Positions 1 to 64,000 of a stretch of DNA of 64,000 bases are shown here, piece by piece (the stretch's first letter is position 1; each line of letters starts with the position of its first letter). A model generated the notes under the pieces. That model worked only from the letters and a program-made list of their open reading frames with translations, made no database searches and had not been told where the DNA came from. A program made the translations under genes and the position numbers. The DNA is from Rhodospirillaceae bacterium (lineage in GTDB: Bacteria > Pseudomonadota > Alphaproteobacteria > SP197). The DNA lies in NCBI GenBank assembly GCA_002722885.1, contig PBNE01000002.1, positions 124,001 through 188,000 of the forward strand, in the 5' to 3' direction.

Positions 1-320
1 TTGTCCTCTGCCGCCGGCGTGAAGAGGTTCCAGCCGTCGTAGAGTGCTGAGAGATAGAGCTGCGGGTTGCCAATCTCTTCGCGCACGCTCTTGAACACAG
101 GCATGGTCGAGGTGTGGGTGTGTAGGTTCACAAGCCCCGGTATCACCATTCGCCCGTGGCCGGAAATCTCCTCAGCAGCCCCGCCTTCATAACGTCCGCC
201 GATATGAATGAGTGCGCCGTCCTGCCAGGCGACATCGCAGCCGTGCAGATAGATGTGGCAATCCTCCTCGTCATCCCAAGCGACGACCCATTCAGCGTTG
301 CGGATTACGGTGGCGGTCAT
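1..320 (-). CDS. Amidohydrolase-superfamily protein, N-terminal part (cut by window edge)
   Basis: The minus strand opens with ATG at 320 and reads without a stop to base 1, so only about 106 N-terminal residues are present. The start is MTATVIRNAEW, a short beta-sandwich-like leader typical of composite-domain amidohydrolases. Near residue 62 comes 'VIPGLVNLHTHT', the HxH metal-binding signature after strand 1 of the TIM barrel in the TrzN/chlorohydrolase/MTA-SAH-deaminase group. These enzymes hydrolyse or deaminate ring or amide C-N bonds with a bound metal. The substrate cannot be told from this fragment. The gene is divergent from the DUF1028 gene, with about 70 bp between the two starts. 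Confidence 0.8.
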   Translation of the reverse strand, partial: MTATVIRNAEWVVAWDDEEDCHIYLHGCDVAWQDGALIHIGGRYEGGAAEEISGHGRMVIPGLVNLHTHTSTMPVFKSVREEIGNPQLYLSALYDGWNLFTPAAED

Positions 321-392
321 GGAGGTCTCCGTTCGTCGGTTGCGGGGCCGGGCTGACGCGGTCATCCTACACGTCAAAATCGGGAGAAGGCG

Positions 393-1130
393 ATGACCTA
401 CACCATCATGGGGCGCTGTCAGCACACCGGCCGGATCGGCTACGGCATCGCAACGGTGTCGCTCAACGTCGGCGTCGTTTGCCCGGCTGTGTCGCGCAGC
501 GGCGACCTGATCGTCAGCCAGGCCTATACCAACCGCCGCCTGAAGGCCGAAGGCGCACGACGGCTCGATGACGGGCTGTCGGCTGAGCACCTGATGGCTC
601 ACCTGGAAACAACCGATCGTCATTTCTCCTACCGGCAGACAGGAATTTTGAAGCGGAACGGCGACCTGGCCGCGCATAGCGGCGACCATTGCAAGGACTG
701 GAAGGGACACATCACCGGCGACAACTGGCTCGCCATGGGCAATGTTCTTGCCGACGGCGATGTCGTGGCGGCCATGGGTCGTGCTTTCCTCGACAGCGCC
801 ACCGAGCCCTTGCACGAACGTCTGATGCGTGCGCTGGAAGCCGGACGAGATGCCGGCGGCCAGAGCGATGACGCAGGCCGCCATTACACGGAACGTTCCG
901 CTCGGGTGGCCACCTATGGCTGGGATGATGACGGCTATCCGGAGCTTTCCGAAATCGACGTCCGCGTCGACGTCCACGACACCGCAGTTGCCGAGCTACG
1001 CCGCCAGCTCGACATCATCGCGCCTCTGGCACCCTACCAGCACCTCAAAACGGACGATCCTTCGTCACTTGTGGGATCGGATGTGTGGGAGGCACAGCAC
1101 CTGCCACCGGTCCCACCCCGCTTCGACTAA
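393..1130 (+). CDS. DUF1028 family protein (putative Ntn-type hydrolase)
   Basis: The 245-residue protein starts MTYTIMGRCQHTGRIGYGIA and contains 'NWLAMGNVLADGDVVAAM', both characteristic of DUF1028. This family is usually predicted to have an Ntn-hydrolase-like fold and is often encoded beside amidohydrolases, peptidases or RidA proteins. The ATG has a good ribosome-binding site (GGAGAAGG just upstream). The C-terminal tail after about residue 215 is family-variable. It lies next to the divergent amidohydrolase and ends 7 bp from the convergent GNAT gene. The family is clear; the reaction is unknown, though degradation of an amide, peptide or nitrogen compound is a reasonable inference from context. 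Confidence 0.85.
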   Translation: MTYTIMGRCQHTGRIGYGIATVSLNVGVVCPAVSRSGDLIVSQAYTNRRLKAEGARRLDDGLSAEHLMAHLETTDRHFSYRQTGILKRNGDLAAHSGDHCKDWKGHITGDNWLAMGNVLADGDVVAAMGRAFLDSATEPLHERLMRALEAGRDAGGQSDDAGRHYTERSARVATYGWDDDGYPELSEIDVRVDVHDTAVAELRRQLDIIAPLAPYQHLKTDDPSSLVGSDVWEAQHLPPVPPRFD

Positions 1131-1137
1131 GTCGGTC

Positions 1138-1635
1138 TCACGCTTCTTCGGGTTCCCGCGCCAGCAGCACCACGGTCTTCTTACCGCCTTCGGTCTGCTG
1201 GCCGCCGACCGGCTTGAACCCGAAACGCTCGTGGAACCGCATCGAGCCGGGATTGGGTGGTTCCTCATTGACCTCACAGCACAACATCACGTTCTGTCCT
1301 GCCGCCATGACCCAGGCCTCATCATAGAAGCCGCGTGCCAGTCCCTGGCCCCGAAAGGCCGGGTCGGTGACGACACGGTCAATGTAGACAAAACCCTCGT
1401 AACGCTCGCTGTACCAGCGATAGTTCGCGCTGCCGTAGGTCGCACCGGGCGAGAAGACGATCAGCGCGGCCGCCGGTTTGCCGTCGACCTCGGCAGCCCG
1501 GGCCAGGGATGCCTCAGCCAGCAGCGCGGCCAGCACGGCTTCGTCGAGCGCGTTGACGTGAGGTACCTCGGCGTTGTTGAGCGGTAGGAACCAGTCAGCG
1601 TCTGCCATGGTCAGATCACGAACAACGACCGGCAT
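1138..1635 (-). CDS. GNAT-family N-acetyltransferase
   Basis: The 165-residue protein starts MPVVVRDLTMADADWFLPLN and carries the acetyl-CoA pyrophosphate-binding signature 'RVVTDPAFRGQGLARGFYDE' (R/Q-x-x-G-x-G/A). The C-terminal part ends with 'ERFGFKPVGGQ', typical of GNAT motif B. An in-frame upstream start exists, but this ATG is preferred because it overlaps the stop of the upstream serine hydrolase gene in a TGATG arrangement, implying translational coupling. It is the last gene of the four-gene minus-strand operon. The substrate is unknown; any amine or amino-acid link to the serine hydrolases is inference. Confidence 0.85.
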   Translation of the reverse strand: MPVVVRDLTMADADWFLPLNNAEVPHVNALDEAVLAALLAEASLARAAEVDGKPAAALIVFSPGATYGSANYRWYSERYEGFVYIDRVVTDPAFRGQGLARGFYDEAWVMAAGQNVMLCCEVNEEPPNPGSMRFHERFGFKPVGGQQTEGGKKTVVLLAREPEEA

Positions 1636-2825
1636 CAGGCAAGCGCCAGTCCGATGGCCTGAAAACAACGCGCAGTATCGAGGCTGACGTTGTCGTCGGT
1701 CGGCAGCGGTTCCGAAGCGAACTTGGCGATCACCAGGCTGGCAACGGGATCGATCCAGAGATACTGGCCGAAGACGCCGATCCCCGTGTAGGCGCTGTGA
1801 CCGTCACCCATGATCCACCACTTGTTGCGATAGCTGCCGTGGGGGTTTGCCGCCGCACCCTCGCCCGCAGCCCAGGCCGCCGTGTCACCGTTGAACCGGC
1901 TGTCGGCCACCCAGCTCTGGGGCACGACCTGCCGGCCGTTGGCCTGGCCGTTCTCCAGCATCATCTGTCCGACCCGCGCGAGGTCGCGCAGGGTCAGGCA
2001 GATGCCGCCTGCGGCACGAGGCGCGCCCAGCCGGTCGACCGTGACGTAGCCGTCGAACTCTGCGCCCATGGGCCGCCACAGGAGCTCGCTGACGACCTCC
2101 GCATAGGGACGGCCGGCTGCGCGTTCGATGATCCAGCCAAGAAGATCAGTGCAGGGCGACACGTAGTGGAACGCAGCACCGTGCTCGCCGTCCTTCTTCA
2201 GCGTGCAGAGCCACGACCGCAGATCGCCCGGGTTGGCAGGATCACTGGGCGGTTTCCAGTTCGAGACCTCGCGGTACTCAGTGATCAGCCCGGCCGCGGC
2301 AAGATAGTCCTCGGTGAAGTCGACACCAACGGTCATGTCCAGCAGGTGCTGCAACGTGCAGTCACCGAAGGCGGACCCTTCGACCTCGGGAATCAGATGG
2401 GTGATTCCGGCCGCGGGATCGAGCTTGCCTTGTTCGACCAGGATGCCGATGACCAGCGCCGTGATCGATTTCGAGACCGACATCAGGATGTGCGGGCGGT
2501 GTGCCTGCAAACCGTTGCGGTAGTGCTCCATGACGATCTCGCCGCGGCGCAGGACGCAGATGCCGTCGGTCTGGTGTGTGTCGAGAAAAGCAGCGACCGT
2601 TTCGGGCGTGCCGGCGTGATCCGTGTAGCTGATGTCGGACAGGTCGAGCGACGCGCGCGGCAGCTCCCACACCGGACCCGACCCGCGCCAGATCTGGGCC
2701 GACGGAACCAGTTCACTGACATGCTGATAGGCCCAGCGGTTGTGGGGCGGAGTCCGCCAGTTCTCCAGTGTCACCGCATCATCGCCTATCGGCGGGAAAG
2801 TCTGCATCAGATCATGGTCGGGCAT
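1635..2825 (-). CDS. Serine hydrolase, class C beta-lactamase-like (paralogue A)
   Basis: The protein has about 396 residues and starts MPDHDLMQTFPPIGDDAV. 'HILMSVSKSITAL' holds the S-x-x-K catalytic motif, and 'FHYVSPCTDLLGWIIE' holds the Y-x-S motif of penicillin-binding-protein/class-C-like esterases and peptidases. No signal peptide is evident, so a cytoplasmic esterase, amidase or oligomer hydrolase role is more likely than antibiotic resistance. The start is one base after the stop of paralogue B, and the stop overlaps the GNAT start, so this is one operon. It aligns along its length with its two upstream neighbours, for example 'QIWRGSGPVWELP' with 'QVWRGVGPVWELP'. Confidence 0.88.
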   Translation of the reverse strand: MPDHDLMQTFPPIGDDAVTLENWRTPPHNRWAYQHVSELVPSAQIWRGSGPVWELPRASLDLSDISYTDHAGTPETVAAFLDTHQTDGICVLRRGEIVMEHYRNGLQAHRPHILMSVSKSITALVIGILVEQGKLDPAAGITHLIPEVEGSAFGDCTLQHLLDMTVGVDFTEDYLAAAGLITEYREVSNWKPPSDPANPGDLRSWLCTLKKDGEHGAAFHYVSPCTDLLGWIIERAAGRPYAEVVSELLWRPMGAEFDGYVTVDRLGAPRAAGGICLTLRDLARVGQMMLENGQANGRQVVPQSWVADSRFNGDTAAWAAGEGAAANPHGSYRNKWWIMGDGHSAYTGIGVFGQYLWIDPVASLVIAKFASEPLPTDDNVSLDTARCFQAIGLALA

Positions 2826-2826
2826 G

Positions 2827-3978
2827 TCAGTCTCCGTGAAGGGCCTGGGTGATCGCATCAAAACAGCGTGCCATCTCACCGAAGTAGGCATCACCGTCAT
2901 TGGGGAAAGAGCTTAGCTTGGCGATCGTGATTTCCGCGACGGGGTCGGCATAGACGCTCTGGCCGAACGCGCCCATGGTCATGACCGGCCGGTGAGGATG
3001 GCTGCGGTTCGTGTACCACATGGCACGATAGTGGTGACCCGGCATCAGGTCGGCCATGGTCCCGGAATCCCAGGCGTCGGGGTCACCGTTGTCACGGATG
3101 TCGTGGACCCAGGCTTCCGGCACGATCTGTGTGCCGTTCACGGCCCCGCCCAGCCGGTGCAACTCACCGAAGCGGGCGAGATCGCGCAGCGTGACGTTCA
3201 ACCCGCCTTCGGTTTGGGAGCGATGACAACGGTCAAGCGCGAGATCACCGTCGAACTCCGCCCCCATCGGCTGCCAGATCAGGCGCGAGACCAGTTCGGC
3301 GAAGGATTCGCCCGTCACCGCCTCCAGCACCCAGCCCATCACCAGGGCCGTCGGCGAGACATAGTGAAACACGCCGCCATGGGCCGGACCGGAACGGATG
3401 GCCTTGATGTGATCGAGCAGATTGTCGGGTGCGCCGGGTTCAACCGGCGGACGCCAGCCACAGGCCGCATCCATGTAGGCAAAGTCACAGGCCGGATCGC
3501 TGTAATCTTCGACGTAGTCGAGGCCGACCCGCATATCGAGGACCTGGCGCACGGTGGCGCCGTCATAGGCCGTGCCCTTGAGGAGAGGTGCGAGCGCCGT
3601 CGCCTCGGCCTTAAGGTCGAGCACGCCCTGATCGGCGAGGATGCCCGCCAGGGACCCGGCAAAGGACTTGGTGGTAGACATTAGGATATGCGGATCGCGG
3701 GGGCGCATGCCGCTGCCATAGGCCTCGAAGACCACAGCACCCCGGTGCAGCACGATCAATCCATCATGCACGGGCTCGGCCATCATCGCGGCCAGGGTGG
3801 TCGGCTGACCGCCGGCACCCTGAAACGCCACGCCCTCCAGATCAGCGGGTCTCTGCGGCAGCTCCCAGACCGGCCCGACCCCGCGCCAGACCTGTGCTGT
3901 AGGATGCAGTTCCCGCACGTGATGAAACCCCCACGCGCTGTGGGGCCGGTCCTGGAAGTTGGTCGGTGTGACGGTCAT
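2827..3978 (-). CDS. Serine hydrolase, class C beta-lactamase-like (paralogue B)
   Basis: The 383-residue protein starts MTVTPTNFQDRPHSAWGF. Catalytic 'HILMSTTKSFAGSL' gives S-x-x-K and 'FHYVSPTALVMGWVLE' gives Y-x-S. The frame stays open far upstream, but that DNA is the antisense of paralogue C. The ATG at 3978 is chosen because it matches the family N-terminus and sits 4 bp after the stop of paralogue C. It is a middle gene of the operon. It diverges from A and C enough that the duplication is old, so the three probably have different substrates (inference). Confidence 0.88.
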   Translation of the reverse strand: MTVTPTNFQDRPHSAWGFHHVRELHPTAQVWRGVGPVWELPQRPADLEGVAFQGAGGQPTTLAAMMAEPVHDGLIVLHRGAVVFEAYGSGMRPRDPHILMSTTKSFAGSLAGILADQGVLDLKAEATALAPLLKGTAYDGATVRQVLDMRVGLDYVEDYSDPACDFAYMDAACGWRPPVEPGAPDNLLDHIKAIRSGPAHGGVFHYVSPTALVMGWVLEAVTGESFAELVSRLIWQPMGAEFDGDLALDRCHRSQTEGGLNVTLRDLARFGELHRLGGAVNGTQIVPEAWVHDIRDNGDPDAWDSGTMADLMPGHHYRAMWYTNRSHPHRPVMTMGAFGQSVYADPVAEITIAKLSSFPNDGDAYFGEMARCFDAITQALHGD

Positions 3979-3982
3979 CGGC

Positions 3983-5169
3983 TCAATCCGAGAGCGCATG
4001 AGCGATGGCCTTGAAGCCCCAGAACATGTCGTCGAACAGCTTGGGGTCGACTGGCGCCGGATGGGTCGAATGTTTGGCGATGACCACCCCGGCGACCGCA
4101 TCAAAAAACACGGACTGGCCGTGAATCCCGATTCCGTAGGGCGGACGGTGGGGGTCAGCAAGATCGGTGTACCACTTCGAACGGTAGTGATGGCCCGGGA
4201 TATCGGCAGCGAAATTGCCACGATCCCATGCCCCGACATCACCGTTCTCGCGGAAATCGCGAATCCAGCTTTCCGGGACGATCCGACGGCCGTTCATGAC
4301 ACCGTCCTGCAGGCGGAGCTGGCCGAAACGCGCCAGGTCGCGGGTCTTCACACAGAGGCCGCCATCGGTCTGGGGACCGCCCAGGCGGTCGAGCGTGATG
4401 TAGGCATCGTGTTCGGCACCCATGGGCTGCCAGATGTCACGCGACAGCAGTGTTGTGAAGTCGGTGCCCAAGGTGCGCTCCAGGATCCAGCCCAGAAGAT
4501 CGGTGTTGATGGAAACGTAGTGAGAGGCAGCGCCATGTTCACCCGCCGGCCGCATGGGCGCAATATAGGGCCGCAGGTTGTCGGGCACACCGTCAACATA
4601 GGGCCGCCAGCCCGCCGCGACATCAAGCAGTGCGACGTCGCTCATCGGGTCTTCGGAGTAGTCCATGCCCACGGTCATATCAAGGACATGGCGCACCAGT
4701 GCACCGTCATAGGCAGAACCCGCAACCTCGGGGATGATGTCGGTGACAAGGTCGTCCGGCGAGAACAGCCCGCGCTCGACCTGGATGCCCGCGAGCGAGG
4801 CCGCAAACGACTTGGTGACCGACATCAGCAGATGCGACTCATGGGCTTCCAAGCCGTCGCCGTAACGCTCGGCAACGATGGCGCCCTGATGCAGCACGAC
4901 AAAGCCGTCGGTGTAGTTGGTGTCGAGCATCTGCTTGACGGTCATCTCGACGCCGTTCTTGTCGGCAAACGCGATGTCGTCGAGATAGAGCGGCTGGACC
5001 GGGAGATCTGTGACCGCGCCGTCCCCCGACCAGACATTCCCGGTCGGCAGCATCCGACGCAGGTTGCCGAACGCCCAGCGGTTGTAGGGCCGTCCTGCAT
5101 GTTGGCCAGGACGACCTGTTCACCCTCGGCGGCAGGAAAGGTACGCATCAGGCGCGGTGCCTCGTTCAT
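3983..5169 (-). pseudogene. Serine hydrolase paralogue C, interrupted by a one-base frameshift near its 5' end
   Basis: The body (from about 5053) encodes a class-C-type serine hydrolase with 'HLLMSVTKSFAASL' (S-x-x-K) and 'SHYVSINTDLLGWILE' (Y-x-S). The expected N-terminus, MNEAPRLMRTFPAAEGEQVV, is present in another frame starting with ATG at 5169. The frames switch at about 5087: the first reads DGP and the second resumes as YNRWAFGNL, matching 'HNRWAYQHV' in paralogue A. One base is missing beside a short C run. Re-initiation at the internal Met (5053) could still give a 356-residue protein with both catalytic motifs. The lesion is either a real mutation or a sequence error. It is the first gene of the operon. 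Confidence 0.75.
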
Positions 5170-5272
5170 GGGGTCCCCCGTTGAGTCGGCGGACGCTAAC
5201 ACGACACGCGCATGACTCGCACCCGGCAACCCGACTGCCTATGATGCGGCCCGCCTTTAACCGGAGCCCACC

Positions 5273-6661
5273 ATGCGAGCCAACGCCCTGCCCGATCACA
5301 ACGAGTGCCTTGCAGAGCTCGCCGAGTTACTGGGCGACCGATTCTCGACCGGCGAAGCCGTGCGCGAGCAGCACGCCCATGACGAGAGCTGGCATCATCC
5401 CGAATCGCCCCACGCCGTTGTTTTTCCTGAAAACACCGAGGAGGTCGCCAAGATCGTGAAGATCTGCGCGCGACACGGCACACCGGCGATTCCGTTCGGG
5501 ACCGGGACCTCGCTGGAGGGCCAGGTCGTGGCTGTCGAAGGCGGCGTCTCGATCGACATGATGCGCATGAACCGCGTGCTGGAGGTCAACGCCGAGGACC
5601 TTGATGCCACGGTCGAAGCGGGCGTGACTCGCAAGCAGCTCAATGAACACCTGCGTGACACCGGCCTCTTCTTTCCGGTTGACCCCGGCGCCGATGCCTC
5701 TTTGGGCGGCATGACCGCCACCCGCGCCTCGGGCACGAACGCCGTGCGTTACGGCACCATGCGCGAGGCTGTGCTCTCGCTCAAGGTGGTGACCTCGGAC
5801 GGACGGATCATCAAGACCGCGCGGCGTGCGCGCAAATCCTCGGCCGGTTACGACCTCACGCGCATCTTTGTCGGCTCCGAGGGCACTCTGGGGGTGATCA
5901 CCGAGGTCACCGTGCGCCTGTTCGGGATTCCCGAGGCGATCAGTGCCGCGACCGTCTCCTTCTCTGACATCGAATCCGCCGTCAATGCGGTGATCATGAC
6001 GATCCAGTCCGGCATTCCCATGGCCCGGATCGAGCTTCTGGATGAGGTTCAGATCGAAGCTATCAACGCCTATTCCGGTTTGGACAATCCCGTGGCGCCC
6101 ACCCTGTTCCTGGAGTTCCACGGCACCGAAGCCGGGGTGGCCGAACAGGCAGAACGGTTCGGTGAGATCTGCGACGAGTTCGGTGCCGGCGATTTCCGGT
6201 GGACCAGCCGGCAGGAGGACCGCAACAAGCTGTGGCAGGCCCGTCATGATGCTGCCTGGGCCGCCAAGGCGATGCGGCCGGGAAGCTCGATGTGGCCGAC
6301 CGATGTCTGCGTGCCGATCTCACGGCTGGCCGAATGTATTGTCGAGACCAAGAAGGATCTCGAGACCACCGATATCCCGGCCCCGCTGGCCGGCCATGTC
6401 GGCGACGGCAACTTCCACCTCCTCTTCCTGCTTGACCGTGACAATCCCGATGAGCTGGCCGAAGCCCAGCGCCTCAACGACCGTCTGGTCCACCGCACGC
6501 TGGCGATGGGCGGCACCTGCACCGGGGAACACGGCGTGGGCCTGGGCAAGATGCACCTCCTGCAAGCCGAACACGGCGAGGCCCTCGCCCTCATGCGTCA
6601 GCTCAAGACCGCCTTCGATCCCCAGGGCATCATGAACCCGGGAAAGATCCTGCCGGAGTAA
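5273..6661 (+). CDS. FAD-linked oxidase, D-lactate dehydrogenase / GlcD type
   Basis: The 462-residue flavoprotein has the PCMH/FAD-binding-4 fold: 'AIPFGTGTSLEGQV' (about residue 75) and 'GADASLGGMTATRASGTNA' bind FAD. The C-terminal FAD-oxidase domain shows 'GHVGDGNFHLLFLLD' and 'GTCTGEHGVGLGKM'. These motifs and the length match the cytochrome-linked D-lactate dehydrogenase/glycolate oxidase GlcD family, which oxidises 2-hydroxy acids at the membrane and passes electrons to the respiratory chain. The substrate is not resolved by sequence (D-lactate, glycolate and D-2-hydroxyglutarate enzymes are all similar). A GGAG ribosome-binding site precedes the ATG. It is divergent from the serine hydrolase operon. 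Confidence 0.92.
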   Translation: MRANALPDHNECLAELAELLGDRFSTGEAVREQHAHDESWHHPESPHAVVFPENTEEVAKIVKICARHGTPAIPFGTGTSLEGQVVAVEGGVSIDMMRMNRVLEVNAEDLDATVEAGVTRKQLNEHLRDTGLFFPVDPGADASLGGMTATRASGTNAVRYGTMREAVLSLKVVTSDGRIIKTARRARKSSAGYDLTRIFVGSEGTLGVITEVTVRLFGIPEAISAATVSFSDIESAVNAVIMTIQSGIPMARIELLDEVQIEAINAYSGLDNPVAPTLFLEFHGTEAGVAEQAERFGEICDEFGAGDFRWTSRQEDRNKLWQARHDAAWAAKAMRPGSSMWPTDVCVPISRLAECIVETKKDLETTDIPAPLAGHVGDGNFHLLFLLDRDNPDELAEAQRLNDRLVHRTLAMGGTCTGEHGVGLGKMHLLQAEHGEALALMRQLKTAFDPQGIMNPGKILPE

Positions 6662-6673
6662 ACCACTCCGTTC

Positions 6674-7624
6674 TTATGCTTTGCTGCAGGAGCCCCCGCC
6701 CAGGACGCAGAACTTGGCGCAATGGGGGTGGTTGAGCGGAACCGTGCCGGAAGCTTCAGCCAGCGTGGCCCCCATCTCGAACTGGGGGTCGTAGGGCAGC
6801 AGGGTGCAGGCCACGACTGCCGGCGATGCCTCACCTTTTCGTTTCACAACCATGCGCGAGGTCGCACACATCACCCCGGCGGGATCGACGCCCAGGATGT
6901 CCCAGCAGGCGGTGGTGATCTCGGGCACTTCGGCGTTTTCGTCCATCTCCGGGAACAGGACGAGCTCCATGGGATCGTCGGCGTCGACCGAGAGTCCGAG
7001 TTCTGCGATGAGGCGACGGAAACCTTCGCGCAGGCTTGCCTCATCTTCCTCCCAGCGGGTGCGCCCCGCCAGATGAACGTGGAAGTCATGCTCAGCCAGC
7101 CATCGTAGGCCCCTGATCATGGGGTCCCACGAACGCTGACCACGCTCGAGCTGATGGCGCAGCTTGGTGTAGTGATCGACTGAGACTCGCAGGGTCAGCT
7201 GTTCGGCACACCGGGTCTGGAGGTCAAGCAGCGCATCGGCGCATTTCATCATGGGCCGCATGGCGTTGGTCAGGATCATGACACGGAAGCCCCGGCCCAG
7301 CGCATCCTCGACCATCTCGATAAAATCGGGATTCATGAACGGCTCACCGCCGGTGAAGCCAATCTCCCCGGTGCCCAGGCCATCACGCTCGATCTCATCG
7401 AGATAAGCCGCGACTTCGGCGGCGGAGATGTAGACGAGCCGGTCGTTCAGGGGACTGGATTCGATGTAGCAACCCGCACAGGTCAGGTTGCACAACGTGC
7501 CGGTGTTGATCCACAGCGTGGCGAGCTGACGCAGGCCGATGATGGCGCGGCGTTCACCCTTTGCCGTAATCTCGGGATCTTCAAAACGCCCCAGAACGGG
7601 GACCATCGCAACATTCGATGACAT
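6674..7624 (-). CDS. Radical SAM protein of unknown substrate
   Basis: The 316-residue protein has 'TGTLCNLTCAGCYIESSP' at residues 42-59: Cys45, Cys49 and Cys52 form the CxxxCxxC motif that binds the SAM-cleaving [4Fe-4S] cluster. 'GEIGFTGGEPFMNPDF' is the GGE SAM-binding motif. The C-terminus carries Cys302, Cys306 and Cys313 ('CAKFCVLGGGSCSK'), which may ligate a second, SPASM/twitch-like cluster. No precursor peptide gene is visible next to it. It is divergent from a TauD-type dioxygenase gene, with a palindrome in the gap. Function is unknown; peptide, cofactor or nucleoside modification are all possible. Confidence 0.85.
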   Translation of the reverse strand: MSSNVAMVPVLGRFEDPEITAKGERRAIIGLRQLATLWINTGTLCNLTCAGCYIESSPLNDRLVYISAAEVAAYLDEIERDGLGTGEIGFTGGEPFMNPDFIEMVEDALGRGFRVMILTNAMRPMMKCADALLDLQTRCAEQLTLRVSVDHYTKLRHQLERGQRSWDPMIRGLRWLAEHDFHVHLAGRTRWEEDEASLREGFRRLIAELGLSVDADDPMELVLFPEMDENAEVPEITTACWDILGVDPAGVMCATSRMVVKRKGEASPAVVACTLLPYDPQFEMGATLAEASGTVPLNHPHCAKFCVLGGGSCSKA

Positions 7625-7691
7625 GCAACAAACCTTCTGTTCGCCGGGAACATGGTGCCGGGCTCGGCGGCAGGCAACTCACAACCGTTTC

Positions 7692-7707
7692 AAGCCAAGT
7701 TTGGCTT
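7692..7707. promoter_or_regulatory. Palindromic operator candidate between the divergent radical SAM and TauD-type genes
   Basis: Positions 7692-7698 read AAGCCAA and 7701-7707 read TTGGCTT, a perfect 7-bp inverted repeat with a 2-bp centre. The centre is too short for an RNA hairpin, so a protein-binding site is more likely. It lies in the 157-bp gap between two divergently transcribed enzyme genes, about 70-75 bp from either start. A regulator cannot be assigned; the LysR-type gene at 8614-9516 is one candidate by proximity. Confidence 0.35.
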
Positions 7708-7781
7708 TTGCACCAACAGGACTTGTTTGCACTGCACCAGCGTTGGACGCACCATGACCCGTCGCAACAGGTGAGCCGCCC

Positions 7782-8612
7782 ATGCCCGCAACAACGCTCC
7801 AGATCGAGCCGGTGACCCCCAGTCTGGGCGCCATGGTCCACGGTGTCGACCTCGGAAAGAGCCTGGACGACAACACGTTCAACGCCCTGCACGACGCCTG
7901 GATGGAGCACCTTGTGCTGTTCTTTCGTGACCAGACGCTCGACCCCACCTCACTGCAAAATCTGGGGCGCCGTTTCGGGACCCTCCATGTTCACCCGCAG
8001 GGCGACATGAAGGGCTTTGAGGGCATTTTGAAGATCTATGCCGACAAGAACTCCAAGACCTACGCCGGGCGCAAGTGGCACGCCGATGTGACTTGCGATG
8101 CCGAGCCGCCGTTCGGCAGCATCCTCCACATGCACCAGGTGCCCAGCGCCGGCGGCGACACACTCTTTGCCAATATGTACGAAGCCTACGACGCCCTTTC
8201 GGCCCCGATGCGAGCCTTCCTAGAAGGCCTCAGGGCCGTCCATGCCAGCGAGCACAACTTTGCGGGTTACTACGGCACCACCGCCGAAGAGACGCGCGAC
8301 GGCGACTACCCCGTCACGCACCACCCGGTCGTAACGGCCCACCCCGTGACCGGCCGCAAGGCGCTTTATGTGAACGAAATCTTCACAACGGGCATTGTCG
8401 GCCTGGAACCAGAAGAAAGCCGGGCCGTGCTCGACTTCCTCTACAGGCACATCGGGCAGCCACGCTTTCAGTGCCGCTTCCGCTGGGAACCCAACTCTGT
8501 CGCCATGTGGGACAACCGCTCGACCCAGCATCTCGCCATGTTCGACTACTGGCCCGAAACGCGCGCCGGTCATCGCGTGACGATCAAAGGCGAAAGACCC
8601 ACGGCGACCTGA
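7782..8612 (+). CDS. TauD/TfdA-family Fe(II)/2-oxoglutarate dioxygenase
   Basis: The 276-residue enzyme starts MPATTLQIEPVTPSLGAMV. His100 and Asp102 in 'GRKWHADVTCDAEPP' and the distal His250 in 'RSTQHLAMFDYWPE' form the 2-His-1-carboxylate iron triad. An arginine near residue 261-265 is placed to bind 2-oxoglutarate. Family members hydroxylate taurine, alkylsulfonates, alkylsulfates, phenoxyacetates and other small acids, with 2-oxoglutarate as co-substrate, so release of sulfite from a sulfonate is possible but not shown. It ends 1 bp from the convergent LysR gene. Confidence 0.9.
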   Translation: MPATTLQIEPVTPSLGAMVHGVDLGKSLDDNTFNALHDAWMEHLVLFFRDQTLDPTSLQNLGRRFGTLHVHPQGDMKGFEGILKIYADKNSKTYAGRKWHADVTCDAEPPFGSILHMHQVPSAGGDTLFANMYEAYDALSAPMRAFLEGLRAVHASEHNFAGYYGTTAEETRDGDYPVTHHPVVTAHPVTGRKALYVNEIFTTGIVGLEPEESRAVLDFLYRHIGQPRFQCRFRWEPNSVAMWDNRSTQHLAMFDYWPETRAGHRVTIKGERPTAT

Positions 8613-8613
8613 C

Positions 8614-9516
8614 TCAAGTCTGAGCGTCTGAGACCTCCAACATCCAGTCGCGGAACGCAGCAGCGGCCGAGCTCAGCCTTTTGGCCACTGGAACCAGAAG
8701 ATAGTAGTGCTGCCCGCCCCTGACGGTCGGCAGGCCCCGGCAGGGAAGCAGTCCGAGGCTCTCCACCAGTCCGTCGCTGGCCGGCGCACGGGCCAGGGCG
8801 AGGCCGTTGCCCGCCGCAGCCATCATCAGTGCGGTCGGCGTGTTGTCGACCGTGACGATCTCGACGTCCTCGACCTCGCTGGCCTCCGGCGTGTTGAGAA
8901 TCTGATGCCAGCCGTTCTGATGTGGCACGACGTCATAGAGGCGCGCGCCCCTGAGATCGGCAGGTGACCGGATCGCAGCAGCGATGTCGGTTCGCGCGAC
9001 GACGCTGATGTCCTCACCGAACAGACGGATCGCGCTGTCGGGAAAGTCCGAGGCGGAACCGAAGGCGACCTGGATATCGGGTTCACGTCCAGCGGACAGC
9101 GTATGGAAATCCGCAGGAATGTTGGCAGTCAGGACATGGGCACGAATGCCGGGATGGCGGGCCTCGAACAGGGGCAGATGGCGCGGCAGCCAGCCCATGG
9201 CCATGAGATGCACCACCTGGACCGTGACATGCTCGTCCTGCTCGGATCGAAACAGCGCCATCGCCGTTGTTTCCATCGCCGCAAGGCTCTGGTTGACCAC
9301 CGGCAGGAACGCCTGGCCCTCGCGGGTTAGCGCGACATGGCTGGGGCCACGCACAAACAGCGGCTTGCCGAGGGATTCTTCAAGCGACCGGATCTGCTGG
9401 CTGACAGCGGGCCCGCTCATGTTCAGGATCTCGGCGGCGCGGGCAAAGCTCTCCTTGCGCGCGGCTGCCTCGAACACACGCAGCCAGTTCAGCGAGGGAA
9501 TCAGTCTCTGGGCCAT
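8614..9516 (-). CDS. LysR-family transcriptional regulator (GcvA-like)
   Basis: The 300-residue protein starts MAQRLIPSLNWLRVFEAAAR and has an N-terminal winged helix-turn-helix ('ARAAEILNMSGPAVSQQIRS') followed by a LysR substrate-binding domain. The sequence style is of the GcvA group. It is divergent from the sterol-desaturase-like gene at 9646, and a perfect inverted repeat sits just upstream of its start, the usual layout for a LysR regulator controlling itself and the divergent neighbour. Its effector is unknown. Confidence 0.92.
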   Translation of the reverse strand: MAQRLIPSLNWLRVFEAAARKESFARAAEILNMSGPAVSQQIRSLEESLGKPLFVRGPSHVALTREGQAFLPVVNQSLAAMETTAMALFRSEQDEHVTVQVVHLMAMGWLPRHLPLFEARHPGIRAHVLTANIPADFHTLSAGREPDIQVAFGSASDFPDSAIRLFGEDISVVARTDIAAAIRSPADLRGARLYDVVPHQNGWHQILNTPEASEVEDVEIVTVDNTPTALMMAAAGNGLALARAPASDGLVESLGLLPCRGLPTVRGGQHYYLLVPVAKRLSSAAAAFRDWMLEVSDAQT

Positions 9517-9522
9517 ACCAAG

Positions 9523-9543
9523 AGGATAAGTTCATCTTATCCT
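9523..9543. promoter_or_regulatory. Inverted repeat upstream of lysR-type gene; likely LysR operator
   Basis: AGGATAAG (9523-9530), spacer TTCAT, CTTATCCT (9536-9543): an exact 8-bp inverted repeat with a 5-bp centre, starting 7 bp upstream of the LysR start codon. A further GATAAG occurs at 9587-9592 in the same 129-bp divergent gap, which could be a second half-site. LysR regulators commonly bind interrupted dyads of this kind between themselves and the divergent target. Assignment rests on position and symmetry only. Confidence 0.45.
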
Positions 9544-9645
9544 ACGGCGCAAATTTTTGAGTTTCCACAGCGCGGTCCAGCACTGCGATAAGACACTCGA
9601 ACGATAGGATGGCGCCCAACGCGCCGAGACTGGAGCCCGTGCACC

Positions 9646-10653
9646 ATGACCGATACCACGTCGTCTCCCCCGTCCAACACGTCGTCCGCCAAGGGAACCT
9701 GGAACTGGCATCCCGAGCTTCCGGTGACTGGCGTGCCCTATTGGGCATGGCCGATGCGGCCGCTCACGGTGCTCAAGTGGCTGTTTTCCAACTTCCTGCA
9801 GTTCACGGATCGCGCCGCCTATCTTGTCTTTGCCCTTGTGCTGGCATTCTGGCTGCATCCTGTGACCCCGGAACAGGCCAGCCTGTCGTTCGACTGGACC
9901 GGCTGGATCCTGCTACGCAACGCGATTGCCCTGCTCGTGGTCGCCGGCGGGCTCCACATGTGGTTCTACGGTTTCAACGCTCAGGGCGACACGCTGAAGT
10001 ACGACGTCCGCCCGATGCCCCGGGAAAAACACGACAAGTACACCTTCGGCTACCAGACCTGGGACAACATGTTCTACTCGCTGGCCTCCGGCCTGCCGAT
10101 CGCGACGGCCTGGGAAATTCTGGCGCGGGTCATGTACGCACGCGGTGTGTTCGTGGAGATCGAACCGGCGACAAGCCCGGTGTGGTTCGTGCTGATGTTC
10201 CCACTGGTCACGATGTGGCAGAGCCTGCACTTCTATGTCGTGCACCGCGCGCTCCACTGGACGCCACTCTACAAACACATCCATGCCCTGCACCACCGCA
10301 ACATAAATCCCGGTCCGTGGTCCGGAATCTCGATGCATCCCGTGGAGCATGTCCTCTACTTCAGCACGATCCTGATTTTCTTTGTCCTGCCCAGCCATCC
10401 CGCACACATGCTTTTCGTGCTGTTCTGGCAGCTTCTCGGAGCGCCGTCCGGGCATTCCGGCTACGAGGCTGTCTGGGCCAAGAACAAGGCACGTCTTGGT
10501 GTCGGCGGCTTCTTCCACCAGCTCCACCACCGCTACTTCGACTGCAACTACGGCAGTGAGGAGTTCCCTCTCGACCGCTGGCTCGGAACCTTCCACGACG
10601 GGACCAGGGAGGCCACCGCCAGAATGCGGCGGCGCCAGAAGCCCGCGCCCTGA
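9646..10653 (+). CDS. Sterol desaturase / fatty acid hydroxylase superfamily membrane protein
   Basis: The 335-residue integral membrane protein has several hydrophobic helices and the histidine clusters of the di-iron family: 'HFYVVHRALHWTPLYKHIHA' followed by LHHR, and near the C-terminus 'GFFHQLHHRYFDCNYG'. These enzymes insert oxygen or a double bond into lipids such as sterols, carotenoids and fatty acids. Here the target may be a membrane lipid or hopanoid; the exact substrate is unknown. It is divergent from, and probably regulated by, the LysR-type gene. A GGAG element lies upstream of the ATG. Confidence 0.88.
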   Translation: MTDTTSSPPSNTSSAKGTWNWHPELPVTGVPYWAWPMRPLTVLKWLFSNFLQFTDRAAYLVFALVLAFWLHPVTPEQASLSFDWTGWILLRNAIALLVVAGGLHMWFYGFNAQGDTLKYDVRPMPREKHDKYTFGYQTWDNMFYSLASGLPIATAWEILARVMYARGVFVEIEPATSPVWFVLMFPLVTMWQSLHFYVVHRALHWTPLYKHIHALHHRNINPGPWSGISMHPVEHVLYFSTILIFFVLPSHPAHMLFVLFWQLLGAPSGHSGYEAVWAKNKARLGVGGFFHQLHHRYFDCNYGSEEFPLDRWLGTFHDGTREATARMRRRQKPAP

Positions 10654-10678
10654 AAGGGTGCCGGCGCCTAGATCGGTT

Positions 10679-11503
10679 CTATCGCTTGCGTTTGGCTTCC
10701 CCGAAGCCGCTGGGAAACGTGAGCGCGTATTCGAGCGCGGCGAGCGCATCGGGCGAAAATTCGCCTGACGGCTCGGGTTCGTAGACGAAGTGCTCGCGCA
10801 TGCAATCGCCCTGTATCGCCGTGACCGAATCCACTTCACCGAGATAACGCGTGTCGGCCGAGATGTAGCGCATGGCAAATCCGATGCGGTCCTGATCGGC
10901 CGGATTGGGGCCACCGCCATGGACCAGATTCACGGAATGGATGGAAAACTCGCCAGACATGAGTTCGACCGAAACGGCACCGCTACCATGATCTTCGGTC
11001 AGATGGTGGAAAGGAAACATGCAGTCGCCATCGGTCGTGCGCTGGCCTTCGGTGAAGGCATCGTGGAGATCCCCCGCTACATCGACACGTCCGATCCGGC
11101 CCGAAGCGTGGCTGCCCGGCACGACCTGCATGGCGCCATTGTCTATCGTGACGTCACTGACCGCCAGCCACACAGACACGACCTCATCAGACGAGAGGTT
11201 CCAGTAAGGTGAATCCTGATGCCATGGCACCCAGTCTCCGGTGCCCACACGTTTCACGCTCCAGTCCGATTCCCAGAGAATGATGTCGGGTCCCAGCGCC
11301 TGCTCCACGGCATCCACGATGGCCGGAGCATGAACAACCTCCCAGAGCCACGGGCTCACCAGATGAGGCTTGATGTTGGTGTCCTTGCCGCGCGAACGGT
11401 TCGATGCCGCCTGAAACGCGCGATAGCGACCAGCAAACCCCGTGGCATCGATGCTCCCGGCCGGGAACACGATGCCATCTCGGTCAAAGGTCTCGAGATT
11501 CAT
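10679..11503 (-). CDS. Phytanoyl-CoA dioxygenase (PhyH) family protein
   Basis: The 274-residue Fe(II)/2-oxoglutarate dioxygenase has His95 and Asp97 in 'DWVPWHQDSPYW' and the distal His195 in 'HSVNLVHGGGPNPADQDR', with Arg206 for 2-oxoglutarate. 'DNGAMQVVPGSH' is a hallmark of bacterial PhyH proteins. Bacterial members act on diverse small molecules (ectoine, quorum-sensing compounds, phosphonates), so phytanoyl-CoA is not implied as substrate. It is convergent with the hydroxylase gene (25 bp apart), and its 5' region is shared with the divergent molybdopterin oxidoreductase. Confidence 0.9.
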   Translation of the reverse strand: MNLETFDRDGIVFPAGSIDATGFAGRYRAFQAASNRSRGKDTNIKPHLVSPWLWEVVHAPAIVDAVEQALGPDIILWESDWSVKRVGTGDWVPWHQDSPYWNLSSDEVVSVWLAVSDVTIDNGAMQVVPGSHASGRIGRVDVAGDLHDAFTEGQRTTDGDCMFPFHHLTEDHGSGAVSVELMSGEFSIHSVNLVHGGGPNPADQDRIGFAMRYISADTRYLGEVDSVTAIQGDCMREHFVYEPEPSGEFSPDALAALEYALTFPSGFGEAKRKR

Positions 11504-11741
11504 GACTACTCCTGATCCGTAGCGGCCTTGCGGAAGTCAACCACACGGCCACTGTCGGAACAAAGACACGATCTGTCTCTGCTTGGAATCCCTGTAATTC
11601 AGGGAGAAGATGCTTCGACAGGTTTGGGGACGCAATGCAGGCAAGCTCTCCACTGCCGAGTTGTTACGGCAATGCCCCTTTTTGGTGCCTATCGTACGGT
11701 GGCGTTGTCGAGCCGGACCCGATCATCCCCGGGGAGATGTC

Positions 11742-13934
11742 ATGAGAACAACAAGGCCCACCATGTGCCGGTTCTGCGACAACGGTTGCGGTGTACTGGT
11801 CGATTTCGAAGACGGCCTGCCGGTGAAGGCCCGCGGCGATCGTGACAATCCGGCCTACGCTGGCTTCTGCTGCATCAAGGGCCAGAACGTGCCCGACCAG
11901 TGGAACCATTCGGGCCGTCTGCTGCAAAGCCAGAAGCGTTTGCCTGATGGAACCTTTGCTCCGGTTGCCTCGTCTGAAGCGATCGATGCGATTGCTGAGA
12001 AACTCGGCGAGATCGCGGCCAAGCACGGTCCACGTTCGGTGGCGCTCTATGAGGGCACCTACAGTGTGGTGAACCCGGCCACCATGCCGATTGCCAAAGC
12101 CTTCATGGAGGCGTTGGGGTCTTCCCTGGTGTTCAATGCCAATTCCATCGACATGCCCGGAAAGGCGGTGGCCCAGGCCCTTCACGGAACATGGCAGGCG
12201 CCGTCTCCGCCTTTCGAAAGCAGGGATGTCACGATGCTGATCGGGGCCAATCCGCTGGTTTCGTTTCAGATGGGATTGCCCATCGCCAATCCGGGCCGGG
12301 AACTGAACGCCGCTGTCGCCCGCGGCATGCGGTTCATCGTGATCGATCCGCGGCGCAGCGAGACCGCGCGGAAGGCGCACATCCATCTGCAATGCAGGCC
12401 CGGCCACGATCTCTTTCTGGTCGCGGCGATGTTGAACGTGATCCTGCGCGAAGACCTACACGACGCGGCCTTTGTGGCCGAAAACGTGGCGGGTCTCAAG
12501 ACACTGCGAGCCGCCGTTGAACCCTTCGATCCCGAGCTTGTTGCCGAGCAGGCGGATGTTCCGGTTGCCGACCTTCTTGAGGCAACGAGGACCTTTGCTA
12601 TGGGCTGTGGTGTCGCCACGGCAGGGACGGCGCCAAGTTTTAACGGTCAGGGCACGCTGTTTGAGTATCTGTTGATCACGCTCAACACGATCTGCGGGCA
12701 ATGGAGCCGCGCGGGCGATCCCGTCGCGCATACCGGCACTCTGACGCCCGCCTTCCCAGCCATTGCTCAGGCTTCGGCGCCCTATCGTGGATATGGCTAC
12801 GAACCCAAACTGCGCGTGCGTGATATCGCCAACTGCGATGGCGGCTTGCAGGCCTCGGCCCTGGCTGAGGAAATCCTGCTGGAGGGCGAGGGTCAGATCC
12901 GCGCGCTCATCAGCGTCGCGGGCAATCCAGCCCTCGCCATTCCCGATCAGGTCCTGAATGTCCGTGCGCTCGAGAAGCTCGATCTGCTGGTCCAGATCGA
13001 CATCAAGCGTTCCGCGACGGCGCGCGTCGCCGACTATGTCATCGCGCCGAAACTTCCGCTTGAGATGGCGGGCATGACTCTCTCACAGGAACTCTACGGC
13101 TTCTACGCGCCGGGCATAGGATACAAGGAAGCCTATGCGCAATACGCGCCGCCTCTTATCGAGCCGCCTGAAGGGGCCGATGTCATCGAGGACTGGGAGT
13201 TGTTTTATGCGCTGGCCCAGCGCATGGGGCTGGAGCTGGAGATTGCGCCGGCGACCGCGCCGGGAGCCAAGTCGTCCGGCGGCAGGGTTGCGCTCGACAT
13301 GACCAGAAAACCCAGCACCGATGACATTTTCGAGATCCTGACACGTGATGCGCGCGTTCCTCTTTCGGAAGTCAGGAAACACCCTCACGGCGCCATCTTC
13401 CGGGATGAGACGATGGTGGTGGCGCCACGGGAGGAGGGCTGGATTGAACGTCTCGACGTGGCCAATCCGGAGATGATGACGGATCTGGCCGATCTGGCGG
13501 CAAGCCTCGGAAAGGCCGGTGCTGCCGGGTTGGATTCACGGTACCCCTTCCGTCTTATCAACGGGCGTCTGATGCGCTCCTACAACTCGAATGGCCAGGA
13601 CCTGGAAGGCCTGCGGCGCAAGTGGCCCTACAATCCGGCCTTCATGCATCCCGATGATCTCGAGCGTGAAGGACTTGGCGCCGGCGATCTGGTCGAGATC
13701 CGGTCCGAGCATGGTTCAATACGGGGAATCGTCCAGCCCGATGCCGAGCTTCGCGCCGGCGTCGTGTCCATGGCCCCGACCTATGGCGGTCTGCCCGACG
13801 AACAGGATGCAAAGGTCCGTGAATGGGGCACCAATTCCGGCCGTCTGCTCCGGGTCGACGACAGCGTTGACCGCTACACCGGCCAGCCTCGCATGGGCAA
13901 CATCTCGGTGAGCATCCAGGCGGTGCCGGACTGA
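11742..13934 (+). CDS. Molybdopterin oxidoreductase with N-terminal [4Fe-4S] site
   Basis: The 730-residue protein carries Cys9, Cys12, Cys16 and Cys43/44 ('MCRFCDNGCG...GFCCIKGQ') for a [4Fe-4S] cluster, then the large bis-MGD-binding domains ('IGANPLVSFQMGLP', 'FIVIDPRRSETARKAHIHLQ') and a C-terminal dinucleotide-binding domain ('RLINGRLMRSYNSNGQ'). It belongs to the DMSO-reductase/formate-dehydrogenase superfamily. The ATG at 11742 is chosen for the GGGGAG site 6 bp upstream; the frame is open further upstream but without family similarity. No Tat signal is visible, so it is likely cytoplasmic. No partner electron-transfer subunit is adjacent. The substrate is unknown. Confidence 0.9.
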   Translation: MRTTRPTMCRFCDNGCGVLVDFEDGLPVKARGDRDNPAYAGFCCIKGQNVPDQWNHSGRLLQSQKRLPDGTFAPVASSEAIDAIAEKLGEIAAKHGPRSVALYEGTYSVVNPATMPIAKAFMEALGSSLVFNANSIDMPGKAVAQALHGTWQAPSPPFESRDVTMLIGANPLVSFQMGLPIANPGRELNAAVARGMRFIVIDPRRSETARKAHIHLQCRPGHDLFLVAAMLNVILREDLHDAAFVAENVAGLKTLRAAVEPFDPELVAEQADVPVADLLEATRTFAMGCGVATAGTAPSFNGQGTLFEYLLITLNTICGQWSRAGDPVAHTGTLTPAFPAIAQASAPYRGYGYEPKLRVRDIANCDGGLQASALAEEILLEGEGQIRALISVAGNPALAIPDQVLNVRALEKLDLLVQIDIKRSATARVADYVIAPKLPLEMAGMTLSQELYGFYAPGIGYKEAYAQYAPPLIEPPEGADVIEDWELFYALAQRMGLELEIAPATAPGAKSSGGRVALDMTRKPSTDDIFEILTRDARVPLSEVRKHPHGAIFRDETMVVAPREEGWIERLDVANPEMMTDLADLAASLGKAGAAGLDSRYPFRLINGRLMRSYNSNGQDLEGLRRKWPYNPAFMHPDDLEREGLGAGDLVEIRSEHGSIRGIVQPDAELRAGVVSMAPTYGGLPDEQDAKVREWGTNSGRLLRVDDSVDRYTGQPRMGNISVSIQAVPD

Positions 13935-14101
13935 GCTAACTGCGGGGCCATTTTCGGGGAACCGGCTCGTGCGAGCAGAAACTGGATTACGGGCTTCATA
14001 GACGCGACAGACACCGTGATCTGACAACGCTGGCAAACCAGTGCGGCTCTCTCGGATAGCACCTAGATTACTCAACCAATGCAGGACAGACGGCTAATCC
14101 C

Positions 14102-15634
14102 ATGGCGCAAGAAACTGAAGACCGGTTTGTATCTCCTCACGTCGAGGACAAGCACCGTTTCGCCGAGCTGCTCGAGCGCACGTCGGACATCATCGCAAAG
14201 CACCTTCAGGAACGCGAGAGTCTGCCTGTCGACTGTTCGGTTCCGCCGAAAGCGGTACATGAAGAACTCATGAAGCAGTCATTGCCGTCGGAAGGCATGA
14301 CTGCCGACGAAATCCTGACATTTGTCGAAAGCTACATTGTACCCTGGGCCATGCCGATGACCCACCCGAGGTCATACGGGTGGGTCAACTCGCCGCCCGC
14401 ACCGGCTGGCATCCTGTGCGAGGCCATCGCCACGGCCATGAAGGGTGGACTCGATTCGAGCGATACGCCCAGTGCCTGCCTGATGCACAGCCTTGGCCGG
14501 TGGCTGATGGAACTGAGTGGCTTCGTCGATGAGAGCGGAACGCCTCACGGCATCGCACTTCTGTTGGCGGGGGGCTCAGCCGCCAACCTCAATGCCCTCA
14601 CGGTGGCACGGTTCTGGGCCGCACGGCGGGATGGCTGGAACATACGCGAGGAAGGCCTGCAGGGAGATCGCCCTGCCATGGTCTATTACACGTCGGCCGA
14701 AGCGCACAGCTCCGTCCAACTCTGTGTGGAGCAGTTGGGCATCGGCACGTGCAATCTGCGAAGGATTCCCACCGATGAGGCCTTTCGCATGCGCCCGGAT
14801 GCGTTGCGCGCGCGTGTTGAAGCGGATCTGTCGGAAGGGATGCGCCCGGCGTGTGTCATCGGTTCATGCGGCAGCACCAACGTCGGCGCCATCGACCCGA
14901 TCGATGAGCTGGCCGACATCTGTGAGGCGTTCGACCTGTGGCTTCATGTTGATGGTGCCTATGGCGGCATTGCGGGCCTTGATCCCGCCTACACGCAAGC
15001 CACGCGGGCGTTGAACCGCGTCGATTCGCTCACGCTTGATCCGCACAAGTGGCTGCAGGCCCCGCTTGATTGCGGCGCCCTGCTTGCACGCGACAGCCGC
15101 ATCAACCAGGCGAACTATTCCCTCGTGCCAGACTACCTGGCTTCCAGCAATGTCGAGGACGGCATGTCGCCGGAACCCTGGGAGCACATGTTCGAGCTGA
15201 CGTTTGCGGACCGATCGTTGAAGACATGGGCGTCCATTGCGCGACTGGGACGCGAGGGCGTGCGCAAGATGGTCATCAACTGCAACAATCTGGCTCGGCT
15301 GCTCGGCGAACGCGTCGAAGAGGCCCATGACCTGGAGATCCTGTCGCCGCCGTCGATCTCCACTGTGAATTTTCGATACACGCCAACAGAAGCCGAACTA
15401 TCCGACAGGCAACTCGATACGTTGAATCAGAAGATTTCCGATGCCATTGCTCACAGCGGCGAGGCGCACATTCCGACCACCAAGGTCCATGGAGCCGTCA
15501 GTTTGCGGGCATGCTTTCTTCACTACGAAAACCGCGAAGAGGATGTGCATCATCTGGTTGCGTTGGTTCAGAAGTTCGGTGACATGATGCTGAAGGCCAC
15601 ACCGAACGACACCGGCACCCACCCGGCTTCCTAG
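14102..15634 (+). CDS. PLP-dependent group II decarboxylase (aromatic-amino-acid / glutamate decarboxylase-like)
   Basis: The 510-residue fold-type-I PLP enzyme has Lys316 in 'LTLDPHKWLQAPLDCG' as the Schiff-base lysine, Asp284 in 'LWLHVDGAYGG' contacting the pyridine nitrogen, and the His in 'TSAEAHSSVQ' positioned to stack on PLP. The early 'MTHPRSYGWVNSPPAPAG' resembles the substrate loop of aromatic-L-amino-acid decarboxylases. It would convert an amino acid to the amine plus CO2, or in related aldehyde synthases to an aldehyde. It follows the molybdopterin gene on the same strand after 167 bp with no clear terminator. Confidence 0.9.
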   Translation: MAQETEDRFVSPHVEDKHRFAELLERTSDIIAKHLQERESLPVDCSVPPKAVHEELMKQSLPSEGMTADEILTFVESYIVPWAMPMTHPRSYGWVNSPPAPAGILCEAIATAMKGGLDSSDTPSACLMHSLGRWLMELSGFVDESGTPHGIALLLAGGSAANLNALTVARFWAARRDGWNIREEGLQGDRPAMVYYTSAEAHSSVQLCVEQLGIGTCNLRRIPTDEAFRMRPDALRARVEADLSEGMRPACVIGSCGSTNVGAIDPIDELADICEAFDLWLHVDGAYGGIAGLDPAYTQATRALNRVDSLTLDPHKWLQAPLDCGALLARDSRINQANYSLVPDYLASSNVEDGMSPEPWEHMFELTFADRSLKTWASIARLGREGVRKMVINCNNLARLLGERVEEAHDLEILSPPSISTVNFRYTPTEAELSDRQLDTLNQKISDAIAHSGEAHIPTTKVHGAVSLRACFLHYENREEDVHHLVALVQKFGDMMLKATPNDTGTHPAS

Positions 15635-15701
15635 GCCCAGGACGGCACTGTCACGTTGTCGAAGAGCGAAGGGACTTTGCCCGGCACCCGACGAGAGAAG
15701 G

Positions 15702-15777
<76 letters not shown>

Positions 15778-15828
15778 ACCGATCCCGTGTGTTGGGTGGC
15801 GTCGATGTAAGAGCGGGCCGGGGTCCTG

Positions 15829-16263
15829 TCAAGCAACGTCGGTGTCGTGGCGCCAGGTCACCGGTGTCCATGTCGCACGTCTGCGGGCACGGCGGCCTTC
15901 TTCATCCTCCGCACTGTAGTCACGTGAGGTCGCAGCTCCGTCGAAACAGCCGCGATCGTCTAGCATCCGGCTGTTGACGATTCCGAACAGGTCATCGTCG
16001 TCCTCCATCAGCGCGCCCATGTAGCAGCCGCACGCGCGGCAGATGATGAAATCGGTGATGCCCATGGCAAAGCGATAGATCATCGCCGCGTCCCCGGCCG
16101 CGTGCAGCTCCAGATGCCCCGCCGGATCCGTGATCGTGCGTGCGCCGTGCCGCGTGCAGAACCCACAACCGCAGGACCGGATCTCCAGATCTGCAGGAAC
16201 GACCGCATTCTCAAACACCACCTTGACCGCGCCGCAATGGCACCCACCTTGATAGGATCGCAT
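15829..16263 (-). CDS. GFA family protein (zinc-binding, S-(hydroxymethyl)glutathione-synthase-like)
   Basis: The 144-residue protein begins MRSYQGGCHCGAVKVVFENA. The CxC near the start, 'CGCGFCTRHG' and 'ICRACGCYMG' are the cysteine sets that bind the zinc ions of the GFA fold. Most members are of unknown function; the founding one was linked to glutathione-dependent formaldehyde metabolism, but that activity is disputed. The ATG at 16263 has GGAGGG upstream, which favours it over an upstream GTG. It is divergent from yggT. Confidence 0.88.
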   Translation of the reverse strand: MRSYQGGCHCGAVKVVFENAVVPADLEIRSCGCGFCTRHGARTITDPAGHLELHAAGDAAMIYRFAMGITDFIICRACGCYMGALMEDDDDLFGIVNSRMLDDRGCFDGAATSRDYSAEDEEGRRARRRATWTPVTWRHDTDVA

Positions 16264-16319
16264 GACCACCCTCCGTTATGCGGTTAGATTACGCCCGCTT
16301 CACCGAAAGGACAGCGCCC

Positions 16320-16628
16320 ATGGATGCGATCATCTGGCTCGTCGATATCCTGTTCCGGATCTACTTCTGGATTCTGATCGCCCATGTGGTCCTGAGCTGG
16401 CTGGTGTCCTTCAAGGTTGTCGACACGCGCCACCCGATCGTGAACCAGATCGGGCGCGCGCTCTGGCAGATCACCGAACCGGTTCTCGGACCGATTCGTC
16501 GTGTGACCGGCAAGCTCCTGGGTAACCTTGGCGGAATCGATATCTCTCCCATTATCGCGATCCTGCTTCTGGAGTTCCTGCGCCGCTTCCTGATCGGCAC
16601 GGTTCTCGTTCCCCTCGCCTATCCCTGA
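16320..16628 (+). CDS. YggT family integral membrane protein
   Basis: The 102-residue protein starts MDAIIWLVDILFRIYFWILI and has two hydrophobic blocks flanking 'RHPIVNQIGRALWQITEPVL', the conserved central signature of YggT. YggT proteins are small inner-membrane proteins associated with osmotic protection and with division-site or cell-wall gene clusters. The stop codon overlaps the start of yggU by one base (TGATG), and folD follows, so yggT-yggU-folD form an operon. This is a common alphaproteobacterial arrangement. Confidence 0.9.
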   Translation: MDAIIWLVDILFRIYFWILIAHVVLSWLVSFKVVDTRHPIVNQIGRALWQITEPVLGPIRRVTGKLLGNLGGIDISPIIAILLLEFLRRFLIGTVLVPLAYP

Positions 16629-16944
16629 TGCCGGGACCGCTGACGGTCACGTCAGGGCGGATTCGGCTGGCGTTGCGGGTTCAACCCGGGGCCTCTCGTG
16701 ATGACATCGGCCCGATCTCGCTTGACGCGGAAGGCAGCTCATTCTTAAAGGTGCGCGTCACGCAGCCTGCTGAAGGAGGCAAGGCCAACCGTGCCGTGAT
16801 CACGTTGCTTGCGAAGACCTGGCGCCTGCCGGTCACGTCCATGGTGGTCGTGGCGGCCACAGGGGTTGTCGCAAGATACTTGAGATCGCCGGCGGACCTG
16901 AGGTGGCACAACAGATTCAAGAACGGTTGGGAGCCCTGACATGA
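16628..16944 (+). pseudogene. yggU: DUF167 (YggU) protein with a one-base frameshift in the 3' third
   Basis: The first 75 residues match DUF167 ('LKVRVTQPAEGGKANRAVIT', 'LLAKTWRLP'), but the reading frame then gives an untypical tail ending at 16939. Shifting frame at GCGGCC (16853-16858) restores the family C-terminus: H-R-G-C-R-K-I-L-E-I-A-G-G-P, then [13 protein letters not shown]. In that frame the stop TGA (16942-16944) overlaps the folD ATG as ATGA, a typical operon junction, which strongly supports loss of one G. The frameshifted product would be 103 residues. The lesion could be a real mutation or a homopolymer sequence error. Confidence 0.7.
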
Positions 16945-17834
16945 GTGAAGCAGCCATTATCGACGGCAAGGCGTTTGCCCAGAAGGTACGCGATGGCGTC
17001 GCCTCCAAGGTCGCCAAGCTGAAAGCCGAACACGGCATCATCCCCGGCTTGGCCGTGGTTCTGGTCGGCGAAGACCCGGCTAGCCAGGTCTATGTCCGGA
17101 ACAAGGGAAAATCGACCGTCGAGGCCAGTATGGAGAGCTTCGAATTCCGCATGCCCGATACCTCGACCCATGACGAGGTTTTGGCCAAGGTCGAGGAGTT
17201 GAATGCCGATCCGCGGGTCAACGGCATCCTGGTCCAGCTTCCCCTGCCCGACCAGGTCGACGAGCAGGCGATCATCAACGCCATCGAGCCGGCCAAGGAC
17301 GTCGACGGCTTCCACGTCATCAACACCGGCCGCCTGTCGACCGGTCAGGACGCCATGGTTCCCTGCACACCGCTGGGCTGCCAGCTCATGCTGCGTGATC
17401 ACCTCGGCGCCGACGGCATGAAGGGTGCCGAGGCCGTGATCGTCGGTCGCTCGAACATCGTGGGTAAGCCGATGGCCCAGCTTCTGCTGCAGGACCACTG
17501 CACCGTGACCATAGCGCATTCCCGCACCGCCGACCTGCCCGGCGTCGTGCGCAGCGCCGATATCGTGGTTGCAGCCGTGGGTCGGCCCGAGATAGTGCGC
17601 GGCGACTGGATCAAACCCGGCGCCACGGTGATCGATGTCGGCATCAACCGTATCGAAAAGGACGACGGCAAGACCAGGCTGGTCGGCGACGTCTGCTTCG
17701 ACGAGGCGGTCAAGGTGGCTGGTGCCATCACCCCCGTGCCCGGCGGCGTCGGTCCCATGACCATCGCCTGCCTGCTGGTCAACACCGTCACCGCGGCCTG
17801 CCGCCAGCACGGAGTCGCTGAACCGGAGGCCTGA
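16941..17834 (+). CDS. folD: Bifunctional methylenetetrahydrofolate dehydrogenase / methenyl-THF cyclohydrolase
   Basis: The 297-residue protein shows all FolD landmarks: '[14 protein letters not shown]' with the catalytic Tyr-x(3)-Lys region, '[18 protein letters not shown]', '[11 protein letters not shown]', the dinucleotide-binding '[18 protein letters not shown]', and '[17 protein letters not shown]' near the end. It interconverts 5,10-methylene-THF, 5,10-methenyl-THF and 10-formyl-THF using NADP(+), supplying one-carbon units for purine, thymidylate and fMet synthesis. It is the last intact gene of the yggT-yggU-folD operon. Length and motifs are complete. Confidence 0.97.
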
Positions 17835-17839
17835 ACGTC

Positions 17840-18233
17840 ATGATCGAGTTGATCGCCGCCTGTGTCGTCTTTGTCGGAAGCCACATCCTGCTTTCCGGGA
17901 CACCTCTGCGCGGCGTTCTGGCTGGTCATGCTGGCGTTGGTGTTTTTTGTCGTGTGCGGGAATGCCACGCCCAATCCGTCGTCGGTCGGCTCGGAGAAGG
18001 CACTCGAACGTGAGAATGCCGCAGGCGGCATCTTCTCGATCACGCGTCACCCCCTGCTGTGGGGCATCGCGCTGTGGGCTCTTGCCCACCTGATCGCCAA
18101 CGGCGATGTCGCGAGCCTGCTGTTCTTCGCCAGCATCGTGGTCCCGCTCCGGAGCGTCCCGCAGATGCACATGTCCATCGAGACCGGTTCGCGCTTATCA
18201 ACTTCCCTGGTTGTGCCGCTGGCCGAGGCGTAA
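17840..18233 (+). pseudogene. NnrU-family membrane protein remnant (internal deletion plus frameshift)
   Basis: An ATG at 17840 opens a frame reading MIELIAACVVFVGSHILLS, a typical NnrU N-terminus. About 90 bp later the similarity jumps to another frame: 'LALVFFVVCGNATPNPSSVG', 'FSITRHPLLWGIALWALAHL' and 'ANGDVASLLFFAS', the conserved C-terminal half. Roughly 40 residues that normally lie between are missing, and the normal end is lost where the sequence meets argG. NnrU proteins are membrane proteins linked to denitrification regulation or terpenoid-isomerase-like folds. The 5' end is 5 bp after folD, suggesting it was once co-transcribed. Confidence 0.7.
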
Positions 18234-19409
18234 TCGCAGAGCGTTCAGGCGAATGAAGCCCTCGGCGTCACGCTGATCGTAGACCGCATCTTCCTCGAAG
18301 GTGACATGGGGCAGACTGTAGAGAGAGTGCTGCGACTTGCGCCCGGTCACGATCACATTGCCCTTGTAGAGCTTGAGACGCACCGTGCCGGAGACATGCT
18401 TCTGACTGCGGTCGATCAAGGCCTGGAGCATCTCGCGCTCAGGCGAAAACCAGAAGCCGTTGTAGAGCAGTTCCGCGTAGCGCGGCATCAGCTCGTCCTT
18501 GAGGTGCGCCGCGCCGCGATCGAGCGTAATCGATTCCATGGCACGATGGGCGGTGTGCAGCACCGTGCCGCCCGGCGTCTCGTAGACACCGCGGCTCTTC
18601 ATGCCGACAAACCGGTTCTCGACCATATCGAGACGTCCGATGCCGTTGGCTCCGCCCAGCTCGTTCAGGCATGTGAGCAGAGCAGCCGGTGACAGAACCT
18701 CACCGTCGATGCCCACGGGATCACCCTTCTCGAAGTCGATCTCGATCTCGGTCGGTGTGTCCGGCGCATCAACGGGATCGATCGTGCGGGAATAGACGTA
18801 GTCGGGCGGCGCGTCCCAGGGGTCTTCCAGCACCTTGCCCTCAGCAGAGATGTGCAGAAGGTTCGCGTCGACCGAGAACGGCGCCTCACCCCGCTTGTCG
18901 CGGTGAATCGGAATCTGGTGGCTCTCGGCATAGGAGATGAGCTTGGTGCGCGAGTTCAGATCCCACTCGCGCCACGGTGCGATGACCTTGATGTCGGGGT
19001 TGAGGCCGTAGTAGCCGAGCTCGAAGCGGACCTGGTCGTTGCCCTTTCCGGTGGCGCCATGGGCCACGGCATCGGCACCGGTCTCCCGGGCGATCTCGAT
19101 CTGGCGCTTGGCGATCAGCGGACGCGCGATCGAGGTGCCCAGAAGATAGACGCCCTCATAAAGCGCATTGGCGCGGAACATCGGAAAGACATAGTCGCGC
19201 ACGAACTCCTCGCGCAAATCCTCAATGTAGATCTCCTTGATCCCCATCATCTCGGCCTTCTGGCGCGCCGGCTCCAGCTCTTCACCCTGGCCGAGGTCGG
19301 CCGTGAAGGTCACGACCTCGCAGCGATAGGTATCCTGCAACCAGCGCAGGATGACCGATGTGTCGAGCCCGCCCGAATAGGCCAGCACCACCTTCTTGAT
19401 CTCACTCAT
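18198..19409 (-). CDS. argG: Argininosuccinate synthase
   Basis: The 403-residue enzyme starts [20 protein letters not shown], with the SGGLDTS pyrophosphate-binding loop of N-type ATP pyrophosphatases. '[20 protein letters not shown]' carries the aspartate/citrulline-binding residues, and '[20 protein letters not shown]' is also diagnostic. It condenses citrulline and aspartate with ATP to argininosuccinate, the penultimate step of arginine synthesis. Length is normal. The 3' end overlaps the decayed NnrU gene on the other strand. No argH is in this window. Confidence 0.97.
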
Positions 19410-19632
19410 GTCCCGTCCGTCATCATCAGCGACTGGCGGTGTTTAGAGCAGATTGGCGGCAATGGGAATTAGCCAGCGTCCTCGCGTCCGTATCAGGGGC
19501 CGAACGTGATGTGATCATCATCACGCTTTTTCATGCCCGTCCCATCAAACTGGCAAGGCCCTTGCTATAGTTCCGGTGTGTCAAACGAGAAGGCCCAGGG
19601 GTCGAGCGCACCACTGGTGAAGAGAGGACAGG

Positions 19633-20002
19633 ATGTCTCAAAAAGAAACAGTGAAACAGAAAGCTTGTCTTCTTGTTGCAGGCGTCGTGCTTGGCGTCGC
19701 CTTGATCGCCGGTTCTGCAACGGTTGTGGGGATGAGCGCCCCTGCTGCCGCGGCGATCGACGGTGTTGACACCCATTGCCATATTAAATTCTTCCTGGTG
19801 CACCTGGACCATGAGGCACCGACCACAAGTTTCGACAGTCTCACGGACGACGAACGCAAAACGATTCTCGAGCTTCGTTGGTGGTCACTGACCGACCTGC
19901 TTGAGACGGACGACGTGGTCTACACCACCGGGACTCGCCGACCTCATAGCCGACCTGATTCGCGAGGAACCGGTAGACTTTCCTATCCGTCTCCCTGCGT
20001 AA
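19633..20002 (+). pseudogene. Chimeric fragment: signal-peptide-like N-terminus joined to the 3' part of a Nudix hydrolase
   Basis: A frame starting at 19633 (AGGA upstream) encodes MSQKETVKQKACLLVAGVVL and a hydrophobic leader ending in APAAAA. It runs straight into 'IKFFLVHLDHEAPTTSF' and 'LELRWWSLTDLLETDDVVY', the C-terminal third of a Nudix hydrolase. A frameshift near 19925-19935 follows; the continuation PGLADLIADLIREEPVDFPI is in another frame and ends at TAA 20002. The Nudix box itself (GX5EX7REUXEEXGU) is absent. This looks like a deletion that fused an unrelated secreted-protein start to a Nudix tail. Expression as a functional protein is doubtful. Confidence 0.65.
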
Positions 20003-20022
20003 CGCCGCCCAACGCGGCTGCG

Positions 20023-20348
20023 TCACAACGCCGGGACGGAACCATCAGCGCTGAGGCCTAGGAGCCAGGTTTCCTTGTGGCGATTGCGCTCGTTGATAAA
20101 CGTGGTGACAAGGTGCATGACGATCTTGTCGGCGATGCGCCGCGACGCCGGACGATCGGTTGCCATGTTGGCCCGGATCTCGTCGAGGCCGGCTGCGAAG
20201 GCATGGTCCCGCATGGCCATAGCGGCCTGTCTCGATCAAAGGGCTCGGGATAGTGCACCATCGTCACCGGATCAGCGGTCAGGGCCGCGAACCAGTCAAG
20301 ATCGTCCAACCGAAAAGGCCGAAGCCGAAGATCGGCGGTTTCGATCAC
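20023..20348 (-). pseudogene. GNAT acetyltransferase remnant with internal deletion
   Basis: From 20348 the minus strand reads MIETADLRLRPFRLDDLDWF and onward for about 40 residues, a RimJ/RimL-type GNAT N-terminus. Similarity then resumes in a different frame with 'GLDEIRANMATDRPASRRIA' and 'FINERNRHKETWLLGLSAD', the GNAT C-terminus. The acetyl-CoA-binding core (Q/R-x-x-G-x-G/A) is missing, so an internal deletion of about 80-90 residues plus a frameshift has occurred near 20225. It lies head to tail with the triple-RidA gene (12 bp apart) and may once have been in its operon. Confidence 0.65.
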
Positions 20349-20359
20349 GCCATCGGCGA

Positions 20360-21589
20360 TCAGTCCTTCTCCTTCATGGCAAAGACGTCGATCTCGATCA
20401 CCATGGAATCATAGGCCAGCACCGGCAGCGGCACGCCGGTCGTCGCCGGCCCCGGGTTGCTGAAGTAGGACGAGCGGATCGGCAGGTTGGCGTTGAGCGC
20501 CTCGGCGCCACAGTCACCTTTGTAGACGGTCATGACCTTGCAGGTGTCGTCGTAATCGGCGCCAAGCTCGTTGAGGATCGTACCGATGTGAACCATGGCT
20601 TGATGAGTCTGAGCCGAGAGGTCATCGGGATTGACGGCCTCGCCATTCTTGTTGAGCGAGACCTGCCCGCCCAGAAAGATCATCTCCTCGCACTTCAGGC
20701 CGTGTTTGTACGGCAGGTGCACGTGCCAGTCCCACAGACTGTCGGGCCAGACGTGCTTGCGCGGCAGACGGCTGCCGTCCTCGCCCAGCATCGCCACGAC
20801 GCCGATCTTGATCAGCACGTCGGCGTTGGCGTGGCGCGGGATCGGAACACCCGTCGCGGCCGGTCCCGGCTCGGAGAAGTGCGCGGCGCAGGCCAGGGCA
20901 GCGGCTTCGAAATCACCGACACCGGAACCACCCGCGTACCATCGGTTGATCTTGACCGTGTCGTCATAGACCGCACCGAAATGCCCCAGAACAGCGCCGA
21001 CCTGGCTGACCACCTGTTTGGTCTGCTCGACGATGTCGCCGGTGTGGAGCACCGCTCCGGCCCCGTCGATCGGGTACTGCGCGGATGTGAAGATCATCTT
21101 GCCTGAGTGGACGCCCTGCACGAAGGGTTTCGGAAGCGGCGAGCCGAGCTCGTCGGGAGCATAGCTGCGCGGCATGCGTTCACCATTCTCGCGGCGCATC
21201 GCATAACCCTCGATCTCCACCACTAGACCGTCATAAGCGAGCCATGGAACGGGCACCGCGTTGACCGCGGGACGGCAGCCGTCTGGCAGGCAGGCGCCGA
21301 CCATCTCGAGGAAGGTGCACTCGTCCATCGAGCCATCGTTCACGTAGAAGCAAAGCAGGGTCACAAGGTCTTCGAGATCGCAGTCGAGACCTTCCAGCAC
21401 TCGTGCGAAATTCGCCATGACTGCCTTGGCCTGGGCGGCGGTATCACCCTTGTTGAGGACTTCACCGTCAGGCGTCAGGTTGACCTGACCACCGACCCAG
21501 ATCATCTCGCCACAGCGAACGCCGTGCTTGTGGTTCACCGTGATCGGCCAGTTCCAGTGGCCTTCGGGCCAGCAATGATGTTTGTCCAT
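20360..21589 (-). CDS. Triple RidA/YjgF-domain protein
   Basis: The 409-residue protein is three tandem RidA (YjgF/YER057c) domains: about 1-132, 140-268 and 278-409. Domains 1 and 3 open alike ('WPEGHWNWPITVNHKHG' and 'WPDSLWDWHVHLPYKHG') and share the 'GGQV' strand. Only domain 1 keeps an arginine (Arg106, 'GCRPAVNAVPV') where RidA uses Arg105 to hydrolyse reactive enamines/imines. Domains 2 and 3 have Ala/Thr there ('GPAATGVPIP', 'GPATTGVPLP'). RidA is normally a homotrimer, so this may be a single-chain trimer with one canonical active site. Start chosen by a strong GGGAGGAG site. Function is inferred: imine deaminase or related hydrolase. Confidence 0.85.
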   Translation of the reverse strand: MDKHHCWPEGHWNWPITVNHKHGVRCGEMIWVGGQVNLTPDGEVLNKGDTAAQAKAVMANFARVLEGLDCDLEDLVTLLCFYVNDGSMDECTFLEMVGACLPDGCRPAVNAVPVPWLAYDGLVVEIEGYAMRRENGERMPRSYAPDELGSPLPKPFVQGVHSGKMIFTSAQYPIDGAGAVLHTGDIVEQTKQVVSQVGAVLGHFGAVYDDTVKINRWYAGGSGVGDFEAAALACAAHFSEPGPAATGVPIPRHANADVLIKIGVVAMLGEDGSRLPRKHVWPDSLWDWHVHLPYKHGLKCEEMIFLGGQVSLNKNGEAVNPDDLSAQTHQAMVHIGTILNELGADYDDTCKVMTVYKGDCGAEALNANLPIRSSYFSNPGPATTGVPLPVLAYDSMVIEIDVFAMKEKD

Positions 21590-21663
21590 GGTCTCCTCCC
21601 GCGTTGAGGCGGCAGCATGGACCAGGAGCCGACAGACGGACAAGTCCATCGATGCGTCAAATG

Positions 21664-21984
21664 CTACAACAAGGCCGAGGGTTTCAAGCGGGCAGCGATG
21701 GCACCGGCGAGACGTTCGACCGCCGGTTCGGTCAGGCCCGGCGCCATGCGAATGCCGACGTCGACCGAGCCGATCGGCGGGAAGCCATCGTCCGGCTCGA
21801 GCACCCGCATGGACAACACGACGGAACTATCGCCAACATGGGACACTGCGAGGCCCGACAGGACAAAGGTCTGCAGACCCATATAGCTCCGGATGATACA
21901 GGCGATACGGTAGTTCACCCCGGCCGTATCGAGCGCGGCCAGCGCGTTCCGTCGCATCTGGCAGTAGGGCTCGGTGGTCGTCAC
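21664..21984 (-). pseudogene. LysR-type regulator remnant (C-terminal third of the effector domain)
   Basis: The minus strand encodes about 106 residues matching only the end of a LysR substrate-binding domain: 'EPYCQMRRNALAALDTAGV', 'SYMGLQTFVLSGLAVSHVGD' and 'GFPPIGSVDVGIRMAPG'. The helix-turn-helix and the first two thirds of the protein are absent; upstream DNA immediately becomes a DUF1127 gene on the opposite strand. LysR/DUF1127 divergent pairs are common in alphaproteobacteria, so a deletion probably removed the LysR 5' part while leaving the partner. Non-functional as a regulator. Confidence 0.7.
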
Positions 21985-22013
21985 ATTGACCTCGCAAGCA
22001 CGACGAGGAGACC

Positions 22014-22238
22014 ATGATGCACCGCACCGAAGCGCAACGCCTCACCCTGCACGCCGACCCGCTGACGGGTCGTCTGTCGTAGCTGTGGTATCGTCTGCTG
22101 TGCTGGTAGCAGGTCGCTGCGGAGCGCCGTCATCTTCTGTTGCTGGACGACCGTAACCTGCTCGATATGGGTATCCGGCGCGAAGACGCTCTGCGGGAGG
22201 ATCAGCGACCCTTCTGGCAGTCCCGGCAGTGCCGGTGA
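22014..22238 (+). pseudogene. DUF1127 small protein gene interrupted by two in-frame TAG codons
   Basis: The 75-codon frame from ATG 22014 to TGA 22238 stays in register but contains TAG at 22080-22082 and 22107-22109. The downstream part, 'AERRHLLLLDDRNLLDMGIR' followed by EDALREDQRPFW, is a clear DUF1127 (YjiS-like) domain: a basic helix, the LDD motif, and the family ending. DUF1127 proteins are small RNA-binding or stress-related proteins. Each TAG can derive from TGG by one transition (or two from CGG). A GAGGAG site precedes the ATG. It abuts the rlmN stop with no gap. Confidence 0.7.
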
Positions 22239-23366
22239 TCAGGCCGCTGCGCCGGCGGCCTGCTCCTTCAGAAGTTCGCTTTTGCGCTTCTTGACGGTAT
22301 CGGACTTGAGTTGGCCGCAAGCCGCGAAGATATCGCGGCCGCGCGGACGACGGACCGGGGCAGAAAGGCCGCCGTCGTTCACGATGCGCGCAAAGGCGTG
22401 GATGCGATTGTTCGACGAGCACTCATAGGGTGCGCCGGGCCAGGCATTGAACGGAATCAGATTCACCTTGGCCGGGATGCCCTGAAGCAGCGCCACCAGA
22501 GCACGGGCGTCGGCATCGCTGTCGTTCACGTCCTTCAGCATGACGTACTCGAAGGTGATGCGACGGGCGTTGCTGGCGCCGGGATAGGCGCGGCAGGCAG
22601 CGAGCAGTTCCTCGATCGGGTGCTTCTTGTTGAGCGGCACGAGACGGTTGCGGATTTCGTCGGTCACGGCATGAAGCGAGACCGCGAGATCGACTTTCAG
22701 CTCATCGCCGCAGCGCTGAATCATCGGCACGACACCGGAGGTCGACAACGTGATGCGTCGGCGCGAGAGCGCGATGCCCTCTTCGTCCATGACGATCTTG
22801 AGCGCCGTCTTCACGTTCTCGAAGTTATAGAGCGGCTCGCCCATGCCCATCATCACGATATTCGAAAGCATCCGGCCACCGTCGGTCGGCGTCGGCCATT
22901 CGCCCAGCGCATCCCGCGCCAGCATGAACTGGCCGACGATCTCGCCGGGCTCGAGATTGCGCACCAGCCGTTGCGTGCCGGTGTGGCAGAAGGTGCAGGT
23001 CAGCGTACAGCCGACCTGGGACGAGATGCACAGCGCGCCGCGGTCCTCTTCGGGAATGTGCACACTTTCGATGAGGTGCCCGCCTTCGGTGCGCAGCAGC
23101 CACTTCTGGGTGCGGTCTTCGCTGACCTGGTGGCGCGCCACGTCGGGACGATCGAGCACGAAGTGTTCGGTCAGTTTCTCGCGGAAGCTCTTGGCCAGCG
23201 TCGTCATCGCGGCAAAATCAGTTTCGCCACGGTGATAGATCCAGTGCCACAGCTGCTTGGCCCGGAACGGCTTTTCGCCCAGCGCAGCTATTTCCTCGCC
23301 CAGCGCCGCGCGCGAAAGCCCGATCAGGTTCTTGCGGGTCGGTGTAGTGGTCTCAACGGCATCCAT
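22239..23366 (-). CDS. rlmN: Dual-specificity 23S rRNA (A2503-C2) / tRNA (A37-C2) methyltransferase
   Basis: The protein has about 375 residues. The radical SAM cluster motif is '[20 protein letters not shown]' (CxxxCxxC). '[14 protein letters not shown]' and '[14 protein letters not shown]' bind SAM, and the '[13 protein letters not shown]' cysteine is the C-terminal catalytic Cys used in the methyl-transfer adduct. RlmN methylates C2 of A2503 in 23S rRNA and A37 in a subset of tRNAs, tuning translational accuracy. The start [17 protein letters not shown] at 23366 is preferred to an in-frame upstream Met by family length. Confidence 0.96.
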
Positions 23367-23418
23367 GGCGCGGGATATAGTCTTCGCGCGCAGGAAAGCC
23401 AATCATTTGAGTCGCGCG

Positions 23419-23940
23419 TCAGTTGGCGCAGTGGTTGCTGATCGCCTCGTAGGCTGCGGTGAATCCCAACAGCGAGAACGTGTCGGTGGTCTGTGTGCCA
23501 CGCCAGGATTTGCCGCTCACGGTCATGTCCACGCCGGCCTTCATGGCCGCGACGAGATCGTGGTCATCGCTGTCGGTGTAGGTCCAAGCCGTGTCGCCGC
23601 CGCTGAACAGCGAGAAGCTCTTGTTGCCAACAGTCACCGTGACCGGGGCGTCCTCTTCATAGTTATAGCCGGCGATGATCGAAACAACGTCGCGGCTGCC
23701 GCCGGGCGAGCGGTGTGTCACCAGGGTCCAGATGTCACCGCGCTGGTCATAGGCGCCCTGCGAATCTGTCGGCTCGCTGCCCATGTAGCAGACCCGCGTT
23801 CCTCCATCCTGATAGGTGAACGCCGACCAGTCGCGGTAGGTGCCCAGAGTTTGAGGCTCCTGCGCATCCGCCGGCCAGCCTGTCGCCACCAGAACGAGGC
23901 AGAGAACAAAGAAGGAAAAGGAGCGAAGAACGGTGGTCAT
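23419..23940 (-). CDS. Invasion-associated locus B (IalB)-like secreted protein
   Basis: The 173-residue protein has a signal peptide (MTTVLRSFSFFVLCLVLVAT... PADAQ, cleavage after about residue 26). The mature part begins 'EPQTLGTYRDWSAFTYQDGG', followed by 'RVCYMGSEP' and 'VSIIAGYNYEEDAPVTVTVG', matching the IalB family. IalB proteins are small periplasmic or outer-membrane-associated beta-rich proteins. In Bartonella one aids erythrocyte invasion, but homologues are widespread in free-living alphaproteobacteria and their role is unknown. It lies between rlmN and a SpoU gene on the same strand. Confidence 0.82.
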   Translation of the reverse strand: MTTVLRSFSFFVLCLVLVATGWPADAQEPQTLGTYRDWSAFTYQDGGTRVCYMGSEPTDSQGAYDQRGDIWTLVTHRSPGGSRDVVSIIAGYNYEEDAPVTVTVGNKSFSLFSGGDTAWTYTDSDDHDLVAAMKAGVDMTVSGKSWRGTQTTDTFSLLGFTAAYEAISNHCAN

Positions 23941-24087
23941 GTCGAGAGCCCTGCAATCATCGTCGCGGTCTGAGGCGCGGGTTGTGGTGTGGTTTGTGGT
24001 CTTATTAGCCATGGGGACACTAATCAAATGAGCAGGGCGAAAACAGGGCAAACCTGTCTTTCCTGTCACGCGGGCTGCGCCCGATCC

Positions 24088-24624
24088 CTACGCCGATCTG
24101 TCGGCCTTGGGTTTCCTTACAAACCGTCCGCCATGAACATGGCGGCGAAGCTCTTCTGCGCCCCCGTGGGGTGTCACCGGGCGCGAGAACCGGCCGGTCA
24201 CCCGAAGACGATCGTACATGACGATCGCACCGGCGATCGCGACGTTGATGCAGAACGCGGTCGGGATCTTCACGACATGGTCGCAACACACCAGAAGCTC
24301 GGGCGACAAACTGCCCTTTTCGGGGCCCAGGACATAGGCCGCGCTGTTGGGATGGTGGAAGGCCGGCAGGTCGACGGCATCTTCGGTCAGCTCGATGCCG
24401 ACGAGCTGGCACCCCTTGGGCAGGCGGAAATCATCGAGATCGGTGAAGTTGAAGAACGGCACGCTCTTGTGAGCGTTCGAGGTGTCGGTTCCCAGCGAGA
24501 CTCGCGGGTCCGGGGCAATGGTGAAGGCAAAACTGGCACCAAAGGCATGGGCCGACCGGAACAGGTTGCCCAGATTGCCCGTTTTGGAGACGCCTTCCAC
24601 GCCGATGCCGAAATAGCCACGCAT
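24088..24624 (-). CDS. SpoU/TrmH-family RNA 2'-O-ribose methyltransferase
   Basis: The 178-residue SPOUT protein has motif 1 'NLGNLFRSAHAFGASFAFTI', motif 2 'AAYVLGPEKGSLSPELL' and motif 3 'IPTAFCINVAIAGAIVMYDR', which form the knotted SAM-binding site. Small SpoU proteins of this length methylate tRNA (TrmL/TrmH) or rRNA; which RNA is used here is uncertain. The basic tail (RFVRKPKADRSA) could bind RNA. The start MRGYFGIGVEG fits the family; the frame is open upstream only over the divergent asparaginase region. Confidence 0.88.
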   Translation of the reverse strand: MRGYFGIGVEGVSKTGNLGNLFRSAHAFGASFAFTIAPDPRVSLGTDTSNAHKSVPFFNFTDLDDFRLPKGCQLVGIELTEDAVDLPAFHHPNSAAYVLGPEKGSLSPELLVCCDHVVKIPTAFCINVAIAGAIVMYDRLRVTGRFSRPVTPHGGAEELRRHVHGGRFVRKPKADRSA

Positions 24625-24726
24625 CGGCCGAACCTGCCAAGCCCGATGCATCGTGGCAAGCGACAGCCATTGACCGAGCCAGCACCTTGGCCTACCCCAA
24701 CCGCCTTCATGCATGAGGCTCCAGGC

Positions 24727-25745
24727 ATGTCCGGCACCACCAACCCCATCCTGATCGATGTCACGCGCGGCAACACCGTCGAAAGCCGCCAACGCGGCGC
24801 TGTCGTGGTGAGCGATGCCAGGGGCAACGTGGTCTGGAGCCTGGGTGATCCTGAACTGGTCATGTTTCCCCGTTCAGCGATCAAGCCGATCCAGGCCGCA
24901 CTGGCGATGGCCGAATCCGGTGCGATGGATACCTTCGGTGTCTCTCAGAAGGAGCTCGCGCTCGCCTGTGCCAGCCACAACGGTGAGCCCATGCATGTCG
25001 AGCCCGTGCTGACCTGGCTCGAGCGGCTGGGCCTGTCACCGGCCAATCTGGAATGCGGCCGTCAGGATCCCGGCATCGCCAAGGACCTGCATGAACTCTA
25101 TCGCTCCGGCGGCGAGGCTAGTGCCGAACACAACAACTGCTCGGGCAAACACTCGGGCTTCCTGACCGTGTGCCGCCACATGGATGTCGACCCTAAGGGT
25201 TACCTCGACCCCGAGCACCCGGCCCAGGCGGCGGTCTGACGGACCATGGCTGAGATGTGCGGTGTCGATCTCGCAACAGCCGACCTTGGGATCGATGGCT
25301 GCGGCGTGCCGTCGATCGCCATGCCACTCCACGCCCTGGTGCTCGGCATGGCACGACTGGCCGATCCCGCCGGTCTGCACGACAGCTGCACGCAGGCCTG
25401 CGGCGCGATTGTCAAAGCCATGGTGGCCCACCCGTTGATGGTCGCCGGCACGGGCCCGTCCTGTGCCGCGCTGATGGAGACCGGACGTGGCCGTTACGTG
25501 GTGAAGGGGGCGTGGAAGGCGTTTATGCGGGCGCCTGGCCCGAGAAAGGCCTGGGCATCGCACTGAAAATTGAGGACGGAGCGGGACGCGCCGCCGAGGC
25601 GGTCATGACCCATGTGCTGCAACGGCTTAGCGCCCTGGACGATACCGCCAGCGCCGCACTGACCGAATGGTCGACCCGACCCCAGCGCAACTGGGTCGGC
25701 ACCCACACCGGTGATGTCAGGGCGGCTGAAGCCCTGCTCGCCTAG
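24727..25745 (+). pseudogene. L-asparaginase II family gene with a nonsense codon and a frameshift
   Basis: Translation from ATG 24727 gives MSGTTNPILIDVTRGNTVES and 'LVMFPRSAIKPIQAALAMAE', the asparaginase II family (PF06089 type). An in-frame TGA at 25237-25239 interrupts 'HPAQAAV', and the same frame continues RTMAEMCGVDLATADLGIDG, so CGA (Arg) to TGA is likely. A second lesion is a missing base in the G5 run at 25506-25510; the third segment resumes as GVEGVYAGAWPEKGLGIALK and ends at TAG 25745. The intact protein would have about 339 residues. Two independent lesions argue for a genuine pseudogene. Its stop overlaps that of the convergent acetoacetyl-CoA synthetase gene. Confidence 0.85.
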
Positions 25746-27697
25746 CTCTGCAGCGCTTCGAGACCCTCGAACAGCTTCAGCGCATCGGGATTGGCCAGCG
25801 CTTCGGTGTTCTTGACCTGGCGGCCGTGAACGATGTCTCGCACCGCGAGTTCGCTGATTTTGTTGGAGCGGGTGCGCGGGATGTCGGCGACAGTGATCAC
25901 CTTGGCCGGCATGTGGCGCGGTGAGGCGTTGGTGCGGATCTTCTGCCGGATCGCAGCCACCAGATCATCGGTCAGTTCTTGGCCGGGCCGCATGACTACA
26001 AACAGCACGACACGGACGTCATCGTCCCAGTCCTGGCCGATGCAGAGCGACTCCAGCACCTCGTCGAACTGTTCGACCTGACGGTAGATTTCCGCCGTGC
26101 CTATACGCACACCGCCGGGATTGAGCACGGCATCAGAACGGCCGTAGATCACCATGCCACCCGCTTCGGTCACCATTGACCAGTCGCCGTGACGCCAGAT
26201 GTTGTCGAAGGTGTCGAAATAGGCCGCGTGATACTTCGCGCCGTCGGGGTCGTTCCAGAAACCGACCGGCATGGACGGGAACGGCCGGGTGCAGACCAGT
26301 TCGCCCTTCTCACCGGTGGGCAGGGCCTTGCCATCATCGCCGAAGACATCCACGGCCATGCCCAGACCGCGCGACTGGATCTCGCCCTTCCGCACGGGCA
26401 ATACAGGATTGCCCAGCGCAAAACACGAGATGATGTCGGTTCCGCCCGAGATCGACGAAAGCTGCATGTCCTGCTTCACGTCGCGGTAGACGTAGTCGAA
26501 GCCTTCGTGGGCGAGCGGTGAGCCGGTCGACATGAAGAGACGGAGGCGCGAGAGATCATGGGTCTCACGCGGCTTCACGCCGGCCTTTTCGATGGCCGAG
26601 ATGTACTTCGCCGAGGTGCCGAAGATCGTCATGCGCTCCTGCTCGCAGAAGTCCCACAGGATCGAGGGCGACGGGTGAGCCGGGTTGCCTTCGTAGATCA
26701 GCAGGGTGGCGCCGATCGCAAGACCCGAGACCTGCCAGTTCCACATCATCCAGCCGCAGGTCGAGAAGTAGAGCATGCGGTCGCCCGACTGCAGATCGCA
26801 GTGCAGGCGGTGTTCCTTCAGATGCTGCAGCAAAGTGCCGCCGTGGCCGTGCACTATACACTTGGGCGCTCCGGTCGTGCCTGACGAATACATGATGAAA
26901 AGCGGATGATCGAAGTGCACCTGGACGAACGGTATGTCGCCGGCAGGGACATCGGCCGTCGCCTGGCCCCAAGATACGGCCTTGGGCAGCGCCGAAAGAT
27001 CAGGAGCATCTTCGACATAGGGCACCACCACAACGGCCACGACGCTGGGCAGGTCGGCGAGTATTTCGGCGACACGTGGCCGGCTGTCGAAGCTCTTACC
27101 GCCGTAGAAGTAGCCGTCCGCGCAGATCAGGACCTTCGGCTCGATCTGGCCGAAGCGGTCGAGCACACCCCGCGTCCCGAAGTCGGGCGAGCATGACGAC
27201 CAGACAGCACCGAGACTGGCTGTGGCCAGCATCGCCGCGATGGTTTCGGGTAGGTTGGGCAGGAAACCCGCGACGCGGTCGCCCTCTTCCACGCCCTGGG
27301 CCTGAAGCCAGGCGCGCAGGGCCGCAACCCTGTCGTAGAGCTGCGCGAAGGTCAGGACACTGCGGGTGCCGTTCTCGCGCCAGCAGACGATCGCCTCGTC
27401 ACCGTCCCGGCGGCGCAGGAGGTTTTCGGCATGATTCAAACGCGCCTCGGGGAACCAGCGCGCGCCGGGCATAGCGTCGCCATTCTCCAGGATCGCGCCG
27501 CCCCTTTCTGACGCCCGGACCTCACAATAGTCCCAGAGCAGCGACCAGAAGCCTTCCCGATCTTCGACCGACCAGCTCCACAGGGCATTGTAGTCCGCCA
27601 ACGTCCGGCCGCTCTTCTGTTCTGCCAGCACGCGGAACTGGTTCATGGCGGTCGCCGCAACGCGGTCTTGGCCGGGGGTCCAGAGAATCTCGTTCAT
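25742..27697 (-). CDS. Acetoacetyl-CoA synthetase (acetoacetate-CoA ligase)
   Basis: The 651-residue ANL-superfamily enzyme has an N-terminal ACAS domain ('ARWFPEARLNHAENLLRR'), AMP-binding motif 'FIMYSSGTTGAPKCIVHGHG', 'STGSPLAHEGFDYVY' and the C-terminal catalytic lysine region ('IPRTRSNKISELAVRD'). The pattern matches acetoacetate-CoA ligases more closely than acetyl-CoA synthetases. It activates acetoacetate with ATP and CoA, linking ketone bodies or polyhydroxybutyrate degradation to central metabolism. The gene is complete, with no partner gene adjacent on the same strand. Confidence 0.93.
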   Translation of the reverse strand: MNEILWTPGQDRVAATAMNQFRVLAEQKSGRTLADYNALWSWSVEDREGFWSLLWDYCEVRASERGGAILENGDAMPGARWFPEARLNHAENLLRRRDGDEAIVCWRENGTRSVLTFAQLYDRVAALRAWLQAQGVEEGDRVAGFLPNLPETIAAMLATASLGAVWSSCSPDFGTRGVLDRFGQIEPKVLICADGYFYGGKSFDSRPRVAEILADLPSVVAVVVVPYVEDAPDLSALPKAVSWGQATADVPAGDIPFVQVHFDHPLFIMYSSGTTGAPKCIVHGHGGTLLQHLKEHRLHCDLQSGDRMLYFSTCGWMMWNWQVSGLAIGATLLIYEGNPAHPSPSILWDFCEQERMTIFGTSAKYISAIEKAGVKPRETHDLSRLRLFMSTGSPLAHEGFDYVYRDVKQDMQLSSISGGTDIISCFALGNPVLPVRKGEIQSRGLGMAVDVFGDDGKALPTGEKGELVCTRPFPSMPVGFWNDPDGAKYHAAYFDTFDNIWRHGDWSMVTEAGGMVIYGRSDAVLNPGGVRIGTAEIYRQVEQFDEVLESLCIGQDWDDDVRVVLFVVMRPGQELTDDLVAAIRQKIRTNASPRHMPAKVITVADIPRTRSNKISELAVRDIVHGRQVKNTEALANPDALKLFEGLEALQS

Positions 27698-27804
27698 GAG
27701 GCGGTATCCAAGGGTGCTGAGAACGTCCGGTCTCCTAGCACATGTCCGCCATGAGCCGGAACCGGGTGGTGGTGCACCGGGTGGAAGCGTAGGCTTCCCG
27801 CTTC

Positions 27805-28758
27805 ATGGCCTCCAAGCCTCTCAGCGAACGGTTCTCCGTCCCGGTCTATGCCGCCGGGCTGCTGGTGCTGGCCTGCGTCGGCTTTGCCGCGATGAACGGG
27901 ATCATCCGTCATCTCGGCACAACGCTCGCGGTCGACCCGCTGATCATCGTGTTCTGCCGCAACTTCTTTGCCTTTGTCGTGATGGTGCCCTGGCTGCTAC
28001 GCGGCGGTTTCGAGGTGATGAAAACCACGCGCTTTCCGCTGATCTCGCTGCGGGTGCTGTTCGGTTTCCTGAGCATGGCGGCGTGGTTCACCGCCCTTGC
28101 CATCGTTCCGCTGTCGAACGCCGTGGCGCTGTCGTTCACCGCACCGCTGTTTGCCGCCATCGCGGCGGTAATCATCCTGCGCGAGGTCATCCGGGCACGG
28201 CGGATCACGGCGCTCGCCATCGGTTTCGTCGGCATGCTGGTGATCCTGCGGCCGGGCTCCGAGCCGGCCGGCTGGTGTGAGCTGATCGTGGTGTTCTCGG
28301 CCGCCACCATGGCGCTTTCGATCGTCATCATGAAGCTGCTGACACGCACCGAAGCCACGCCCGCCCTGGTGGTCTGGCAGAACATGCTGCTCACACCGGT
28401 TTCCCTGATTCCCGCTCTTTTCGTCTGGGCCTGGCCGACGCCCGACGGCTGGTTCTGGCTGATCGCGGTGGGCGTCATCGCGACGCTGTCGCATCTGGCA
28501 TTCACGCGCGCTTTTTCGATGGCCGACACGACCTATCTCCTGCCCTTCGACTACATCCGCCTGCCGATTGTCGCTGTCATCGGCTGGTTCGCATTTTCCG
28601 AACCCACAGACGCCTGGACCTGGGTGGGTGCGGCGATCATCGCGGGCAGCACGGTCTACGTCGCCCATCGCGAGTCCAAGATGAAGGCCGCCGGGGCCGT
28701 GCGAGATACAGCCCGCTCGCCCCATGTCACCGGCCGTTCGGTCGCGCCGAAAAAATAG
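27805..28758 (+). CDS. EamA/DMT-superfamily transporter
   Basis: The 317-residue protein has about ten hydrophobic segments in two repeated EamA halves. The first half includes 'DPLIIVFCRNFFAFVVMVPW' and 'PLSNAVALSFTAPLFAAIAA'. The second includes 'YLLPFDYIRLPIVAVIGWFA' and 'WTWVGAAIIAGSTVYVAHRE'. EamA proteins export or import small metabolites such as amino acids; the substrate cannot be predicted. It is divergent from the acetoacetyl-CoA synthetase gene and ends 8 bp before the convergent, interrupted MFS gene. Confidence 0.92.
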   Translation: MASKPLSERFSVPVYAAGLLVLACVGFAAMNGIIRHLGTTLAVDPLIIVFCRNFFAFVVMVPWLLRGGFEVMKTTRFPLISLRVLFGFLSMAAWFTALAIVPLSNAVALSFTAPLFAAIAAVIILREVIRARRITALAIGFVGMLVILRPGSEPAGWCELIVVFSAATMALSIVIMKLLTRTEATPALVVWQNMLLTPVSLIPALFVWAWPTPDGWFWLIAVGVIATLSHLAFTRAFSMADTTYLLPFDYIRLPIVAVIGWFAFSEPTDAWTWVGAAIIAGSTVYVAHRESKMKAAGAVRDTARSPHVTGRSVAPKK

Positions 28759-28766
28759 GTCCAGCT

Positions 28767-29978
28767 TCATCGCCGCTTGACGCCGACCCACAACAGCACC
28801 GTGCCAACGGATGCGTATATCGCGAAGGCGGTCAGCGACGTGGCAAAACTCAGACCGCTGTCGAGCATGACCCCGATGATCACGGGCCCGATCGCACTCG
28901 CAAAAACCTCAAGAGCCGTGACCAGGCTCTTGATCGCCCCGAGATGATCGACGCCGTAAATCTCCGCCCGCATGGCGGTCACCAGCACATGTGTGCCGCT
29001 GCTGAGGCCAAGCAATAGGAAGTAGGGCCAGACGGTGTAGGCCGAATCGAACAGGGCCATCACGCCCAGGGCCAGGATCAGGGGTAACAGCTTGAACGGC
29101 AGAAAGCGCATCGCCCCGAAACGGTCGATCAGGGGGCCGAGAAAGAAAGCGGGTCCGACACCCGCCACCGCGTAGAGAACATAGTTCCCCGTGATCCAGG
29201 CATGGGACCAGCCCTTGGCATCGGCGATGTTGAGATGATGGAAGAACATCGCCGTGCTGATCATCGACGGCGCAAGCAGGCCCGGCAGCAGCAGCCAGAA
29301 CCTGACATCCCGCAGCACCTCGCCGCGTGTTGCCGACCGTGCATTCTCGTTGGTCAGGCCACCTGCCCCGTGATCGCGGGTGAGGTAGGCTTGATGACGG
29401 GCCGATTGCCCACGCAAGAGCGGGATCAGCACCACGGCGATCAGGGCGGCTGACACACCATAGGTGCTGCGCCAGCCGATCACACCGATGGCGATCACCG
29501 CCAGAAACGGCAGCAGCGCTTCACCGATGGATTCGCCGAACGAGCCAATCGCCAGAGCCCAGCCCCGGCCGTCGTTGTAATAGCGGGCCATGCTGGTGGC
29601 CGCGATGTGGCTCATCAGGCCCTGCCCGCTCTGGCGCAACAGGAAGATCGCGACCGTCAACATCACGACGCCCTGCGCGAGGATCATGGTCGAACAGGCC
29701 AGCACAAAGCCGATCATCACCACCAGCGTGTAGCGGCGCAGGTCGATGTGATCGATCAGCTTGCCGGTCTAGGGCAGGATCAGTGCACTGGCCAGCGTGC
29801 CGATCATGTAGATGCTGCCCCAGGTCGTGTGGTCGAGGCCGAAGGCCTGCTGGACGCTGAGCTCGAAGATGCCGACAAAGAACGTCTGGCCGAAGCTCGA
29901 CGCCCCTGTCATGACAAAGCCGAACCCGACAAAACGCCAGTTCTTCAGAGCAAACTCGGAATAGGCCCCCAACGGCAT
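28767..29978 (-). pseudogene. MFS transporter interrupted by an in-frame TAG codon
   Basis: From ATG 29978 the frame reads MPLGAYSEFALKNWRFVGFG with helix 1 'SSFGQTFFVGIFELSV' and reaches 'LASALILP', then TAG at 29769-29771. It continues in the same frame as 'TGKLIDHIDLRRYTLVV' to 28767. The intact neighbour reads 'LASALLLPWSGKQIDRLDLR' here, so Trp TGG mutated to TAG. Truncation after about 70 residues should abolish transport unless the codon is suppressed or translation restarts downstream. It lies 4 bp downstream of its paralogue in the same operon. Confidence 0.8.
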
Positions 29979-29982
29979 GTCT

Positions 29983-31218
29983 TCAGCGAAGCGGTCGTGG
30001 CGTGCGCAGAGCCAGCATGACTGAGCCGATGCCAGCCGCCGTCGAGGCGGCAAAGATGTAGCAGACTGCACCAGTCGAAAGACCGGAGTCCATCAGGCTG
30101 CCCATAATGACGGGACCCAGGGCCGAGGCGAAAACCCCCAACGAAGCGACCAGACTCTTGATCGCGCCCAGATGCGCCGTGCCATAGAGCTCCGCCCACA
30201 TCGCGGTCACAGCGGTATGCGCGAGACCGGTGCTGAGACCGGCGAAGAAGAAATAGATCACGACCCAAATCGGCGCCTCACCCCAGCCGATCGCCAGCAG
30301 AGCCACCACCAGCGGGACCAGCATCGGCGCGATCAGGCGCGTGGCACCGAAGCGGTCGACGAGCGCGCCTGCCGCCAGCGACGTGGCGATGGTGGCACCG
30401 GCATAGACGACGTAGTTGCCAGTGATCCACTCGGCACTCCAGCCCTTTTCGGCGGCGACATTGAGGTGATGAAAGAAGAGTGCGGTGAGAATCAGCGCGG
30501 GCGCAAACAGCCCGGGCATCAGAAGCCAGAAGCGGCGGTCCCGCATCACCTGGGCCCGGGTCCAGGATGTCACTGCATCATCCTGATCGGCCATGCTGGC
30601 TTGCTGCGCGACATGACTCCGATGGCGCTCACCATGGCCCTTCAGGAGCCTGATCGCCGTCGGCAACAGGATCAGCAACATCACTGCGCCGGCGGCGGCA
30701 TAGGACCAGCGCCAGCCGATCACGCTGATCAGCAAAACTGCGGCAAAGGGCAGAACAGCTTCGCCGGTCGAGAAGCCCAGGGTGGCGATGGCGATGGCAC
30801 GACCCCGGCCCAACTCGAAGTACCGCGCCATGGTGGTGAAGGCGATATGGCTGGTGAGACCCTGACCAGACTGGCGCAGGAAGAAGATCGTGAGTACCAG
30901 CATGACGGGCCCCAGCGTGCCCGCGGCAAAGAAACAGGCGAACGCCAGGAAGCAGCCAACAATCAGGGTGTAGAGCCGCAGATCCAGCCGGTCGATCTGC
31001 TTGCCGCTCCACGGCAGAAGCAGCGCGCTCGCCAGCGTGCCGATCAGATAGACCGTGCCCCATTCAGTGTGGGAGAGGCCGAATTCACGCTGGATGCTGG
31101 GGCCGAACACGCCAATGAAGAAGGTCTGGCCGAAGCTCGAGGCAAAGGCCATGAGGAATCCAAAGCCGACGAGACTGCTGTTGGCGCGGGTAAAACGGAC
31201 ATAAGAACCAAGAGGCAT
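29983..31218 (-). CDS. Major facilitator superfamily transporter
   Basis: The 411-residue protein starts MPLGSYVRFTRANSSLVGFG and has twelve predicted membrane segments. 'SSFGQTFFIGVFGPSIQREF' and 'FFLRQSGQGLTSHIAFTTMA' identify it as a drug/metabolite-type MFS carrier related to the monocarboxylate/oxalate group. The substrate is unknown. It is a tandem paralogue of the interrupted gene at 28767-29978; the two share nearly the same helix 1-2 and loop sequences. The start at 31218 matches the paralogue's N-terminus. Confidence 0.9.
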   Translation of the reverse strand: MPLGSYVRFTRANSSLVGFGFLMAFASSFGQTFFIGVFGPSIQREFGLSHTEWGTVYLIGTLASALLLPWSGKQIDRLDLRLYTLIVGCFLAFACFFAAGTLGPVMLVLTIFFLRQSGQGLTSHIAFTTMARYFELGRGRAIAIATLGFSTGEAVLPFAAVLLISVIGWRWSYAAAGAVMLLILLPTAIRLLKGHGERHRSHVAQQASMADQDDAVTSWTRAQVMRDRRFWLLMPGLFAPALILTALFFHHLNVAAEKGWSAEWITGNYVVYAGATIATSLAAGALVDRFGATRLIAPMLVPLVVALLAIGWGEAPIWVVIYFFFAGLSTGLAHTAVTAMWAELYGTAHLGAIKSLVASLGVFASALGPVIMGSLMDSGLSTGAVCYIFAASTAAGIGSVMLALRTPRPLR

Positions 31219-31246
31219 GGACGATCCGACAGGGCGATGGTCTGCC

Positions 31247-31654
31247 TTATCCCGGATCGGGTGCAATAGCCATGGCGCAGGCTGCTAGACGCCGGCCTCC
31301 TGCCAGGCTTTCGCGCCGCTCCTCCTTCGACAATGCGCGGCGGGCACGCTCGCAGTGGACAGGCAGCACATGCTTGCGGACCGTGGCCAGCGCGTAGCCG
31401 ATCACCGTGGCATCATCCAGGAAACCGGCGCCAATCAACACATCGGGGATCAGATCGGCCGGGATCACTAAGTACGCCAGTGCAGCGACGAGGATCGCCT
31501 TAGCGCTGGTCGGTGTGTTGGGATCGAACGCGGCGAGATAGACAGCGACAAGATCGGTTCCAAACGGCAGTCGGCCGAGATTGCGTTTCAGCTTCGACCA
31601 GAATCCTTCGTGCACGTCCACTTCGTCGCGCTCGGCATGGCGCCGGTTGCGCAC
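31247..31654 (-). CDS. DUF1232 (YkvA-like) small membrane protein
   Basis: The protein has about 135 residues. The core 'ALAYLVIPADLIPDVLIGAG' followed by FLDDATVIGYAL is the DUF1232 signature: a short membrane-embedded hairpin with the conserved P-x-D-x-I-P-D. The proposed start is GTG at 31654, supported by AAGGAG 6 bp upstream. The function of DUF1232 proteins is not established. It is 28 bp upstream of the MFS pair on the same strand and could be co-transcribed. Confidence 0.85.
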   Translation of the reverse strand: MRNRRHAERDEVDVHEGFWSKLKRNLGRLPFGTDLVAVYLAAFDPNTPTSAKAILVAALAYLVIPADLIPDVLIGAGFLDDATVIGYALATVRKHVLPVHCERARRALSKEERRESLAGGRRLAACAMAIAPDPG

Positions 31655-31680
31655 GCGCTCCTTGAGTCAGATCACCGGCT

Positions 31681-31992
31681 TCATGACGATACCTGCCCGG
31701 ACTTCTTCGCCGCACGATCCATGAACCGTGCCATGGCGATATCGCGCTGGCTCAGCCCATCAACGTCATGGCTCGTGAGCGTGACATCGACACGGCTGTA
31801 GACATTGAACCATTCGGGATGGTGATCTACGACATCGGCATAGACCGCAACTCGCCCCATGAAGGCAAAGGCGTTCATGAAGTCGTCGAAGCGGAAGGTT
31901 TTGGTGATGGCGTCTCTGTCTGATGCGAGAGCCCAGCCATCAAGTTTGGCCAGCGCCACCTCGCGGTCGGCGCCCTGGAGTTTTTCGCTCAT
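31681..31992 (-). CDS. Pterin-4-alpha-carbinolamine dehydratase family protein
   Basis: The 103-residue protein starts MSEKLQGADREVALAKLDGW and has 'HHPEWFNVYSRVDVTLTSHD', the active-site histidine pair and aspartate of PCD/DCoH. The enzyme dehydrates 4a-hydroxytetrahydropterin to regenerate cofactor for aromatic amino-acid hydroxylases, or acts in molybdopterin/folate-related pathways in bacteria lacking them. No phenylalanine hydroxylase gene is adjacent. It precedes the DUF1232 gene on the same strand. Confidence 0.93.
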   Translation of the reverse strand: MSEKLQGADREVALAKLDGWALASDRDAITKTFRFDDFMNAFAFMGRVAVYADVVDHHPEWFNVYSRVDVTLTSHDVDGLSQRDIAMARFMDRAAKKSGQVSS

Positions 31993-32075
31993 GACACAGG
32001 ATGTAGCGATCGATTGTGGCAATGGCAAGGCAACAGAATTTCAGGCCGAAGCCGTTCAGCGATAGGCTCCTGGCG

Positions 32076-32480
32076 ATGAACACGAACGCACCACGCAATT
32101 TCGGCATGCCGCCGACCGCCGAGGAGATGGCCGCCGTGGCGGAAGAGGCGCTGGCGTCGATCCCCGAGGTGCTGCGGCGTCATGTCCGGGGCATCGCGAT
32201 TCTGGTCGAGGACTTCGCCGAGGACGCGGTGCTGCAGGACATGGAGATCGCCGACCCCTTTGAGCTTCTGGGCCTCTACAAGGGCGTCTCGCTGGATCAG
32301 CAATCGGTCTACGACACACCGCACGATCTCAACCGGGTCTATCTCTACCGTCGTCCGCTGCTCGACGTCTGGGCGGCCGGCGAGGATGCGCTGGAGGACC
32401 TGATTACCAACACGATCATTCACGAGATCGGCCACCATTTCGGCCTCTCCGACGACGACATGGAGCGACTGGAATCCTGA
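32076..32480 (+). CDS. Zincin-like metallopeptidase family protein (minimal HExxH type)
   Basis: The 134-residue protein starts MNTNAPRNFGMPPTAEEMAA and ends with 'NTIIHEIGHHFGLSDDDMER'. HEIGH is the HExxH zinc motif with a third ligand distal in the short 'GLSDDDM' turn. 'LGLYKGVSLDQQSVYDTPHD' is conserved in this family of small cytoplasmic zincins common in alphaproteobacteria and actinobacteria. Whether it is a working protease is unknown. It is divergent from the pterin dehydratase gene. Confidence 0.87.
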   Translation: MNTNAPRNFGMPPTAEEMAAVAEEALASIPEVLRRHVRGIAILVEDFAEDAVLQDMEIADPFELLGLYKGVSLDQQSVYDTPHDLNRVYLYRRPLLDVWAAGEDALEDLITNTIIHEIGHHFGLSDDDMERLES

Positions 32481-32669
32481 TCCGGGGACCCCTCCGCGTT
32501 TTTCGACGTTTAACCTCATGTACAGTAGGATTATGGAAATTCCTGAGATGTGTGGTCCTGTCTCTGCCACCGCCATTGTCTCCGTGAGCGGTGTTGTTGC
32601 AAGCACGGACCGCGTTGACCTGCCCAGTGCGCCGGGCCACTGTAGCGGCCATTGAATCGGAGCACAGAC

Positions 32670-33263
32670 ATGGGTTTGCAGGTGGTGGGCGCAGGGCTGG
32701 GCCGCACGGGCACGAATTCGCTCAAACTGGCGCTGGAACATCTGCTGAGCGGCGCGTGCCACCATATGTTCGAGGTCAAGACGACAGAGCACATGGCCGG
32801 CTGGGAACAGGCCGCTCTGGGCAATATGCCGGACTGGCACAGCTTTCTGTCCGATTTCACGGCCCTGGTCGACTGGCCCGGTGCCTCGTTCTGGCCCGAG
32901 CTGAGCGACGCCTTCCCCGAGGCCAAGGTCCTGCTTTCGGTGCGCGAGGGCGAGAGCTGGTACAAAAGCGCCAGCGAGACGATCTTTGTCGAGACCGACG
33001 ATCTCTCCGAAGAGTTCGATCGGATGTGGCATGCCATCCGCGACAACCGCTTCCCGGTCGACACCAACGACAAGGCTGCGACCATCGCAGCCATGGAGGC
33101 GCACAACGCAGCGGTGATCGACGCGATCCCGCCGGAGAGGCTGATAGTCTGGCCGACCGGAGGCGGCTGGGAACCGATCTGCGAGGGCCTGGACCTGCCG
33201 GTGCCCGACACCCCCTTCCCGCACAAGAACACCAAGAAGGAGTTCTGGGAACACGAAGGCTGA
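32670..33263 (+). CDS. Sulfotransferase family protein
   Basis: The 197-residue protein starts MGLQVVGAGLGRTGTNSLKL, a P-loop-like PAPS-binding motif (GRTGTNSLK) found in the sulfotransferase-4 family of bacteria and fungi. 'AKVLLSVREGESWYKSASET' is the second conserved block, including the 3'-phosphate-binding Arg/Ser. It would move sulfate from PAPS to a small molecule or lipid. Note that the cysH gene of the sulfate-reduction branch is broken in this window. It lies 5 bp upstream of chrA on the same strand. Confidence 0.85.
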   Translation: MGLQVVGAGLGRTGTNSLKLALEHLLSGACHHMFEVKTTEHMAGWEQAALGNMPDWHSFLSDFTALVDWPGASFWPELSDAFPEAKVLLSVREGESWYKSASETIFVETDDLSEEFDRMWHAIRDNRFPVDTNDKAATIAAMEAHNAAVIDAIPPERLIVWPTGGGWEPICEGLDLPVPDTPFPHKNTKKEFWEHEG

Positions 33264-33268
33264 GCCGC

Positions 33269-34507
33269 ATGACCGATCCGGCAACCCGCGGCGACTGCGC
33301 AGCTTCAGAGAGCCGCACGCCGATCGGCGCTCTCTTCCTCATCTTCCTGCGCCTGGGACTGACCTCCTTTGGCGGACCGGTCGCCCATCTCGGCTACTTC
33401 CGCGAAGAGTTCATCAACCGGCGCCAATGGATGAGCGAGCGCGCCTATGCCGACCTTGTGGCGCTCTGCCAGTTTCTGCCGGGCCCGGCTTCGAGCCAGG
33501 TGGGGATCGGCGTCGGCCTGTCGCACGCCGGGCTTCCGGGCGCTCTGGTGGCCTGGCTGGGCTTCACCATGCCTTCGGCGCTCGCGTTGATCGCCTTCGG
33601 TTACGGCGTGGTCACCTTTGAGAACAGGATCAACCCCGGCATCCTGCAGGGCCTCAAGGTCGTGGCCGTGGCCGTGGTTGCACAGGCTGTCTGGGGCATG
33701 GCGCGCAATCTCTGCCCCGATGCCAGGCGGGCGACCATAGCCGTGGCCGCGGCCTGTGGCGTGCTGGCCGCGCCGACGCCGCTGATGCAGGCTGGCGTGA
33801 TCGTGCTGGGCGGCATCGCCGGCCTGCTTTTCCTGAAGGCCGACACCGCGGACGAACACGCCGCGATCGGCATCCCGATCGGTCGTGGCCTGGCAATCGC
33901 TTCACTGATCGTGTTCTTCACGCTGCTGATCGGCCTGCCGGTTCTGGTCACGCTGTTTCCGTCCCACATCCTGGCTCTGGTCGAGAGCTTCTATTCCTCC
34001 GGTTCGCTAGTGTTCGGCGGCGGCCATGTCGTGCTGCCTCTGCTGCAGTCCGAAGTGGTGCCGCCCGCCTGGGTCTCGAACGACGCCTTCCTCGCCGGCT
34101 ACGGTGCGACGCAGGCGGTCCCCGGCCCGCTGTTCACCTTCGCCGCTTATCTGGGCACGGTGCTGGAGCCTGTGCCGAACGGCATCTGGGGCGGCATGAT
34201 CTGTCTGGTCGCGATCTTTGTGCCCTCGTTCCTGCTGGTGATCGGCGCCTTGCCGTTTTGGGAATCCCTGCGCCGGGCCAAGGCGATGCAGACCGCTCTG
34301 CTGGGCATCAACGCAGCGGTGGTCGGACTGCTTCTGGCCGCGCTCTATGACCCGGTCTGGACCAGCGCCATCCTGTCGGTCGCCGACTTCGGGCTGGCGA
34401 TGGTGCTGCTCACCCTCCTGGTCTTCTGGAAGCTGCCGCCCTGGCTGGTGGTGATCTTTTCGGCCCTGGGCGGGTGGGTTGTGGCGGTGATTCCGTCGTT
34501 GCTCTGA
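33269..34507 (+). CDS. chrA: Chromate transporter (ChrA family), two-domain form
   Basis: The 412-residue membrane protein has two homologous CHR halves. The first has 'FLRLGLTSFGGPVAHLGYFR' and 'LCQFLPGPASSQVGIGVGLS'. The second has 'FYSSGSLVFGGGHVVLPLLQ' and 'GYGATQAVPGPLFTFAAYLG'. ChrA exports chromate by an anion/proton-type mechanism; many chromosomal members may carry other oxyanions. The start at 33269 follows the sulfotransferase stop by 5 bp, so the two are probably co-transcribed. Whether they are linked through sulfate/chromate chemistry is only speculation. Confidence 0.93.
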   Translation: MTDPATRGDCAASESRTPIGALFLIFLRLGLTSFGGPVAHLGYFREEFINRRQWMSERAYADLVALCQFLPGPASSQVGIGVGLSHAGLPGALVAWLGFTMPSALALIAFGYGVVTFENRINPGILQGLKVVAVAVVAQAVWGMARNLCPDARRATIAVAAACGVLAAPTPLMQAGVIVLGGIAGLLFLKADTADEHAAIGIPIGRGLAIASLIVFFTLLIGLPVLVTLFPSHILALVESFYSSGSLVFGGGHVVLPLLQSEVVPPAWVSNDAFLAGYGATQAVPGPLFTFAAYLGTVLEPVPNGIWGGMICLVAIFVPSFLLVIGALPFWESLRRAKAMQTALLGINAAVVGLLLAALYDPVWTSAILSVADFGLAMVLLTLLVFWKLPPWLVVIFSALGGWVVAVIPSLL

Positions 34508-34580
34508 CGCGATGGCGGCAGGGGCAAGCCGTGCGGACAGAAGATGGAGGCCCCCATCAAGTGCGGGCATGACGAAGAGC

Positions 34581-35123
34581 TCACGGGAGCGGAAAACGTT
34601 CCAGTTCGCGGTAAACGGGCGGGCCATCGTGGCCGCGCAGGCTCTCGTAGAGTCCGAAGGTCTCGACACGGAACGGCGGTGACATCGTGAGGCTGTTGGC
34701 CTCAAGGAAACGCCCGACCCGGTCGGCCGGCGTACGGCGCATGCGGGCGAGTGTGACATGGGGCTGGTACTTGCGGTCCTCGACCTTCAGCCCGATGCGC
34801 TGGAGCATGATCGCGATCTTGTCGTGCAGACGCTTGAGCGGCTCCTTCGGCACCACGCCGGCGTAGAGAATCCGGGCATCGCCACGGCTGCCGAAGTGAT
34901 CGACACCATCGATCGCGAGGTCGAAGGGTTCAGCCTCGATCCCGGCCAGACCGGTGCAGACGTCGTCGGCCATGGTACCGTCGAGATTACCGAGATAACG
35001 CAGCGTGACGTGCATGTTTTCCGGCGGCACCCAGCGCGCACCGGGCACGCCGCGACCGAGACCGGCGAGCCGTTCGGCCACCGCATCGGGAACATCGACG
35101 GCAACAAACAGAGGCGGAGTCAT
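34581..35123 (-). CDS. thpR: RNA 2',3'-cyclic 3'-phosphodiesterase (LigT/ThpR)
   Basis: The 180-residue 2H phosphoesterase has two HxTx motifs, 'PPENMHVTLRYLGNLDG' and 'KYQPHVTLARMRR', which form the symmetric active site. The family hydrolyses 2',3'-cyclic phosphates on RNA ends and was first detected as a 2'-5' RNA ligase in vitro. It starts inside the stop of the upstream arylesterase gene (ATGA overlap), so translation is coupled. Complete and of normal length. Confidence 0.92.
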   Translation of the reverse strand: MTPPLFVAVDVPDAVAERLAGLGRGVPGARWVPPENMHVTLRYLGNLDGTMADDVCTGLAGIEAEPFDLAIDGVDHFGSRGDARILYAGVVPKEPLKRLHDKIAIMLQRIGLKVEDRKYQPHVTLARMRRTPADRVGRFLEANSLTMSPPFRVETFGLYESLRGHDGPPVYRELERFPLP

Positions 35124-35803
35124 GGCGTGGCCTGGGCCCGTTCCACCAGCGCGATCACATCGGGCAGCATGGCCTCTACGATGATCGCCACGCCCTCGGG
35201 ATTGGGGTGAATGCCGTCGGACTGATTGAGCGACGGCTGGGCTGCCACACCCTCCAGGAAGAACGGGTAGAAGATCGCATCGTGCTCGGCCGCCAGCTCG
35301 GGATACATGTCGTCGAAGGCAACGACATAGTCCGAGCCGAGATTGCGCGGCGCGAGCATGCCCGCCAGCAGAACCGGGAGGCCCAGGTCACCTAGCGCGC
35401 TGAGAATACCGTCGAGATTGGCACGGCTGGAGGCGGGATCGATGCCGCGCAGTGCATCGTTGGCGCCAAGTTCGACGATGGCCGCGTCGGCGCCGGCGGC
35501 GAGCGCCCAGTCCAGCCGGGCCAGCCCGCCGGCGGTGGTGTCCCCGGAGACACCGGCATCGATGACCTCGACGTCGTGACCGACCTCAAGAAGCGCGGCC
35601 TGAAGTTGCGCGACAAAGCCGTCTTCGGCGGCCAGGCCATAGCCCGCGGTGAGGCTGTCGCCCAAAGCCAGAATACGGACCGTGTCGGCCGCAGCCGGTC
35701 CCGAGGGAAGCAGTAGCCACATCAGACTGATCGCCCAGACGACTTTCCACGTATGGATCAAACTGGCATTCCTTTCACGCTGACCCCATGTGCCTTTCGC
35801 CAT
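35120..35803 (-). CDS. Secreted SGNH-fold arylesterase / lysophospholipase (TesA-like)
   Basis: The 227-residue protein has a signal peptide: MAKGTWGQRERN, a hydrophobic core around 'VVWAISLMWLLLPSG', and AAA before the mature part. The mature part opens with block I 'RILALGDSLTAGYGL' (nucleophile Ser), has 'VELGANDALRGI' (block III) and ends with 'QSDGIHPNPEGVA' (Asp-x-x-His). This is the TesA/arylesterase group of periplasmic SGNH hydrolases. It is divergent from a LolD/FtsX-like ABC exporter, the same tesA-ybbA-ybbP layout seen in many proteobacteria, and is coupled to thpR downstream. Confidence 0.92.
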   Translation of the reverse strand: MAKGTWGQRERNASLIHTWKVVWAISLMWLLLPSGPAAADTVRILALGDSLTAGYGLAAEDGFVAQLQAALLEVGHDVEVIDAGVSGDTTAGGLARLDWALAAGADAAIVELGANDALRGIDPASSRANLDGILSALGDLGLPVLLAGMLAPRNLGSDYVVAFDDMYPELAAEHDAIFYPFFLEGVAAQPSLNQSDGIHPNPEGVAIIVEAMLPDVIALVERAQATP

Positions 35804-35854
35804 CGCACTCACCTGTGTCTTCCCATTCCTGCCTGATCCGGGCCTGATTGATCC

Positions 35855-36544
35855 ATGTCTTCCACCGATCCCATCGTCCGTCTGGACGATATCCGCCTCA
35901 ATCTTACCAGCGCCGCCGGTCCGGTCAGCATCCTCAAGGGGATCAGCCTGACGGTCGAACGTGGCGCCCATGTGGCCGTCGTCGGGCCCTCGGGCTCGGG
36001 CAAGTCGTCCCTGCTGGCCGTGACGGCCGGGCTGGAGCGCCCGACCTCGGGCACGGTGTCGATCGCGGGCCAACCGCTGGGCAATTTCGACGAAGACGCC
36101 CTGGCACGCTTTCGCGGACGGCATTTGGGGATTGTTTTCCAGTCGTTCCACCTGGTTCCGACCATGACCGCGCAGGAGAACGTGGCGCTGCCCCTGGAGC
36201 TGGCCCACGAGACCGATGCGCTGGCGCGCGCAGCGACGGCACTTGGCGAGGTCGGCCTGGGCGAGCGTCTGGGCCACCTACCCACAGAGCTGTCAGGCGG
36301 CGAGCAACAGCGTGTCGCCCTGGCCCGCGCGCTGATTGCCGGCCCGCCGCTTCTGCTGGCCGATGAGCCGACCGGTAATCTGGACGGCAGCACCGGCGAC
36401 AGCATCGTGGAGCTGATGTTCGACGCCGCCGAGAAGGCCGGCGCGACGCTGGTCCTGGTCACCCACAACACGCAACTGGCCGGGCTGTGCAGCCGCACCG
36501 TGGTGATCGAGGACGGCCATCTGCGCGAGAGCGCTGCCTTGTGA
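35855..36544 (+). CDS. ABC transporter ATP-binding protein, LolD/YbbA type
   Basis: The 229-residue ATPase has Walker A 'VVGPSGSGKSSLLAV', a Q-loop ('IVFQSFHLVP'), signature 'ELSGGEQQRVALARAL', Walker B 'PLLLADEPTGNLD' and the switch histidine in 'VLVTHNTQLA'. The sequence type is MacB/LolD/YbbA, i.e. ATPases paired with FtsX-like permeases that work on lipoproteins or envelope substrates rather than importing solutes. Its stop overlaps the GTG start of the permease gene (GTGA). It is divergent from the arylesterase gene by 51 bp. Confidence 0.94.
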   Translation: MSSTDPIVRLDDIRLNLTSAAGPVSILKGISLTVERGAHVAVVGPSGSGKSSLLAVTAGLERPTSGTVSIAGQPLGNFDEDALARFRGRHLGIVFQSFHLVPTMTAQENVALPLELAHETDALARAATALGEVGLGERLGHLPTELSGGEQQRVALARALIAGPPLLLADEPTGNLDGSTGDSIVELMFDAAEKAGATLVLVTHNTQLAGLCSRTVVIEDGHLRESAAL

Positions 36545-39051
36545 CAGGCCTGGCATGGACCCTTGCCCGGCGTGATCTTCGTGGTGGCTGGAAGAGCTTC
36601 CGTCTGGCACTGGTTGGGCTGGCACTGGGTGTGGCGACCATCGCCGGGGTCGGCAACTTTAGCGCAGGCCTGGTTGACGGGCTGCGCGAAAACGGCCGGG
36701 TGATTCTGGGCGGCGACGTCTCTCTGCAGACCACGATGATTCCTCTAAGCGAGGATCAGCGAGACTGGCTGGGAGAGCGTGGTGCACTGTCGGAAACCGC
36801 CGATCTCAACGCGATGGCGACAAGCCCGGACCGACCTCCGCTGCTGGTGAGCCTGCGCGCGGTGGACGATCTCTGGCCGCTCTATGGTGCTCCGGCACTT
36901 GCGCCGTCTATGCCCTTGGGCGACGCCTTTGCCGAGCAGAACGGCCTGCCCGGCGCCTTGGTCGACCGCAGCTTTCTGGAACGGCTTGATCTTGAGGTCG
37001 GCAACAGCTTTGCTTTGGGCGATGGCCTGTTCCGGGTCGCCGCGGAACTGGTCGACGAACCAGACCGGGCCAGTGCGCCATTCCAGTTGGGACCGCGCGT
37101 GATCATCACGCAACAGGCGCTCGACGCCACCGAACTGGCGGGACCCGGCAGCATGGTGCGCCACCTGACGCGACTGCGTCTGGCCGACAGCGCCGGCCTG
37201 CTCGTGTTCCTAGACGATCTCGAAGCGAGCTATGCCGACGCGGGCTGGCGGGTGCGCAGCCACAACGACGCCAACCCCCAGCTCCGCCGTTTCCTAGAGC
37301 GGCTGCGCATGTTCATCACACTGGTGGGACTGGCGGCCCTGCTGGTCGGCGGCATCGGCATCGCCAGCGCCGTTTCGACCTATCTAGACCGCAAGACCGG
37401 GACCGTGGCGATCCTGAAATCCATGGGTGCCTCCGCGCGGCTGATCTTCACGGTCTACCTGACGGAAATCCTGATGATGGCGGCCCTGGGTGTGGGCCTG
37501 GGGATCGTGGCCGGGGCGGTGCTGCCGCTAGCCGTGGGCGAAGCCGCGCGGGCTGCCTTGCCGGTGCCGGTGCAGACCGGGGTTTATCCCGCGCCGCTGC
37601 TGCTGGCCGGTGCCTATGGCCTTCTGACCGCCGCCGTCTTTGCCCTGCTGCCGCTGGCACAGACACGCGATGTGCCGCCGGCTGCCTTGTTCCGCGATCA
37701 GGGCGCCCATGGCGGGGCCGTGCGCCTGGGTGACACCCTGATTGTCGCCGTGCTGGCCGCCGTGCTGGCAGGACTGGCCGTCGCCGCCTCGGACGACCGG
37801 ATGCTGGCGGCGATCTTCATAACCGGAGCGGCGGCGGCGCTGGTGCTGTTCCGGATCGCCGGGCGCGGGATCATGGCCTCGGCCCGCGCCGCACGGCGAG
37901 CCGGATCCCTGCCCCTGCGCATGGCGCTCGCCAACCTCTACCGGCCAGGTGCGGCCACGCCGTCGGTCACCGTGGCTTTCGGTATCGGCCTGACCGTACT
38001 GACCGCCGTGGCCGGCGTGCAGGGCAACCTGCGCCACGAGATCGACAAATCCCTGCCGCAGAACGCCCCGGCGTTTTTCTTCATCGACATCCAGCCCGAC
38101 CAGATCGAACCCTTCCGGGAGATCGCGGCCGCGACCGATGGTGTGCTGACGATCGAATCCGTGCCGAGCCTGCGCGGCCGCATCACCCATATCGACAGCG
38201 TGCCCGTGGCCGAAGCCGTGATCAGCCCCGACGTCCGCTGGTCGGTCGAGGGTGACCGGGGCGTGACCTACACCGCGGCGGCTTTGGAAGATGCCCAACT
38301 GGTCGCAGGGGAATGGTGGCCGGAGGATTACCTGGGCCCGCCTTTGCTTTCGTTCGACGCCGAGATTGCGGCCGGTTATGGCCTGGAGGTCGGCGAGACC
38401 CTGACGGTGAACGTTCTGGGCCGCGATATCGAGGCGACCGTGGCCAACCTGCGGCGGATCGACTGGACCACCATGGGGATCAACTTCACCCTGGTCTATG
38501 CGCCGGGCCTGCTGGAAGCCGCACCCCACACCCACATCGCCACGGTCTATGCCGAACCGGAAGCAGAATCGCCCCTGCGCAGCGAGATCGCCGCGACCTT
38601 CCCCAATGTCTCGGTCATCGGCGTGCGCGATGTCCTTGATGACGTGCTGGGCATTCTGGGACGGATCGACGCCGCGATCGGGGGGATCGCGGCGCTGGCG
38701 CTGATCGCCGGTGTGGTGGTGGTGGCCGAATCGGTGGCCGCGGCTCAGCGGCGGCGGCTGCACGATGCGGTGGTGATGAAGATGCTGGGTGCGACACGCG
38801 GGCTACTGGCAGCCGTTTTCACCCTGGAACACCTGCTGCTCGGTCTGGCGACCGCCACCCTGGCGCTGGCCGCCGGAACCGCCGCCGCCTGGGGCGTTGT
38901 GCGGCTGGTCCTCCAGACGACCTGGACCATGCCCTGGATCGCTGTGCTGGCCATCGGCGCACTTGCCCTGGCAGTGTCGCTTGTGGCGGGGCTAGTGGCG
39001 AGCTGGCGTGCGCTGTCACCGCCTGCGGCGGCGGTTTTGCGCGCGGAATAG
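36541..39051 (+). CDS. ABC transporter permease, FtsX-like (YbbP type)
   Basis: The 836-residue permease starts at GTG 36541, overlapping the ATPase stop by four bases, and opens 'VTGLAWTLARRDLRGGWKSF'. It has an N-terminal helix, a periplasmic domain, an FtsX unit ('LVGLAALLVGGIGIASAVST', 'FTVYLTEILMMAALGVGLGI'), a second periplasmic domain and a final FtsX unit ('DAVVMKMLGATRGLLAAVFT'). The double-FtsX layout is that of YbbP. With the ATPase and divergent esterase it probably extrudes a lipid or lipoprotein from the inner membrane (inference from family). Confidence 0.93.
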   Translation: MTGLAWTLARRDLRGGWKSFRLALVGLALGVATIAGVGNFSAGLVDGLRENGRVILGGDVSLQTTMIPLSEDQRDWLGERGALSETADLNAMATSPDRPPLLVSLRAVDDLWPLYGAPALAPSMPLGDAFAEQNGLPGALVDRSFLERLDLEVGNSFALGDGLFRVAAELVDEPDRASAPFQLGPRVIITQQALDATELAGPGSMVRHLTRLRLADSAGLLVFLDDLEASYADAGWRVRSHNDANPQLRRFLERLRMFITLVGLAALLVGGIGIASAVSTYLDRKTGTVAILKSMGASARLIFTVYLTEILMMAALGVGLGIVAGAVLPLAVGEAARAALPVPVQTGVYPAPLLLAGAYGLLTAAVFALLPLAQTRDVPPAALFRDQGAHGGAVRLGDTLIVAVLAAVLAGLAVAASDDRMLAAIFITGAAAALVLFRIAGRGIMASARAARRAGSLPLRMALANLYRPGAATPSVTVAFGIGLTVLTAVAGVQGNLRHEIDKSLPQNAPAFFFIDIQPDQIEPFREIAAATDGVLTIESVPSLRGRITHIDSVPVAEAVISPDVRWSVEGDRGVTYTAAALEDAQLVAGEWWPEDYLGPPLLSFDAEIAAGYGLEVGETLTVNVLGRDIEATVANLRRIDWTTMGINFTLVYAPGLLEAAPHTHIATVYAEPEAESPLRSEIAATFPNVSVIGVRDVLDDVLGILGRIDAAIGGIAALALIAGVVVVAESVAAAQRRRLHDAVVMKMLGATRGLLAAVFTLEHLLLGLATATLALAAGTAAAWGVVRLVLQTTWTMPWIAVLAIGALALAVSLVAGLVASWRALSPPAAAVLRAE

Positions 39052-39176
39052 CCTGAAATCGGCGTTTCGGGCGTCGGATTCAGCTTGAACCCGGGGCCTT
39101 CTGCTTCCACATAAGGACCCGAAATGGTACGGTTTCGTACTGTTCCAACAGGGCACAACAAACGAGGACTAGAAAC

Positions 39177-39938
39177 ATGGCGTTGGGCAATATTGATCCG
39201 CGCACTGTGGGCCGCACGCAGTCGACCGCCGTCTATGACGAAGGTCTGCGGAGCTACATGCTGCGCGTTTACAACTACATGGGCACCGGCCTTGCGATCA
39301 CCGGTCTGATGGCCTTCGTGATTGCGCAGATGTCGGTGCAGTTCGGTGCCAATGGCGAGATTGTCGCCTTCACCTCCTTCGGCCAGACGCTCTTCCTGAG
39401 CCCGTTGAAGTGGCTCGTGATGCTGGCACCGCTGGGTATGGTTCTGCTGTTCTCGGCCGCAATCAACAGGATGTCGGCCAGCATGGCGCAGATCGTGTTC
39501 TGGCTCTTTGCCGCGATGATGGGCGTGTCGCTGTCGTCGATCTTCATCGCCTTTACGTCCGAGAGCGTGGTTCGGGTGTTCTTCATCACCGCCGTGACCT
39601 TCGGCGCGATGAGCCTCTACGGCTACACCACAAAACGTTCGCTCGCGAACTGGGGTTCGTTCCTGTTCATGGGTCTGATCGGCATCATCATCGCGATGGT
39701 CGTGAACATCTTCATGCAGAGCTCGGCCCTGCAGTTCGCGATCTCGGTGATCGGCGTGCTCGTGTTCGTTGGGCTGACCGCCTACGACACGCAGCGGATC
39801 AAGGAGACGTACAGCGTCCACATGTCCGGTGAGATGGCGAAGAAAACCGCCATCCACGGTGCGCTACGTCTCTATCTGGACTTCATCAACCTCTTCATCA
39901 TGCTGATGCAGCTGCTGGGCGTCGCCCGCGGTGAGTAA
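39177..39938 (+). CDS. Bax inhibitor-1 / YccA family membrane protein
   Basis: The 253-residue protein starts MALGNIDPRTVGRTQSTAVY and has seven hydrophobic segments. 'GLRSYMLRVYNYMGTGLAIT', 'FFITAVTFGAMSLYGYTTKR' and 'VGLTAYDTQRIKETY' are BI-1 family hallmarks; the AYDTQ aspartate is part of the di-aspartyl pH sensor seen in bacterial BsYetJ. The family acts as a pH-dependent calcium leak and, in E. coli YccA, modulates FtsH. It is followed closely by a strong terminator, so the 3' end of the transcript is defined. Confidence 0.92.
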   Translation: MALGNIDPRTVGRTQSTAVYDEGLRSYMLRVYNYMGTGLAITGLMAFVIAQMSVQFGANGEIVAFTSFGQTLFLSPLKWLVMLAPLGMVLLFSAAINRMSASMAQIVFWLFAAMMGVSLSSIFIAFTSESVVRVFFITAVTFGAMSLYGYTTKRSLANWGSFLFMGLIGIIIAMVVNIFMQSSALQFAISVIGVLVFVGLTAYDTQRIKETYSVHMSGEMAKKTAIHGALRLYLDFINLFIMLMQLLGVARGE

Positions 39939-39960
39939 CGGCTAAGGCAAGATGTTCGTG

Positions 39961-39990
39961 AAGGGCCCGGTGGCAACACCGGGCCCTTTT
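39961..39990. terminator. Rho-independent terminator after the BI-1 family gene
   Basis: AAGGGCCCGGTG (39961-39972), loop GCAA, CACCGGGCCCTT (39977-39988) and further T residues form a 12-bp perfect hairpin with a stable tetraloop. The hairpin is symmetrical, with A residues on the left side, so it could also end the convergent aspartic-protease transcript at 39995. Confidence 0.9.
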
Positions 39991-39994
39991 CCGT

Positions 39995-40723
39995 TCAGGG
40001 TGCGTGGAGCGTAAAGACGCCGTCCCGCAGCTGGTAGCCACCGGTCTTTGTGAGGAACGACATACCGAGCAACGAACGGTTCAACGGCGCTGCGTTGACC
40101 GAAGCCCGGACCCGCTCGACCATCACGGGACCGACCCTAACCCAATCGAGCACCACGGGTGCTCCCATCACCACACCGTTGGCGGTGTTGTAGGCCAGGG
40201 TGTAGTCGAGCGTGTCGGGATCGAGGCCCAGGGCGCGGGCATCGGCATGATTAAGAACCACATCGCTGGCGCCGGTGTCGACCAGCATGAGCAGAACGGC
40301 GCCTTCAATCTCCACCTCCACGCTGACATGACCGTTGGGGCCGGCGCGGAAGCTGATCTCACGATCGGTGACGTCATAACCGCGCCCCTCGACCAGGTCG
40401 CCCTGGACGCGGTCGAGCACGTATTGCGCCTCATCCCGGAAGCTGTAGCCGACAAACAGAACCGCCCCGATCAGAATCCAGACCCCGGCCTGCCGCACGG
40501 TCCGGCCCAGCGGCGCACGCGCCAAGCCCCAGAGGACACCGGCACCGACAAAAAAACCCAGGATCGCGAGGTAGACAAAACGAGGGCGGTCGTCGGGCGG
40601 AATGGAAGGCCAGAGCCAGACAACCAGCACGGCAACCACCAGCAACGCAGCGATCAGAAACCATGGCACCCACCCACGTCTAGCGCGGCTGCGATCGTGA
40701 TCAGGATCGTGGTCGTGCATCAT
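39995..40723 (-). CDS. Membrane-anchored retropepsin-like aspartic protease (clan AA)
   Basis: The protein has about 242 residues. After a His/Asp/Arg-rich start (MMHDHDPDHDRSRARR) come three hydrophobic segments, then a soluble domain with 'VLLMLVDTGASDVVLNHADA', the DTGAS active site of a retroviral-type aspartic protease half. The C-terminus has 'NRSLLGMSFLTKTGGYQLRD', typical of the TIGR02281 group of alphaproteobacterial clan-AA proteases. Such proteins should dimerise to make a full active site. The target is unknown. It is divergent from the alpha/beta hydrolase gene, with very short spacing. Confidence 0.88.
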   Translation of the reverse strand: MMHDHDPDHDRSRARRGWVPWFLIAALLVVAVLVVWLWPSIPPDDRPRFVYLAILGFFVGAGVLWGLARAPLGRTVRQAGVWILIGAVLFVGYSFRDEAQYVLDRVQGDLVEGRGYDVTDREISFRAGPNGHVSVEVEIEGAVLLMLVDTGASDVVLNHADARALGLDPDTLDYTLAYNTANGVVMGAPVVLDWVRVGPVMVERVRASVNAAPLNRSLLGMSFLTKTGGYQLRDGVFTLHAP

Positions 40724-40817
40724 GTTTGCGAAAGTCCTGACAGCGCCCAAGAGGTTCGTTACAAGGCCACAGCAAGCTGTGTCGCGTGGAGTTCCAGTGT
40801 CGCATGAATTGTTACGG

Positions 40818-41645
40818 ATGTCGGCCATGCCCTGGCGGGTAGCGGCGATGGCGTTGGCGGGATACGGCGTGTTCTCGCTGTCGCTGATGGCCGCGCAGAG
40901 ATCGCTGGTCTACCAGAACGGGCGGGGCGCACCCGACCTTGAGCGTTCGGCCATCCCGGACTTGCAGGAGGTGCGGCTCGTGACCGAGGACGGGCTGGAG
41001 CTGGTCGCCTGGTATCGCGGCGCCGAGGCAGGCAAGCCGGTGCTGGTGGTCACCCACGGCAACGCCGGGCACATCGGCCACCGCACGGCAAAGCTGGCGG
41101 CGTTCACGCAAGAAGGTTACGGCCTGTTCCTGGTCGAGTACCGGGGTTACGGCGGCAATCCCGGCAAACCGGACGAGGACGGGCTTTATGCCGACGCCCG
41201 CGCGGCGCTGGACTGGCTTGCCGCCGAAGGGGTGACAGGCCGGGATCTCGTGCTCTATGGCGAATCGCTGGGCACTGGCGTTGCTGTGGCTATGGCGGCT
41301 GAGCGTGAGGTCGGCGCCGTGGTGCTGGAGGCCTCCTACAGTTCACTCGCCGATGTGGCCGGAAGTCTCTACTGGTTCGTGCCCTTCGCCGGCCACGCGA
41401 TCTTCGACCGCTTCGATGCGGTGAGCCGTATCGCCGCGATCGATGCGCCGCTTCTGCTGATGCATGGCCAGCGCGACACGACCATCCCGCTGCGCCTAGC
41501 CGAGTCCCTAAACGACGCGGCGGTCGAGCCCAAGCGGATGTGGGTTGCGCCGGGTGCCGGGCACAACGATCTCTACGACCATGGCGCCGCAGAGGTTGTC
41601 CTGACCTTCCTGCAGGACCATCTGGAAACGAGTTCCAACCCCTGA
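40818..41645 (+). CDS. Alpha/beta hydrolase (BEM46/ABHD-like), membrane-anchored
   Basis: The protein has about 275 residues. An N-terminal hydrophobic stretch (AMALAGYGVFSLSLMAA) precedes the hydrolase fold. 'LVVTHGNAGHIGHRTAKLAA' gives the oxyanion region, 'LVLYGESLGTGVAVAMA' the nucleophile elbow (GESLG), 'LLMHGQRDTTIPLRLAE' the acid and 'PGAGHNDLYDHG' the histidine. This resembles BEM46/ABHD13/17 hydrolases (esterase or depalmitoylase-like). The frame is open further upstream; the start at 40818 or 40827 is preferred because it avoids overlap with the divergent protease. It is followed 14 bp later by the sodium-channel gene. Confidence 0.88.
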   Translation: MSAMPWRVAAMALAGYGVFSLSLMAAQRSLVYQNGRGAPDLERSAIPDLQEVRLVTEDGLELVAWYRGAEAGKPVLVVTHGNAGHIGHRTAKLAAFTQEGYGLFLVEYRGYGGNPGKPDEDGLYADARAALDWLAAEGVTGRDLVLYGESLGTGVAVAMAAEREVGAVVLEASYSSLADVAGSLYWFVPFAGHAIFDRFDAVSRIAAIDAPLLLMHGQRDTTIPLRLAESLNDAAVEPKRMWVAPGAGHNDLYDHGAAEVVLTFLQDHLETSSNP

Positions 41646-41659
41646 GCCCTTCTCCCACC

Positions 41660-42502
41660 ATGACTGCTGCCCTGCCCACCTGGCGACAACGCCTTCTGGA
41701 CCTGGTTGAACACCGCTGGTTCACACGCACGATCACCACCCTGATCGTGCTGAACGCGATTCTGCTCGGGCTGGAGACGGTGCCCTCGGTCATGGCCGGC
41801 TGGGGCGGGCTGATTGTCGCCGCGGACACCGTCATCCTGGCCATCTTCGTGATCGAGATCGCGCTGCGTATCGGCGCACACGGCTGGTCCTTCTGGCGCG
41901 ATCCCTGGAGCCTGTTTGACGTGGCCGTGGTTGGTGTGGCGCTGATGCCGTCGGGCGGCCAGCTTTCGGTTCTGCGCGCCCTGCGAATCCTGCGGGTACT
42001 GCGCCTGGTCTCGGTTGTCCCGCGCCTGCGCCGTGTGGTCGAAACGCTGATGCGCTCGCTGCCCGGCATGGGTTCGATCGCCCTGCTGCTGGTGATGCTG
42101 TTTTATGTCTTCGCCGTGATGGCGACAAAGCTGTTCGGCGAGAACTTCCCGCAGTGGTTCGGCTCGATCGGCCAGTCGATGTATTCGCTGTTCCAGATCA
42201 TGACCCTGGAAAGCTGGTCGATGGGCATCGTGCGCCCGGTGATGGAAGCCCACCCGCTGGCCTGGGCCTTCTTTGTGCCCTTCATCCTGATCGTGAGCTT
42301 TGCGGTGTTGAACCTGTTTATCGCCGTCGTGGTCGATTCAATGCAGCAGGTGCACAAGGAAGAGGCCGACGAGCTGATGCGCGATGCCGAGGATCTGGCC
42401 CGCCAGGAAGCCGACGCCCTGAAGGCCGACATTCGCGGCTTGCGTGACGAGATCGTCTCCCTGCGTGCCGACTTGGAGCGCAAGGACCGGACGGAACACT
42501 GA
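41660..42502 (+). CDS. Bacterial voltage-gated sodium channel (NaChBac/NavAb family)
   Basis: The 280-residue protein is a single six-helix channel subunit. S4 is 'LRALRILRVLRLVSVVPRLR', with gating arginines at 106, 109, 112 and 115. The pore loop 'SLFQIMTLESWSMGIVRPVM' contains TLESW (182-186), the selectivity filter shared with NaChBac and NavAb. S6 is 'FILIVSFAVLNLFIAVVVDS'. The C-terminal tail (about 230-275) is charged with heptad-like spacing, matching the four-helix coiled-coil that assembles the tetramer. Length is close to NaChBac (274). It would pass Na+ on depolarisation, and in marine or alkaliphilic bacteria supports motility and pH homeostasis. Confidence 0.95.
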   Translation: MTAALPTWRQRLLDLVEHRWFTRTITTLIVLNAILLGLETVPSVMAGWGGLIVAADTVILAIFVIEIALRIGAHGWSFWRDPWSLFDVAVVGVALMPSGGQLSVLRALRILRVLRLVSVVPRLRRVVETLMRSLPGMGSIALLLVMLFYVFAVMATKLFGENFPQWFGSIGQSMYSLFQIMTLESWSMGIVRPVMEAHPLAWAFFVPFILIVSFAVLNLFIAVVVDSMQQVHKEEADELMRDAEDLARQEADALKADIRGLRDEIVSLRADLERKDRTEH

Positions 42503-42600
42503 TTCTCAACACCCCGTCATCACCGCACTAGAGAGGGCGATCCAGCTCGAAACTGAGAACCAAAATTCGCCAGCTACGCGACGTGAACCCGGGAGATGGA

Positions 42601-42621
42601 TGACCCGGTCAAGCCGGGTCA
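42601..42621. repeat. Extragenic palindromic element
   Basis: TGACCCGG (42601-42608), TCAAG, CCGGGTCA (42614-42621): a perfect 8-bp inverted repeat followed by TGACGG. It lies in the 146-bp gap between the sodium channel and the convergent phosphotransferase gene. This wording is a familiar intergenic palindrome type in high-GC alphaproteobacteria. It could act as a weak bidirectional terminator, although there is no T run. Only one copy was recognised in this window. Confidence 0.5.
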
Positions 42622-42648
42622 TGACGGACAAGGGTGGTGGCGCCGTGC

Positions 42649-43536
42649 CTATGAAGACCCACCCCGCCAATCCTTGAGGGCGGCTTCGAAGCGGGCGGTG
42701 TTTTCGGCCGTGTAGGCCTCGAAGTCGACATCGAGGCTGGAGTGAACCTCCTGCACCATGCCCCACATGGCCTCACGCAGCAGCGAAGCACACATCATGG
42801 CGCCCAGACGGTGGTGATTCTCAGTCGTGGCGGCGCGGCCCCAATAGGCCTCCATCAGGGCGGTCTGTTGGCCTGCGTCCATCTGGTTGTTGGAGGCGAG
42901 GTTGGCGAGGTCGAAGAACGGTGTGTCGTAGCCGGCATACTCCCAGTCGACGAGCCAGAGCCGGCTGCCGTCGTCGATGAAGTTCGCGGCCAGGAGATCG
43001 TTGTGACAGAGCGCGAGCTCAATCGCGCCGACGGCCTTCTCCAGCTCGTCCGCCAGGGCCATCAGGCGGGGCACCTCGCCCTTGAGACGGTGGCCGTCAT
43101 CGATCATCCGGTGGCCATAGTCCCGGACGACGTGAAAGACCCAGAACAACGGCGCGCGGCCGCGCAGGTGTTTGGCGCCATCCCGGTGGAGACGGTGCAG
43201 GAGTTCGACGATGCGCGAGAGGTTCGCGGGATCGCTAGCCTCCGCTTCGCTGAAGGTCTGACCCTCGATCCAGTCGATCACCAGCGCGCCCTTGGTGGTA
43301 AACACCACGCCGGGCGCCACACCGACGGCATGCGCTGCGTGGCTGGCGGCGGTCTCGTAGGTACGCCGAATGCCGTGGACCGGAATGTTGCCACCGATCC
43401 TGACCATGTAGCTCCTGCCGCCATCATCAACACGGAAGTTGGTGTTGGTGATGCCGCCTGAAACAGGTTGCGGATCGACAGGACCGGACCAGCACGGCAA
43501 CCCGGCAGCCTTTGCGGCGGCGTCTTCGAGACTCAT
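42649..43536 (-). CDS. Phosphotransferase, choline/ethanolamine-kinase-like (APH fold)
   Basis: The 295-residue protein has the kinase-like APH fold: 'SGGITNTNFRVDDGGRSYMV' (nucleotide loop), Brenner motif 'ELALCHNDLLAANFIDDGS' with the catalytic Asp and Asn, and 'LWLVDWEYAGYDTPFFDLAN' supplying the Mg-binding Asp. The DWEYAGYDTPFFDLAN wording is typical of choline/ethanolamine kinases and LicA-like proteins. It probably phosphorylates choline or a related amino alcohol for catabolism or lipid synthesis. The start is at 43536. It is divergent from the DUF3137-like gene. Confidence 0.88.
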   Translation of the reverse strand: MSLEDAAAKAAGLPCWSGPVDPQPVSGGITNTNFRVDDGGRSYMVRIGGNIPVHGIRRTYETAASHAAHAVGVAPGVVFTTKGALVIDWIEGQTFSEAEASDPANLSRIVELLHRLHRDGAKHLRGRAPLFWVFHVVRDYGHRMIDDGHRLKGEVPRLMALADELEKAVGAIELALCHNDLLAANFIDDGSRLWLVDWEYAGYDTPFFDLANLASNNQMDAGQQTALMEAYWGRAATTENHHRLGAMMCASLLREAMWGMVQEVHSSLDVDFEAYTAENTARFEAALKDWRGGSS

Positions 43537-43651
43537 GGCGACACTCCGAAACAAGGCTGGAAATCTAGCGCGGCCCGGGCAAGCTTCAAGGACCGGCGTT
43601 GTCTGTTATAACGCTGAAACTCGCGGCAAGGCCGCCTGAACCGTGTTGGAC

Positions 43652-44644
43652 ATGACCCAACCAGCGACATCCACCGCGTCTCCGTTCCAGTTTGTTGAAG
43701 AGGCCCCCTGGGAGTCCGGTTTCGCGGAGATCTTTGACGCCGACGTCGCACCCCATCTCCCCGTTCTGGAACAGCGCTGGCGCATGGCAGCGCAGCGGCG
43801 ATGGACCAAACTTTCCGTCGGCGCTGCCCTGATCGTTGCGATCTGGGGCGGCCTGTGGGCCACAGGCCTCTACCAGAACACGATCGCGCTGTTCGCAGCC
43901 GGGCTGACCAGCCTGGTGGTGTTCGACCTGTTGCTGCGGCGCACCTACGGCGACCGTGAGTCCCCGGCGCGGCGCATGCGCGAGTTCCTAATTCAGGCCG
44001 TGTGCCACCGGGTCGAGGGACTGACTTACCAAACCATTGCGGGGCGCCGCATCAACTCTGACCGCTTCGTTTTTATGCGTCTGATACCCGCGCACGACAC
44101 ACTTGTGACCGGCGATTTCTTTTCCGGGGAACGGCAGGATCTCATCTTCCGTGCGGTTGAGGTCGACATCCGGAGCCAGGGCCGGACCTGCATATTCCGC
44201 GGGCTGCTGGTGGAGATCGAAACCGGGCGCGAGACCGGCGCACCGACCGCCATATTGCAGCACACATCAACCAGCCCACAGCATGATGATGAAAAGGCGC
44301 TGGAGATCTCAGGCCATCCGGCCTTTCGCCATCTCTACCGGGTGCGCGCCGATGATCCCGACGATGCCCTGGGCCTGCTCAGCGACTCCATGATGACAGC
44401 CCTGACGCGGTTGCCCGAGCAACTGCACGATGCGGCCGTTCAGATCGGCTTCATGGCCGGAACCATGATGATTGCCGTGCCCTTGCCCGATGACCCGCGC
44501 GACGCCACATCCCCACCGGAGCGGCGCTTCGATCCGGTGGGAGACGCCCGATTGATGCTGAAACAGGTGATGATGCCCGCAAGCATCATCGACACCATGC
44601 ACGGGATCGACCCCGACACGGGTGGCCGCTACCGGGCTCGATGA
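43652..44644 (+). CDS. DUF3137-like membrane protein
   Basis: The 330-residue protein has a short N-terminal soluble stretch and two hydrophobic segments (about 55-75 'SVGAALIVAIWGGLWATGLY' and 80-95). A long soluble region follows, with 'GDFFSGERQDLIFRAVEVDI' and 'RTCIFRGLLVEIETGRETGA', resembling DUF3137 (F-x-G-L-L). The C-terminal part has the membrane-adjacent 'QIGFMAGTMMIAVPLP'. No enzymatic motif is visible. Function unknown; DUF3137 proteins are usually single genes in alphaproteobacteria. Confidence 0.7.
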   Translation: MTQPATSTASPFQFVEEAPWESGFAEIFDADVAPHLPVLEQRWRMAAQRRWTKLSVGAALIVAIWGGLWATGLYQNTIALFAAGLTSLVVFDLLLRRTYGDRESPARRMREFLIQAVCHRVEGLTYQTIAGRRINSDRFVFMRLIPAHDTLVTGDFFSGERQDLIFRAVEVDIRSQGRTCIFRGLLVEIETGRETGAPTAILQHTSTSPQHDDEKALEISGHPAFRHLYRVRADDPDDALGLLSDSMMTALTRLPEQLHDAAVQIGFMAGTMMIAVPLPDDPRDATSPPERRFDPVGDARLMLKQVMMPASIIDTMHGIDPDTGGRYRAR

Positions 44645-44677
44645 CGCGAACACAGCCACCGTCAGAACGGCCAGTAG

Positions 44678-44770
44678 TCAAGCTGCGTCGTTTTGCACAC
44701 CAGCGACAGTCTGGCGGAACTCCTGCGGTGTCGTGCCGAAGGTCCTTTGAAAACCGATGGATTCGAAGGC
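44678..44770 (-). pseudogene. Possible AraC-type regulator remnant (C-terminal end only)
   Basis: The minus strand here can encode 'AFESIGFQRTFGTTPQEFRQ' before a stop at 44678, resembling the end of the second helix-turn-helix of AraC/XylS regulators (F-x-R-x-F-G-x-T-P-x-x-F/Y-R). Only about 30 residues are left and the spacing inside the motif is shortened. It overlaps the start of an isochorismatase fragment on the other strand, which suggests a deletion junction. Weak evidence. Confidence 0.35.
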
Positions 44771-45124
44771 TCGGGCGCCGACTTCATGCCTGAGTACAAG
44801 TCGACCATCGAGAATGGCCAGACGATCATCGATTCGCCGCACAAAGTCTACGGACCCGAAGCGAACGACCTCTCCCTGCAGCTCAGGAAAGCCGACATCG
44901 ACAAGGTCATTCTGGCCGGTATGTCGGTAAACCTTTGTGTTCGGGCGCGTCTTCACGAGTTGCTGGAGCAGAGTTACGAGGTGGCTGTGGTCCGCGATGC
45001 CACGGCAGAAGCACGCTTGCCCGAAGGTGACGGCTATCTCGCTGCCATCATAAATTTCCGCTACATCGCCAATGCGCTTTGGACGACCGACGAAGCCATC
45101 ACACGCATCACCGAAGCAACCTGA
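44750..45124 (+). pseudogene. Cysteine hydrolase (isochorismatase family) remnant, C-terminal half
   Basis: The plus strand encodes about 125 residues matching the end of an isochorismatase-like cysteine hydrolase: 'GADFMPEYKSTIENGQTIID', 'SPHKVYGPEANDLSLQLRKA' and 'ILAGMSVNLCVRARLHELLE', where the Cys is the family nucleophile. The N-terminal half, with the catalytic Asp and the Rossmann-like start, is missing; upstream DNA is instead an AraC-like tail in the opposite direction. A truncated, probably inactive gene. The true 3' end at 45124 is intact. Confidence 0.65.
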
Positions 45125-45328
45125 CGAGCAGCCGCCCGGAGACGAACACGACCCACGTCTCCGGGCACCGCACTTCTCTCAACGGCCGGGTCCAGCACGG
45201 TCGGTACGACGCATGAACTGGCGCCCGACACCTGGGACCAGTTGCAGACCGAATATCTCATGACTAACAATGTTTTAGGACACAAAGCTAAAAAGGCTGC
45301 CACCGGGCAACAAACAAAGGGGAGCACC

Positions 45329-46735
45329 ATGAGCGACGATGTGAAGATGTGGGGTGACGAGGAGTACTTCGGCATTGGGTACGAGTACGACCCGCAGTTT
45401 TTCCTGACCGACAATCAGAAGAAGATTCAGACCGAGCTGATCGAGCTCTGCCGCACTACGCTGAGCGTGAACGCGGTCGAGTCCGACAAGGGCTATATCT
45501 TCCCGCGCAAGAACTTCGAAGCGCTCGCCTCCATGGGCCTGCTGGGCCTGTTCGTGCCCGAGGAGCTGGGCGGCATGGGCGAGAACCATGTCTGCATGGC
45601 GATGGTTGTCGAGACCGTGGCGCGCTACGGCTGCCCGTCGACCGCCATGTGCCTCACGATGCACTACGGCGCCTGTTCGGCCGTCCTGTTCCGCTATCAC
45701 GACAATCCCGCGATTCAGGACATCATGCGCCGAATCGATAAGGACTGCCTGATCGGCACCCTGAGCTATTCCGATCCCGAGACCGGCTCGCACTTCTGGT
45801 ACCCGATCTCGTCGGGCGCCGAGGAAACCGACGACGGCTGGAAGGTCATGAAGAAGGCCTCGTGGACAACCTCGGGCGGCTTCGCCGACTGGTATGTCGT
45901 GCAGACCACCAGCCCCGGCTTCGACGGCGATTTCTCGGACCTGTCGGTCTGGCTGATCATGGCCGACGAAGCCCAGGCCGATGTTGCCGGCTGGGACGGC
46001 ATGGGGATGCGTGGCAATCAGTCCGGCGCCCTGCTGGTCGACAATGTAACAATCCCGAAAGACCGCATGGTGGGTCCGAAGGGCGACGGTGCCGTTTCGA
46101 ACGACGAGACGGTTGATCCGTTCTTCCTGATCAACTCGTCCTGTGCCTGGAACGGCATCGGCATGGCGATGATCGATCTGGCCAAGAAACACACCACCCG
46201 CAAACGCCATGTCGATGTGGGCCTGCGTGTCTGTGACTACCCGACCATCCAGGACTATGTCGGTGAAGCAATCATCGGCACCAACGCCAGCCGCATGAAT
46301 GTGTTCGGCCTGGCCAAGGCGCTCGACGACCTGACCAACAACTGCGACTGGTCGATTCACACCGACCTGGAAGCCGTGCCGCGCTCGGTGCTGCTGAACC
46401 AGCTCTGGCAGATCAAGTTCCAGGCGGCCAAGACCGTGCATGAGGTCTCCGACAAGATGCTGCATGCCTGTGGCGGTACAGCCTACAAGGCAGGCCTGGG
46501 CATGGAGCGCCTGCTGCGCGACGCCAAGGCCGGCTGGGTCATGGGCCCAACCAACGAGGTGTTGCGCCAGTTCGTCGGCAAGCATGCGTTGCTGGGCTTC
46601 GACTCGCTCGACTACTGGAACACCTCGATCAACCAGCGTTCGATCGACAACGAGGTGAAGAAGATGTCGCCGGAAGAGAAGAAGGCTCTGGCCGACCGTC
46701 TGCTTTCGGAAGCCAACGCGGCCGCTGCCGAATAG
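45329..46735 (+). CDS. Acyl-CoA dehydrogenase family flavoprotein
   Basis: The 468-residue protein starts MSDDVKMWGDEEYFGIGYEY with an unusually long N-terminal extension. 'MGLLGLFVPEELGGMGENHV' opens the ACAD fold, and 'TSGGFADWYVVQTTSPG' and 'GMGMRGNQSGALLVDNVTIP' are the central beta-domain. 'MLHACGGTAYKAGLGMERLL' with 'RDAKAGWVMGPTNEVLRQFV' is the FAD-binding C-terminal motif. It oxidises an acyl-CoA or related substrate and passes electrons to ETF; the extension and loop differences suggest a non-canonical substrate. A ribosome-binding AGGGGAG precedes the ATG, and a strong terminator follows. Confidence 0.88.
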   Translation: MSDDVKMWGDEEYFGIGYEYDPQFFLTDNQKKIQTELIELCRTTLSVNAVESDKGYIFPRKNFEALASMGLLGLFVPEELGGMGENHVCMAMVVETVARYGCPSTAMCLTMHYGACSAVLFRYHDNPAIQDIMRRIDKDCLIGTLSYSDPETGSHFWYPISSGAEETDDGWKVMKKASWTTSGGFADWYVVQTTSPGFDGDFSDLSVWLIMADEAQADVAGWDGMGMRGNQSGALLVDNVTIPKDRMVGPKGDGAVSNDETVDPFFLINSSCAWNGIGMAMIDLAKKHTTRKRHVDVGLRVCDYPTIQDYVGEAIIGTNASRMNVFGLAKALDDLTNNCDWSIHTDLEAVPRSVLLNQLWQIKFQAAKTVHEVSDKMLHACGGTAYKAGLGMERLLRDAKAGWVMGPTNEVLRQFVGKHALLGFDSLDYWNTSINQRSIDNEVKKMSPEEKKALADRLLSEANAAAAE

Positions 46736-46760
46736 GCGTACCCGCCGAACAGAAGACCCG

Positions 46761-46794
46761 GGGGCCGGTCCACAGGGGATCGGCCCTCTTTTTT
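46761..46794 (+). terminator. Rho-independent terminator after the acyl-CoA dehydrogenase gene
   Basis: GGGCCGGTCC (46762-46771), loop ACAG, GGGATCGGCCC (46776-46786) and a run of T residues to 46794, interrupted by one C. The GC-rich stem with its U-tract sits 26 bp after the stop codon, separating this gene from the M24 peptidase unit. Confidence 0.85.
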
Positions 46795-46804
46795 CGAGGT
46801 GACG

Positions 46805-47980
46805 GTGCCGCTTTACTTTCCGATGGAGGAATACGAGGACCGTTGGGCGCGCGTGGACGCCGCCATGGAAGCCAAGGGTTACGATGCCGCCATCACCCGG
46901 AGCCCGTCGGGCGGGACCTGCGACCGCTGCGGCGACGTGCTCTACCTGACGAACTATGTCTCCACAGAATCGGGCCAGGAACCCGACAACAAGACACGCA
47001 AGGCCAGCGCCTTCAGCGCGGCGCTGCTGGTGCGCGGTGAAGAACCCAAGCTGATTGCCGACGAGCCATCGCCCGAGGACGCGATCGCGGCGAAGAACTG
47101 GGAATGGTCCTACGACACGATGAGCAAAGCGGCCGAACTGCTGAAGCCGTTCGGCAACCGCTCGGTCGTTCTTGCCGGGAGCGACATTCTGCCCATGAAG
47201 TACGGCCAGCAGATGTTCGACGCCTGCCCCAACCTCGCCATGGACGACATGCTGATCCACGAGGTGCGCATGCGCAAAACCGATCGCGAGGTCGAGGCCA
47301 TGAAAATCGGCGGCGCGATCGCAGCGCGCGCCCTGGAGATACTGATCACCGCCCTGCGACGTGGCGAGAAGGAGGCCGATGCGGCAGCGCTGGCCGCCGC
47401 CGAGGTGATGCGCTCGGGCGGCTCGGTGCATTTCATCCCGGTCAGCCACGGCGACAGCATCGAACAGTTCTGCCGTAACCACCTGACGGGCTACAGCCAG
47501 GACGCGCCCCAGGAGGGCGATCTGGTGCGGGCCTGGGTTTATGGGCCGATGTGGCAGGGCTACTGGATGGACCCCGGACGGACCACGGTGGTGGGAACGC
47601 CGTCACCGGAGAAGAAGCAGCTTGTCGAAGACTGCGCGGGGATCGTGGACGCTATCGTGGCCGGCATCAAACCCGGTGTGATGGTGAGCGAGATGACGGC
47701 GCTGGGTCGTCGCATGACCCAGGAGGCGGGTGGCGGTCAGGATGCTGCCGCGATGAAGTGGCCGATCTTCGGTCACGGTCTCGGCCTGTTCTGGGAGAAG
47801 CTCGATCTGAGCGAGAGCTACGCCGAGTTCGATATGGCGTTCGAACCCAACATGACCTTTGGCATCGAAGCCTTTCTGGGTGCCGAGGGTGTGGGCAGCG
47901 CAGGGTTCGAACAGAACATCGTGGTGACGGACACGGGCGCGGAACTGCTGACGCCGGCACCCATGCTGTGGTGGGACTGA
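46805..47980 (+). CDS. M24-family metallopeptidase / creatinase-like protein
   Basis: The protein has about 391 residues and starts VPLYFPMEEYEDRWARVDAA. An N-terminal creatinase-like domain (1-150) leads to the pita-bread domain with 'LIHEVRMRKTDREVEAMKIG'. Metal ligands are plausible in 'QGYWMDPGRTTVV' (Asp), 'FGHGLGLFWEKL' (His) and 'FGIEAFLGAEGVGSAGFEQN' (Glu pair). The expected D-x(10)-D spacing is not obvious in full, so it could be a non-peptidase lyase/hydrolase of this fold, as creatinase is. The GTG at 46805 is preferred for its GAGG spacing over GTG 46799. Confidence 0.85.
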   Translation: MPLYFPMEEYEDRWARVDAAMEAKGYDAAITRSPSGGTCDRCGDVLYLTNYVSTESGQEPDNKTRKASAFSAALLVRGEEPKLIADEPSPEDAIAAKNWEWSYDTMSKAAELLKPFGNRSVVLAGSDILPMKYGQQMFDACPNLAMDDMLIHEVRMRKTDREVEAMKIGGAIAARALEILITALRRGEKEADAAALAAAEVMRSGGSVHFIPVSHGDSIEQFCRNHLTGYSQDAPQEGDLVRAWVYGPMWQGYWMDPGRTTVVGTPSPEKKQLVEDCAGIVDAIVAGIKPGVMVSEMTALGRRMTQEAGGGQDAAAMKWPIFGHGLGLFWEKLDLSESYAEFDMAFEPNMTFGIEAFLGAEGVGSAGFEQNIVVTDTGAELLTPAPMLWWD

Positions 47981-47987
47981 GCAAGGC

Positions 47988-48870
47988 ATGGGTCTGCCGT
48001 CTCTGGACAGCATCACCCAAATCATGGCCGTCGTGGCACCCGACGCCTCGGTGACGGCTTGCCGCGAGATGGACAAGGGTGAATCGATCACGATGACCGC
48101 CGTGGACCTGCGCCTCGGTGACGGGCGCACAGAAACCGTGATCCTGCGCCAGACCGGCGAGGCCAATCTGGCGGCTGATCCTGAGGTGGCCGAACATGAG
48201 GCCCGGTTGCTCAATGTGCTCCATGACAGCGGCCTCACGGTGGCCCGGGCGCTCCATGTCGAGCAGTCCTGTGTCTTGCTGGCCCGGCCCTATCTGGTGA
48301 TCACCTTCCTTGACGTCACGACCGACTACTCACCGGCTGACCCGGTCTCGGCGGCCGAACAGATGGCCGATCTTCATGGGATCGATACTGATGCGGACGA
48401 CTTGGACTTCGTACCGCGCCACCACGGGCTGCCGGGTTATCTCACCAGCAGCCGCGACGAGCTGCCTGAAGCCTTCCACGCAGCCCATGATCTGCTGCAG
48501 GCGTCAAGGCCGCCCTCGCCGACCGGAGATCGGTTTTGCTGCATGGCGATCTGTGGCCCGGCAACGTGTTGTGGCAGGACGGCCGGCTGGTGGCCGTGGT
48601 GGACTGGGAGGACGGCGCGGCGGGCGCGCGCCTGATCGACGTCACCATCGCGCGGAGTGATCTGTCCTGGGGATACGGCTGGGACGCCATGGAGGCGTTC
48701 ACCGCCCGCTATGCGACACGCACCGGCTGCGACCTCTCTGCCCTGCCCCTCTGGAACCTGCGCGCCACGCTGCGGCAGGCCCCCAACTCGTATAACCCGG
48801 GTCTAGGACCGTCCACCCAGATCGAATCGCGGAAGAGCTGGATCATGTGTGATCCAGCCTTTGCGCGTGA
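47988..48870 (+). pseudogene. Aminoglycoside-phosphotransferase-fold kinase, frameshifted
   Basis: The first 170 residues (MGLPSLDSITQIMAVVAPDA... 'LRQTGEANLAADPEVAEHEA') match the N-lobe of an APH-fold kinase. A frameshift at about 48501-48505 (GCGTCAAG, one G missing) moves the catalytic lobe to another frame: 'LHGDLWPGNVLWQDGRLVAV' followed by 'VDWEDGAAGARLIDVTI'. The 3' end has a second frame change and an in-frame TGA at 48850-48852. The gene begins 7 bp after the M24 gene and was probably co-transcribed with it. Substrate unknown. Non-functional as read. Confidence 0.75.
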
Positions 48871-48951
48871 ATCCGATCTCTCTCATAGAGGTAGAACAGC
48901 TTCACGCCTTGGGTCAGTATCGCAAGCGATGCATATCCAAGGCGATCTGCT

Positions 48952-51321
48952 CTACGAGCGCGGACGTTCCTTCTTCGGATCGTAGAACGGGAACGGCGCC
49001 ACGGTGGCCGGGATGCGTTTAATGTGGCCGTCGACCTTGCCAACCTCGACCTCGGTGCCGATCTCGGCATGGGTCACATCCATGCGGCAGAGCGCGATGT
49101 TCTTCTTGAGGATCGGCGAGATCATGCCCGAGGTGACGATGCCGACCTGTGCACGGCCGATGCGGACGCAATCTCCGTGGACCGCGGGTTCGCCACCTTC
49201 AAGCTCCAGGCCCACCAGCTTCTTCTGCGGATTGGCCTTGCGCCGTTCGAGCGCGGCACGGCCAACGAAGTCTTCATCGGTCGACTTCAGCGCAACCGAA
49301 AAGCCGATTCCCGCTTCGTAGGGATCGGTCTGATCATCGAACTCGTGGCCGGCGAAGATCAGCCCGGACTCGATCCGAAGCATGTCGAGCGCGTCGAGGC
49401 CGAGTGGCGTGATGCCATACTCTTCACCCGCTTCGAACACCGCATCCCAGACCTCGGCGGCATGACGCGGATGGCACCAGACCTCATAGCCCAGCTCGCC
49501 GGTGTAACCGGTGCGGGAGACCACGAGCGGGATGCCGTTGTGATCCCCGATGCGGCCGATGGTCGAGCGGAACCAGCCGATCTCGTCGACGGCCGGGCGT
49601 GCCGGTGCGGTCCAGACAAACTTCTTGAGCACGTCGCGGCTCTTCGGCCCCTGGACCGAGATGTTGTGGAGCTGATCGGTCGAGTTGCGCACGTTGCAGT
49701 ACATGCCCCATTCCCGGGCCTTCTCGCGCAGCCACTCGCCACCGTAGTCGGAGCCGCCGATCCAGCGATAACCGGTCTCGCTGAGACGGAACAGGGTGCC
49801 ATCGTCGATCATGCCGCCGTGCTCGTAGCACATGGCGGAGTAGACGACCTCGAGATCAGTCAGGCGACGGACGTTCCGGGTCAGGGCGCGCTGCATCAGA
49901 TCAGTCGAATCTGGTCCCGTAATCTCGACCTTGCGCAGCGCCGAGAGGTCCATCGCGATCACGCCCTCACGGCAGGCCCAGTATTCGTCGATCGCGCCGT
50001 GCCTGGTGAAGTTCGCGGGCAACCAGTAGCCGTTGTATTCGGTGAAGTTGCGGGTCAGTTCGGAGGTCCGGGGGTAAAACCCGGTTTCCTTGGTGGGCAG
50101 GGGATCGGAATCGGGCATGGCTCTGAACGCAATCGATTTCTTAAAGACATTGTCGGCGGGATAGACGCGGACCAAAATGTCGGTCGGGTTCCAACCGTTG
50201 GCCGGATCGAGCGCGTCTGCACAAGCGGAGTTGATGCACACCATGTCCTGCATCGCGCGGCTGAGAACATAGTCACCCGGACGCGACCACGGCTCTTCCA
50301 GATAGATCTGGTTATGGTCGTCGGTCTGCGTGTTGTAGAAGTAGTTCATCGCCCGCCAACCGGCCCGCGGCTTCACGCCCCAGGCGGCCAGCTCGGCGTT
50401 GAAGTTGTCCGTGCAGTTAGGATGACCGGGATAGCCGACCTCGTCGTAGTAGCGTGAGGTGCAGGCGTAGTTGAACGTGTCGTGGCGGCCTACCGTGTCC
50501 TGGACGAACTCGATCGAGGGCTGGAGTTCGTTGTCGAACAGCTTCGAGACTAGGCCGGGCTGGGTGTAGAGCGTGCCGGTCAGCGTGCGGGTTGCGGTGG
50601 GATCGAGATCGCGCTCGATGCCTTGATCAAGTCCCTTGAGACCGATGGCCTGAAAGTCCGAACACTCGCGACCCGACACATCCATGACCTGGATGAATTC
50701 ACCGTCGTAGACTTCATAGGCATGGGCCGTTCCGGGTGTGATCCGGAACTCGTGGCGTGGTTCGGCCAGCGGTTCGGGGATCGAGTTTTCCGCTGCGACC
50801 TCGGGGTCGATGCGGGTGATGAAAAGTTCGAGCGGCGTGGTCGTGTTCTGCTCGGAGACCTCCATGTCGGGGCCAGGTGCAGCTACCACCACGACGCCGT
50901 CCTGCTCAACGGTGAAGCGGGTTTCCTCGAGGGCGGGCGTGGCGGGATTGAAACGGCTGACTGAACGCTCAAACTGCGCCGGCAGGTCCTTGGCTTTCAG
51001 CGCCGACATCAGGGCTTCGGCATTGTCACCGCCCTGCGCCAGGGTGACCCGCAGACCTTCAGCCGGTCCGTCGCTGGTCTGGCCCAGGATGCCGGGTTCG
51101 GCCGTGCCATCGACGGTCATCGCCACGACTTCACAGACCTGGCCGCCTTCGCTGTTGACGATCCGGATCGTGTCGCCGGCGAACACCTTGACCACGACGG
51201 AGCCGCCACCGGCGACCCGGTAGCGTTCGACGCCCGGCGGCAGCATGCGGAACCCAGGATACAGCACCCGGGGACGGCCGCGGACCGGTTCGTTGAGCGG
51301 CTGTTGTTCGATCGATGCCAT
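48952..51321 (-). CDS. Fusion of DUF1989 (urea-carboxylase-associated) domain(s) and GcvT-type aminomethyltransferase
   Basis: The 789-residue protein starts MASIEQQPLNEPVRGRPRVL (GGGAGGG ribosome-binding site). The first 400 residues contain DUF1989 signatures, apparently twice: 'VVKVFAGDTIRIVNSEGGQV' and 'TPGTAHAYEVYDGEFIQVMD' followed by VSGRECSDFQA. Residues about 425-785 form a GcvT/DmdA/sarcosine-oxidase-like folate domain: 'DLMQRALTRNVRRLTDLEVV', 'SRTGYTGELGYEVWCHPRHA' and 'ALDMLRIESGLIFAGHEFDD'. GcvT proteins move a one-carbon unit from a donor to tetrahydrofolate. The donor here is unknown; methylamine-like compounds, glycine derivatives and DMSP are possibilities. The domain order is clear; the reaction is inference. 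Confidence 0.85.
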   Translation of the reverse strand: MASIEQQPLNEPVRGRPRVLYPGFRMLPPGVERYRVAGGGSVVVKVFAGDTIRIVNSEGGQVCEVVAMTVDGTAEPGILGQTSDGPAEGLRVTLAQGGDNAEALMSALKAKDLPAQFERSVSRFNPATPALEETRFTVEQDGVVVVAAPGPDMEVSEQNTTTPLELFITRIDPEVAAENSIPEPLAEPRHEFRITPGTAHAYEVYDGEFIQVMDVSGRECSDFQAIGLKGLDQGIERDLDPTATRTLTGTLYTQPGLVSKLFDNELQPSIEFVQDTVGRHDTFNYACTSRYYDEVGYPGHPNCTDNFNAELAAWGVKPRAGWRAMNYFYNTQTDDHNQIYLEEPWSRPGDYVLSRAMQDMVCINSACADALDPANGWNPTDILVRVYPADNVFKKSIAFRAMPDSDPLPTKETGFYPRTSELTRNFTEYNGYWLPANFTRHGAIDEYWACREGVIAMDLSALRKVEITGPDSTDLMQRALTRNVRRLTDLEVVYSAMCYEHGGMIDDGTLFRLSETGYRWIGGSDYGGEWLREKAREWGMYCNVRNSTDQLHNISVQGPKSRDVLKKFVWTAPARPAVDEIGWFRSTIGRIGDHNGIPLVVSRTGYTGELGYEVWCHPRHAAEVWDAVFEAGEEYGITPLGLDALDMLRIESGLIFAGHEFDDQTDPYEAGIGFSVALKSTDEDFVGRAALERRKANPQKKLVGLELEGGEPAVHGDCVRIGRAQVGIVTSGMISPILKKNIALCRMDVTHAEIGTEVEVGKVDGHIKRIPATVAPFPFYDPKKERPRS

Positions 51322-51749
51322 GGCACCCTCCCGACCTTCGTGCCGGACCTTAATGAACAATCCGGGGAGCACGCAACAGACCCAAGCGCGCCCTGATGAG
51401 CAGAACTAATCGTTCCCTACCTATACTAGCTTGCCTGAATCGGACGGATGCACCAGCTTGCTTTTCAGAAAGTGCCGATTTGATCCTCAGCTTGCGGGCG
51501 CTCTAAAAATACGGCTAAAGCGGTGGGCGGGCTGCCAATCACAATGATCGGGCGGCTTTTTTGTGTCCTGCGATCAGGCCGAACATCCCGCAGGCAGAGC
51601 CGGACCGGCGCTCCGAATGAAACGGAGCACCATGATGCCCAAGGCCCACATTCGCCGGACCTCCCAAAACTTGTCTTATGACGGGCAACGATTGCCATGG
51701 ATGACACCACGTGCGGACCTGCGCTGCACCATGAGCGGGAGGTCCTGAC
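51322..51749. other. 428-bp stretch without a recognisable gene
   Basis: This is the gap between the divergent DUF1989-GcvT and cysG-like genes. Short open frames on both strands have no recognisable domain. The 51410-51500 part is locally less GC-rich, for example 'CCTATACTAGCTTGCCTG' and 'CTCTAAAAATACGGC', and may hold promoters for both directions. No tRNA, terminator or repeat is evident. It could be a fully eroded gene. Confidence 0.4.
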
Positions 51750-52310
51750 ATGCTTCCGATTCAACTCGATACGGCGCGCCTGAGCTTTGCCGTGGTCGGT
51801 CGTGGCAGCGCCGCCATTCGCAAGATCAAAACCCTGCGTGATGCCGGCGCTGAAAACCTGACCGTTTTCACTGACGAGCCCGATCCATCACTTGAGGACG
51901 CGGCCGGCGACAATCTCGTGAACCATCGGCCGGGCGACGCAGAGCTGGCCGCCGTGCATCTTGTCGTCTCGGCCAGTCTGGAGCCCGAGGAAGAGGTTGC
52001 TCTGGCCGAACGTTGCCGGGCCCTGCGCATGCTTGTGAACATCGAGGACCGTCCGCCCTTTTGTGATGTTCACCTGCCGGCGGTTCTGCGCCGGGGCGAC
52101 CTGACCCTGACGATCTCAACCAATGGCTGTGCGCCGGGGCTGGCCGGGCTGCTGCGCCGCCATCTAGAACGGATGCTTGGGCCGGAATGGGAAGGCAGGA
52201 TCGACGAGGTGGCCGAAGTCCGGGCAGGTTAGCGCGCCCAGGGTGCGGACATGGGTTCGGTGAGACGTCGCCTCTATCAGTTCGTGGAGCAATGGCGATG
52301 GCTGACGTGA
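51750..52310 (+). pseudogene. cysG: Siroheme synthase N-terminal (precorrin-2 dehydrogenase/ferrochelatase-like), truncated by TAG
   Basis: The protein starts MLPIQLDTARLSFAVVGRGS, with the NAD-binding G-x-G of the alphaproteobacterial CysG-N form, then 'LVNIEDRPPFCDVHLPAVLR' and 'RGDLTLTISTNGCAPGLAGL'. After 'RIDEVAEVRAG' comes TAG (52230-52232). The frame continues R-A-Q-G-A-D, then 'MGSVRRRLYQFVEQWRWL', to TGA 52308-52310. Family members have Trp at this place (RAGWRA), so TGG became TAG. The loss is C-terminal (about 25 residues), so partial activity is possible. The restored end overlaps the cysH start, as expected for an operon. Siroheme is the cofactor of sulfite and nitrite reductases. 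Confidence 0.75.
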
Positions 52311-53061
52311 ACGACTGGCAACGGCGGCGCACCGCCGGGCCCGGGCGGTGGAGCTGGGCTGTGCCTACAGCCATCTCGATGGTGTCGACCTTCTCGAGGT
52401 GATGATCCGGGAGGCGTTTCCGGGTGATCTGGCAATTGCGTCATCCTTCGGCGCCGAAGCTGTCGCCCTGCTTGCCCTGGCGGCCGACATCGACCCAACC
52501 GTTCCCGTGATCTTTCTCGACACCGGGAAGTTTTATCCGAAGACCGTGGCGTACCGCGATGAGGTTGTTGCGCATCTGGGCCTCACCCGCATGTGAATCG
52601 CGAAGCCGGATATCCTGGATGTTGCCGGGGTCGATACCTCGGGCGATCTGTGGAATCGCCATGCCGATGCCTGCTGTTACCTGCGCAAGGTTGTGCCCCT
52701 GGTTCAGGCGGTGACGCCTTATGGTGCGTGGGTCACGGGCCGCAAGCGTCACCAAGGCGACAGCCGGGAGGCGCTGCAACCGATCAAAGCGTCGGACGGC
52801 TGGGTCAAGATCAATCCGTTGGCCCGTTGGACGAAACAGGATGTCTTCCGCTTCATCGCGCAACGCGGACTGCCAAAGCATCCGCTGTTGGAACAGGGTT
52901 ACCTCTCGATCGGCTGTCAGCCGTGCACGCGGCCGGTCAGCCCGGGGGAGTATGAGCGGGACGGGCGCTGGGCCGGACTGACCAAGGCAGAGTGCCGCAT
53001 CCATGCGTTCGAGACACCCCCGGCCGAGCCATCAGCCGCCTCCGCGGCCGTGCCTGACTGA
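52298..53061 (+). pseudogene. cysH: APS/PAPS reductase (CysH) with one frameshift and one in-frame TGA
   Basis: An ATG at 52298 gives MADVNDWQRRRTA, then the family sequence resumes in another frame as RARAVELGCAYSHLDGVDLL (one G missing in the GC-rich run near 52335-52345). The body has 'AIASSFGAEAVALLALAADI' (PP-loop-like) and 'IFLDTGKFYPKTVAYRDE'. TGA at 52594-52596 interrupts 'GLTRM' / 'IAKPDILDVAG' (probably CGA Arg). The rest is clear: 'DACCYLRKVVPL', 'SIGCQPCTRPVSPGEYERDG' and 'AECRIH', with CC and CxxC pairs of the [4Fe-4S] APS reductase type. Two lesions make loss of function likely. No cysI follows. Confidence 0.85.
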
Positions 53062-53170
53062 ACTTGTTTCCGCGGACCACCGGCCACACATGGTTCCCTG
53101 CAGCACCATGACGTTCTAAACACTCCCGGCGTCGATCGCGCGCCCTACTTGTGCAAGTTCCCGGATTTTC

Positions 53171-56100
53171 ATGACAGAGCTTTCCCTGGCCCATGGCCTC
53201 TCTTTCAACGACCTCTACGACCGCGACGGTCTGGTCCGGCTGGACCGGGCGTTTGTCGAGGCTCTGGAGCATAACGACCTCGCGCTCCACAACCGGCTGA
53301 TGGCCGGACGCGCCGATTCCGCGACGATCGACGAGAAAGAGCACTCCGAGCTTCTGGTCGATCTGGGACCGGCGCTGGAGAGCTTTCTGGGTGAACTGTT
53401 TGGTATCGAGGAAGACCTCGGCGCCCGCCGGGCCGAGCGTGACCGGCTGAACCCGATCTATACCTGCAAGCTCCAGTTTGTCCGCCGCCGCGCGGCCAAG
53501 GCCTTCAAGCCCGACGAGCTAGCCGCCGCCGACGGTGCTGCACTGCGTCGTGCCGTCGAAGCCGGCATCGGAACGACACTGGACGAGCTGAGCTTCGCCA
53601 AGGCCGTGATGGGCTGGCTCGATGACGAGGAGGCCCATGCCGAACAGCTCGGCAATGCAGCCCGCTTCGCGGCCTGGGCGACCCTGTCCGAAGACGGGCA
53701 GGAGCGTTACCGCAAGAGCCCGCTGTTCCATTTGCCGGCCAAGGTCGATCCCGCCAACCTGGTCGCGGTCGACACCATCGAGATCGAAGGTGTGACGATG
53801 CTGCGCACCCACGAGCACCATCTGCGGCGGCGCGAGGGGTTCGGTCTGACCGACCAGGGCATGGAGCTCGAAGCCGCGCTCGATCAGGCGAACTACTGCA
53901 TCTTCTGCCACAATCAGTGCAAGGACAGCTGCTCCAAAGGACTGAAGGAGAAGGACGGCAGCGCCTACAAGGCCTCGCCCCACGGCGTGACCTTGGCCGG
54001 TTGCCCGCTGGACGAGAAGATCAGCGAGATGAACCTCCTGAAGGCGCAGGGCCACGGACTGGCCGCCCTGGCTGTGGCCCAGGTCGACAACCCGCTTTGT
54101 GCGGCGACCGGCCACCGCATCTGCAACGACTGCATGAAGGCCTGCATCTACCAGCGCCAAGAGCCGGTCGACATCCCGCAAATCGAGACACGCACCCTGA
54201 AGGATGTGCTGGCCCTGCCCTGGGGTTTCGAGATCTACAGTCTGCTGAGCCGCTGGAACCCGCTCGATCTCAACCGGCCCCTGCCGAAACCGGCGACCGG
54301 CCGGCGGATTCTGGTGGTGGGTCTGGGTCCGGCGGGCTTCAACCTGTCGCACCATCTGATGAACGACGGCCACACGGTGGTCGCCGTCGACGGGCTCAAG
54401 ATCGAGCCGCTCGATCCGGAGATTTCCGGTGTCGATCTGTTCGGCGACCGTCACGCGATGCGACCGATCCGGGATGTCGAGGAGATCTATGAAGCGCTCG
54501 ACGACCGGGTGATGGCCGGGTTCGGCGGCGTCGCCGAGTACGGCATCACGGTGCGCTGGAACAAGAACTTCCTGAAGCTGATCCGCCTGCAGCTCGAGCG
54601 GCGCAACAGCTTCCGCATGATCGGCGGTGTACGCTTTGGCGGTACGCTCACGATCGAAGGCGCCTTCACCCACGGCTTTGACCACATCGCCTATTGCGCC
54701 GGGGCCGGACGGCCGACCTATATTGACATGCCCAACGCTCTGGCGCGCGGTGTGCGCATGGCCTCGGACTTCCTGATGGCGCTGCAGCTGACCGGCGCGG
54801 CCCGCGAAGCCTCGATCGCCAACCTTCAGCTTCGACTGCCCGCCGTGGTAATCGGCGGCGGCCTGACCGCCATCGACACCGCGACCGAGGCCCTGGCCTA
54901 CTACCCTGTACAGGTCGAAAAGTTCCTGAGCCGCTTCGAAGCGCTCGCTGCGGAGCAGGGCGAGAACGCTGTTCGCGCCGGCTGGAGCGCAGAGGAACAA
55001 GAGGTTGGCGACACCTTCCTGAACCATGGCCGAGCGATTCGCGTCGAGCGGACCGCCGCACAGGACGAGGGCCGTGAGTCCGATGTCCTGGGTCTGATGA
55101 AGAGCTGGGGCGGCGTCACCATGGCCTATCGCCGCGGCCTTGAAGAAGCACCGAGCTATCGCCTGAACCACGAAGAGGTCGCGCTGGCGATGGAGGAAGG
55201 CATCCACATTGCCCCCGGCCTCTCGCCTGCCCGGATCGATGTCGACAGCCACGGCCATGCCGAGGCGATTCATATGACCGACAGCGAGGGCAACACCCTT
55301 GTGCTTCCGGCCCGTGCCGTGCTGGTGGCCGCGGGCACACAGCCGAACACCGTGCTGGCGCGCGAGGACACAGAACACCTGGGCCTGGATGGCAAGTTCT
55401 TTCAGGCCTTTGATCTCGACGGCAACCCGGTCGAGCCGGAGAGGTCGGCGAAGCCCGCCGACACCCATGTGCTGATGCATCTTGCCGACGATGGCCGCGC
55501 GGTGAGCTTCCATGGCGACCTTCACCCCAGCTTCGCCGGCAATGTGGTCAAGGCCATGGGCGGCGCGAAACGCGCCTATCCCGTGATCAGTGATGTGGTG
55601 GCACGTCTGGGCGAGACCGGCAAGCGCGACAATGCGGCATTCCTGGCCATGCTGAACGACAGGCTGGTGGCGCGTGTGGTTGCCGTCGAGCGTCTGACGC
55701 CGACCATCGTTGAGGTCGTAGTCGAGGCACCCGAAGCCGCCTCGATGTTCCATCCCGGACAGTTTTATCGCCTGCAGAATTTCGAGAGTCGGGCGCCCAA
55801 GGGTACGGACGGCACGCTGCTGGCGATGGAACCGCTGGCGATGACCGGCGCGTCGATCCCGGTCAAAGGGCGCCAGCTGAGCGTGATCGGGCTGGAGATG
55901 GGCGGATCATCAGACCTGATGGCCCAGCTCGAGCCTGGCGAGCCGGTGATTCTGATGGGCCCGACCGGCACGCCGACCGAGACCGAACCCGGTGAGACCG
56001 TACTGCTGATCGGCGGCGGCCTGGGCAACGCCGTGCTGTTTTCGATCGGCAGGGCGATGCGCGAGGCCGGGTCCCGCGTGCTTTATGCAGCGGGTTACAA

Positions 56101-56650
56101 GGCCATGCAGGACCGCTACAAGGTCCCGGAGATCGAGGCGGCGGCCGACACGATCATCTGGGCCTGCGATGAAGCGCCGGGCTTCGAGCCCGGTCGTCCG
56201 CAGGACCACACCATCGTGGGCAACATCGTCGAGGCCATCGTGGCCTATCAGGAGGGCCGGCTGGGCGAAAAGACCATCGATCTGGAAGATGTCGACCGCA
56301 TCGTGGTGATCGGATCCGACAAGATGATGGCCGCGGTGAAGGCAGCCCGCTTCGGCACCCTGGCACCCTGGCTCAAGACCAGCCACATCGCCATCGGCAG
56401 TATCAACAGCCCGATGCAGTGCATGATGAAGGAAATCTGTGCCCAGTGCCTGCAGCCGCAGGTCGACCCGGAAACAGGGGAGCGGCGCCCGCCGGTGTTC
56501 TCCTGCTTCAATCAGGACCAGCGGCTCGACAGCGTCGACTTCGACGGACTGGGCGACCGGCTGGCCCAGAACGGCGTGCACGAAAAGCTGACCCGCCTCT
56601 GGATCGACCGCACGCTGCGCGGCTTGTCCCTGCGCGATGCAGCGGAGTAG
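53171..56650 (+). CDS. 1159-residue iron-sulfur flavoprotein: GltD-like plus PyrK/FNR-like fusion
   Basis: Residues 1-235 form a helical domain of unknown kind. At 240-330 is a GltD-type double-cluster domain with Cys243, 246, 250, 254, 278, 310, 318, 321 and 325 ('CIFCHNQCKDSCSKG', 'RICNDCMKACIYQRQ'). FAD/NAD Rossmann motifs are at 380-392 ('RILVVGLGPAGFNLS') and about 555 ('VVIGGGLTAIDTATEALAYY'). From about 835 a ferredoxin-NADP-reductase/PyrK-like unit follows ('FHPGQFYRLQNF', 'LLIGGGLGNAVLFSIGRAM'). It ends with Cys1084, 1090, 1093 and 1112 ('MKEICAQCLQPQV'), like the [2Fe-2S] end of dihydroorotate dehydrogenase B. It should shuttle electrons between NAD(P)H and an unknown partner. Confidence 0.85.
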   Translation: MTELSLAHGLSFNDLYDRDGLVRLDRAFVEALEHNDLALHNRLMAGRADSATIDEKEHSELLVDLGPALESFLGELFGIEEDLGARRAERDRLNPIYTCKLQFVRRRAAKAFKPDELAAADGAALRRAVEAGIGTTLDELSFAKAVMGWLDDEEAHAEQLGNAARFAAWATLSEDGQERYRKSPLFHLPAKVDPANLVAVDTIEIEGVTMLRTHEHHLRRREGFGLTDQGMELEAALDQANYCIFCHNQCKDSCSKGLKEKDGSAYKASPHGVTLAGCPLDEKISEMNLLKAQGHGLAALAVAQVDNPLCAATGHRICNDCMKACIYQRQEPVDIPQIETRTLKDVLALPWGFEIYSLLSRWNPLDLNRPLPKPATGRRILVVGLGPAGFNLSHHLMNDGHTVVAVDGLKIEPLDPEISGVDLFGDRHAMRPIRDVEEIYEALDDRVMAGFGGVAEYGITVRWNKNFLKLIRLQLERRNSFRMIGGVRFGGTLTIEGAFTHGFDHIAYCAGAGRPTYIDMPNALARGVRMASDFLMALQLTGAAREASIANLQLRLPAVVIGGGLTAIDTATEALAYYPVQVEKFLSRFEALAAEQGENAVRAGWSAEEQEVGDTFLNHGRAIRVERTAAQDEGRESDVLGLMKSWGGVTMAYRRGLEEAPSYRLNHEEVALAMEEGIHIAPGLSPARIDVDSHGHAEAIHMTDSEGNTLVLPARAVLVAAGTQPNTVLAREDTEHLGLDGKFFQAFDLDGNPVEPERSAKPADTHVLMHLADDGRAVSFHGDLHPSFAGNVVKAMGGAKRAYPVISDVVARLGETGKRDNAAFLAMLNDRLVARVVAVERLTPTIVEVVVEAPEAASMFHPGQFYRLQNFESRAPKGTDGTLLAMEPLAMTGASIPVKGRQLSVIGLEMGGSSDLMAQLEPGEPVILMGPTGTPTETEPGETVLLIGGGLGNAVLFSIGRAMREAGSRVLYAAGYKAMQDRYKVPEIEAAADTIIWACDEAPGFEPGRPQDHTIVGNIVEAIVAYQEGRLGEKTIDLEDVDRIVVIGSDKMMAAVKAARFGTLAPWLKTSHIAIGSINSPMQCMMKEICAQCLQPQVDPETGERRPPVFSCFNQDQRLDSVDFDGLGDRLAQNGVHEKLTRLWIDRTLRGLSLRDAAE

Positions 56651-56677
56651 GGTTGCGCCGGAACGAGGGAGACGATC

Positions 56678-57253
56678 ATGAAGGTACTTGTCGTGATGGC
56701 GCATCCGCGCCGGGATTCGCTGACCGGGCAAATCACCGATGCCGTGGCCGCCGGTCTGGCTGAGGCAGGCCACGAAGCCGAGATCGCCGATCTCTACGGC
56801 GAGGAGTTCGATCCGCTGATCTATCCGCCTGACGAGCCGGACTGGACACGCGAGGACAAAACCTATGCGGAGAGCACCCAGGCCGAAATCGCGCGACTGC
56901 AGCGCAACGACGGCGTGATCCTGGTTTTCCCGATCTGGTGGTGGTCGTTCCCGGCGATCATGAAGGGCTGGATCGACCGTGTCTGGAACAAGGATGTGGC
57001 CTATGGCGCCAACACGTTGAACCACAAGCGGGCGCTCGCGATCGGGATGTCGGCATCGGACGCGGCGCAGTATGCCAAGCGTGGTTACGACGAGGCGATG
57101 GAAACCGAGATCGTGACCGGAATTTTCGACTTTTGCGGTATCTCGGACGGTCGCCTGGAGTTTCTGCACGGTTCCACGGATGGGGGCGAACGAGCCGTGG
57201 AGATGATCGCCGAGGCCAAGGGCCTGGGCCGGAGCTTCGCCGACGGGCTCTAG
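56678..57253 (+). CDS. NAD(P)H dehydrogenase (quinone)-like flavodoxin-fold protein
   Basis: The 191-residue protein starts MKVLVVMAHPRRDSLTGQIT, the N-terminal FMN-loop motif of the NQO1/MdaB/KefF family. 'VILVFPIWWWSFPAIMKGWI' followed by DRVW is the second diagnostic block, contacting the isoalloxazine. It would reduce quinones or related electrophiles by two electrons. It lies 27 bp after the large fusion flavoprotein on the same strand with a ribosome-binding GAGGGAG, so co-transcription and a shared redox role are plausible. Confidence 0.9.
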   Translation: MKVLVVMAHPRRDSLTGQITDAVAAGLAEAGHEAEIADLYGEEFDPLIYPPDEPDWTREDKTYAESTQAEIARLQRNDGVILVFPIWWWSFPAIMKGWIDRVWNKDVAYGANTLNHKRALAIGMSASDAAQYAKRGYDEAMETEIVTGIFDFCGISDGRLEFLHGSTDGGERAVEMIAEAKGLGRSFADGL

Positions 57254-57297
57254 GAACAATCTGAACGTGTCAGATTACGCCAGCCTTTTTCGTTGGA

Positions 57298-58035
57298 TCA
57301 GATCACCACGATCATCACGGAGACACAGAGCAGGAATCCCAACGCGATACGCCGGTAGAGGTGCGCGCTTGAGGGATTGAAGCAGCTCATGCCAAGCCAC
57401 GTGCCGAGCAGCACGAACGGCATGATCAACGCCGACCGATAAAGAGCCCTGCTGTCGAGTGCACCGTCGACGGCAAAGGTGATGAGCGTGACCGCCGAGA
57501 GGATCGTGAAGAAGCCGACGAGGTTGGCCCGTCCGATGGCCGGGTCACCGCCGCGGGCGAGCTGGTAGAGCACGACCGGCGGTCCACCGATCCCGACGCT
57601 GGAGTTCAGAAAACCGCCGATCATCCCGACGCCGACATGGGTTCCCATGTTGCGCGGCCCGCGATACTGCCAGCCCGTGAGCATGATCAGCGTGAAGATC
57701 ACAACAAAGGCGGCGATCGCCCGTTTCATGATGTCGCCGTCAACGCTGACCAGAACCCAGGCACCAAGCGGCACGGTGATGATGCAGACACCGCCCAAGG
57801 TCAGAACCTCCTTGCGGTCGATCAGACGCCAGGTGCCGCCAAGCATGCGAACAGAGTTCACAAGGCCCATGATCGTGACCACGGGGATGGCCTCGACCGG
57901 CGAGAACAGCACCACAAGGATCGGTGTCATTACGAGGTTGAGGCCGAAACCGGCGAACCCGCTGATCACAGCCGCCACAAACCCGGCGGCAGCAGCCGCG
58001 ACGAGTTCAATGGTCAGGAGGTCGGCAAGAAACAT
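57298..58035 (-). CDS. TauE/SafE family membrane permease
   Basis: The protein has about 245 residues and eight hydrophobic segments. The repeated TauE halves are visible: 'AGFVAAVISGFAGFGLNLVM' and 'GGFLNSSVGIGGPPVVLYQL'. The family exports sulfite, sulfoacetate and other organosulfonate products. Given the TauD-type dioxygenase elsewhere in the window, sulfite or sulfonate export is a reasonable guess but unproven. The start is uncertain: Met at 58035 has GGAA upstream, while an alternative Met lies at 58071. It is convergent with the flavodoxin-fold gene. Confidence 0.88.
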   Translation of the reverse strand: MFLADLLTIELVAAAAAGFVAAVISGFAGFGLNLVMTPILVVLFSPVEAIPVVTIMGLVNSVRMLGGTWRLIDRKEVLTLGGVCIITVPLGAWVLVSVDGDIMKRAIAAFVVIFTLIMLTGWQYRGPRNMGTHVGVGMIGGFLNSSVGIGGPPVVLYQLARGGDPAIGRANLVGFFTILSAVTLITFAVDGALDSRALYRSALIMPFVLLGTWLGMSCFNPSSAHLYRRIALGFLLCVSVMIVVI

Positions 58036-58157
58036 GGATCGTTCCAGAACAATGGAGACGATGTTTCCCATACAGGAAGCGCTGGGACAAAGCAGCAGGG
58101 CTCTTGTGTCACGTTCTGTTGAATTGCGCGCGACGGCACACGACGTTGTGCCTTCTG

Positions 58158-58568
58158 ATGGAACACCGTCGTCGCCTCTTTGACCCCGTGAGGGTTCTCG
58201 ACGCGCTGGACAGCTTTGAAGGCTGGAACGCGCGCCAGTCGCCGTGGCTGCGAATCCCCCTGGGTCTTTTGCTCTGCCTCGGCGGGATACTTTCGATTCT
58301 GCCTTTCGTGGGGCTCTGGATGCTGCCGCTGGGCCTGCTCGTCCTGTCTGAAGATGTGCCGTTCATCCGCGATCGACGGGACCGTTTAGAAGGATGGCTA
58401 CGCCGCATTCTCGGCGAACGGCAAAACGAAAGCGGCTGCGCCTCGAACACAAGCGCAGCAACGGAGCGCCCTGAACCTAAAGGTGCCGCAGAGACAGCGC
58501 GGCAGCGGCAACGATCCAGAGACGCGAGGCAGGCCTCGTCCAGCAGGCCACGCCCTTCCGCGAACTGA
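58158..58568 (+). CDS. Small membrane protein of unknown function, with an atypical tail
   Basis: The 136-residue frame starts MEHRRRLFDPVRVLDALDSF. The first 90 residues look like a compact membrane protein: 'WLRIPLGLLLCLGGILSILP' and 'FVGLWMLPLGLLVLSEDVPF', followed by a basic helix. The last 45 residues (from about 58435) are low-complexity and polar (SAATERPEPKG... RQRQRSRDARQ) and are antisense to an ATP-grasp remnant, so the natural stop may have been lost. It is divergent from the TauE-like gene. Function unknown. Confidence 0.6.
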   Translation: MEHRRRLFDPVRVLDALDSFEGWNARQSPWLRIPLGLLLCLGGILSILPFVGLWMLPLGLLVLSEDVPFIRDRRDRLEGWLRRILGERQNESGCASNTSAATERPEPKGAAETARQRQRSRDARQASSSRPRPSAN

Positions 58569-58864
58569 GGGAGGGTGAAGTCGCCGACACCGTTGACATC
58601 GATCAGGCAGGGGCCGTTGTCGGTCAAGGCAATGTCCCAGGTCTGCATCTGCATGCCCGGAAAGGCATGGACGGCCCGTCTGGCCAACGACACAAGCTCC
58701 TCCCAGTCAGGCATGGTGAATCCCGCGATGGCCTCGCCGCTGTCGGGGTGGCGTTCCAGATGCTCGAGATCGAGGCCCGTACCGCGAACCGCGACGCCCA
58801 CGACACCCGTCTCGGGATCAATGGGCGCCAGAAGACGGCTGCCTCCGATCTCTGATCCAACCAT
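58493..58864 (-). pseudogene. Sugar-transfer-associated ATP-grasp protein remnant (C-terminal part)
   Basis: On the minus strand about 120 residues match the end of an ATP-grasp enzyme: 'EIGGSRLLAPIDPETGVVGV', 'DLEHLERHPDSGEAIAGFTM' and 'TWDIALTDNGPCLIDVNGVG' followed by DF. The latter holds the Asp and Asn that bind magnesium-ATP. The N-terminal two thirds are absent. Family resemblance is to ATP-grasp proteins found near polysaccharide or teichoic-acid-like sugar-transfer genes. It overlaps the 3' end of the small membrane protein on the other strand. Non-functional as it stands. Confidence 0.6.
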
Positions 58865-58993
58865 CGCCGGAGGGCCGGGTGTGCATTGTCGCATCCGGTC
58901 CCTTTCCGGCATGGCCGGCATACCCGGCGGGGATTCCCCTCGTCGGCCCCGCCATGGTAGGAGGCAGGCCCTGATCCAATCCCGAGGATCATC

Positions 58994-59251
58994 ATGCACG
59001 CCATCATCGCCGCCATCGTGGCCGTCCTTCTTTCAATCCTGCTCGTCAGCGTTCTGCGCAAGCGGCGCGAGGCGATCGGGGCAGCCGTGCTCCAGAAAGG
59101 CGCCCTGGCGCTCGCCGTAGGCGGCCTCGCGCTGATTGTGCTCGGCTGGCTCGGGGCGGTGATGCTGGCCTGGGCGCCATGGCTGGTATGGGCGGCGGTG
59201 CTCCTTTATCTCGCCGCGACGATCCAGCGGGCCATGAAGAAGGGCGCCTGA
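58994..59251 (+). CDS. Hypothetical 85-residue membrane protein
   Basis: MHAIIAAIVAVLLSILLVSV begins an N-terminal membrane helix; two further hydrophobic segments follow ('LALAVGGLALIVLGWLGAVM' and 'LVWAAVLLYLAATIQRAM') and a basic end (KKGA). GAGG lies upstream of the ATG. No family is recognised. It ends 10 bp before the stop of the convergent lyase-like gene. Confidence 0.55.
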   Translation: MHAIIAAIVAVLLSILLVSVLRKRREAIGAAVLQKGALALAVGGLALIVLGWLGAVMLAWAPWLVWAAVLLYLAATIQRAMKKGA

Positions 59252-59261
59252 CGAACGCTCG

Positions 59262-60713
59262 TCACGACGGATAGATCTCGGCCCGGAGCCGTTCGGCCAG
59301 ATCACCGATGGCCGGTCCAAAAGGCTGGCGTCCCGCGAGATCGGGCAGAACCTCCCTGATCATTGCTGCGAGACTTTCGAGCGGCGTAGGCACGGGCCGC
59401 TTCGTCACATCCAGAGCACGCAACGCGATCGGCGCCAGACTGGCTAACGCCATGTCAAGACAATGGCCCGCCCGCTCCTGTTTGGACCAGGCCAAAAAGA
59501 CGGGACTGGCAACGTCGTTCTGACCGAAGCCACCGGACTCGCTGCCGGGCAGAAGTGTGGCCTGGGCCTGGAGCCGCGCCTCCTCCTCATAACCGGTCTG
59601 GGCCATGGGGATGCAGCCCATGTAGCCGCGACGGAATCCGTCTTCGGCCTCGGGATCGATGAGTTGGTCGGGCAGAAGAGAGACCTTGCCGTCGAGCAGC
59701 TTGGCGCCGTGACGCTCTGCAATGACACAGAGATTGGCATAGGCCGCCGAGAGCGAGTCCATTGCCAGCACAGCGTGAGGATTGTGGTAGCCACCTGTCG
59801 AGACGAACCGACCGTGGGGATGGTCGTCATCGACCGCATCGATCCAGACCGGATTGTCGGTAACAGCTTGAAGGGATTCCTCCGCCACCTCCGATGCCAT
59901 CGATGCGGCGCGGCGTGCCTGACCCAGCATGCGCGGAGCAATGCGATAGCTGACTGGCGCCTGGTAGGGCCGGCGCTCGCCATCGTGACCACCATCGATA
60001 AAAGTGCGCAGGGTGGAGAGCGCCCAACGGTCATGGGGGTTGTTCCAATAGTCCTCCAGCGCCGCATCGACATGACCTAACGGCGCATTGAAACCTTCGA
60101 AGGAGAGCGCCAAGACACGTGCCGCGAGGTCGAGTCTGTTACGGGACGCCAACGCCGCATCACAGACCAGCGCCGTGGCAGAGGGTGATCCGTTGACCAG
60201 ACACATAACGTCCTTTTCCTCGGGTTTGATCCGCTCGACTAGATCGGTGAAGAGGTGACTGAGCGAGAGAATTTCGCCCGCCCCGCCCTGCCCCATGGCG
60301 GGAACCTGCGGCTGCTCGGCATCATCGAGCATGGCCGCGACACCGGCAGCGATCTCAGGCGAGACCGCCGCTTGACCTTCGATGAAGTTGGTCAGGCGGG
60401 CCAATACGATTGCGCGGACAACCCGATCCGGCAGCAGATGGCCCCAGGACGCCGCAGCACCAACCGGCGTCATCTTTGCCCAACCCTTACGCTCTTCGGG
60501 ATTGAGCTTGGTCCTGGCCATCTGACCGGCACCGGTGGTGACCCCGTAGATCGTGATATCAGGATCATGCTCGAGAATACGGACGAGACGATCACGGCCC
60601 GATGCCATGGCCGCCATTGCCTCAGGCGACAGCGCTATCGGTTCACCCTTCCAGGCAACTTCGCAAACAAGATCGAGGGTTAGGTCGGTTCGCGTGGAAA
60701 GAATTCTGGTCAT
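59262..60713 (-). CDS. Aromatic amino-acid lyase (HAL/PAL)-like protein with a non-standard MIO motif
   Basis: The 483-residue protein has HAL-family landmarks: 'DITIYGVTTGAGQMARTKLN' (substrate-loop Tyr) and 'MCLVNGSPSATALVCDAALA' (Asn at the MIO site). In the middle is 'PQVPAMGQGGAGEILSLSHL'. In HAL/PAL the corresponding place is G-x-x-G-A-S-G-D-L, whose Ala-Ser-Gly cyclises to the MIO electrophile. Here it reads G-G-A-G-E, with the Ser missing (Ala145-Gly146, bases 60281-60276). Start at 60713 by fit to family. If MIO cannot form, the enzyme either works differently or is not a lyase. It is convergent with a small membrane gene. No hut genes are adjacent. Confidence 0.82.
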   Translation of the reverse strand: MTRILSTRTDLTLDLVCEVAWKGEPIALSPEAMAAMASGRDRLVRILEHDPDITIYGVTTGAGQMARTKLNPEERKGWAKMTPVGAAASWGHLLPDRVVRAIVLARLTNFIEGQAAVSPEIAAGVAAMLDDAEQPQVPAMGQGGAGEILSLSHLFTDLVERIKPEEKDVMCLVNGSPSATALVCDAALASRNRLDLAARVLALSFEGFNAPLGHVDAALEDYWNNPHDRWALSTLRTFIDGGHDGERRPYQAPVSYRIAPRMLGQARRAASMASEVAEESLQAVTDNPVWIDAVDDDHPHGRFVSTGGYHNPHAVLAMDSLSAAYANLCVIAERHGAKLLDGKVSLLPDQLIDPEAEDGFRRGYMGCIPMAQTGYEEEARLQAQATLLPGSESGGFGQNDVASPVFLAWSKQERAGHCLDMALASLAPIALRALDVTKRPVPTPLESLAAMIREVLPDLAGRQPFGPAIGDLAERLRAEIYPS

Positions 60714-60821
60714 GCCGGCTTGGAACCTCTGGAGCAGCTGGACTCTCGAAAGCCGCAGATTTTCGTCCTTTGACCTGTGTCGGCGGTCTTCGAGAGTGTG
60801 TGTGAACGAATCTTCTGCATC

Positions 60822-60836
60822 GTAACCATTTGTTAA
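60822..60836. promoter_or_regulatory. CtrA-like binding site upstream of the pilin gene
   Basis: GTAACCATTTGTTAA: GTAA, seven bases, TTAA, one base off the CtrA consensus TTAA-N7-TTAA. The first part, GTAACCAT, is also one base off the CtrA half-site TTAACCAT. It lies about 115 bp before the flp start in a 239-bp gap that is less GC-rich than its surroundings. In Caulobacter the Flp-type pilin gene pilA is activated by CtrA, so the placement makes sense. No experimental support. Confidence 0.4.
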
Positions 60837-60952
60837 GGATTGAATCCCATATTCCACTTCGACCGGGGGCGTCCTATCGGCACAGCGGTCAGGTGGGGCA
60901 AGGCCCAACCGTCTGGTTTTTTGATTTTCGAACTCTTAAGGAGGGAATGATC

Positions 60953-61153
60953 ATGAAAGGTATGACCAACTATCTCGCGGCCAAGCTCGCCAAGTTCCGC
61001 AAGAGCGAAGACGGCGTGACCGCCATTGAATACGGCCTGATCGCAGGCGCCATCGCGGTGGCCATCATCGCGACCCTGCTGATCCTGGGCGACGACATCA
61101 ACTCGCTGTTCGAGACCACCTCGGACGCGCTTGGGGAAGCCACGGGCGACTAA
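60953..61153 (+). CDS. flp: Flp-type IVb pilin
   Basis: The 66-residue pilin starts MKGMTNYLAAKLAKFRKSED, then G followed by VTAIEYGLIAGAIAVAIIAT. The prepilin peptidase should cleave after this Gly, leaving a mature end with the conserved E-Y pair of Flp pilins. The rest is one hydrophobic helix and a short acidic tail (ETTSDALGEATGD). The ATG at 60953 is preferred because AAGGAGGG lies 8 bases upstream; two other in-frame ATGs are too close or later. It is followed by a strong terminator, so high expression separate from cpaA is expected. Confidence 0.95.
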   Translation: MKGMTNYLAAKLAKFRKSEDGVTAIEYGLIAGAIAVAIIATLLILGDDINSLFETTSDALGEATGD

Positions 61154-61195
61154 TCGCTCGCCACATGAAACCGGCTTCGGCCGGCTTCAAGATCG

Positions 61196-61228
61196 CGAGG
61201 GTGCGTGGTTTCCACGCACCCTCGTTTT
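61196..61228 (+). terminator. Rho-independent terminator after flp
   Basis: CGAGGGTGCGTGG (61196-61208), loop TTT, CCACGCACCCTCG (61212-61224), then TTTT: a perfect 13-bp hairpin with a T tract, 43 bp after the flp stop. It probably limits read-through into cpaA, so pilin is made in excess over assembly proteins. Confidence 0.92.
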
Positions 61229-61271
61229 CTTTGTGGACACTGTTTCAGAAAACGCCGAGGTAAGCTGAACC

Positions 61272-61790
61272 ATGCCGTGGGACCAAGCCATCGCCATCGT
61301 GCTGTTCATGAGTTTCCCCTGCCTGCTGGTCATGGCGGCGTTCGGAGACGTGGCCAGCTTCCGCATTCCCAACACGCTCAACATCGCGCTGGCCTGTCTC
61401 TACCTGCCGACCGCAATCGCGGCCGGAAGCGGCCTGGAGATAATCGCCTGGCACCTGGGCGCGGGGGCTCTTGTGCTGGTCATCGGGATCATTCTGTTTG
61501 CGCTGAACTGGCTGGGAGGCGGCGATGTGAAGCTCGTCGCCGCGGCCGCCTGCTGGACCGGTTTTGCGGGATTGCCAGGCCTGCTGATCTTCATGGCTCT
61601 GGCCGGCGGCGTTCTGGCACTGGTGTTGCTGGCGGTCCGCCGGCTGTTGCGCGATCGGATCGACAGATCATCACGATTTTCCCGTCTTCTGGGTCAAACA
61701 AGGGACGTACCCTACGGCGTCGCCATCGCGATCGGCAGCTTAATGACGATGCCAAATTTGGACATCTTTCGCTCAGTCTTCGGACTCTGA
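61272..61790 (+). CDS. cpaA: Prepilin peptidase, CpaA/TadV type (A24 family)
   Basis: The 172-residue membrane protein has about six hydrophobic segments and the two aspartates of A24 peptidases in 'AAFGDVASFRIPNTLNIALA' and 'LNWLGGGDVKLVAAAACW' (GxGD-like). It lacks the N-terminal methylase domain of PilD, as is typical of CpaA. It cleaves the Flp prepilin at the G|V site for the Tad pilus. A 231-bp gap with a candidate promoter separates it from cpaB. Confidence 0.94.
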   Translation: MPWDQAIAIVLFMSFPCLLVMAAFGDVASFRIPNTLNIALACLYLPTAIAAGSGLEIIAWHLGAGALVLVIGIILFALNWLGGGDVKLVAAAACWTGFAGLPGLLIFMALAGGVLALVLLAVRRLLRDRIDRSSRFSRLLGQTRDVPYGVAIAIGSLMTMPNLDIFRSVFGL

Positions 61791-61926
61791 TGCCACCAGA
61801 TATAGCGTTGTTCTCAAAGTCATCATGATTCGACCCCAAGATATGGGACTACAACAAGAAAAGCACAGTTGGGTGGCTACTGTGTGACAAACGTCGCATA
61901 GAATTAGAAAGGCTTAGTACACTTGG

Positions 61927-61956
61927 TTGACGTATTCTCTTAATAGGATCATAGTA
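61927..61956 (+). promoter_or_regulatory. Candidate sigma-70-type promoter for cpaB
   Basis: TTGACG at 61927-61932, a 17-bp spacer and CATAGT at 61950-61955 (4 of 6 to TATAAT) lie about 65 bp before the cpaB start. The surrounding 61800-62000 segment is clearly AT-richer than the coding regions, as expected for a regulatory gap. Prediction only. Confidence 0.35.
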
Positions 61957-62020
61957 ACTGCTTGAGAGATTGCGATAATTCTATCTTTGGCAAGGATTTG
62001 GGGTCGATCCGGACAATACC

Positions 62021-63760
62021 ATGCGTGTCGTGACCATCATCCTGATCGTGGTGGCTCTGGCGGTTGCCGGAGCGACGGCGTTCCTCGTCAGCCAGTTCCT
62101 GGCGTCGACGGAAGAGGCTGCCCAGGCGCCGGTCGAAGTGGTTGAAGAGCCGAAGGTCGAGGTCCTGGTCACGACAACGGATCTTCCGATCGGTAAGATC
62201 CTGCAGCGCGAAGACTTCACATGGACGCTCTGGCCCGAAGATTCCGTGCTGCCCGATTATATCTTTCGTCAGGCCGGGGGCGAAGACGGCGATACAGAGA
62301 TCATCTCCGACATTGCAGGCGCCGCAGTTCGCGTCGAGATGATCGGCGGCGAACCGATCATGTCCAACAAGATTTTCAAGCGCGGCGATTCCGGTTTCCT
62401 GTCCGGCGTACTCTCGCCCGGCATGCGGGCGATCACGGTGGGCGTCGATCCCGAAACAGGCGGCGGCGGCTTCGTGCTGCCCGGCGACCGCGTCGACCTG
62501 ATCGTCATCTTCGACGTGCCCGACGAGGATGAGGTCACCGGTGAAACGACCAACCTCGTGGTCAGCGAGACCATCCTTCAGGATATCCGCATCCTGGCGG
62601 TCGGCCAGGAGGTCGCGATCGAAGGCGGTGGCGGCGACGAGACCCTGACCGAAGTGGCCGAGACCGTGACCCTTGAGGTCACGCCGAACCAGGCTCAGGT
62701 GGTCTCGGTCGCAGACCAGATGGGACGTCTGCGGCTGGTGCTGCGCAGCTCGATCGAAGGAGAGCTCTCCGAAGTTCCGATCCGCTACAGCCCTGATTAT
62801 GTGGTCTCCCAGTTCCTGGCGCGCCGGGTGCCGGAAACGGCACGGGTGCTGGTTGCGCGCCGTGACCTTCCAGAGCACACGGTTCTGACCGACCGCGACT
62901 GGGTGTGGCTTGACTTCCCGGCAACGGAAATCGAGTCGGACTGGCTGCGCGAAGGAACGATGGATGTGAACAGCCTGCGCAGCGCCCTGACCGAAACCGC
63001 GGTGGCGGCCGGTGAGCCGTTTGTTGTGGAGCGCATGATCCTGCCCGGACAGGACGGCTACATCACGACGATCCTCGACCCCGGCATGCGGGCGATCACG
63101 ATCTTTCTTGATGAATCCAGCGCCGTCTCGGCGTTCATCTCGCCAGGTGACCGGGTCGATGTCCTCTATCAGCTCGAGGTCGAGGACGAAGCGGACGAGC
63201 CGATCAAGGATCCGCGTCGCTTCAGCGAGACCCTGCTTGAGAACATCCGCGTTCTGCATCTCGACCGCGAATTCGAAGGCGAGGACAACCTGCCTGAAAT
63301 GTCGTCGGGTCAGGCGACCGCGACCCTTGAGGTGAGACCGCACGAAGCCGAAATGCTGTCGGTCGCCATCACCGACGGGAGTCTGAGCCTGGTGCTGAGG
63401 GGCGATGATCCGGGCGACGACACCCGCACGACGGGCTACACGATGGACTTCGACGCCAGTCGTGGCTTGACCGAACTGCTCTACGGCCTGGCTATTCCGG
63501 AGCCGCCGGACAGCCTGCAGGACCTCTACGCGGCCGAACCGGAAGAACCGGAATTCGACGACACGACCCTGAGCACTGACCCCGATGCCGCCGAGCTCCT
63601 GGACCTGCAGGATTATCTGAGCGATCTGGGCGGCAGCGCCAACGGGGGTTCTTCAGGAAGCTCCGGTTCGGGCGGCGACAGCGCCTCGGGCCGGTCGGAA
63701 GGCGAACTGCGTGTCTACCGTTCCACATTGCCTCAAGACCTTACCTTTGAGTCGCAATAG
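62021..63760 (+). CDS. cpaB: Flp pilus assembly protein CpaB/RcpC, tandem-duplicated form
   Basis: The 579-residue protein starts with a membrane anchor (MRVVTIILIVVALAVAGATA). It contains two copies of the SAF plus RcpC/CpaB unit. Copy 1 is at about 47-244: 'VEVLVTTTDLPIGKILQRED', 'LSPGMRAITVGVDPETGGGG' and 'FVLPGDRVDLIVIF'. Copy 2 is at about 274-462: 'ARVLVARRDLPEHTVLTDRD', 'LDPGMRAITIFLDESSAVSA' and 'FISPGDRVDVLYQL'. A Ser/Gly-rich, acidic tail follows (GGSSGSSGSGGDSASG). Normal CpaB has one unit (about 250-300 residues). It assists secretin/pilus assembly in the periplasm. cpaC begins 18 bp later. Confidence 0.92.
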   Translation: MRVVTIILIVVALAVAGATAFLVSQFLASTEEAAQAPVEVVEEPKVEVLVTTTDLPIGKILQREDFTWTLWPEDSVLPDYIFRQAGGEDGDTEIISDIAGAAVRVEMIGGEPIMSNKIFKRGDSGFLSGVLSPGMRAITVGVDPETGGGGFVLPGDRVDLIVIFDVPDEDEVTGETTNLVVSETILQDIRILAVGQEVAIEGGGGDETLTEVAETVTLEVTPNQAQVVSVADQMGRLRLVLRSSIEGELSEVPIRYSPDYVVSQFLARRVPETARVLVARRDLPEHTVLTDRDWVWLDFPATEIESDWLREGTMDVNSLRSALTETAVAAGEPFVVERMILPGQDGYITTILDPGMRAITIFLDESSAVSAFISPGDRVDVLYQLEVEDEADEPIKDPRRFSETLLENIRVLHLDREFEGEDNLPEMSSGQATATLEVRPHEAEMLSVAITDGSLSLVLRGDDPGDDTRTTGYTMDFDASRGLTELLYGLAIPEPPDSLQDLYAAEPEEPEFDDTTLSTDPDAAELLDLQDYLSDLGGSANGGSSGSSGSGGDSASGRSEGELRVYRSTLPQDLTFESQ

Positions 63761-63778
63761 GCGGCGCAGGACATTGTC

Positions 63779-64000
63779 ATGACAGGTATCCGAAAACTCA
63801 CGGTCTGGCTGGCCATCGCCGCGCTCCTTGCAATCACGCTCGGGGCAACGCCGTCGATGGCCCAGGTCGATCAGGTCGGGATCCCGTCGACGGATGCGAT
63901 CTACATCGACACACCGACAAGCGACCAGATTCCTGTCGTGCTGCCGCTCAACAAGGCACGTGTGGTTCATCTCCCCGTGGACGCACGGGACGTTCTGGCG
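63779..64000 (+). CDS. cpaC: Tad secretin CpaC (RcpA), N-terminal part (cut by window edge)
   Basis: The ATG at 63779 opens MTGIRKLTVWLAIAALLAIT with a signal peptide ending in SMAQ. The mature start contains 'LPLNKARVVHLPVDARDVLA', typical of the short N-terminal domain before the BON-like region of CpaC/RcpA secretins. The outer-membrane secretin forms the channel for the Flp pilus. Only 74 residues are in the window; the secretin domain lies beyond the right edge. It directly follows cpaB, in the expected Tad order. Confidence 0.85.
   Translation, partial: MTGIRKLTVWLAIAALLAITLGATPSMAQVDQVGIPSTDAIYIDTPTSDQIPVVLPLNKARVVHLPVDARDVLA

Follow-up and report, generated by a model that had tools for sequence, protein, structure and literature searches.

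The window analysed here, a stretch of 64,000 nucleotides from an alphaproteobacterial genome, encodes a protein of the histidine ammonia-lyase (HAL) fold whose loop has no serine where the MIO cofactor is normally formed. Could such a protein still be an enzyme and, if so, of what kind? An initial sequence-only reading had proposed an intact frame, a lyase fold with a serine-less loop next to a conserved Asn, and a working protein with different chemistry. The frame is indeed uninterrupted, with 483 codons from an ATG at 59262-60713 on the minus strand. Its product belongs to the superfamily PF00221 (Lyase_aromatic; 206.7 bits against a cut-off of 27.3), but falls far under every curated NCBIfam ammonia-lyase cut-off. 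The features discussed below are as follows.

59262 to 60713, minus strand: putative HAL-fold lyase without MIO triad, 483 amino acids, ATG start (open frame; PF00221 match; AlphaFold2 model with pLDDT 91.6 and pTM 0.92).
60267 to 60293, minus strand: loop GQGGAGEIL (residues 141-149) in the place of the MIO loop; its clade-invariant Gly146-Glu147 lies at 60273-60278 (alignments).
60546 to 60548, minus strand: Tyr56, counterpart of the HAL catalytic Tyr53 (invariant; aligned).
60192 to 60194, minus strand: Asn174, counterpart of HAL Asn195 (invariant; aligned).
59943 to 59963, minus strand: Gln251 to Arg257 (QAPVSYR), counterparts of HAL Gln277 and the carboxylate-binding Arg283 (both ends invariant; aligned).

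When aligned with HutH (GSVGASGDLAPLAH; loop GSVGASGDL), the loop of the window protein, read from 60293 to 60267, is one residue shorter, like that of every clade member, and the column of HutH Ser143 is empty in the window protein, as it is throughout the 20 intact clade members that were aligned. Neither Ala-Ser-Gly nor any X-Ser/Thr/Cys-Gly triad is found in the window loop (GQGGA-GE), and no Ser, Thr or Cys occupies the MIO-forming position in its loop or in nearly all its relatives. In a bacterial PAL, replacement of the serine of the Ala-Ser-Gly triad with alanine abolishes both MIO and activity (PMC3903478); to judge from the alignment, MIO cannot form from the window loop either, as initially argued. 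The neighbouring Asn of that reading is N174. Alignment shows counterparts of HAL Tyr53, Asn195, Gln277 and Arg283, whereas His83, Tyr280 and Glu414 are replaced. The roles and numbers of these HAL residues are those we take to be standard, and they were placed on the window protein by motif.

A search for homologues sharing the loop motif, recommended by the sequence-only reading, revealed a defined clade with an invariant Gly-Glu. A scan of the collection gave relatives in nine genomes. They also occur in 18 of 385 sampled genomes of Alphaproteobacteria (including G034, which carries a broken piece alone), and further ones in rhizobia and on two Rhizobium plasmids. Among the genomes sampled from the phylum, close members turned up in Alphaproteobacteria only, and no description of the clade was found in openly accessible literature. 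The distribution of the clade is patchy: among 248 genomes from one rhizobial family, a search with the R. jaguaris homologue as query found it in just 2. The loop of the relatives reads xx[A/P/S]GE[I/V/T]; a script caught 36 of 38, and the two that it missed are 5'-truncated yet display the same motif. The window loop is thus neither a chance variant nor a sequencing slip. Tyr56, Gly146, Glu147, Asn174, Arg248, Gln251, Arg257 and Asp400 are invariant across 30 aligned members. Since the gene belongs to a deep alphaproteobacterial clade with this invariant Gly-Glu, and pairwise dN/dS ranges from 0.07 to 0.21 (dS exceeding 1 for several of the pairs), it is under purifying selection and not in decay.

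The window genome carries four PF00221 genes: a HutH with the ASG triad, the window gene, a paralogue on contig C6 (41% identical; loop GQGGPGE) and a HutH-like gene on contig C1 (33547-34983; in loci L002 and L040, in the latter at 9011-10525). The loop of the latter product, GSVGA-SDLALC, is one residue short, and this protein is probably also devoid of MIO by its sequence. In genome G086 (L041, 8562-14459; L042, 565-10985), about ten diverged lyase copies are arranged in tandem in two groups beside oligopeptide-type ABC transporter genes, and two of them have a Ser in the loop (GSGE and NSGE). Two broken copies occur elsewhere, namely a 100-residue piece with a stop in G034 and a gene with an internal TGA in G489.

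Structure modelling, also recommended at the outset, gave a confident lyase fold. Its best match in the PDB is ergothionase 6s7j (TM 0.88, E 8e-22), narrowly above MIO enzymes, whereas the clade profile, based on sequence alone, ranks MIO enzymes over 6s7j; a PDB search with the loop fragment added nothing to the full-length searches. Ergothionase is described as MIO-less (PMC13405746), so the chemistry invoked for the window protein is not new in principle. In the alignment, the 6s7j loop (SSIGE-GDITTLSH) has a one-residue deletion followed by an acidic residue, and the deletion recurs in the lyase of ergothioneine clusters encoding thiourocanate hydratase and thiohydantoin desulfurase. The window clade stands apart from ergothionase, HutH and HutH1 with an SH-aLRT of 100, in a tree that is unrooted, has long branches and was built by a quick method. 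Purifying selection, the defined Gly-Glu clade and the confident fold favour the initial idea of a working protein with different chemistry. The window protein very probably functions as an enzyme independent of MIO.

Ammonia-lyases need MIO to expel ammonium, a poor leaving group. A quaternary amine is able to depart without this help, and ergothionase, which releases trimethylamine from ergothioneine, is understood in this way. We favour, with a probability of roughly 0.45, a HAL-fold C-N lyase that works without MIO and eliminates an activated, most likely quaternary amine from a betaine in the manner of ergothionase. In this scheme, whose lyase activity, catalytic residue roles and betaine/trimethylamine substrate class we infer, Arg257 would, by homology, hold the substrate carboxylate and Tyr56 would take the beta proton, while the short loop with Gly146-Glu147 would stand in the place of MIO. 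The amine would depart without help, since it is in itself a good leaving group; a quaternary trimethylammonium, as in ergothionase, is the most likely one. The reaction would yield an alpha,beta-unsaturated acid together with an amine, probably trimethylamine. The substrate is probably not an imidazole compound. Besides the MIO-less loop, the kept active-site residues, the 6s7j fold match and the dN/dS values, this reading is favoured by the genomic context; it is weakened by the closeness of the fold ranking, by the preference of the clade profile for MIO enzymes and by the loss of His83.

The window gene itself is solitary, with tad-pilus-type genes on one side and a gene for a small membrane protein on the other. 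A gene of possible relevance lies at a distance of about 8 kb.

48952 to 51327, minus strand: TMAO demethylase with DUF1989 and GcvT domains (NF053776, 1127.6 bits against a cut-off of 1100; Pfam domains); not in an operon with the lyase, a possible partner by co-occurrence.

A similar spacing, of about 6.5-10 kb, is observed in four genomes, namely the window's, G261 and those of L008 and L014, the linkage in the last two being judged by contig numbers. Genomes or plasmids with the clade mostly carry a TMAO demethylase as well (27 of 33, made up of 13 of 18 in the class sample, 8 of 9 further genomes and 6 of 6 rhizobial genomes or plasmids), whereas few clade-free genomes do (21 of 367). The contrast is inflated by shared ancestry; counted by taxonomic family, co-occurrence holds in 5 of 9 (p about 0.001, for an assumed number of families). 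Outside close relatives, the demethylase is mostly unlinked to the lyase, which, like the shared ancestry, weakens the argument. Trimethylamine monooxygenase occurs in several clade-bearing genomes, often adjoining TMAO demethylase, and supports our reading there. On the other hand, it was not detected in the window genome, its genus or close relatives; this weakens the trimethylamine version, and a chain from the lyase through the monooxygenase to TMAO demethylase is unsupported in the window organism. Near the demethylase gene, a cysH-like frame (52348-53061) has one in-frame stop near 52594, either a real loss or an assembly error. As a whole, the context points to amine or betaine catabolism. 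A bolder version, which we advance tentatively and consider rather doubtful, is that the clade constitutes a new family of MIO-independent betaine lyases. These would release trimethylamine from a betaine other than ergothioneine and so be one more bacterial source of this amine, tied to the demethylation of TMAO in Alphaproteobacteria that are marine or root-associated.

Neighbourhoods of homologues provide both further support and the most serious alternative. The R. jaguaris homologue (L093) is flanked on one side by an OpuAC-type (glycine-betaine/quaternary-amine) ABC transporter and on the other by a divergent gene set that encodes the amidohydrolases ErtD and ErtE as well as UbiD and UbiX, all above NCBIfam cut-offs, together with a LysR-type regulator. 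The transporter and the ErtD/ErtE pair favour betaine elimination. The R. tropici homologue (by similarity) and that of G246, where ErtE is present as well, likewise have UbiD and UbiX as neighbours; directly downstream of the C6 paralogue in the window genome there is UbiD without UbiX. In G684, UbiD of this type comes after a different HAL that lacks the MIO triad (L114, 8292-15195; loop MSVGA-SDI, with ErtD and ErtE near), and two kinds of lyase appear to act in a single pathway. These neighbourhoods suggest a catabolic pathway in which UbiD may decarboxylate an unsaturated acid produced by a MIO-less lyase. The plasmid records of R. tropici and R. jaguaris carry no gene annotation in these regions. 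Genes were therefore predicted by a simple script based on codon usage, which miscalled some high-GC loci (for example, an antisense frame in L043), and the conclusions draw on those neighbours that were compared with curated profiles. The G246 gene region also encodes a HAL-like protein of 598 residues, possibly with a signal peptide, whose loop reads GTLGE-GDL (L056, 2955-4751). In the window genome, no ErtE was found above cut-off; an ErtD-like amidohydrolase gene on the window's contig (G000:C2:6364-7692; L118) scores 541 bits, under the cut-off of 600, and lies by hydantoin-racemase-like and carbamoylase-like genes.

These UbiD and ErtD/ErtE associations, together with the missing monooxygenase in the window genus, could also reflect a MIO-independent lyase that expels a group other than trimethylamine (for instance a ureido, amidine or heterocyclic nitrogen), acting in hydantoin or ureido catabolism with UbiD decarboxylating the acrylate-type product. 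We regard this as possible but unlikely, as it leaves the co-occurrence with TMAO demethylase and the OpuAC-type transporter unexplained and as most clade members, the window gene included, have no UbiD neighbour. A catalytically dead or repurposed scaffold, be it a pseudoenzyme or a decaying gene, would account for the broken copies in G034 and G489 and for the absence of the usual cofactor; the low dN/dS, the invariant active-site Tyr, Asn, Gln and Arg and the tandem paralogues of G086 make it improbable, and a pseudogene was rejected as the main reading. Ergothionase or hercynine lyase proper, producing trimethylamine from ergothioneine or histidine betaine, would fit the fold and loop shared with 6s7j and the ErtD/ErtE genes by the R. 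jaguaris homologue. We consider it more improbable still and rejected it as the main reading because the clade is deep and separate, the counterpart of His83 is gone and the clusters with thiourocanate hydratase and desulfurase (as at L113) carry another lyase; moreover, an Asn stands where ergothionases have Ser, and the window genome offers neither ErtE nor ErtD above cut-off, the ErtD-like gene being sub-threshold. Finally, a normal ammonia-lyase or aminomutase forming MIO from another nearby triad, as the two Ser-containing G086 loops might hint, is hardly credible and was rejected, since the window loop is one residue short and, like nearly all others, has no Ser, Thr or Cys at the position, and the S-to-A change abolishes MIO and activity in a PAL (PMC3903478).

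The clade appears, then, as a further MIO-less branch of a textbook cofactor family: the kind is already known through ergothionase, and this is a new variant of it. Because clade proteins match ammonia-lyase profiles, they are easily given the label of a histidine or aromatic ammonia-lyase, despite being unable to form the cofactor. With the clade in hand, the rule that an activated leaving group makes MIO unneeded becomes testable, and if the substrate is a betaine, bacteria would have an added route to trimethylamine.

Compared with HutH and the MIO-dependent aromatic ammonia-lyases and aminomutases of PF00221, the window protein has the same fold and the common Tyr53, Asn195, Gln277 and Arg283 counterparts, but differs in the missing Ala-Ser-Gly, the replaced His83, Tyr280 and Glu414 and its scores below every NCBIfam cut-off. 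HutH1 of Pseudomonas hut operons, identified by operon position, is a HAL paralogue without the triad (GSVGYLTH) that adjoins a normal HutH and is reported to be dispensable for growth on histidine. Unlike the window protein, it keeps His83 and Glu414, its loop is three residues shorter than that of HutH and has no acidic residue, and it forms a separate clade. This second MIO-less family (loop GSVGYLTHMAH) is seen in hut operons by HutH at L091 (9169-10692), L092 (8612-10120) and L063-L076.

The closest parallel is ergothionase (ergothioneine trimethylamine-lyase of Treponema denticola, 6s7j/6s7q) with the ErtA-type lyases, which share with the clade a HAL fold without MIO triad, a loop shortened by one residue and followed by an acidic residue, and the active-site Tyr, Gln and Arg. 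On the other hand, ergothionase and the window protein are only about 20% identical, and ergothionase and the ErtA-type lyases fall on the other side of the tree. They keep His83 and have Ser for Asn195, whereas the window protein has Ala and Asn at these positions. Thiourocanate hydratase and thiohydantoin desulfurase, with which ergothionase clusters, were found neither in the window nor among the genes called beside the inspected homologues. Since fold and loop match while tree position and active-site residues differ, the window clade would act like ergothionase but be a different enzyme.
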